This document shows, one piece after another, positions 1 to 25,367 of a stretch of 25,367 nucleotides of DNA. A program made the translations under genes and the position numbers. This stretch comes from a virus. The DNA is taken from positions 1 through 25,367 of IMG/VR virus record IMGVR_UViG_3300008259_000450; one strand, given 5' to 3'. Under the pieces are notes generated by a model. It was not told the DNA's origin. It saw nothing but the letters and a program-made list of their open reading frames with translations, and did no database searches. Within the stretch, counting starts at the first letter, position 1. Every line of letters begins with the position of its first letter.

Positions 1-1
1 C

Positions 2-22
2 CGCCCCATAGGTGACTCATGA
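2..22 (+). CDS. 3' end of an upstream gene (partial, tentative)
   Basis: A reading frame entering from the left edge ends in TGA at 20-22, inside the ATGA formed with the next start at 19. Only six codons are visible, so no function can be given. The reason for listing it is that this ATGA overlap is the same junction type used throughout the rest of the window. Other frames also end in this short stretch, so the assignment is weak. Confidence 0.25.
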   Translation, partial: RPIGDS

Positions 23-771
23 GCGACATCATCCCGTTTGCTGACATGCGCGCGATGGCTGACGTTGCGGCCAAGTCTCGCATGTTTGGCTTTAAGTCTG
101 CCGACGAGGCACTGGCAATCATGCTTCTCTGCCAGGGCGAAGGGTTGCATCCGGCCATTGCCATGCGTGACTATCACGTGATCCAGGGGCGCCCTGCGCT
201 CAAGGCTGACGCGATGCTCGCACGCTTCCAACAAGCGGGCGGGTCTGTGAAGTGGACTAAGTATCAGGACGATGTTGTGAGCGGTGTCTTCGCGCATCCT
301 GCCGGCGGGGAACTGGAAGTTACTTGGACCATGGCGCAAGCCAAGGCTATCGGCCTTGCCACCAAGGACAACTGGAAGAACTACCCGAAGGCAATGCTGC
401 GCGCTCGCTGCATTAGCGAAGGCATTCGCACGGTTTACCCGGGCTGCATCGTCGGCGTGTACACGCCTGAGGAAGTGCAGGACATGGAGCCTGCGCGCGA
501 TGTTAAGGCGACTGTCGTTGAGGTTACGCCGCCTGCTGAAACCTATCCGGTCATGGTGCCGGGCGGCGGCATTTACTCCAAGGCCAGCACGATTGACGGT
601 TGGGTCAAGGTGTTCAACGAACTTGCTGGCAAGGTGCTGTTCTCCGACAAGTTGAGTATCGAGGAGAAGGGCGAGAAGATGCGTGGGCTTTGGGCTGCAA
701 ACAAGGAACTGATTGATAGCCTGCCTGCGACTGTTACTGAACAACTGAGAAAGGAACTTGCAGATGAGTAA
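19..771 (+). CDS. RecT-like phage single-strand annealing protein
   Basis: 250 aa. The N-terminal half carries the block typical of phage RecT-type annealing proteins: EGLHPAIAMRDYHVIQGRPA (about residues 41-60), then KADAMLARF and a GG before a tryptophan. The middle has NYPKAMLRARCISEGIR followed by YPG and YTPEEVQDM (about 121-155), a signature I associate with this family. Such proteins anneal complementary single strands during phage recombination or replication in the cytoplasm. The start ATG at 19 follows AGGTGA. The gene is followed with an 8-nt overlap by a small protein with an SSB-like tip and then a resolvase-like nuclease, a coherent recombination set. The family call is by recalled sequence pattern. 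An Erf- or Rad52-like annealing protein cannot be excluded, but the role would be the same. Confidence 0.7.
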   Translation: MSDIIPFADMRAMADVAAKSRMFGFKSADEALAIMLLCQGEGLHPAIAMRDYHVIQGRPALKADAMLARFQQAGGSVKWTKYQDDVVSGVFAHPAGGELEVTWTMAQAKAIGLATKDNWKNYPKAMLRARCISEGIRTVYPGCIVGVYTPEEVQDMEPARDVKATVVEVTPPAETYPVMVPGGGIYSKASTIDGWVKVFNELAGKVLFSDKLSIEEKGEKMRGLWAANKELIDSLPATVTEQLRKELADE

Positions 772-1072
772 TGCGTATCAACACAAGCCCGGCACGGGTT
801 CCATCAGCGCACGCGGCGAGAAGCCGAACGAACGCTCCCCTGACTACAAGGGCGAGATCGTGCTGGATCAGGACTATAAGGCCGGCGATACCGTGAAGTT
901 GAACGGCTGGATCAATACGTATCAATGGGGCACACGCGTTGGTCTGCGCATTGATAACTGGAAGCCTGATCCGAACTACAAGAAGCCCGAGTATCCGCGT
1001 GAGGTGCGTGGCAAGGACGAGATTCCTTTTAGCTTTGCATTAATCCTGCCGTTCCTCGGTATGGTTTGCTGA
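764..1072 (+). CDS. Small recombination-associated protein with SSB-like acidic tip
   Basis: 102 aa. The N-terminus (HKPGTGSISARGEKPNERSP, DYKG) resembles small phage proteins with an N-x-G-x-L/I...HPDY-x-G pattern that often follow recombinase genes. A basic Lys/Arg-rich middle follows. At residues 85-89 it has DEIPF, very like the C-terminal tip by which SSB proteins recruit partners, but here 13 hydrophobic residues (SFALILPFLGMVC) follow it. ATG at 764 is preferred over TTG at 758 because AAGGAAC lies at a normal distance from the ATG. It overlaps the RecT-like gene by 8 nt, and its TGA shares one base with the next ATG (TGATG at 1070-1074). The biochemical function is unproven; single-stranded DNA or recombinase binding is an inference from context. 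Confidence 0.65.
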   Translation: MSNAYQHKPGTGSISARGEKPNERSPDYKGEIVLDQDYKAGDTVKLNGWINTYQWGTRVGLRIDNWKPDPNYKKPEYPREVRGKDEIPFSFALILPFLGMVC

Positions 1073-1392
1073 TGCCAAACTCACGCACCAAGGGCGCGGC
1101 CTTTGAACGCGAGGTTGTGAACATTATCAAGGAGGCGCTTGGCGAACAGGTCAAGCGTAACCTCGATCAATGGCGCGACGGCGGGCATGACATCGCGCTC
1201 GGGCCTTATCTGATCGAGTGCAAGCGCAGGGCAAGCATCGCAGTCTATGAATGGCTGGATCAATGCACGGACGCCTGCAAAGGTCAGAAGACGCCCCTGG
1301 TGATTGCGCGCGGCGATAGGCGGGAAGCGGTGGTCATTATGCGCCTGACCGACTTCCTGCCGCTGCTGAAGGACAAGGGAGAAAAGGAATGA
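1072..1392 (+). CDS. PD-(D/E)xK nuclease, Holliday-junction-resolvase-like
   Basis: 106 aa. It has the compact layout of a PD-(D/E)xK nuclease: Glu13 in KGAAFEREV, Asp40 in DGGHDIAL, and the E-x-K pair Glu49/Lys51 in YLIECKRR, followed by a helix and the strand TPLVIARG. Archaeal-type and phage resolvases and VRR-NUC-like enzymes have this size and order, with metal-dependent cleavage of branched DNA as the usual activity. ATG at 1072 overlaps the previous TGA by one base; the TTG at 1066 is less likely. It sits with the RecT-like and SSB-like genes, which supports a recombination or replication role. Its last codons and stop lie in a 17-bp repeat found again 320 bp downstream. Confidence 0.75.
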   Translation: MPNSRTKGAAFEREVVNIIKEALGEQVKRNLDQWRDGGHDIALGPYLIECKRRASIAVYEWLDQCTDACKGQKTPLVIARGDRREAVVIMRLTDFLPLLKDKGEKE

Positions 1393-1393
1393 G
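1377..1393 (+). repeat. 17-bp direct repeat, left copy
   Basis: GGGAGAAAAGGAATGAG is identical to positions 1697-1713. It contains the last codons of the upstream gene, the AAAAGGA ribosome-binding sequence and the ATGA start-stop overlap. The two copies bracket one complete gene. Confidence 0.9.
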
Positions 1394-1712
1394 CGAGATC
1401 GCAGATAAAATCTACGCCGCCACCGGGCTGACGCTCAACGCAGAGGCGGCGGCAAAGGTTGCGCATATGATACGGCTGGCGCGCCAGGAAGCCGCCGACG
1501 AAATCGAAAAGCTGCGGGAGGCGCTGCGCGGTCTAATCGAATATGTAGAAAAAGAACAATGTGATCATTTAACTTTGAGGCGCGGAACGTTTTGGACATT
1601 TTGTGATAATTGTGGTGGGAAATGGGCCAGCGATGAGTGGGATTTTAGACCACCAAAAAAAGAATTAAAAGAAGTGGCGACCGCCCGCGCGGTGCTGGGA
1701 GAAAAGGAATGA
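1389..1712 (+). CDS. Unknown cassette protein with a possible zinc-binding CxxC
   Basis: 107 aa, not recognised. Residues 1-55 are helical and Glu/Ala-rich (EAAAKVAHMIRLARQEAADE). Residues 58-80 contain Cys at 58, then CDNC in an aromatic segment that looks like a small zinc ribbon or knuckle. The C-terminus is Lys/Glu-rich. DNA for the Cys segment (about 1545-1675) is clearly more A+T-rich than the DNA on either side, suggesting a mosaic origin. The gene starts in ATGA with the resolvase-like gene and ends in ATGA with the next gene. Both junctions lie in identical 17-bp repeats, so the gene could be removed by one recombination event without disturbing either neighbour. Confidence 0.7.
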   Translation: MSEIADKIYAATGLTLNAEAAAKVAHMIRLARQEAADEIEKLREALRGLIEYVEKEQCDHLTLRRGTFWTFCDNCGGKWASDEWDFRPPKKELKEVATARAVLGEKE

Positions 1713-1713
1713 G
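1697..1713 (+). repeat. 17-bp direct repeat, right copy
   Basis: This is a perfect copy of positions 1377-1393 at a period of 320 bp. As at the left copy, it encodes the terminal GEKE of the preceding protein, carries the ribosome-binding sequence and ends in the ATGA overlap with the following gene. Confidence 0.9.
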
Positions 1714-1888
1714 ATGGAATGGCAAGCTAACCCAGGAACAGGTTGAGGCAATTAGGGAGCATCCCTTGCCAGCCATCCATATAGCCAAATACTTTGGCGT
1801 ATCACCGCGCACAATCCGAAACGTGCGCAACTTCGACACTCACAAAACAAAGGGGACTATCCATGGCAAAGAAGCCAACCAGCACTAA
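1709..1888 (+). CDS. 59-aa helix-turn-helix protein
   Basis: 59 aa, MRWNGKLTQEQVEAIREHPL at the start. Residues 7-41 form a classic homeodomain-like or resolvase-type HTH: LTQEQVEAIREH, a turn, IHIAKYFGVS, then PRTIRNVRN as recognition helix. The ATG overlaps the previous stop as ATGA and follows AAAAGGA. It ends with TAA at 1886-1888, 26 nt inside the glycosyltransferase gene. A DNA-binding role, perhaps as a small transcription regulator, follows from the fold. The basic, compact form could also fit a nucleoid-type or transposase-like HTH fragment. The target is unknown. Confidence 0.7.
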   Translation: MRWNGKLTQEQVEAIREHPLPAIHIAKYFGVSPRTIRNVRNFDTHKTKGTIHGKEANQH

Positions 1889-2654
1889 AAAGCCAATCGC
1901 GGTTAAACAACAAAAGCCGCCCAAAATCTTCCTGGCAACGCCCATGTACGGCGGGCAATGCTACGGGCATTACGCGCAGTCAGTCTATCAATTCCGCGAT
2001 GTAGTCAGAGAACGCGGCTGGGACATGGTTTTCAGCTTCATGTTCAATGAGTCACTGATCCAGCGCGCACGCAACGGCATGACGCATCTGTTCCTGAAAT
2101 CAGACTGCACTCACATGCTGTTCATTGACGCCGACATCCAATTCAATCCGCACGAAGTCGCGGACATGATCGTCGCCGACAAAGACGTAATCTGCGGCAT
2201 CTACCCAAAGAAAGAAATCAACTGGTGGTCTGTGGATAACGCGGTCAAGGGCGGCGTGCCTTGGGACAAACTCAAAGCCTACACGGGCGCGTTCGTGATC
2301 AACCTTCTCTCAGGCGAAGGCAGCATCACCATCGCCAACAACCAGCCGTTTGAAGTCGCAGCCGCCGGCACAGGCTGTATGCTGATCAAGCGGCAAGTCT
2401 TTGAGAAGCTAAAGAAAACAACCAAGACCTACACCAACGACATTACCGATTTGTCAGGTCAGCTTGGCAACGAGAAGATTTACAACTTCTTTGATGTGCC
2501 TATCTGCCCTGAGAGTAACCGGCTTCTGTCAGAGGACTACGCCTTCTGTCACGCGTGGCGCGCGATCAAAGGCAAGATATACGCGGCGCCATGGGTAGGG
2601 CTGACGCATATCGGCACCTATCAGTTTGATGGCAGGGCGATCCCCGCACCATGA
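1863..2654 (+). CDS. Glycosyltransferase, family-2-like GT-A fold
   Basis: 263 aa. A Lys-rich N-terminus (1-20) leads into KIFLATPMYGG (21-31), the first strand of a GT-A nucleotide-sugar fold. The metal-binding DxD motif is Asp89-Ala-Asp91 in HMLFIDADIQF. Later come AGTGCMLIKR (169-177), a candidate catalytic acid in LLSEDYAF (Glu224/Asp225) and His249 in GLTHIGTY, all in the expected order. Such enzymes transfer a sugar to a protein, DNA or polysaccharide acceptor; the acceptor cannot be told here. ATG at 1863 is chosen because AAAGGGGA precedes it; a TTG at 1794 would add unlikely sequence. No membrane segment is visible, so the enzyme is cytoplasmic. Confidence 0.75.
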   Translation: MAKKPTSTKKPIAVKQQKPPKIFLATPMYGGQCYGHYAQSVYQFRDVVRERGWDMVFSFMFNESLIQRARNGMTHLFLKSDCTHMLFIDADIQFNPHEVADMIVADKDVICGIYPKKEINWWSVDNAVKGGVPWDKLKAYTGAFVINLLSGEGSITIANNQPFEVAAAGTGCMLIKRQVFEKLKKTTKTYTNDITDLSGQLGNEKIYNFFDVPICPESNRLLSEDYAFCHAWRAIKGKIYAAPWVGLTHIGTYQFDGRAIPAP

Positions 2655-2770
2655 GAAACCGCCGCTTAGACCCTGACTACGCTCTGGCCTTCTTGCTGCT
2701 GGCGATTATCTTCACCGTCGGCTTCGTTATCGGCGTAGTCATGAGCCTAGCCTGGAAGGTGATCTTCTAG
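2651..2770 (+). CDS. 39-aa single-span membrane peptide
   Basis: 39 aa. After a charged start (MRNRRLDPDY) there is one strong hydrophobic segment at about residues 11-36 (ALAFLLLAIIFTVGFVIGVV) and a short WKVIF end. The ATG overlaps the glycosyltransferase stop as ATGA. It is the last rightward gene, and its TAG is part of the CTAG that also holds the stop of the opposing late cluster. Small membrane peptides at such places can be holin regulators or superinfection-exclusion factors, but no family is recognised and the role is open. Confidence 0.55.
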   Translation: MRNRRLDPDYALAFLLLAIIFTVGFVIGVVMSLAWKVIF

Positions 2771-2910
2771 CGTTTTGCTGTGCGGGCGCTCTTGCGGAAA
2801 GAAGATGCCGTAGGGGCGCCCTTGCTGCCGGGCTTGCGCATACGCTCGCCAGAACCCGCCTTGATGCGTGCGCGCTTGGCATGGATGTTAGCATAGAGAC
2901 CGGGTTTCAT
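2767..2910 (-). CDS. Conserved 47-aa basic phage protein
   Basis: 47 aa, starting MKPGLYANIHAKRARIKAGS and continuing GERMRKPGSKGAP. I recognise this MKxGLYANIHAKRxRIxxGS...KPGSKGAP pattern from many small phage proteins of unknown function. It is very Lys/Arg-rich and lacks a membrane segment. The ATG overlaps the stop of the preceding gene as ATGA. It is the last gene of the leftward late cluster, and its TAG interlocks with the stop of the opposing gene. Binding of nucleic acid is plausible from charge only. Confidence 0.75.
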   Translation of the reverse strand: MKPGLYANIHAKRARIKAGSGERMRKPGSKGAPTASSFRKSARTAKR

Positions 2911-3158
2911 CTGCACTTCCACCTTCTCAAAGAGGCACGCGCCCGAGTAGCAGGGCCTTTCGCCTTGCGCACAACGCCCTTCATGCGGGCGCAGAATGAC
3001 TTACGGCGCGCTGCATCGCGCTTGGTCTTTACCTTGGTGACCGGGGCCTTCAGCTTGGAGCCTGTGGCGCGGTTGTACTTCGCGCGCCCCTTGGCGGTCA
3101 GGCCAGCACCTTCACGCGCCGGCAGCTTCTCGCCACGCCCTACGGATAGGTTTGCCAT
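2907..3158 (-). CDS. DUF6321-type small phage protein
   Basis: 83 aa, beginning MANLSVGRGEKLPAREGAGL, then TAKGRAKYNRATGSKLKAP and the signature RRKSFCARMKGVV, ending KGPATRARASLRRWKCR. This pattern matches the widespread phage family I know as DUF6321, of unknown function. It is strongly basic with a conserved Cys in SFCARM. Start at 3158 is preferred over longer options because the ATG overlaps the stop of the holin-like gene (TAATG). It shares the end of the late cluster with the 47-aa basic protein and follows the lysis genes. Confidence 0.8.
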   Translation of the reverse strand: MANLSVGRGEKLPAREGAGLTAKGRAKYNRATGSKLKAPVTKVKTKRDAARRKSFCARMKGVVRKAKGPATRARASLRRWKCR

Positions 3159-3676
3159 TACTTCCTCACCATGTTGTTGATGGCGTCCGTCTTCTCCTTC
3201 GATCCGGCACTCGAACCGAAGTAATACGCCACCACGCCACCCCAAGCCGTGCCCAAGGTGCCTAGCATCACTAGCATGGCTTCAGACCCGCCGTGTTGTG
3301 GTAAGCCGTTGCGCAGCATGTAGAACAACACGCCGAAGTAACCGACTGTGATCAAGCCGGCCAAAATCTTTGGCGTCCAATCTTTGACCTTAATCTCACG
3401 GTTACGGGCGCTGTCACGATCCGAATTGGCAATGCGCTCTAGGTCAATGTCCAACTCGCGCATCTGCACCGCGAAATCTTGCTCGGCCTTCTTCAAAGCC
3501 AACAACTGCTCTGGCGTCGCCCTTTCCGCCGCTTGCAGCAACTCGACCTCAGAACCGTCAGGCTTGCCCAACAACGCCTCAGAGATAGCTTTAGTTGCCA
3601 TACCCGCCAACGGACCGCCTACCGCTGACGCGATGCTCGGGGCTACCGTTTTGACTAGGTTGAGTAACTTATCCAT
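3158..3676 (-). CDS. Holin-like protein (3TM-holin family type)
   Basis: 172 aa. Residues 1-40 are an amphipathic Ala/Gly-rich helix (LLNLVKTVAPSIASAVGG). Residues 45-100 are a charged coiled segment ending in SDRDSARNREIKVKDWTPK. Two clear membrane spans follow (ILAGLITVGYFGVLFYML and AMLVMLGTLGTAWGGVVAYY), then FGSSAGSKEKTDAI, a tail I associate with phage holins of the 3TM family. Holins permeabilise the inner membrane to release the endolysin. ATG at 3676 has GAGG just upstream and overlaps the preceding gene by 8 nt; the upstream alternative at 3730 adds sequence inside that gene. It lies two genes after the endolysin. Confidence 0.7.
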   Translation of the reverse strand: MDKLLNLVKTVAPSIASAVGGPLAGMATKAISEALLGKPDGSEVELLQAAERATPEQLLALKKAEQDFAVQMRELDIDLERIANSDRDSARNREIKVKDWTPKILAGLITVGYFGVLFYMLRNGLPQHGGSEAMLVMLGTLGTAWGGVVAYYFGSSAGSKEKTDAINNMVRK

Positions 3677-4142
3677 CTGACCTCGCAAGCATGAAACTGA
3701 GGTTGGGGTGGCGCGGATAGGTGACCACACGCTCGCCCTCAGGGCATTTGTACTTAATGGTAGCTAACAAAGTCGCGCGCCCGGGCGCAATAGTTTCTTT
3801 GTCTGATAAGGTAAGAAGGTAAGTAAAGGTGTCTATCTCCGGGCTGGCCGGGCCTGTGAAGCGGGTCATGCTCGGCGTCGCCTGATGGATCACACCCGCG
3901 CCGTCACGCACCGTCACCTCAAAGCCTTCCACCGAACAGTCATCGCGGCGCTTGATACGCGCAACAGTTACCGTGATGGGTTCGCCCACTTTGGCCGGTT
4001 CGATCTTAAAATGCTCGGGCGCCCAGGTGATAATGTCGTTCTTGAAGAACCCAAACTTCTCGCCGGCTGTGTACCCGCCCACCATCAGCGCAAACGCGGC
4101 TGTGGCGAACTGAAGAACCGGCGTTAGCTTGGGTAACTCCAT
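3669..4142 (-). CDS. Membrane-anchored beta-domain protein in the lysis cassette
   Basis: 157 aa, not recognised as a named family. An N-terminal membrane anchor (about residues 8-26, VLQFATAAFALMVGGYTAGE) is followed by a beta-rich domain with an Ig-like feel (GEPITVTVARIKRRDDCSVE, FTYLLTLSDK, RATLLATIKYKCPEGE), including two Cys that could form a disulfide outside the cytoplasm. It sits between the endolysin and the holin-like gene and overlaps the latter by 8 nt. Position and topology would suit a spanin or a lysis regulator, but it lacks a coiled coil and a lipobox, so this remains a guess. Confidence 0.6.
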   Translation of the reverse strand: MELPKLTPVLQFATAAFALMVGGYTAGEKFGFFKNDIITWAPEHFKIEPAKVGEPITVTVARIKRRDDCSVEGFEVTVRDGAGVIHQATPSMTRFTGPASPEIDTFTYLLTLSDKETIAPGRATLLATIKYKCPEGERVVTYPRHPNLSFMLARSDG

Positions 4143-4143
4143 G

Positions 4144-4671
4144 TCATGCCTTCATCATCAACATGGCTTCTTCCAGCACTTCATTGACGCGCCGGCCCCA
4201 TCCCTTGCCGAAGGTCTCCCAATGCGGCAACGCCTGTAAGTAGTGCAACCGCTTGGCTTGATACTGGTCAATGACCTTAGGCAGCGTTTCACGTGAAACA
4301 TGCTCCAGCACGGCGGCAACGGTCTTGTGCCCGATAGACCCGTCCGCCTCCGCACCAACCAAGTCCTGCAACATCTTGGCTGCACGCCCTGGTCCGCTGT
4401 TCACGGCGAAGTCAAAGACGCAAAAGTCCAAGCCGCCGGGGAGGTCATCACCGCGCACCTTGTCCCAATACTGCTTGCGGTAAATCTCGCACAACTGCGT
4501 GTCGCTGATCATCTTCAACTCGTCCACACTAGCCTTGCGGCCCAGGTACAAGCTGAAGGTAGCAAGGGTAATTCCCTTGTTCGTGGCGCCGCCCGGGTCT
4601 TTCGGATGTGATACGAAACCGCCCTCGTGCCGCAACGTAAGCCCCAAGGCTTGCGCAAAGTTTATCTTCAC
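4144..4671 (-). CDS. Endolysin, glycoside hydrolase family 108 type
   Basis: 175 aa. The N-terminus has the family-108 muramidase signature: Glu16 in LRHEGGFVSHPKDPGGATNK, followed by GIT. Glu16 is the expected catalytic acid. The C-terminal half (about 85-170, DFAVNSGPGRAAKMLQ, DGSIGHKTVAAV) matches the peptidoglycan-binding domain that usually accompanies it. These enzymes cut the glycan chain of peptidoglycan. There is no signal peptide or SAR segment, so export should depend on a holin, and a holin-like gene follows two genes later. Its start overlaps the preceding stop by 4 nt (ATGA at 4671). Confidence 0.88.
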   Translation of the reverse strand: MKINFAQALGLTLRHEGGFVSHPKDPGGATNKGITLATFSLYLGRKASVDELKMISDTQLCEIYRKQYWDKVRGDDLPGGLDFCVFDFAVNSGPGRAAKMLQDLVGAEADGSIGHKTVAAVLEHVSRETLPKVIDQYQAKRLHYLQALPHWETFGKGWGRRVNEVLEEAMLMMKA

Positions 4672-5015
4672 AAGCCCTCGCCCGGGGTTATGTAAATTTC
4701 TGCATTGTTGTGTTCCGCAATAGCAGAAACATACACCGTCTTTGTCGAGCTGGTCTGCGGACCCGAGATCACAAACTTGGCGTTTACCGGGACAGACATG
4801 GTGTTGCCGGGCGTGCCGCTGATAGGCAGCGTTGCCGCCACGTTGGCGTTACCCACGCGCACATAGACCGGCTTGTTCGAGGCGTCGTGGTTGCCGAACA
4901 GGTACTGGTTCGACGGGCTGACCGCTGTGACAGCAACCGTCACCGCCGTGTTAGCCGTGGGCAACACAATCTTGTAGGTATTGCCCATCGGTTGAAAGGC
5001 AATGTTGTTAGCCAC
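4668..5015 (-). CDS. Small beta-rich virion-type protein, paralogue of the 14180-14509 gene
   Basis: 115 aa, beginning with VANNIAFQPMGNTYKIVLPT (GTG start) and ending AEIYITPGEGL. The overall pattern (F-x-x-MGNT near the start, SPSNQYLF in the middle, a sugar- or capsid-protein-like run of beta strands, ITPGxGL at the end) is the same as in the gene at 14180-14509, so the two look like paralogues. GTG at 5015 is chosen because GGAG lies 7 nt upstream; earlier starts would lie inside the preceding gene. The 8-nt overlap GTGGCTAA couples it to that gene. Related small proteins occur in many phages without known function; a virion surface role is inferred. Confidence 0.7.
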   Translation of the reverse strand: MANNIAFQPMGNTYKIVLPTANTAVTVAVTAVSPSNQYLFGNHDASNKPVYVRVGNANVAATLPISGTPGNTMSVPVNAKFVISGPQTSSTKTVYVSAIAEHNNAEIYITPGEGL

Positions 5016-5187
5016 GGTTTTTCTCCGGCTTCGTAGTCGGGGACTTCTTGGGATCGTGCGACCCGCCAAAGCACCACATGCTATTGAAACCGCCAGGAGG
5101 CACCTTGCCCGGGGTGAAGTAACCACCGCCCAAGCCGTAGGTGTCCTGGGGAATTTGCGGCCTAATCGGCCTCAGAGACTTTTCCAT
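5008..5187 (-). CDS. 59-aa Gly/Pro-rich protein, unknown
   Basis: 59 aa, starting MEKSLRPIRPQIPQDTYGLG, then GGYFTPGKVPPGGFNSMWCF and a Lys/Pro-rich end. No family name is known to me, but the low-complexity Gly/Pro pattern with aromatic residues is unlike out-of-frame noise. ATG at 5187 follows AAGGAAG at a good distance; the GTG three bases earlier is too close. It overlaps the next gene by 8 nt. A structural or accessory role is possible; no function can be given. Confidence 0.6.
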   Translation of the reverse strand: MEKSLRPIRPQIPQDTYGLGGGYFTPGKVPPGGFNSMWCFGGSHDPKKSPTTKPEKNRG

Positions 5188-5380
5188 CACGCTTCCTTTC
5201 CCGAAGACTCGGAATGAAGACGGCTAGTCCGAACGCGCCGGCCATAGCCATACGCTCCCACGTGGGTTCGTACATCGCCCAACATGATAGCGCAAAAGTC
5301 ATGAACATTGCCAGAATTGAAAAGACCCGCTCTGAAAGAACTTCGAGAGCGATCCTGATAACGCGCAGAGTTAAATCCAT
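5162..5380 (-). CDS. 72-aa two-span membrane protein
   Basis: 72 aa, MDLTLRVIRIALEVLSERVF at the start. Two hydrophobic segments, about residues 20-39 (FSILAMFMTFALSCWAMY) and 47-60 (MAMAGAFGLAVFIPSL), are separated by EPTWER, followed by a basic tail (RERKRDGK). ATG at 5380 has GGGGA 9 nt upstream. Its end overlaps the next gene by 26 nt, more than is usual in this cluster. The other frame of the same DNA (5187-5420) is also open with good signals. Size and topology would fit a holin or antiholin, but no family is recognised. Confidence 0.6.
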   Translation of the reverse strand: MDLTLRVIRIALEVLSERVFSILAMFMTFALSCWAMYEPTWERMAMAGAFGLAVFIPSLRERKRDGKVSEAD

Positions 5381-5420
5381 GGTGTTTGTCCCCAAATTTA
5401 CACCGAGGACAGTACATCAT
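5187..5420 (-). CDS. Possible overprinted gene with CPRC motif
   Basis: 77 aa in a different frame from the membrane protein at 5162-5380. It begins with ATGATG directly after the TAA of the upstream gene, with GAGG at a usable distance, and ends in a TGATG overlap with the next gene, the junction type used all along this cluster. The N-terminus has a zinc-knuckle-like CPRCKFGDKHHG; the rest is Ser/Arg-rich and unlike a folded domain. It may be a real short-motif gene overprinted by the membrane protein, or a chance open frame. The membrane protein is the stronger candidate. Confidence 0.3.
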   Translation of the reverse strand: MMYCPRCKFGDKHHGFNSARYQDRSRSSFRAGLFNSGNVHDFCAIMLGDVRTHVGAYGYGRRVRTSRLHSESSGKEA

Positions 5421-5627
5421 TTACGCCTCGTCGTCATCACTATTCATGAAACCCGACCCCCATTCGTCGAGGTCTGCCTTCTGTTTCAGTGCTTCTAGCT
5501 TGATAACCCTATCAATAACCTTGGTTTTATCGGTCAAGGTTGCTGACGGATCAGCCATAACTTCCTGCAAAAGTTTGGCAAGGGCCTCCTCCAAAGCAGG
5601 ATTCAGCCCCTTAGACTTCTTAGCCAC
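5421..5627 (-). CDS. Conserved 68-aa phage protein (DEWGSGF type)
   Basis: 68 aa, a single amphipathic helical protein: ALEEALAKLLQEVMADPSAT, then LTDKTKVIDRVIKLEALKQK and the end motif DEWGSGF followed by acidic residues. I recognise the 'DP-x-A-T-x-x-D-K-x-K-V-x-D-R...DEWGSGF' pattern from small phage proteins without known function. GTG at 5627 follows AGGAAG by 8 nt and lies in an 8-nt overlap (GTGGCTAA) with the upstream gene. The acidic tail and helix could mediate protein-protein contacts; a small-terminase-like role has no direct support. Confidence 0.7.
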   Translation of the reverse strand: MAKKSKGLNPALEEALAKLLQEVMADPSATLTDKTKVIDRVIKLEALKQKADLDEWGSGFMNSDDDEA

Positions 5628-5760
5628 GCGCGGACTTCCTGCCCTTGCGCGCCGTGGACAGGCTGGCCGCTACCGCCTGACGCTGGGGATAACCCTCACG
5701 CATCATCTTGCGGATGTTCTTGCTAATGGTCTTTTGGCTTCCGCCGAGTTTCAAAGGCAT
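5620..5760 (-). CDS. Conserved 46-aa basic phage protein (MPLKLGGSQKTIS type)
   Basis: 46 aa, starting MPLKLGGSQKTISKNIRKMM, then REGYPQRQAVAASLSTARKG. This is a familiar small phage family with the pattern MPLKxGxSQKTIxxNIRxxxxxGxPQKQAVAIAL...AR; its function is unknown. The protein is basic and probably helical. The start lies 3 nt after the stop of the 783-aa ejection-type protein with GAAAG upstream. It overlaps the next gene by 8 nt. Confidence 0.8.
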   Translation of the reverse strand: MPLKLGGSQKTISKNIRKMMREGYPQRQAVAASLSTARKGRKSARG

Positions 5761-5763
5761 CTT

Positions 5764-8115
5764 TCAATCCCTGAACATGCGCCGGAACCTTGCCGGCCCT
5801 ATGCCAAGCAATCCCGCTCCAGCAAATCCCGCAGCCGCTCCAGCCGCGCCAAACACTCGATCACGCCAACGCTGCATCACTGCTTGCGCTGCCTTGCGCG
5901 CATCCTCCGCATCCTTTGCAGCCTTGGCGCTGGATTTGAAGGCGTCGTCAACGGCCTGCATTTCCGTGACCAACCGCCCGTAGTCAGCGTCGCTCACTAA
6001 TTGCGCCCGACGCAAACGATCAATGGCCGGGCGAACCGCAGCAACCGTTTCTCCAGGGGCAGCGCGCTCAATATCAATTTGCGCAGTGCGTAAGTCGTTT
6101 TGAAGTTTGCGAGCGGTTTCTGGCTCTTGAGCGATCCGTTGCCGTTCTCTTGTCAGACGAGTTTCGGCTTCACGCGCGCGCTGCGATGAGGCGCGAGCAA
6201 TATCCTCGGCAGTTTCAAGACCGCTTACCGCAGCCTGCTGGCGGCTTTTCGCCGCAGAAATCAATGAGCGACTAGGTGCTGCGCGCATTTGCGCCGCCTC
6301 AATACCACGCACCGAAGCACGTGCTTCACGCACCGCAGTCTCGGCATTTTCCATGGCAGTTTGAGCGGTGCGACGCGCTGACCGGATATTGGAAAACTCG
6401 TCATACAAACCGAGTGAACGCAATGGGCGTTCGTTGGCCCGTAAAAACGCGCCTAATTGATCGACTGATGGAACGCGCCCCGCGCCGAACAATTCGCGGT
6501 TGAAGTACATTCTGGCAGCATTAACCAACTCAGGATCACGTGCGATTAACGCCTCAAACACGGGATAACCGCCGCGTGCCTTTGTCAGCATTTCGCCAAC
6601 AACATCAGCCGCAGACATCAATTCATTCTGCGTCCGAACGTCGCGGGAGAAAAGGCGACGCAAGGCGCCGCCAACTTGCATTTGTCGAAAATCAGCCGGT
6701 GAAGAAAGCCGCGCAAATGTTTCCAGGGCTTCCCCGTAAGGGCGATGCGCTTTAGTGGCAGCGTCCTTCACCATATCTGTGATTTTACTGATATGATGGA
6801 TAGCCGCCGCCGCATCACCCATCTGACCATTCTCGAACGTGATGCGTTTTGTTGACAAAATGCGATTCAAATACTTTCGCAAGCTGTCAGCCGCCTCCAC
6901 GCTCAAAGCGCGCATTGGCTCCTCTGCGCCTTCCTCCATGGTGGTCAACTGCTGACGGATGGCACGCAATGATGCAGCAATGGAAGGGTCACGTGTTTGC
7001 CGCAACGTCTGGTCAATGTACGCTTCAATTTGTGTGGTCGGAACAATCGGGTCAGCACCAGCACTAGCTATTGCTTTACCAAAGCCCGCCGAGCGTTCAC
7101 GCGCCTTTTCAAACTTTTCATTTAAGTCCCGAACAGTGCGGCGCAAACGATCACCAAAATCTGCTGCATCTTGCCCAGGGCGCGACAAAAACTCATTTTG
7201 CAAACGCTCTATCTCATTGGAAATACGCAGCTTTCTATCTTCTGCCGCAGCAATGCGCTCCAACGCTTCCGCCTTTGCCGACTCAACACTCTTGCCGGCA
7301 GCGCGCGCTTCTGCTTCAGCGGCGGCAACATCATCCTGCAAACGCCGCGTAACACGCCTACGCAATTCCTGAACCTCGGTTGGGTCCAACGCACGGTTTT
7401 GCGCACGCGCTTGAGCAACAGCATCACGCTCGGCAATTTGCTGCAACGCACTATCAATTTCGCTCAAACGCTTTTGTGCCGCAGCAGCCTGCGCTTGTGT
7501 TTGCTCGACGGTTTCAGTTATGCGGCCACTTGCCTCACGTTCAAGTCTAGCCGCACGCGCTTCAGCTTCCGACACAGAACGCTTTGCGGCTTCTTCCGCG
7601 CGGGTTACGGCACCAGTTGCTCTTGGCAGTCGAGATATAAGAGAAGGCAAACCAATACCAGTAGCCAATTCACCGGTAGTGCCCGCAAGTCCGGCCACTT
7701 CAGGGCTGGCGCCGGCACGCAATGCGCCTTGCTCGGCTGCTGCTCCAGCGGCGCCCGCTGTTGCGCCCAAAGCTGCACTAGACGAACGAGGGATGCGAGG
7801 TGCAGCCTCTGTCAAAATTTTACCCGCCGCCCTTACTGGCGCAAACGGCACCAACTGCATTCCACGCCCCAACATCCCTGCTGCTTCAGGCGCGAAAAAT
7901 CCCATAATACCGCCCTCAGTTGGGCGTCGAGTAAATGACTCAGTAAATGATTTGGCATCTTCAGCAGCCCTGCGTGCGCGCGGGCTTGGCCCGCCAGCGG
8001 GTTGCCGTTCTGGTCGCGCCTCTGGTGCCGGGGTTGTTGAAACAACGCCCCAATCATCTTGAGCCTGATTGGCTCGTGCTGGAGTGGTTTCTACAACGTC
8101 CCATTCGCTCGCCAT
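5764..8115 (-). CDS. Large coiled-coil ejection-type virion protein
   Basis: 783 aa, Ala-, Arg- and Glu-rich. The N-terminus carries a tandem motif: EWDVVETTPA (4-13) and DDWGVVSTTPA (20-30). Residues 65-170 are Gly/Ala-rich with weak hydrophobic stretches. Long coiled coils occupy about 165-330 and 580-750. The C-terminus is a Gly/Ala-rich hydrophobic segment (AAGAAAGFAGAGLLGIGPA) before a basic end. Podoviruses carry large helical proteins inside the head that are injected to form a channel (P22 gp7/16/20, T7 gp14-16); length, composition and place after the tail genes suggest that role. No lytic transglycosylase motif is visible. The ATG overlaps the previous stop as TAATG. Confidence 0.65.
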   Translation of the reverse strand: MASEWDVVETTPARANQAQDDWGVVSTTPAPEARPERQPAGGPSPRARRAAEDAKSFTESFTRRPTEGGIMGFFAPEAAGMLGRGMQLVPFAPVRAAGKILTEAAPRIPRSSSAALGATAGAAGAAAEQGALRAGASPEVAGLAGTTGELATGIGLPSLISRLPRATGAVTRAEEAAKRSVSEAEARAARLEREASGRITETVEQTQAQAAAAQKRLSEIDSALQQIAERDAVAQARAQNRALDPTEVQELRRRVTRRLQDDVAAAEAEARAAGKSVESAKAEALERIAAAEDRKLRISNEIERLQNEFLSRPGQDAADFGDRLRRTVRDLNEKFEKARERSAGFGKAIASAGADPIVPTTQIEAYIDQTLRQTRDPSIAASLRAIRQQLTTMEEGAEEPMRALSVEAADSLRKYLNRILSTKRITFENGQMGDAAAAIHHISKITDMVKDAATKAHRPYGEALETFARLSSPADFRQMQVGGALRRLFSRDVRTQNELMSAADVVGEMLTKARGGYPVFEALIARDPELVNAARMYFNRELFGAGRVPSVDQLGAFLRANERPLRSLGLYDEFSNIRSARRTAQTAMENAETAVREARASVRGIEAAQMRAAPSRSLISAAKSRQQAAVSGLETAEDIARASSQRAREAETRLTRERQRIAQEPETARKLQNDLRTAQIDIERAAPGETVAAVRPAIDRLRRAQLVSDADYGRLVTEMQAVDDAFKSSAKAAKDAEDARKAAQAVMQRWRDRVFGAAGAAAGFAGAGLLGIGPARFRRMFRD

Positions 8116-9878
8116 TATTCAACCCTCACAGGGGAACCATTTTGAATGCGCCACCTTTGCCCGTTACGGAAAGTGCGTTCTTGCCCCTCATTCATACCTT
8201 CAAAGGCAGACGCCGGCGGTTGAGAGGTTTGAGACTGCGAAGTCGGCGGTGCAGCAGGAGCCGGTTGCCCGCGTTCCGGCGGCATTAGACCACCCGACCT
8301 CACATACTCGCGCGCCTTGTCATTTACTGTTGCTTTGATTTGAGCAAGGCGATCATAGGAAATGCCATAACGGCGCATGGCCGCAATGTCATCATCCGCA
8401 AGACGCTGATAAACGGCTGGCGCAGATTCGGGAGTCAAGCCTTCAAGGCCAATAACACCCTTCTGCAAATTTAATTCTGTCACCAACATGCGACTGCCAC
8501 CTGACGCGGCAAGTGCGCGAGCGTTAATAACGTCAACCGCCAACTTTGCAATCTGACGCGCTTTTGTTACCGCATCTGCTGGCCCTTCTATTGTCTGATT
8601 ATCAATCGACGAACCAAACAACGAACTCACAAATGAACCAAAATTGGAACCCTGTTCATTCCCGCCATAACGTGACGGGTCCAAAATTTCCAAACGCCGA
8701 ATAATTCTTGAAGCCAAACCCGCTGCTTGTGGATTGCGGCGCACTTCCTCCGCCAAACGGCTACTTAATTCCGCTGACTCAATACGCGACGTAACTGCTG
8801 GAATTTCTCGCGTTCCCAGGTTTTCCACTTCTTCCGGGGTCATGTAATCTTCAAGCAATCGGATTTGACCACGAACGTCAGCGCGTTGCCGCGCCATAGT
8901 GGCACCACCCGGCGTTGTCGCTGATCGTGGCGGTGGCGCCTCAACTGCTTGTCCATTTTGCATCAACAGTGAACCATCCCGCTGCGCGTAATAATAGCGT
9001 GTGGTTCCATCTGCTTGACGTTGAGGCACTACAATCGGAGCCTGATTACCAACTTGGCCGCGATAACGCTCAAGCTGCATGTTGGTGTTTTGAAGGCTCT
9101 GCAAGAAACTCAACATCCCTTGCATACCTTGGCGCGAAGCCGCCGCACCAGCGATAGAAACACCATAACGCGCAGCAACCTCACGCGCACGCGCAATCCC
9201 GGCATCCATGTCAGTCTTAGCTAGATCAAGCGCGTCCTTGAACTCACGCTCTAACGCTTGGTTCTGCGCCTGCACACGCCGCATTTCGACATCAAAATTC
9301 TGCCTCTCACGGTTGTAAAGGTCCGACCTACCCTGACGCCAACCCTGCAACATGCCGCTCATGGCGTTCATCGCGCCGACGGCAGACCGCTTACCCGCAG
9401 TGCCGGTCATCGCCGCCGTCACACCCAACAAACCAAACAGGGTGCCGATAGACAGGGCGTTTTCTTGCGTCGGCACAAAGTCAGGCGTCTGCACATAACG
9501 CTCGCGCATACGCGCCAATTCTTGCCGCTGCGTTGCGGCATAACCCTCACGCGCCTCGCGTTCACCGCGTGCCAAAGCTAGGTCGCGTTGCGCGGCTGCT
9601 CCGCCCGTGCCGTCACGCTGCATACGCTGCAACAACTCGTACTGCGCCTCGGCCCCTGCCCGCATACTTTCGGGCAACTGCTCTACCGCAGCCGCAATGG
9701 TTGGGTCGCTAATGCGTGACTGACGCGGGGGCCTTGGCGTTGGTGCTGACGGCACGCGTTCAGACGGAGGCACGCGAAACTCTGGCGGCACACCGGCTGT
9801 CCTTGCGGCACGCGCCTGATATTCAGTGTCGAGGTCCGCTAGATTGTCTTCAACCGGAGCGTTTAAAACTTCAACCAT
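8115..9878 (-). CDS. Ejection-type virion protein with hydrophobic segment
   Basis: 587 aa. Residues 1-60 are Pro/Arg-rich and probably disordered (RVPPSERVPSAPTPRPPRQS). Residues 60-140 are helical. A hydrophobic stretch at about 143-165 (ALSIGTLFGLLGVTAAMTG) could insert in a membrane. Coiled coil follows (about 185-235, FDVEMRRVQAQNQALEREFK). The C-terminal 100 residues are Pro/Gln-rich and end in GQRWRIQNGSPVRVE, a small beta element common at the end of phage structural proteins. ATG at 9878 has GAGGT upstream. It lies between two other large Ala-rich proteins, as expected for a set of injected core proteins. The family is not named; the role is inferred. Confidence 0.62.
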   Translation of the reverse strand: MVEVLNAPVEDNLADLDTEYQARAARTAGVPPEFRVPPSERVPSAPTPRPPRQSRISDPTIAAAVEQLPESMRAGAEAQYELLQRMQRDGTGGAAAQRDLALARGEREAREGYAATQRQELARMRERYVQTPDFVPTQENALSIGTLFGLLGVTAAMTGTAGKRSAVGAMNAMSGMLQGWRQGRSDLYNRERQNFDVEMRRVQAQNQALEREFKDALDLAKTDMDAGIARAREVAARYGVSIAGAAASRQGMQGMLSFLQSLQNTNMQLERYRGQVGNQAPIVVPQRQADGTTRYYYAQRDGSLLMQNGQAVEAPPPRSATTPGGATMARQRADVRGQIRLLEDYMTPEEVENLGTREIPAVTSRIESAELSSRLAEEVRRNPQAAGLASRIIRRLEILDPSRYGGNEQGSNFGSFVSSLFGSSIDNQTIEGPADAVTKARQIAKLAVDVINARALAASGGSRMLVTELNLQKGVIGLEGLTPESAPAVYQRLADDDIAAMRRYGISYDRLAQIKATVNDKAREYVRSGGLMPPERGQPAPAAPPTSQSQTSQPPASAFEGMNEGQERTFRNGQRWRIQNGSPVRVE

Positions 9879-9881
9879 GAC

Positions 9882-10913
9882 TTACCTCGCTTGTGTCGCC
9901 GCCGACATGCTTGAAACAACCGGGCCAGCTAAAGTGTTGGCAAGGTTAGTGAAGAAGTTTGTGCTCGCCTGATTCAGCGCCTGATCCGCCTGCATCCCGG
10001 TCTGGATAGCGCCACGCATGTACTGATCACCAATGTTGGCAACACGCAAGCCAAGGTTCATCTGGTTAGTCAGAAGCTGTGAGCGCAACCGCTCCAGGGT
10101 TGCCGTTGCCTGCACAACCCCGACGCCACCCGTGCGGGACGCCTGTTGAGCAATCCTAGCCTGCGCCGCTTGATAGGCTTGAGCAGAAGCGGGCGACAAC
10201 TCACCGCGCTTTGCTTGATCCATAAGGGTGCGGCCCTCTTGCTGATACGGAGCCGCCATAGCCGCTAAATCTTGCCGGGTACGCTTTGCTGCACCAGCAC
10301 CGCGCATTTGCATCAAACCACCAAGACCAGCGCCGCCAAGGCCCAAGCCTAAACGTGCGAGCGTTGCCGGGTCTTGAAGCTGCTTGCCAAGGCTAGTCGT
10401 TAGACGATCCACAAAACCGCGCTGTGGGCCGGCTTCCTGCCGCGCAGTCTCTATTTCGCCTGGAGTCAGGTCGGGATAAGCCGGGGCAGGCCCACGGAAC
10501 TCCGCCGGAGTAATTGGCATTTGACCGCCAGGACCAGCCGCAGGCGCCGACAGAAAATCTACCCCAGGTTGAAATGACGCTTCACCACCGCCGCCAGGAA
10601 CTAATTCCTGAGTAAATGCGCCTTCGCTATACACAGGGCTTGTGTAAGCATCATAACTTGATCCTGCGTCAAATGCCTGGGCCGGGGCTTCAGCAAAGGA
10701 CGCAAAATCCAACTCCTCGAACTCGGGCAAGCCCGTGTCAGGATTGGTTGTGCCGCTACCACCTTGCTGCTTGAGCATACGCGCTTCACGCGGGGTGATG
10801 TGCGCAAGCACCGTGTCTCTCCCTCGGCCCCGAGAGCGCAAGATTTGAGCCATCGCCTTGAGGTCAAGGTCGCCCATGGCATCAGTGCGTAGAACCTTGG
10901 AGAGAATTTCCAT
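9882..10913 (-). CDS. Ejection-type protein with 'HITP-EA-GGSGT-TGLPEF' motif
   Basis: 343 aa, starting MEILSKVLRTDAMGDLDLKA. Residues 29-65 contain GRGRDTVLAHITPREARMLK and GGSGTTNPDTGLPEF, a conserved block I have seen in many phage virion proteins. A disordered acidic and aromatic stretch with FTQELVP (100-106) follows. A Gly-rich hydrophobic patch (about 195-215) and long helices with Ala/Gln (AQAYQAAQARIAQQASR) lead to the C-terminus. It resembles the smaller of the P22-type ejection proteins in size. ATG at 10913 overlaps the stop of the next upstream gene (TGATG) and has AGGA 8 nt before it; the longer in-frame start at 10961 lies inside that gene. Confidence 0.62.
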   Translation of the reverse strand: MEILSKVLRTDAMGDLDLKAMAQILRSRGRGRDTVLAHITPREARMLKQQGGSGTTNPDTGLPEFEELDFASFAEAPAQAFDAGSSYDAYTSPVYSEGAFTQELVPGGGGEASFQPGVDFLSAPAAGPGGQMPITPAEFRGPAPAYPDLTPGEIETARQEAGPQRGFVDRLTTSLGKQLQDPATLARLGLGLGGAGLGGLMQMRGAGAAKRTRQDLAAMAAPYQQEGRTLMDQAKRGELSPASAQAYQAAQARIAQQASRTGGVGVVQATATLERLRSQLLTNQMNLGLRVANIGDQYMRGAIQTGMQADQALNQASTNFFTNLANTLAGPVVSSMSAATQAR

Positions 10914-12559
10914 CACAGCAATCCTAGAGCATCGGCAAGCCGTAGCGTTGCCTCGTTCCAAACCTGATTCTTATTACCAAACCTCGACAGGATTACGCCA
11001 GAAGTCGCAGGGTCGAGGCCGGCAGACAATACGGGCTGCGACGCCGCCTGACGCTGGACCGTGGGCGCAATGCGCGGATCGGTGACAATCGGGCTGATGC
11101 GCACTTGCTCCTCGCGGCGCCTACCGGGCGGTTGGGTAACATCCCGCCTGCCTGTAGTCTCGCCACCGCCAGTAGTACCGCCTGTCGTGCTTGTGCTGGT
11201 TGACGTTCCGCCGCCCGCTTCGGCACCTCCGCCGCCTCCGCCACCACCACCGCCAGAACCACCGCCCTGCCCGAAAGAGGTAAGGGTAGTGCCAGGACCA
11301 GAGGTCGCGCCAATGAGTGTAGTATTTCCAAAGCCTGTGCCGGCCATACCAGTACCAGTACCTGTGCCCGTGCCTGTTCCGGTAACGCCTGTGCCTGTGC
11401 CTGTACCAGTGCCGGTAACGCCTGTGCCCGTACCAATAGTGCCAGTGCTGGTAACGCCCGTTTTATCGCCGCCAAAAGTTGTCAGCACATTGTCGCCCGT
11501 TGCGGTCTTGTCACCGCCAAATGGCAACAAACCCGTCGTTTCTAGTATCGCTCTGTCGGCTTCTGTGACGCCACCGGCACCGAAAGGCACAACTGTTTTG
11601 CTGCCGCCCACACCTTGCTCGGCGCCAAATGTGAACAAGTCGCGCAAAACATTAGCAGACTCAGAAGCGCCACGTTCATATTCTGCCGCACCAGCGCCCT
11701 CATCCGGCACAATCTCTTGCGTAAATGTTCCGCTTTTGGGGGTAGTCTCATAATCACCAATAACTTCAACATCTTGGTCGCCGCCAAACTCGCCAGCACC
11801 CTCATCAATTTGACCCGGACCGCCATTACCGCCAATTTCGGCGCTCAAAGGCGTAGTCAAGTATTGTGCGGCGTTAAAACGCGCTGCGGCTGCGGCGTCA
11901 CCAGCCGACGCGCCAGCAATCATGTTGTTCAAAGTTTGCTCTGGCGAGGCGCCCGCTGCCATTTCGCCGGTCCAATACGCCAAACCAGCGGCTTCGGGAG
12001 GGCGCCCAAACAATGCTTGGTAAGCGTTTTCCACAAACTGTTCGTTGGAAACAGGTTGCCCGCTAGCAGTGCCTGCCAAAGCGCCGGCGAGTTGGCCACG
12101 CTCTTGTGCGTTCAACGCCTGCGCACCAGTTGGCGCAGCAGTACCAGTACCAAAAAGAGTGTTGGCAAGATCAGTTACATACGGTCTAGCAATGGAACCA
12201 ACCAAACCAGAACCAGCCCCGGTCAACGCGCCAGTGGCAACATCACCGCCGGTCACAGCCGCCGAACCGCCACCCGCCAAAGCACCGCCAACAGTGCCGG
12301 CCACAATGTTGCGCGTGTCACCAGCCGCTACGCCAGAATAATTCAAACCGGCTGTGACCAAAGGCGTCGCAGCGCCAGTAATAGCGCCAACCGCTGCCCA
12401 CTCGCCAATGTTTTGATCCTGTACGGCAGCGCCGGTTGCGAACGCCGTTCCACCTTTAGACGCTTCGACCACTGCTTTTGTTAGATCGGCATCAACCGAA
12501 CCAGCGACAGTGCTCAAACCCAATTCCGCAGCAAGCTCACCACCAGCACCAGCGCCCAC
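10913..12559 (-). CDS. Gly/Thr-rich ejection-type protein with DUF4214-like domain (main frame)
   Basis: 548 aa from GTG at 12559, but the frame is open without a start back to 12769, and the natural 5' end appears to be the separate frame at 12613-12786. Residues 1-165 are Gly/Ala-rich hydrophobic repeats. Residues 172-222 (EQFVENAYQALFGRPPEAAG, LAYWTGEMAAGAS) look like a DUF4214 domain, known from large secreted and surface proteins. FTQEIVP recurs at 279-285, as in the next gene. Residues 371-408 are Thr-Gly dipeptide repeats and 432-445 a poly-Gly run. The C-terminus is charged and folded-looking (SRFGNKNQVWNEATLRLADA). It probably belongs to the injected core proteins. Confidence 0.6.
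   Translation of the reverse strand: MGAGAGGELAAELGLSTVAGSVDADLTKAVVEASKGGTAFATGAAVQDQNIGEWAAVGAITGAATPLVTAGLNYSGVAAGDTRNIVAGTVGGALAGGGSAAVTGGDVATGALTGAGSGLVGSIARPYVTDLANTLFGTGTAAPTGAQALNAQERGQLAGALAGTASGQPVSNEQFVENAYQALFGRPPEAAGLAYWTGEMAAGASPEQTLNNMIAGASAGDAAAAARFNAAQYLTTPLSAEIGGNGGPGQIDEGAGEFGGDQDVEVIGDYETTPKSGTFTQEIVPDEGAGAAEYERGASESANVLRDLFTFGAEQGVGGSKTVVPFGAGGVTEADRAILETTGLLPFGGDKTATGDNVLTTFGGDKTGVTSTGTIGTGTGVTGTGTGTGTGVTGTGTGTGTGTGMAGTGFGNTTLIGATSGPGTTLTSFGQGGGSGGGGGGGGGGAEAGGGTSTSTSTTGGTTGGGETTGRRDVTQPPGRRREEQVRISPIVTDPRIAPTVQRQAASQPVLSAGLDPATSGVILSRFGNKNQVWNEATLRLADALGLL
11336..11449 (-). repeat. Thr-Gly coding hexanucleotide-like repeats
   Basis: Degenerate six-base units (GGCACA, GGTACT, GGCACG and similar on the coding strand) encode runs of Gly-Thr interrupted by GVT. 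Because the unit is six bases, changes in copy number would keep the frame and simply lengthen or shorten the linker. Confidence 0.75.
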
Positions 12560-12612
12560 TATGCCGGCGCCGCCTGATAAGGCACCAACAGCACCGCCAG
12601 TTAAAGCGCCTT

Positions 12613-12786
12613 CTAATATATCATCGCCAACAAGACAGCACTGCCAATAATCGTTGTTGTTGCCGCCGCGCCAGTAAGAGTTGCCCCAACAACCGTGGCA
12701 GCGCCCGCAGCCGCCAAACCGCCAGTAGCTACAGTCGCAACAATCGCAACGCCAATAACGACCGTTTCTTCAACACTGCCGCCCAT
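12613..12786 (-). CDS. 5' part of the Gly/Thr-rich protein gene, frame broken (57 aa)
   Basis: 57 aa, MGGSVEETVVIGVAIVATVA, then Gly/Ala/Thr-rich hydrophobic sequence ending in LLAMIY and TAG at 12615-12613. The ATG overlaps the preceding stop as TAATG, the junction expected for the next gene of the cluster. The same kind of sequence continues without a break in the -1 frame (GDDILEGALTGGAVGALSGG) into the 548-aa protein. A single extra base near 12626 would restore one continuous gene. No classic X-XXY-YYZ slippery site is seen, so an indel mutation or assembly error is more likely than programmed shifting. It could also be a true small hydrophobic protein. Confidence 0.5.
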   Translation of the reverse strand: MGGSVEETVVIGVAIVATVATGGLAAAGAATVVGATLTGAAATTTIIGSAVLLAMIY

Positions 12787-13265
12787 TAGAGTGTTGCCTC
12801 CACCAGATAAACAGGTTTCATTTTACGGTTAATCAACTGCATATCCTGACGTATTTCGCCCTGAATACCGTTGCGTTTCTGCATCTGCAACAGCAAATTT
12901 GCCATCGCTTTGTCTTCAATAATTGTTGTGAAACCGCGATAGCCCAATTCACGCAAAGTATTGGGCAACACCATCATGCGCTTCGCTGTTTCGCTGAATG
13001 GCTCGGCTGAAAACATGTGGATTTCTACAATACCCTCAGGCAACATTTCGCCACGGCTGTTGTACCGAAACACCAAAAAAACCGTGTTGCCAATTTGAAC
13101 GGGTTTTGCCACGCCACCTTTAATTAACTTAGCAAGGTTCTCAATAAAGGCATCAACCCTCTGCCTGTCGCCTAATTGATTCATTAGGGTTTCACGCAAA
13201 ACAGTTACCGTGTCTTTGCCTCTGACGGGGCTACGCCCGCGCGGTTGTGCCAATGCTTGTGACAT
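12786..13265 (-). CDS. Unknown 159-aa protein, possibly GNAT-like fold
   Basis: 159 aa. After a basic N-terminus (LAQPRGRSPVRGKD) the sequence alternates strands and helices: TVFLVFRYNS (61-70), GIVEIHMFSAE (78-88), FSETAKRMMVLPNTLRELGY (90-109), RGFTTIIEDKAM (110-121), LLLQMQKRNG (124-133). Strand-strand-helix-strand-helix order and the motif around FTTIIED...RNGIQGEIR recall small acetyltransferase-like proteins such as the T7 internal virion protein gp13. The resemblance is structural impression only; no acetyl-CoA loop is clear. ATG at 13265 gives a TGATG overlap with the previous gene. It lies just before the ejection-type proteins. Confidence 0.6.
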   Translation of the reverse strand: MSQALAQPRGRSPVRGKDTVTVLRETLMNQLGDRQRVDAFIENLAKLIKGGVAKPVQIGNTVFLVFRYNSRGEMLPEGIVEIHMFSAEPFSETAKRMMVLPNTLRELGYRGFTTIIEDKAMANLLLQMQKRNGIQGEIRQDMQLINRKMKPVYLVEATL

Positions 13266-13606
13266 CACGTAAGCCCCAATCTCTCCGCTATCTGCTGGTG
13301 AATAGTCAGGTGCAGCGATAGCCAGTTGTAAAACTCCTCCTCCTTATCCCACGCATCGTCTTGGAGGTTGAACGGATTGGTCAGGTCCAACAACGAAGCA
13401 AAAGCCTGATGCTCTACCTGATGCGCCTGCAACCAATCGTCCAAATTTGCGGGATCGGCATTAGCCAAAGGATACGCCGGAACTACTATCCCTTGCGAGT
13501 AAAAAACTTCTCTGAACGTCTTGTGCTGGACAAAATTAGCAAAAAGCATTTCGTCCAGACCGTCCAAGTCGCCAAACTTAACATCGCTAAGGGAGTCAAA
13601 ATCCAT
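13265..13606 (-). CDS. Conserved His-rich helical phage protein, unknown
   Basis: 113 aa, acidic and helical: FGDLDGLDEMLFANFVQHKT, AYPLANADPANLDDWLQAHQ, VEHQAFASLL, FYNWLSLHLTIHQQIAERLG. Histidines are placed as H28, H62-x3-H66 and H99-x3-H103 on predicted helices, which could form a metal site in a helical bundle. I recall similar proteins (LDDWLQxHQxEH...NPFNL...HLxIHQQIA) in other phages near tail and ejection genes, without known function. It is separated from the fibre gene by 3 nt and overlaps the next gene as TGATG. Confidence 0.7.
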   Translation of the reverse strand: MDFDSLSDVKFGDLDGLDEMLFANFVQHKTFREVFYSQGIVVPAYPLANADPANLDDWLQAHQVEHQAFASLLDLTNPFNLQDDAWDKEEEFYNWLSLHLTIHQQIAERLGLT

Positions 13607-13609
13607 CGG

Positions 13610-14176
13610 TCATACACCGTAATAGGGTATCTTTTTATCGACACCCCCTATCTGAATGACGATGTAACCCTCTGGAACTAAAGGCAAACTGCTTGTGGCA
13701 AACGTTGCATTAGCGGCGGTGGTACCACTGAGATTGGGATACGACAGAGTAAGGTTGCCCACATTCGTCGTGGTAGAACCAAGGGTAAGGGTCGCGTTTC
13801 CCAAGCCAATAGTGCTGTTAGCAAGATTAGCATTAGCAATGCTGATGCTGGCGTTTGCAGCCGCCGTTAACCGCCCCTGCGCATCCACTGTAAAGGTTGC
13901 AACAGTGTTGGCGCTACCGTAGCTGCCAGCCGCGACAGTCGTATTTCCAATGCTGATGGAAACATTGCTCGCGCTAGTAATGCGCCCCTGCGCGTCCACC
14001 GTAATCTGGGCAACATTCGTCGCATTACCATAGGTGCCGGCACTTACAGCGGTGTTGGCAAGGCTAATGGTGCCAGTCGTCGTAATCGGACCGCCGGTTA
14101 AACCTGTGCCCGTCGCAACATTGGTAACTGTTCCGTTACCGCCTCCGCCACCTAATGTATTTGCGACCTTCAGCAT
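13610..14176 (-). CDS. Tail-fibre-type protein with Gly/Thr/Asn beta repeats
   Basis: 188 aa. After a Gly run (LGGGGGNGTVTNVATGTG) it consists of repeats typical of phage fibres: LTGGPITTTGTISLANTAV, then two copies of a unit with AGTYGNATNVAQITVDAQGR / AGSYGSANTVATFTVDAQGR followed by (I/L)T(S/A)A(S/A)N. Further Asn/Thr-rich strands lead to a short C-terminal domain (EGYIVIQIGGVDKKIPYYGV). Such sequences form trimeric beta fibres. The end domain may bind a partner or cap the trimer. It may be a separate small fibre or a segment of a multi-chain one with the 376-aa fibre encoded upstream. Confidence 0.75.
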   Translation of the reverse strand: MLKVANTLGGGGGNGTVTNVATGTGLTGGPITTTGTISLANTAVSAGTYGNATNVAQITVDAQGRITSASNVSISIGNTTVAAGSYGSANTVATFTVDAQGRLTAAANASISIANANLANSTIGLGNATLTLGSTTTNVGNLTLSYPNLSGTTAANATFATSSLPLVPEGYIVIQIGGVDKKIPYYGV

Positions 14177-14179
14177 GGT

Positions 14180-14509
14180 TCACAGTCCGTCGCCTGGGGT
14201 GATGTAGATAACCGCCGTGTTCGCGCCCGTAATGCCAGTGAAGTAGGCATTGGGCACAAAGGTAAGGATTTCGTCGGTGCCAGGAAGTAGGGGAAATGAA
14301 GCCTGCGAGGAGGTAACGACCACCGCATTGTTGCTCGCCTCCGCCGCCGTTGACCCGTACCCCAGGAACACCGTAACCGTGCCGTTGTTAATAATGCGGT
14401 ATTGGTTGCCGCCAAGGCTGGTGGACGCCGCCTGCACCGGAGAGGGCGCGGTTGTATTAGCGGTGAAGGTCACCGTGTTGCCCATCTTCGTGAAGGCGTT
14501 AATGCCCAT
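14180..14509 (-). CDS. Small beta-rich virion-type protein, paralogue of the 4668-5015 gene
   Basis: 109 aa, beginning MGINAFTKMGNTVTFTANTT and ending AVIYITPGDGL. Its MGNT near the start, a NQYRIINNGTVTVFL strand pair in the middle and ITPGxGL at the end match the 115-aa protein near the endolysin, so gene duplication is likely. It is rich in Thr, Val and Asn and predicted to be all beta. ATG at 14509 follows AGGAAG. It lies between a holin-like gene and a fibre gene. A virion accessory or decoration role is an inference. Confidence 0.7.
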   Translation of the reverse strand: MGINAFTKMGNTVTFTANTTAPSPVQAASTSLGGNQYRIINNGTVTVFLGYGSTAAEASNNAVVVTSSQASFPLLPGTDEILTFVPNAYFTGITGANTAVIYITPGDGL

Positions 14510-14510
14510 C

Positions 14511-14714
14511 TTAGCTTCCTTTCTTGGCCGACTTAGACCGCCACTTTCGTATCAAACGCTTAACCGTCTGTGTTTCCCAGATACGGATGACAGACCACAC
14601 TATACTGAATAATGCAGCCATTGCAGGCAAAATCTGCGCAAGAGTACCAACCACGGTGGCAATACTTATGGCATCAACAACGGCTTTGGCGTGCTCTGGC
14701 GTATCTGTCTGCAT
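14511..14714 (-). CDS. Holin-like small membrane protein
   Basis: 67 aa, MQTDTPEHAKAVVDAISIAT at the start, then a long hydrophobic stretch of about 30 residues (VVGTLAQILPAMAALFSIVW and SVIRIW) that could cross the membrane once or twice, and a strongly basic tail (KRLIRKWRSKSAKKGS). The TDTPEHAKxVVDA...VWxxIRIxETxTV pattern is known to me from small phage membrane proteins placed beside fibre genes, often annotated as holins. ATG at 14714 overlaps the chaperone stop (TAATG). With the larger holin-like protein near the endolysin, the phage may have two. Confidence 0.6.
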   Translation of the reverse strand: MQTDTPEHAKAVVDAISIATVVGTLAQILPAMAALFSIVWSVIRIWETQTVKRLIRKWRSKSAKKGS

Positions 14715-15046
14715 TAGGCACCGCCAGGGGCTACAGGCCAATCAATGTTCGCGGGAAAGCCAGATTGCTGTGGAACGTCGCGCAAGGCTTGCCGATATGA
14801 TGCCCACTCAAAATCTAATGGCGCACTAGATTCGGCGGCTTTTGTAACAACCCAATCACTGCTCGTGAGCAGAGCATTTCTTTTTTTCCTAGCTTCCGCT
14901 GCAAGACGATCATTTTCGCCAGCAGCCCAGGCAGCGTCTTCAGCGTCGCGCCGCGCTTCTTCTTCAGGAGTGAAGGGAATGGGACCTTCAGCAGTCATGT
15001 GATGACGAGGCATGTCCTCTAGCTCCTTAACTATTTTTAATGCCAT
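14714..15046 (-). CDS. Tail-assembly chaperone (Phage_tail_APC type)
   Basis: 110 aa. The C-terminal half has the family signature: KKRNALLTSSDWVVTKAAES (about 54-73), then EWASYRQALRDVPQQSGFPA and NIDWP. The N-terminal half is acidic and helical (PFTPEEEARRDAEDAAWAAG). These proteins are found just after fibre genes in many phages and are thought to help fibre folding or attachment. The start overlaps the end of the fibre gene by 20 nt in another frame, so translation is likely coupled. The chaperone role rests on family membership and place. Confidence 0.75.
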   Translation of the reverse strand: MALKIVKELEDMPRHHMTAEGPIPFTPEEEARRDAEDAAWAAGENDRLAAEARKKRNALLTSSDWVVTKAAESSAPLDFEWASYRQALRDVPQQSGFPANIDWPVAPGGA

Positions 15047-16157
15047 AAAGACGGAAAGTGCCAGACACTATATTTCCAGTAGCAGCCAGAAATCGCACGC
15101 CCGTTACTGCGGCAGTGCTATTCCCATAGGTTCCTCCGGCAGCAATAGTACCAGCAGCGTTTGCCGATTGATTTGAAGTTTGAAAACCCGTCGCTGAAAT
15201 GCCTTTTTTAAAATTTGTACCTGATGGATTGTAAACTTTAACTTCAAAACTTTGCCCCGAGTTTACGTTGGCTGCATTAGCATTTGATATTGTTATAAAA
15301 CTACCGCTGCCTGCGGCCCAAACTAAGCTAGAGCTGGCTGAGTCTGTATAAGCATAAGTACCGTTATAACTTGATGTTTGATATGTTCCCCCACTTTTCA
15401 ATCGCACATTAAGTGATGTCGTATTTTCAAGCCTGACGTCCACAGCAATAATTGCATACACATCGTATGTACTATCGAACGTAGTTTCAACACTAACGGT
15501 TGCACTATTGGCGGCAGTGACAGTTGAAAGATAAATCATAGAGCCAGCGCCACCAGCAGCGGCAGTGCTAACCCAAGCAGTACCATTGCTAGATAAAACA
15601 TTGCCGTTTGTTCCTGGCGCAACAAATTGCACTGCGTTAGTGCCATTACCAAGAATTACATTGTTGGCAGTTAAAGAAGTCGCGCCTGTACCGCCTTGAG
15701 CAACAGTGACAGGTGTAGAAAGACTACTAAGCGTTGCATTAGTGAGCGTGAGGTTACCCACCGTTGTCGCAGTGCCACCAATGTTGATCGTTGTATTGCC
15801 AATGGTAACATTGCCTGTAGCCGCTGCCGGAGCCTGACTAACCCAACTTGTGCCATTGCTGGAAAGCACATTGCCATTTGTTCCAGGCGCAACAAACTTA
15901 ACCGCATTGGTCCCATTGCCGAGCACTACGTTTTCTGCCGTCAGAGATGTTGCGCCCGTTCCGCCCTGTGCCGCCGTGATAGGCGTGGACACACTGCTAA
16001 TGGTGACGTTAGCAAGCGTCATGTTGTTCAGCGTGGTGACCGTGTTCCCAAGCTGAATCGCCGTGTTTCCAAGCGTAATGGCCGTCGCAAAGTTGTTGTC
16101 CAACTGCGATAGCGGAATGGCTGTCGTTGCGTTCGCAAACGTATTGGGTACAGGCAT
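15027..16157 (-). CDS. Tail fibre protein with 90-residue duplicated unit
   Basis: 376 aa. The N-terminus MPVPNTFANATTAIPLSQLD-NNF is a virion-attachment type common in podoviral fibres. Two units of exactly 90-residue period follow (about 29-108 and 119-198), each with AQGGTGATSLTA, then VxLGNGTNAVxFVAPGTNG and NVLSSNGTxWVS. The C-terminal domain (about 205-376) is beta-rich with aromatic and Gly residues (STVTAANSATVSVETTFDST, YDVYAIIAVDVRL) and is probably the tip that meets the host surface. The start is 1 nt after the nozzle gene stop. It is followed by its likely chaperone. Host receptor cannot be inferred. Confidence 0.82.
   Translation of the reverse strand: MPVPNTFANATTAIPLSQLDNNFATAITLGNTAIQLGNTVTTLNNMTLANVTISSVSTPITAAQGGTGATSLTAENVVLGNGTNAVKFVAPGTNGNVLSSNGTSWVSQAPAAATGNVTIGNTTINIGGTATTVGNLTLTNATLSSLSTPVTVAQGGTGATSLTANNVILGNGTNAVQFVAPGTNGNVLSSNGTAWVSTAAAGGAGSMIYLSTVTAANSATVSVETTFDSTYDVYAIIAVDVRLENTTSLNVRLKSGGTYQTSSYNGTYAYTDSASSSLVWAAGSGSFITISNANAANVNSGQSFEVKVYNPSGTNFKKGISATGFQTSNQSANAAGTIAAGGTYGNSTAAVTGVRFLAATGNIVSGTFRLYGIKNS
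15564..15803 (-). repeat. Fibre repeat unit, distal copy
   Basis: Codes for residues 119-198 of the fibre. It matches the proximal copy 270 bp away in frame, with many synonymous differences, which indicates an old duplication kept by selection on the protein. Confidence 0.8.
15834..16073 (-). repeat. Fibre repeat unit, proximal copy
   Basis: Codes for residues 29-108 of the fibre, with the AQGGTGATS and VAPGTNGNVLSSNGT cores. It is partner of the copy at 15564-15803. Confidence 0.8.
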
Positions 16158-16158
16158 C

Positions 16159-18120
16159 TTAGAACCTCGCTCTCATTTCGTGTTCCAACTCCAACGTGTG
16201 CAAAACCATGTTCACATCCGTACTGGTAATTGTGAAACCTAGGTATTTTCCATACTGTTGAGCATCTGACTTATACAACTGATACCCCCCAATAATCCAA
16301 CCAATTGTTGCGCTAGAATTATTGGTCCAGGGGATAACGTATCCTGAATTGTTGTACCAAGATATGTTGTTAATCAATGTATAAGGCGGACTTGATTGAT
16401 ATTCGCTATCAACCGTCAACGAAAGGGTAGAAGGCGTGTTTACCGTCGCCTCAACCCCAAACTTCAACGCTTGCTTGTCCCTGATGGGGTCACCCAAGGG
16501 CCATAGGGCGCTCCTGAATGTTACATTCACACCAGCCGCCGTGTTTGCATACAACTTAATAAGGTTTGTGCCGCCCGTGCCGTAAATGGTGGTGACGCCG
16601 CCCACTTGGGCACCAGTAATGTTGGTCAACGTGCCTTGGCTGGTCATAAACCAACGCTTGTTGAAAAACACCGCCTGCACAGGCCGCGCACCCGCTACTG
16701 GATCATTATATGTAAATGACCAACACGCGCACAAGATGTTGTTGATAAGCACCTGACCACCGGAAACAGGCTGCGTAAAATCAATAAGCGGGAAAATGCC
16801 ATCTAGAGCGTCCGACAACTTACTGGTTGTGGAGCCAACGAGGGCATAAATCCCGTACTCGTTCATAAAAACCACGGATCGGAAGTAGGCGTACAAGCCT
16901 TTTTTGAAACTCGTACCTACCGACGCCGACACGTTGGTGTTGGTAAAGACCGTCACCCCGTCCTGCCCAACGCGCACATCCGAGAACACGTTGATGCTAT
17001 CCGCACCAAACACGTACAGAAAGTTGTTTGCTGATAGCAGCGCCACAATGTTCGTGTGCAGCGTCGAGTCGGTAATCAGAATATTGCCGGCGCTAACCGA
17101 GGCAAAGTCCGTGTAACTGTCCGCCGCCGAGTAAAAGACCGTGCGGCCTTGAGACACCCAAGTGCGCCCGCTAAAGGTCGCAACGTCTGTGTTGGCGTTA
17201 GTCGTAACCACTGCCTCGACAATCGCCCCAGAACCCGCGCCAGCCGACACGTTGGCCGTGGGCGCCGAGGTGTAGCCCGAGCCGTTATTGGTCATGATGA
17301 CCTTAGTCACGGAACCGCCCGACACAATCGCCGTGCCCGCCGCGTTGGCCCCGCCGCCACCCGAGAACGTCACCGCGAACGAACTGGTGTACCCAGTGCC
17401 ACCGCTTTTCACGATGCAACTCACGGTGCCCGTCGCAAAGGTCAGGCTGGACGCAATGGCCGCAGCGTTAGCGCCACCACCGCCGCTGATCGTAATAGTA
17501 GGCGGAGAGGTGTAACCAGAACCCGTTTCAGTGATGTTGATGCCGACAACGGTATTGGCCAGCACCACCGCAGACCCGGTTGCCTGCACCCCGCCCGTTT
17601 CGTTGGGCGCACTAAAAGACACCGAGGGCGTTGAGGTATAACCAGACCCCACATCGGTCATGCCATAGTCCGACACCGAGCCAATGCTAACTACGTTTGT
17701 GCCATCCCAGTTGAACAGTCCCTTGGACGGGTCAATAATCAGGATGCGCTCATTCTTCCACTGCGCAATACGCACGCCAGCCGCAGAAAACTTGCCCGAG
17801 TTGGCAACCGTGACCTTAGTCCCGTCGGTTGCGTTGTAAGCCTCCGCCCCGCCATTAGTGAAAAACGCAAAGATGTACTCTTTGTTGTTCACATTGGCGT
17901 CGTACAACGACTCAACAGTACCACTCCACACCAAGTTTGCGCTGGACACCTGGACGGTAGTTTGAGCCGGCACAGTTTTGACGTTGCCGTAACCGATAGG
18001 CTGTGCGTTCTCAAGCCAAGCGAACTCGTCCGAATCAATAGCCGTGCGGTTAGCTTGAGTATTTATCCCCTTAAAATTCTTGGAGATATGATACTGTTTG
18101 CGCTGCTCCGGCGACGCCAT
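16159..18120 (-). CDS. Tail nozzle / stabilisation protein with inserted GSGYTS repeats
   Basis: 653 aa. The N-terminus (QYHISKNFKGINTQANRTAI, EFAWLENAQP) and the beta-propeller-like body with many short strands (WKNERILIIDPSKGLFNWDG, NFLYVFGADSINVF, YFRSVVFMNEYGIYALVGST) match podoviral tail hub or 'stabilisation' proteins, equivalent in role to P22 gp10 and T7 gp12. Residues about 150-305 contain four repeats with G(S/T)GYTS at 158, 200, 241 and 280, usually followed by a Gly-rich turn (SGGGGANAA). This looks like an inserted domain. The C-terminal 60 residues (GYQLYKSDAQQYGKYLGFTI) complete the propeller-like domain. The protein would form the tail tube end below the adaptor. ATG overlaps the preceding stop as TGATG. 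Confidence 0.8.
   Translation of the reverse strand: MASPEQRKQYHISKNFKGINTQANRTAIDSDEFAWLENAQPIGYGNVKTVPAQTTVQVSSANLVWSGTVESLYDANVNNKEYIFAFFTNGGAEAYNATDGTKVTVANSGKFSAAGVRIAQWKNERILIIDPSKGLFNWDGTNVVSIGSVSDYGMTDVGSGYTSTPSVSFSAPNETGGVQATGSAVVLANTVVGINITETGSGYTSPPTITISGGGGANAAAIASSLTFATGTVSCIVKSGGTGYTSSFAVTFSGGGGANAAGTAIVSGGSVTKVIMTNNGSGYTSAPTANVSAGAGSGAIVEAVVTTNANTDVATFSGRTWVSQGRTVFYSAADSYTDFASVSAGNILITDSTLHTNIVALLSANNFLYVFGADSINVFSDVRVGQDGVTVFTNTNVSASVGTSFKKGLYAYFRSVVFMNEYGIYALVGSTTSKLSDALDGIFPLIDFTQPVSGGQVLINNILCACWSFTYNDPVAGARPVQAVFFNKRWFMTSQGTLTNITGAQVGGVTTIYGTGGTNLIKLYANTAAGVNVTFRSALWPLGDPIRDKQALKFGVEATVNTPSTLSLTVDSEYQSSPPYTLINNISWYNNSGYVIPWTNNSSATIGWIIGGYQLYKSDAQQYGKYLGFTITSTDVNMVLHTLELEHEMRARF
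17206..17673 (-). repeat. Four GSGYTS-type repeats inside the nozzle gene
   Basis: Codes for residues about 150-305. Each unit of roughly 40 residues has G(S/T)GYTS(x)P, a strand, a Gly/Ala-rich turn and a second strand. The DNA here looks richer in G+C than the flanking nozzle sequence, which would fit later insertion of the domain. Confidence 0.75.
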
Positions 18121-18797
18121 CAGAACACCCGCTTATATGACAAAAGAGCCGCTAAATTTCTCAGTCGGTCCGCAGAGGATAACTCAAATCCCAGGTCGCC
18201 ACCAAGAAAAGGCACTGCGCGTTGATAAGCGGCATATAGATAAGGGTCGGGCTGTCCACCCGTTTTACTGATGCCGCCAGAAAATTGCCCGCCAGCAACC
18301 GGCAAATTCAAATTCAATCCATAAGTCGGGGCAAATTGCATGGCGCCTTGAGCGTCCGGGGTTGCAACCCCTTGATAACCCGCGTTCAAGCTAAGAGGCC
18401 CATAACCCAAATTGAGCGCAGGACGAACAACTGTGCTGCCAGCGCGCGAAGGGTCTTGTTGCGCCATTAACTGAGCGCCTAACCGAAAATTTTCGTCTAA
18501 CGGAGCGCCAACACCTAACATCAGTCTATATAAGTTGTCTTCCCCTGGGGCATAGGGCCGCTCCACCGCAGTAAATTGACCACTAACAGGACCACCGCCA
18601 ACAGGAACAGTAAAAGCCTCTTCAGGGGCGCGGCCTTTCTGTAGTTGCATTAACCGCAACATTTCAGTGTCTAAATCAAACCCTGCACTCGGTGTCGAGG
18701 CTGGTTGATCAAACACCTCAGTAGAATTGGACTGACTTTGTACGTCATCCGTTGGAGGGTCATCAAACCCAAATGTGGATTTATATGACTCGCTCAT
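18120..18797 (-). CDS. Beta-barrel-like virion protein, unknown
   Basis: 225 aa, not recognised. Residues 1-65 are acidic, Ser/Pro/Asp-rich and probably disordered (FGFDDPPTDDVQSQ). Residues 70-225 show about eight to ten amphipathic strands with tight Gly/Pro/Asp turns: NFRLGAQLMAQ, TVVRPALNLGY, GPLSLNAGYQG, QFAPTYGLNLNLP, GQFSGGISKTG, PYLYAAYQRAVP, GDLGFELSSA, and NLAALLSYKRVF with a C-terminal Phe. This alternation and final aromatic residue resemble outer-membrane beta-barrels, but there is no signal peptide. It lies between adaptor and nozzle genes, so it is probably a virion or injected protein. The start at 18797 is 2 nt after the adaptor stop. Confidence 0.6.
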   Translation of the reverse strand: MSESYKSTFGFDDPPTDDVQSQSNSTEVFDQPASTPSAGFDLDTEMLRLMQLQKGRAPEEAFTVPVGGGPVSGQFTAVERPYAPGEDNLYRLMLGVGAPLDENFRLGAQLMAQQDPSRAGSTVVRPALNLGYGPLSLNAGYQGVATPDAQGAMQFAPTYGLNLNLPVAGGQFSGGISKTGGQPDPYLYAAYQRAVPFLGGDLGFELSSADRLRNLAALLSYKRVF

Positions 18798-18799
18798 AA

Positions 18800-19438
18800 T
18801 TAGTACGCCTGACTATACGGGGTCGGCATCCGGCGCGTCATCGTGCCAACAAGCACGCTCTGCACCTTCTTCATGTATTGCTGATTGAAAATCTCCGCCT
18901 CGCCATACGACTGCTCTTTGAACTTGGCCGTATAACACGCATAAAACGCAACAGGCGAAGTCCAAATATCAGGAATGGTATCGGTGTCCGTAGCGTTTAC
19001 CAACGCCGTCGGCTCAATCACCGTGTCTAATTCCATCGTGTAAACTTCATCCGGCACAGGGCCAAGATAAAAGGTCTGTGGCCCGTACATGCTGTAAGCG
19101 ACAGGGCGACCATAGTAATTCTGCCAATAACGCAACTGCGCATTGAAGTCCGTCCACGGCAAATAGCGGAGCGGAATGCGCGTGCTACCCCAATAGAGAT
19201 TAAGGTTAATAATATCCATCGTTTGGTCACCCTGAGGCAGTGATGCAAACGTGTATGTCTCTTGATTGGTTACCGTGGCGCTAGTCTGGATCGTACGCAA
19301 GCACCCGGTATCACGCACCAGCTTGTTACGCGCGTCGTTGATGTAATCCGTTAATTCCTGATCCGACCAGAAATTAGCGTTTGCGTCATGCAGTAACCGC
19401 CGGCACTGCGTGATGTACTGCGCTAATGTAACAGCCAT
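18800..19438 (-). CDS. Head-tail adaptor (connector) protein
   Basis: 212 aa. The N-terminal helices MAVTLAQYITQCRRLLHDAN, FWSDQELTDYINDARNKLVR and DTGCLR match the small adaptor or 'tail tubular A'-type proteins that dock under the portal of podoviruses. The middle is beta-rich (NQETYTFASLPQGDQTMDII, YGPQTFYLGPVPDEVYTMEL), and the C-terminal helices (AFYACYTAKFKEQSYGEAEI) end in a flexible TRRMPTPYSQAY. Such proteins form a dodecameric ring between portal and nozzle. The place two genes before the nozzle gene supports the call. Confidence 0.75.
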   Translation of the reverse strand: MAVTLAQYITQCRRLLHDANANFWSDQELTDYINDARNKLVRDTGCLRTIQTSATVTNQETYTFASLPQGDQTMDIINLNLYWGSTRIPLRYLPWTDFNAQLRYWQNYYGRPVAYSMYGPQTFYLGPVPDEVYTMELDTVIEPTALVNATDTDTIPDIWTSPVAFYACYTAKFKEQSYGEAEIFNQQYMKKVQSVLVGTMTRRMPTPYSQAY

Positions 19439-19447
19439 TCACGCACC

Positions 19448-19804
19448 TCATTGAATAGTAGCTGATGCTTCCACTCCCCTCCCCCGACGCGGTTGCGGCG
19501 CCGGAGGAGGTTGTGCGGAGTCCGTCGCTTCCGGGGACACAGAACGACGAACCGTGGGAGGCTCGGTTGTAATGACAAAATTCTCCAACCACGCCATCGC
19601 CTTAGGGATGTCATTGGTGGTTTTTGCCCAACCAAGCCTAATCACATGCGGTGTTTTATCCTCGACATTATACCCGAATATGTGACCAGCCACAAAAAGC
19701 GGTATTTGGACCGTTTTCCCTGGTTCAAAAACATACGCAATACCATCCCACCCATCGGTGAGAGACATAGCGCCTTCGTTGGTCACATAGACGGTATCGG
19801 TCAT
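19448..19804 (-). CDS. Conserved capsid-region protein, 118 aa
   Basis: 118 aa, starting MTDTVYVTNEGAMSLTDGWD, then GIAYVFEPGKTVQIPLFVAG and HIFGYNVEDKTPHVIRLGW. This beta-rich pattern ('YVTNE...DGxxG..Y.F.PGKTV.IP...A.HIFGY') is known to me from phages just downstream of the capsid gene. The last 40 residues are Pro/Arg-rich and probably disordered. ATG at 19804 overlaps the preceding stop as ATGA; longer starts at 19936 would lie in the neighbour. A head-completion or decoration role is plausible. Confidence 0.75.
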   Translation of the reverse strand: MTDTVYVTNEGAMSLTDGWDGIAYVFEPGKTVQIPLFVAGHIFGYNVEDKTPHVIRLGWAKTTNDIPKAMAWLENFVITTEPPTVRRSVSPEATDSAQPPPAPQPRRGRGVEASATIQ

Positions 19805-20235
19805 GCGTTCACCAAAAATCCAACAACGCGAATGTCGCAAGTACCACCGGAAACGGCAGTATTGACCTTTACGAACAACGCAGGCGCCGTAAACGCATCC
19901 GTTGCAGTTGCTGTGCTCAACGTCAAATCCTGCCACTTTGTTGTAGCAGCCGTCACGTTGGACAAAACAGTTGCGTTGGATATGTTGTTGGAGTTGTTGC
20001 CATCACTTGATGTGAGGACAATAACATTCGCCGTATTGATGGACTTGTTAGCGTTCATTACCGTAACGGCGCGAACAATATAACAACCCGTATTTGAGGT
20101 CAGACCACCAGACATGATCGGGATAGTCGCCACGGCATTACCCGTGGCAGACACCGACACGCCCTGCACTTGACCAATGACATAACGGTCAAAGTCAACC
20201 GCAGTTTCTGACCCAACTCTGTTGGCGTTTGCCAT
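19801..20235 (-). CDS. Beta-rich capsid-region protein, unknown
   Basis: 144 aa, MANANRVGSETAVDFDRYVI at the start, followed by a run of short Thr/Val/Asn-rich strands (SVSATGNAVATIPIMSGG, CYIVRAVTVMNANKSINTAN, ALFVKVNTAVSGGTCDIRVV). No family is named, but it is clearly protein-like, has AAGGAG 9 nt before the ATG, and lies in a row of small genes after the coat gene. A head decoration or vertex protein would fit; this is inference. Confidence 0.68.
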   Translation of the reverse strand: MANANRVGSETAVDFDRYVIGQVQGVSVSATGNAVATIPIMSGGLTSNTGCYIVRAVTVMNANKSINTANVIVLTSSDGNNSNNISNATVLSNVTAATTKWQDLTLSTATATDAFTAPALFVKVNTAVSGGTCDIRVVGFLVNA

Positions 20236-20247
20236 GCCTACTACTCC

Positions 20248-20604
20248 TTACGAGTTGTAGGTGCCGGAAGCCGCCTGCCCGCCGTTCACAGTGAGGAGCG
20301 TGACCGTCTGAGTGCCCGTGACCGCGTTAGCGCGCACGTTAAACCCATCAGAAATCAGCACCCCGCCAGTGTTGTTGGCGAGAAGAGTGGACCAGCTATT
20401 TGCGGTGCCCGTGTAGTTATTGACTTCAATCGTCACGTTCGCCGCCGGCAGCATCAGGTAGGTACCAGCCGGGATAAACTGCGCGCTGGACATCGCAGTG
20501 GCGTTACCCGCTCCGACGTTTGCAACGCTGACCGGCTGAAGATAACCACCGGACGTATTGGCCGAGGTGTTCGCAACGAGGATTTTGTTAAGGCCGAGAG
20601 CCAT
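20248..20604 (-). CDS. Small beta-rich protein next to the coat gene
   Basis: 118 aa, MALGLNKILVANTSANTSGG, then YLQPVSVANVGAGNATAMSS and several strands (TYLMLPAANVTIEVNNYTGT, GVLISDGFNVRANAVTGTQT). The gene starts 14 nt after the coat stop with a strong AGGAGG 8 nt before ATG, which points to high translation, as for a protein needed in many copies such as a decoration protein. No recognised family; the role is inferred from place and signals. Confidence 0.68.
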   Translation of the reverse strand: MALGLNKILVANTSANTSGGYLQPVSVANVGAGNATAMSSAQFIPAGTYLMLPAANVTIEVNNYTGTANSWSTLLANNTGGVLISDGFNVRANAVTGTQTVTLLTVNGGQAASGTYNS

Positions 20605-20617
20605 AGGTCAATCCTCC

Positions 20618-21628
20618 TTAAATCGTCAGGCTGTTGTAGCCGGTGACCTTAGTCATGGCTTTGGGCTTGGTATTCACCAATTCCGCAATCATGAGCACGG
20701 CACCAACATAACCAATCTGCCAGTTGGGCAAGGTGGACTCGAAGCCCGTGAACACAAACGAACCCTGGTCGTGAATATACAGCGACAGGTAGTTGGTGTT
20801 CAGGAAGTACACCGTGCCTTCGGGGCAGTACGGATCGGGGTAGATCGGCACACCAGCGACCATCAGGGCGCGGAAGCCGGACTGCGGGCCATTGGCATCG
20901 CCATCAAAGCCCGAACCCGGGGTAATGACGTACTGTTCCTGGCCAACATAATCCTGCGCAAGCAGGGTCCAAGTACCAAAGCCGCACACGCCAAAGGTCG
21001 GCACTTCAGCGCCGTTCTTCACCGTGCCGGAAATGTACTGGAGGACGTTCTGACGGGTCGGGTTCACCGAACCAGCCGCATACTGCTTCGACTTCCACCA
21101 CGTGTAGGTCGAGCGATTGATGTTGCCGTAGGTCGCAGTGCCTGTACCATCATCAACCGCCGCTGGCAGACCAGTAAACTGCTGCGTGTTGGTCGTGTTG
21201 GTGTACAGCGCCGTCGCCATCGCATCCATCATGACGTTGGTCGCATCGTTCATGCGAGCCTCGATCAGCGGGATAATGGCGTGGTCTTGCTGCACCGCAC
21301 CTTCCATGCCGAGGAACGGCACGGGGGCAATCATCAACTTGAGGTTAAACTCAGCATTGTAAGCGCCCTGCTGCACAGACGGCTGCGTGAAGGAGCCGCT
21401 GTAGTCAGACCACTGAGCGTTCACAAACTGAGAGCCTTGAACCGGCACAGTCACGGAGGACACACCACCCGTGGCCTGTTGGCTATTGGCAATAAGCGCC
21501 GCCATAAGCGGCGTGCTGTTGTAAATCTGTACAACCAGCTTCGGGATAAATGCGCGCCGAGTAACATAAGTCAACTCGGTGTACTGCGTACTACCCGTCG
21601 CCGGAAGAATACCACCACCGATAGGCAT
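20618..21628 (-). CDS. Major capsid protein
   Basis: 336 aa. Features of an HK97-fold phage coat protein: an N-terminal segment with TYVTRRAFIPKLVVQIYNST, PLMAAL, then an extended-loop region (VPVQGSQFVNAQWSDYSGSF), a spine-helix region (EARMNDATNVMMDAMATALY) and a late P-domain/A-domain part with FRALMVAGVPIYPDPYCPEG and TVYFLNTNYLSLYIHDQG. Size, place after a scaffold-like gene and before adaptor genes, and the strong GGAG upstream of ATG support the call. The protein assembles the head shell on the scaffold. Nothing in the sequence suggests internal cleavage or a fused scaffold. Confidence 0.85.
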   Translation of the reverse strand: MPIGGGILPATGSTQYTELTYVTRRAFIPKLVVQIYNSTPLMAALIANSQQATGGVSSVTVPVQGSQFVNAQWSDYSGSFTQPSVQQGAYNAEFNLKLMIAPVPFLGMEGAVQQDHAIIPLIEARMNDATNVMMDAMATALYTNTTNTQQFTGLPAAVDDGTGTATYGNINRSTYTWWKSKQYAAGSVNPTRQNVLQYISGTVKNGAEVPTFGVCGFGTWTLLAQDYVGQEQYVITPGSGFDGDANGPQSGFRALMVAGVPIYPDPYCPEGTVYFLNTNYLSLYIHDQGSFVFTGFESTLPNWQIGYVGAVLMIAELVNTKPKAMTKVTGYNSLTI

Positions 21629-21669
21629 GGCTTATCTCCGAAGCAAAAATTACGTCCCCGTAGAAACGA

Positions 21670-22212
21670 TCAAAGTCCGATAGGACGAGGATTTCTCCTC
21701 AACTCCATCAAAGCCTTGCTCGCCTCGTCTCTTGCCGCGTGTTGCGGGTTCTTCCAAAACGACGAAAGCGTGTTGCGCGCCGTGTCGTCCAGCACATTAC
21801 GGCTAAACGTAGAAGGCGTCGGCTTCGCTTGCTCGTTCATCCACTTGTGGAAGTCCGCAGCGGTTTCATGATTCGTGATGCCGCGCTCAAGCATGATCTT
21901 TTCGACCTGCTCAATCTCCGACTCATCAGAAACTTTGCCTTTTTTGACCAGCGACTGACGACGCCGGTTCAATTCTTCCATGGCTTCCTTCTCGCGCAGC
22001 TTCTGCTCAAGCTGTTCCACGCGAGCGTGCGCCTGATTGGTCGCGGCATACACCGTGTCCTCGATCTCCAATTCAGGGATCGGTAGGTCAGGCGTCGCCT
22101 TCTTGGTCAGACGCAAAAACTCTTTGCGAGTTGCCGGATTTTCGGCTAGCCGACGCGCGAGTAGAGCCAATTCATCTCGCGCCTCAGGCGCCATATCTTC
22201 TAGAGAGGGCAT
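21670..22212 (-). CDS. Scaffold-like protein
   Basis: 180 aa, acidic and helical with almost no aromatic core. A coiled-coil stretch (about residues 55-90, NQAHARVEQLEQKLREKEAM and EELNRRRQSLVKKG) is followed by helices with KVSDESEIEQVEKIMLERGI and a basic C-terminus (ELRRNPRPIGL). Basic helical C-termini bind the coat protein in P22-type scaffolds. It sits directly upstream of the coat gene with a 41-nt gap and no terminator. No protease motif is seen, so scaffold removal would be by exit or another factor. Confidence 0.7.
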   Translation of the reverse strand: MPSLEDMAPEARDELALLARRLAENPATRKEFLRLTKKATPDLPIPELEIEDTVYAATNQAHARVEQLEQKLREKEAMEELNRRRQSLVKKGKVSDESEIEQVEKIMLERGITNHETAADFHKWMNEQAKPTPSTFSRNVLDDTARNTLSSFWKNPQHAARDEASKALMELRRNPRPIGL

Positions 22213-22229
22213 GTCCCCGATTCCTTCTC

Positions 22230-22415
22230 TTAGATAACCTTCTTGCCGTCACCGGGCGGCTTAATGGCCATCTTGTTCTTGCTGCCAATCTTAGCAGCGG
22301 TAGAAAGACCACCCATCTCCGCATAACGCGGGGTGTTGATGATCTGACCGTTGGCTTGAGTGTTGTCTGTGGGCCGACGAACATGCGCGGCGCCACGCGG
22401 CTTGAAAAGGTCCAT
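22230..22415 (-). CDS. Conserved 61-aa phage protein
   Basis: 61 aa, MDLFKPRGAAHVRRPTDNTQ, then ANGQIINTPRYAEMGGLSTA and a Lys/Gly-rich end. It is basic with no clear fold. ATG at 22415 has AGGAGA at a good distance; the longer frame start at 22466 would overlap the preceding gene. It lies between the Pro-rich protein and the scaffold, in the place of small head-assembly proteins. No function is known to me. Confidence 0.65.
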   Translation of the reverse strand: MDLFKPRGAAHVRRPTDNTQANGQIINTPRYAEMGGLSTAAKIGSKNKMAIKPPGDGKKVI

Positions 22416-22425
22416 ACTACTTCTC

Positions 22426-22947
22426 CTACATAGGCATGGCGCCGCCAGAAGGCGGCATTGGACCACCCGGAGGCGGCATTAAACCGCCAGCGGGCGGCAT
22501 CGGCGGGGACGGCGGCGCTTGACCACCACCCGGCGCAAGCCCAGGGATCGGCGGAGCCGCCATCATTGCCCTGGCCTCAGGAGCGCCACCACCCAACTGC
22601 GGTAGGTTTTGGAGCAACTGAAGAATCTCGGCGTTTTTCAACTGGTCAACCTTGGCCTGACGCGGCTGAATCATGCCCGTCAACGCACGCACGGCTGACA
22701 TAATCTTGTTGCCCTCAGGCGAATTGGAACCAATGGCCGGCAAAGACTGCTCCAACAAATCCAGCGCAAGACCAACATTGATCATCGCAGCTTCTTTGTC
22801 GCCCATCTTCGGCTCGGGCGTCATCATCGGAGCGCCCATCGGCGGGGTCACACCATCATTGGGCGGCGGGGCGGCAGGCATGGCATCAGCCGAAGCACCT
22901 TGGCTCCGTGCCATTAACGCCATCATGCGATCACTAGGACCAGCCAT
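22426..22947 (-). CDS. Pro/Gly/Met-rich phage protein, unknown
   Basis: 173 aa. A helical middle (about 55-115, KEAAMINVGLALDLLEQSLP, NKIMSAVRALTGMIQPRQ) is flanked by low-complexity tails; the last 50 residues are Pro-, Gly- and Met-rich (PPAGGLMPPPGGPMPPSGG). Proteins of this layout are common between portal and scaffold genes in phages and are of unknown function. It is the first gene after the terminator at 22995-23039; no convincing promoter was seen in the 48 nt between. A GGAGG lies 6 nt before the ATG. Confidence 0.68.
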   Translation of the reverse strand: MAGPSDRMMALMARSQGASADAMPAAPPPNDGVTPPMGAPMMTPEPKMGDKEAAMINVGLALDLLEQSLPAIGSNSPEGNKIMSAVRALTGMIQPRQAKVDQLKNAEILQLLQNLPQLGGGAPEARAMMAAPPIPGLAPGGGQAPPSPPMPPAGGLMPPPGGPMPPSGGAMPM

Positions 22948-22994
22948 TCAAACCCTCCAACGACTAAGTAACAACCCATTAAGCAATTAGTCCA

Positions 22995-23039
22995 GAAAAA
23001 AGCAAACGAGGGGATATATTTACAACGTGCGTCCCCTCG
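22995..23039 (-). terminator. Intrinsic terminator inside the late cluster
   Basis: On the - strand, CGAGGGGA (23039-23032) and TCCCCTCG (23014-23007) form an 8-bp G+C-rich stem with a 17-nt loop, followed by TTTGC and six T (23001-22996). This is a standard rho-independent layout. It lies between the mini-gene block after the portal and the structural genes, so it should reduce but not abolish downstream transcription. Confidence 0.7.
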
Positions 23040-23045
23040 GCGCAC
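23027..23045 (-). promoter_or_regulatory. Alternative hairpin overlapping the terminator stem
   Basis: GTGCG and CGCAC form a perfect 5-bp stem around a 9-nt loop (CCGAGGGGA) that contains the upstream arm of the terminator stem. The two hairpins cannot form together fully, as is seen in attenuators. This is a fold drawn by eye; it is short and could be coincidental. Confidence 0.35.
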
Positions 23046-23077
23046 AGCGGAATCAACGGGTTCGCCCCGCAGATTAG

Positions 23078-23110
23078 TTACCGCTTCGCCTTACGACCAC
23101 GACGACGCAT
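23078..23110 (-). CDS. 10-aa Arg/Lys-rich mini-ORF
   Basis: MRRRGRKAKR and stop: ten residues, eight of them Arg or Lys. It has a textbook ribosome-binding site, AAAGGAGGAT (23125-23116), 5-7 nt before the ATG. Its stop is 38 nt before the terminator stem at 23039. Such a peptide could be a tiny virion or nucleic-acid-binding peptide, or a leader peptide whose translation affects the downstream hairpin. Conservation in related phages has not been checked. Confidence 0.5.
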   Translation of the reverse strand: MRRRGRKAKR

Positions 23111-23157
23111 GTCTAATCCTCCTTTCCGAACAGAGTGATGCCCCCGAAAAACTCATA

Positions 23158-23199
23158 TTAGCGACGGGTCTTACGAGCCTTGCGCATCGCACGGTACAT
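23158..23199 (-). CDS. 13-aa Arg/Lys-rich mini-ORF
   Basis: MYRAMRKARKTRR and stop. Seven of 13 residues are Arg or Lys. The ribosome-binding site upstream (23204-23215) can pair over 12 bases with the 16S rRNA end. It begins 16 nt after the stop of the 50-aa gene and ends 47 nt before the 10-aa mini-ORF. Strong signals and repeated basic composition argue that both mini-ORFs are translated. Confidence 0.5.
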   Translation of the reverse strand: MYRAMRKARKTRR

Positions 23200-23203
23200 T
23201 TAA

Positions 23204-23215
23204 GATCACCCCCTT
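23204..23215 (-). promoter_or_regulatory. Near-perfect Shine-Dalgarno sequence
   Basis: AAGGGGGTGATC on the - strand. The exact complement of the common 16S rRNA 3' end is AAGGAGGTGATC; the single A-to-G change still allows a G-U pair. The GGGGG core is 9 nt before the ATG of the 13-aa mini-ORF. The first bases overlap the stop of the 50-aa gene. Confidence 0.75.
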
Positions 23216-23367
23216 CAGTCACGGCTTAACCGCCGCGCACCCCTATCATTACCCATGGAACGTATCGCAGTCACGCGATATTGCAGGGAAGCCGGGGCCT
23301 CGGAACGGGCCAAATCTTTCTGCGTGTACCGGGGCTGATCACCCCTAAGGCTAGTAACCTTCTCCAT
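23215..23367 (-). CDS. 50-aa basic protein after the portal gene
   Basis: 50 aa, MEKVTSLRGDQPRYTQKDLA, then RSEAPASLQYRVTAIRSMGN and an Arg-rich end. The ATG shares one base with the portal stop (TGATG), as do other real genes in the cluster. It is basic and probably partly helical. No family is recognised. It fills the space between portal and mini-ORFs, so the block after the portal has no long empty stretch. Confidence 0.55.
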   Translation of the reverse strand: MEKVTSLRGDQPRYTQKDLARSEAPASLQYRVTAIRSMGNDRGARRLSRD

Positions 23368-24986
23368 CACGAGACCTTCTTCAAAGCCGGCGGAGCAGAA
23401 GGCTTGGCTTCCGGCGACTCAGCGCCCTTGGCTTCAGCCTTCTTCAACTTGTCCTTCAACAACTGTTTCATAGGAGGCTCTAACAAGTCAAGCAAACTCT
23501 CCTTGTCAATCGCCTGGGCCTTAAACAAGTTGAACGCCAAGGACCGCAAATCCTCCATGAAAATAGGGGAATTGCTGTGCGCATCTACCTTAACTACAAA
23601 GTCTTTTGTAAACTGTTGTGGGATAAAATCTATCCCATACTTGTCCCGATATGCAGTGGTATCGTCTTGTTGCATGACCTTGAGGTACAAGGTCGCCATC
23701 TTCTCCAGGGCGTCCTCAACAATCAAAGCGCGCTTCTTGGCGCGGGACGACCCCAGCCGCGCAAGTTGCGATGCGTGACTCTGAGAACGAACGCCCGACT
23801 CACCCCGCCCCGACAAGACCGAAGAAATGCCTGACGCCTCGGCAAACATGGCATCGATTTCATTTAATTCCCTAAACAAGTCCTGAGGCATATTGGGCGC
23901 CAAACGCTCAACCTTGGCATTGGGCATGTCAGACGCCAACAACCCGCCGGCACGGTTCAACGCAAAATTCTTCTCGTCCAAAATGCCGGTAAAACCCGTC
24001 AAAGCCGTGGGCGGACTGACTTGCTTCGAGAGCAAATCCAGAATCTCGGCCATCCGCTTATTTCGCATCTCCTGCAAATAAACCAAACGGCTAACCTCAG
24101 ACTGACCCCAGTAATAGTCCGGCATCGGATTGGGGCAAATCTGGATAAACGGCAACTCGCCCTTAATGAACATGGACTCGTTAGCGCGGTCATAAATAAC
24201 CACATCAGGCTCGGCAATCGTCACCACCTGATAGTCGTTAGTCTCGTCATTCCAGACATACAACTCCCGCATTTCAATGGTGTCTTCCGCCACCTGGGGC
24301 TTCATGCGGTTGTAGCCCGACAAATCCAAATTCACATTGCCGTAAATGGTCGGATCAACAGAATTGACGATGATCCTATTGATACCATTCGGCATATCCT
24401 GCGGCTGGTACTTCTGCTCCGTCACCCGGCGCATAATGTCCGCTCGCTTCGGGTGCGAATACAACCGCGCCGCCAAGTCAGAACGCGTGATGTAATACGT
24501 ATGCACCATCGCCTCCTGGCGATCCGTGTACATAACGTCCTCACGCAACACACCAATCGCGCCCGGGTCCACCATGTAAGGGGTGATCGTATTCTTCCGG
24601 CGCACCAACTTGATGTAAGCAGTGTTGTAAACAAATGCCCAGGTCAGTCCAATGCCGAAGACCTGATCCGCATTTGAATTGTTCCACTCGTCATTCAACG
24701 CACTCGTCAGCACCGGAACCTTGGCGTGCTCCGCCTCATGCACCGACGCCCCTAGGCTAATGCTGAACCGCGTCGTGTCAGCCGAGTACATAAACGAGGT
24801 CAACTGATCAATGTGCGGGTAAATCTTGTTGTAGTGGGCCGGCGCATCCTCAGGCCCCGACCCAAACAAGTAATAACTCCGCAAGCTGGCATAGTCAGAA
24901 CGCCGCTCGTCACGCGACACATAACACTTGTTGATCAAATCAAGGTAGAAAGTCTCGCGCGCTACGGCATCCGACGGAATAATCAT
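23367..24986 (-). CDS. Portal protein
   Basis: 539 aa. The sequence matches podoviral portal proteins in layout: an N-terminal helical region (RETFYLDLINKCYVSRDERR, SDYASLRSYYLFG), the wing and stem with QLTSFMYSADTTRFSISLG, a beta-rich middle (YVWNDETNDYQVVTIAEPDV, LPFIQICPNPMPDYYWGQSE), and then long helices with VYLQEMRNKRMAEILDLLSK and NEIDAMFAEASGISSVLSGR. The Lys/Ala/Pro-rich C-terminal tail is probably flexible. The protein forms the dodecameric ring through which DNA is packaged. It starts in an ATGA overlap with the preceding gene and ends in TGATG with the next. Confidence 0.85.
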   Translation of the reverse strand: MIIPSDAVARETFYLDLINKCYVSRDERRSDYASLRSYYLFGSGPEDAPAHYNKIYPHIDQLTSFMYSADTTRFSISLGASVHEAEHAKVPVLTSALNDEWNNSNADQVFGIGLTWAFVYNTAYIKLVRRKNTITPYMVDPGAIGVLREDVMYTDRQEAMVHTYYITRSDLAARLYSHPKRADIMRRVTEQKYQPQDMPNGINRIIVNSVDPTIYGNVNLDLSGYNRMKPQVAEDTIEMRELYVWNDETNDYQVVTIAEPDVVIYDRANESMFIKGELPFIQICPNPMPDYYWGQSEVSRLVYLQEMRNKRMAEILDLLSKQVSPPTALTGFTGILDEKNFALNRAGGLLASDMPNAKVERLAPNMPQDLFRELNEIDAMFAEASGISSVLSGRGESGVRSQSHASQLARLGSSRAKKRALIVEDALEKMATLYLKVMQQDDTTAYRDKYGIDFIPQQFTKDFVVKVDAHSNSPIFMEDLRSLAFNLFKAQAIDKESLLDLLEPPMKQLLKDKLKKAEAKGAESPEAKPSAPPALKKVS

Positions 24987-25339
24987 GGCTTGATCTTCAG
25001 GTTCTCATGGTCTGCGATATAGGAAGCCGGCTTCGGCCCGGTCAACCTACCAGCATCCTTGGGGTTAAAGCCAACACTTTCTCCACGCACCGACCTGACC
25101 GCCTGACCAGACATGACCGAAGCCATGTTGTAACCCGCACCACCACCCCAAATCACGCCATTCGGACTCTGACGCGGCGGCGGCTGGTTGTTCCGAGTCA
25201 AATACCCCTCCTGATGCTCGCCTTCCCGGGTAGATTTCAGGTTGGTCATGTCAAAGTCCTTGGCCAGCCCCTTCAAAGTGCCGTCAGTGCCCTTTGTCCG
25301 GTCCGACATCAACGCCGGCGCCTGTAAATGTACAATCAT
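24983..25339 (-). CDS. 118-aa protein before the portal gene, unknown
   Basis: 118 aa, MIVHLQAPALMSDRTKGTDG, then TLKGLAKDFDMTNLKSTREG and a Gly/Ser/Asn-rich middle (NGVIWGGGAGYNMASVMSGQ), ending ASYIADHENLKIKP. It appears largely disordered; no family is recognised. ATG at 25339 has GAGGG 6 nt upstream and overlaps the preceding stop as ATGA, so it is preferred over ATG at 25309. A gene between terminase and portal is a common place for small head-assembly factors. Confidence 0.6.
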   Translation of the reverse strand: MIVHLQAPALMSDRTKGTDGTLKGLAKDFDMTNLKSTREGEHQEGYLTRNNQPPPRQSPNGVIWGGGAGYNMASVMSGQAVRSVRGESVGFNPKDAGRLTGPKPASYIADHENLKIKP

Positions 25340-25367
25340 GATGCCCTCAGAGCATCCATGCGGGCAA
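25336..25367 (-). CDS. 3' end of an upstream gene (partial)
   Basis: The last nine codons, ARMDALRAS, end in TGA at 25338-25336, overlapping the next ATG as ATGA. In many podoviruses the terminase large subunit gene precedes the portal region, and the place would fit, but nine residues cannot show it. Confidence 0.4.
   Translation of the reverse strand, partial: ARMDALRAS

Follow-up and report, generated by a model that had tools for sequence, protein, structure and literature searches.

The window, that is, the whole 25,367-base stretch of DNA analysed here, is a virus record of the short-tailed-phage type in which a gene with no known relatives, hereafter the accessory gene, lies between the genes for an SU10-type adaptor and a nozzle-like virion protein (Table 1). 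The preliminary description had treated this open reading frame as a genuine gene placed among tail genes, and both statements hold. The frame is intact and its codon use fits that of the window's genes (score relative to the other genes 0.10 in its own frame, compared to between -0.24 and -0.67 in the five alternatives), and the adjoining adaptor is readily assigned to its family (PF24175, E 3e-20). The accessory gene starts 2 nt past the adaptor stop, and its own TGA overlaps the ATG of the nozzle-like gene by 1 nt (TGATG). Because the gene is so tightly coupled on both sides, late co-expression with the tail proteins would be expected.

Table 1. Features of the accessory-gene locus and of its encoded protein
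Feature	Position in window	Strand	Basis or remark
Portal		minus	PF23899
Major head protein		minus	phrog_9953
SU10-type adaptor, 212 aa, upstream neighbour of the accessory gene	18800..19438	minus	PF24175, E 3.2e-20; phrog_399, E 1.6e-16
Accessory gene, 225 aa, without known relatives	18120..18797	minus	ORF; codon use; absence from 77/82 records (best 80 of 215 adaptor loci included)
Residues 1-64, acidic (12 D/E, 4 K/R; pI 4.05), without signal peptide	18606..18797	minus	Composition; AlphaFold
Residues 72-178, putative beta-meander core	18264..18584	minus	Grammar strands, AlphaFold strands, beta moments; low to moderate confidence
Residues 182-225, disputed C-terminal part	18123..18254	minus	Strands by grammar, helices by AlphaFold; 182-201 like SU10-type adaptor helix motif
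Nozzle-like virion protein, 653 aa, downstream neighbour of the accessory gene	16159..18120	minus	Identity by position
Tail-fibre-like protein, 376 aa	15027..16157	minus	Tip allele at residues 190-376

The downstream neighbour is called a tail nozzle by virtue of its gene position; it has no match in Pfam, nor in the PDB even when a 15-sequence profile is used. Its residues ~150-320 form a Gly-rich SGYTSxP repeat region, the source of most of its PHROG matches, which are to very large virion proteins. The homologue in MW202753.1 (L098, positions 9314-11302) bears the GenBank label ‘baseplate wedge initiator’, which is probably a misnomer taken from the repeats.

The accessory protein contains neither Cys nor Trp and, as had been pointed out, ends in Phe (SYKRVF). 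The reported lack of a signal peptide was likewise borne out: hydrophobicity is low throughout residues 1-70, where the highest 12-residue Kyte-Doolittle mean is 0.26 (compared to 2.57 in OmpX and 2.24 in OmpW), and the stop-to-stop frame, with just 5 more residues upstream of the start, is too short to supply one. The acidic N-terminal segment is probably disordered, with a helix predicted at residues 42-53. Third-position GC is 0.434 in the accessory gene and 0.624 and 0.644 in its two neighbours, which agrees with a foreign origin; this is a weak sign, because other genes of the window are low as well (0.398 in the fibre gene).

No homologue of the accessory protein was found in Pfam, PHROGs, NCBIfam, PADLOC and the PDB sequences, in GTDB contigs, or in 35 whole records of relatives, and no sequence match to an outer-membrane protein (OMP) was obtained in Pfam, NCBIfam or the PDB. 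Searches of INPHARED and PLSDB by tblastn gave no match below E 1. IMG/VR was searched with exact peptide patterns (the whole protein and three segments), by which close relatives alone are detectable, and the only matches were four near-identical contigs and the locus L095. The latter was rejected as a relative, the match being an 18-residue Gly-rich stretch inside an unrelated tail-like protein.

The distribution of the gene was assessed in 82 records, namely the window, the best 80 of 215 IMG/VR adaptor loci (retrieved with the adaptor as bait), and one more carrier contig with an incomplete adaptor; repeat loci from a contig already included had been removed before this count. Within this set, which thus includes the best 80 of 215 loci, the gene is carried by five records (the window and the four near-identical contigs), and the distance from adaptor stop to nozzle start is 679 nt in carriers and -2 to 5 nt in all 77 non-carriers, every one of which has the nozzle-like gene adjoining the adaptor. 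The insertion is precise, with a net length of 677 bp, and the junction is exact, reading TAA-TC-ATGGCG in non-carriers and TAA-TT-ATGAGC...TTCTGATGGCG in carriers. The accessory gene is likewise missing from MW202753.1 and MW202825.1, two complete relatives in GenBank that originate from Manatee Spring and in which the nozzle-like gene directly adjoins the adaptor gene. Each of the remaining four carrier contigs belongs to a data set of its own, distinct from that of the window, and is 99.3-100% identical in DNA to the window, with zero base differences among carriers inside the accessory gene. Since the same junctions recur in these four data sets, they are not an assembly slip; at such DNA identity, the carriers must also be counted as one phage and not as independent witnesses.

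Close non-carriers bear on the age of the insertion. Among the best 80 of 215 loci, the adaptor is at least 84% identical to that of the window in 12 non-carriers, and 99-100% identical in nine of them. The DNA on the two sides of the site is 96.9% and 93.7% identical in one close non-carrier (L013), and 93.1% and 99.1% in another (L014). Such high identity on both flanks indicates a recent insertion, and because all more distant records are without the gene, a gain is simpler than repeated loss. Judged from these comparisons, the accessory gene was most likely gained recently in this lineage, as one unit. Its presence or absence at one locus (5/82 versus 77/82 records, with the best 80 of 215 loci included) and its clean absence from near-identical relatives, together with its being a single self-contained unit flanked by conserved genes on both sides, are features of moron-like phage genes; it is unlike these in being tightly coupled to both neighbours and in having no known product family.

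With 77 of the 82 records (best 80 of 215 loci included) and two complete genomes lacking the accessory gene, it is not needed for assembly or DNA entry in this phage group, provided that these records represent viable phages. A role as a core DNA-entry pore is unlikely on the same comparison and was rejected as an explanation. This corrects the notion of the gene as the group's DNA-entry part, and phages that are nearly identical but differ in having or lacking this gene at the site form a natural knock-out pair.

The preliminary description had read eight to ten alternating strands in the protein, and had proposed either a barrel inserted into the outer membrane from outside during DNA entry or an elongated virion beta structure. 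The strand pattern was scored with a grammar of alternating outer-membrane strands, with hand-set scores, relative to composition-keeping shuffles. The accessory protein reached z 3.7 (3.4 in another run, in which 3/2000 shuffles were as good), compared to 3.7 for OmpX, 4.8 for OmpA, 3.2 for OmpW, 4.5 for OmpT, 3.1 for the usher ElfC, 1.3 for OmpF, and 0.2 for NfrA. Values did not exceed 2.4 in the 58 of 63 E. coli proteins that are neither labelled as OMPs nor the channel CusC, or 1.3 in 22 other window proteins, and among 317 ORFs from the phage group the accessory gene ranked first. The score also catches beta-rich virion proteins, since a tail-fibre-like ORF in a related locus (L029) reaches 3.4. 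Plain alternation (lag-2 minus lag-1) was not above chance for the accessory protein (z 0.3, with 371/1000 shuffles as high; OmpX 2.7, OmpA 2.8, OmpW 1.1). A count of amphipathic windows was dropped as a test because it did not separate known OMPs, OmpX scoring no better than its own shuffles.

The grammar parse finds ten strands, and the loops between them, of 12, 4, 10, 2, 9, 2, 8, 2, and 6 residues, alternate perfectly between long and short in the phase of OMPs (p 0.008; none of 103 shuffles with at least seven strands at p 0.02). With the penalty set differently, the alternation was not significant in any of four cases (p 0.60, 0.60, 0.06, and 0.80), and among five OMP controls it was seen in OmpX only, being absent in the other four. 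Beta moments are high at residues 103-113, 135-142, 152-165, and 198-207 but fall almost to zero at residues 185-195 (0.06) and 213-225 (0.08), which places the last strand among the weakest. An outer-membrane barrel needs its C-terminal strand, and the BAM beta-signal consists of an aromatic last residue and a hydrophobic residue at -3; the accessory protein has the terminal Phe but Arg at -3, and it also lacks the N-terminal signal peptide of a BAM substrate. The alternating pattern is upheld by the grammar score, and not by plain alternation or by the beta moments of these two segments.

Structure prediction gave a similarly divided picture. AlphaFold, run on the single sequence, returned a mean pLDDT of 47 for the whole protein and 52 for residues 66-225, and this low-confidence model has a five-strand meander at residues 104-179 followed by helices at 185-199 and 208-220 (pLDDT about 29 to 46 past residue 185). 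The count of eight to ten strands was not borne out, as residues 185-195 and 213-225 do not alternate and the model, at low confidence, has helices there. Fold matches to a capping protein, avidin, and levivirus coat proteins were rejected as not significant for a model of such low confidence, by which the absence of other folds is uninformative as well; the OprF barrel (4rlc; Z 5.3, rmsd 6.1, 85 residues aligned) appeared in the same search beside many unrelated rows. Taken together, sequence pattern and model make a beta-meander core likely and leave a closed outer-membrane barrel unproven.

The segment at residues 182-201 fits a consensus helix found in the SU10-type adaptors of other phages, and when a profile of seven independent phage adaptors was applied to it, 1/2000 shuffles scored as high. 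Weak phmmer matches of the accessory protein were obtained at five loci (L114, L120, L122, L123, and L125; E 0.24, with thousands of ORFs looked through); the two that were scanned are SU10-type adaptors, and the other three look alike by eye. Short as they are, and at E 0.24, these matches were kept as a lead only and not as homologues. The SU10_adaptor profile (PF24175) gave no match to the accessory protein up to E 10.

The fibre tip encoded at 15030-15590 on the minus strand (phrog_14820) is identical in two carrier contigs, the only ones that reach the fibre, and its next relative among the IMG/VR loci fetched is 49% identical. None of the 12 close non-carrier loci matches the tip and eight match the fibre N-terminus, several of these contigs stopping before the tip. 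The shared tip may hint at a receptor-linked function of the accessory gene, which descent of one phage explains equally well. The fibre-like gene also contains two copies of a sequence of at least 241 bases (15568-15808 and 15838-16078, minus strand), 69.7% identical and about 270 bases apart.

Small accessory virion proteins near the tail are known from podophages, for example gp6.7 and gp7.3 of T7. The reading we prefer, with slightly less than even confidence, is that the accessory protein is a signal-less virion add-on located on or in the neck or tail, and a host- or receptor-related modifier, not a core DNA-entry part. The gene, late and dispensable, would be a recent gain that entered in one piece between those for the adaptor and the nozzle-like protein. 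In its product, a flexible, acidic N-terminal part would precede a core folded as a beta meander, and the C-terminus would consist of either more strands or helices; the protein would be made late with the tail proteins, as the gene coupling suggests, and attached to the virion neck or tail, a location and role that we infer. Of the two possibilities raised beforehand, the virion beta structure would lie closer to this reading than the DNA-entry barrel, which is weakened by the absence of the gene from 77/82 records (best 80 of 215 loci included) and two complete relatives and by the poor C-terminal strand.

It is unlikely that the protein is an unremarkable soluble beta protein with an unrelated function, its OMP look owing partly to chance in a Gly/Leu/Ala-rich composition; the negative plain-alternation test and a low-confidence structure with no significant fold match agree with it, but the grammar score is significant against composition-keeping shuffles (3/2000). 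An insert within a structural operon can also encode a non-virion protein, and a late intracellular accessory protein, acting in assembly or at or after lysis (for example as a receptor shield that gets into the periplasm by way of holin lesions), would suit a dispensable one-gene insertion without signal peptide. A link to the receptor would also fit the company that the gene keeps in the carriers, a fibre tip for which the fetched loci contain no relative closer than 49% identity; however, the carriers are one phage, for which descent alone predicts the linkage, and we consider the intracellular reading unlikely. A remodelled or chimeric adaptor relative, in which residues 182-225 would be a pair of adaptor-type helices that docks in the neck and is preceded by a beta domain, draws on the match at 182-201 (1/2000 shuffles against the seven-adaptor profile), the two AlphaFold helices, and the adjoining adaptor gene. 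The match is only 20 residues long, however, and was found among thousands of ORFs (E 0.24), the Pfam profile does not detect it at E 10, and the motif is missing from the adaptor of the window itself, so this origin is very unlikely.

An outer-membrane-type barrel of about ten strands, which would get to the membrane without Sec, being carried in the virion and either inserted from outside or released into the periplasm and assembled by the host's BAM, is quite unlikely. Its grammar score, terminal Phe, and short and long loops in one parse (p 0.008 at one setting) recall the small barrels OmpX, OmpW, and OmpT. The loop alternation holds at that one penalty setting and in OmpX alone of five OMP controls, residues 185-195 and 213-225 do not alternate, plain alternation is at chance, and a tail-fibre-like protein scores as high. 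Relative to these barrels, the accessory protein also has no signal peptide, a poor last strand, a non-hydrophobic -3 residue (Arg), an acidic 64-residue leader, and no sequence match, and its gene is missing from most relatives. More specifically, a signal-less barrel carried in the virion, freed into the host periplasm, and installed there by BAM or by itself, which would shield the receptor or widen the entry channel, is highly improbable. In the literature covered, partly in excerpt, we found no description of a signal-less beta-barrel virion protein, though one may still be in print.

The podophage outer-membrane pores T7 gp14 and DEV gp73 would share the task of the accessory protein if the original proposal were right, but most members of the phage group do without the accessory gene, and the accessible text on DEV gp73 describes a helical pore (PMC10925440), a further point against a barrel. 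If it turned out to form a membrane barrel, the accessory protein would give the helical outer-membrane pores known from podophages an equivalent built from beta strands; if it proved to be a virion component, it would illustrate the way in which a conserved tail takes on an extra part. For SU10, the accessible text of the source (PMC9509320) gives gp11 as adaptor, gp17 as nozzle, and gp12-13 and gp16 as fibres. The window resembles SU10 in having the same adaptor family next door and a nozzle-like protein after the adaptor, and differs in the accessory protein, for which that text names no SU10 counterpart.

Two further observations concern other parts of the window. The minus strand at 10913-12559 encodes a large protein that is rich in Gly and Thr and contains a DUF4214 domain (E 1.4e-10). 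At about position 12636 of the window, one carrier contig (L100, positions 6289-6363) is longer than the window by about 73 bases.
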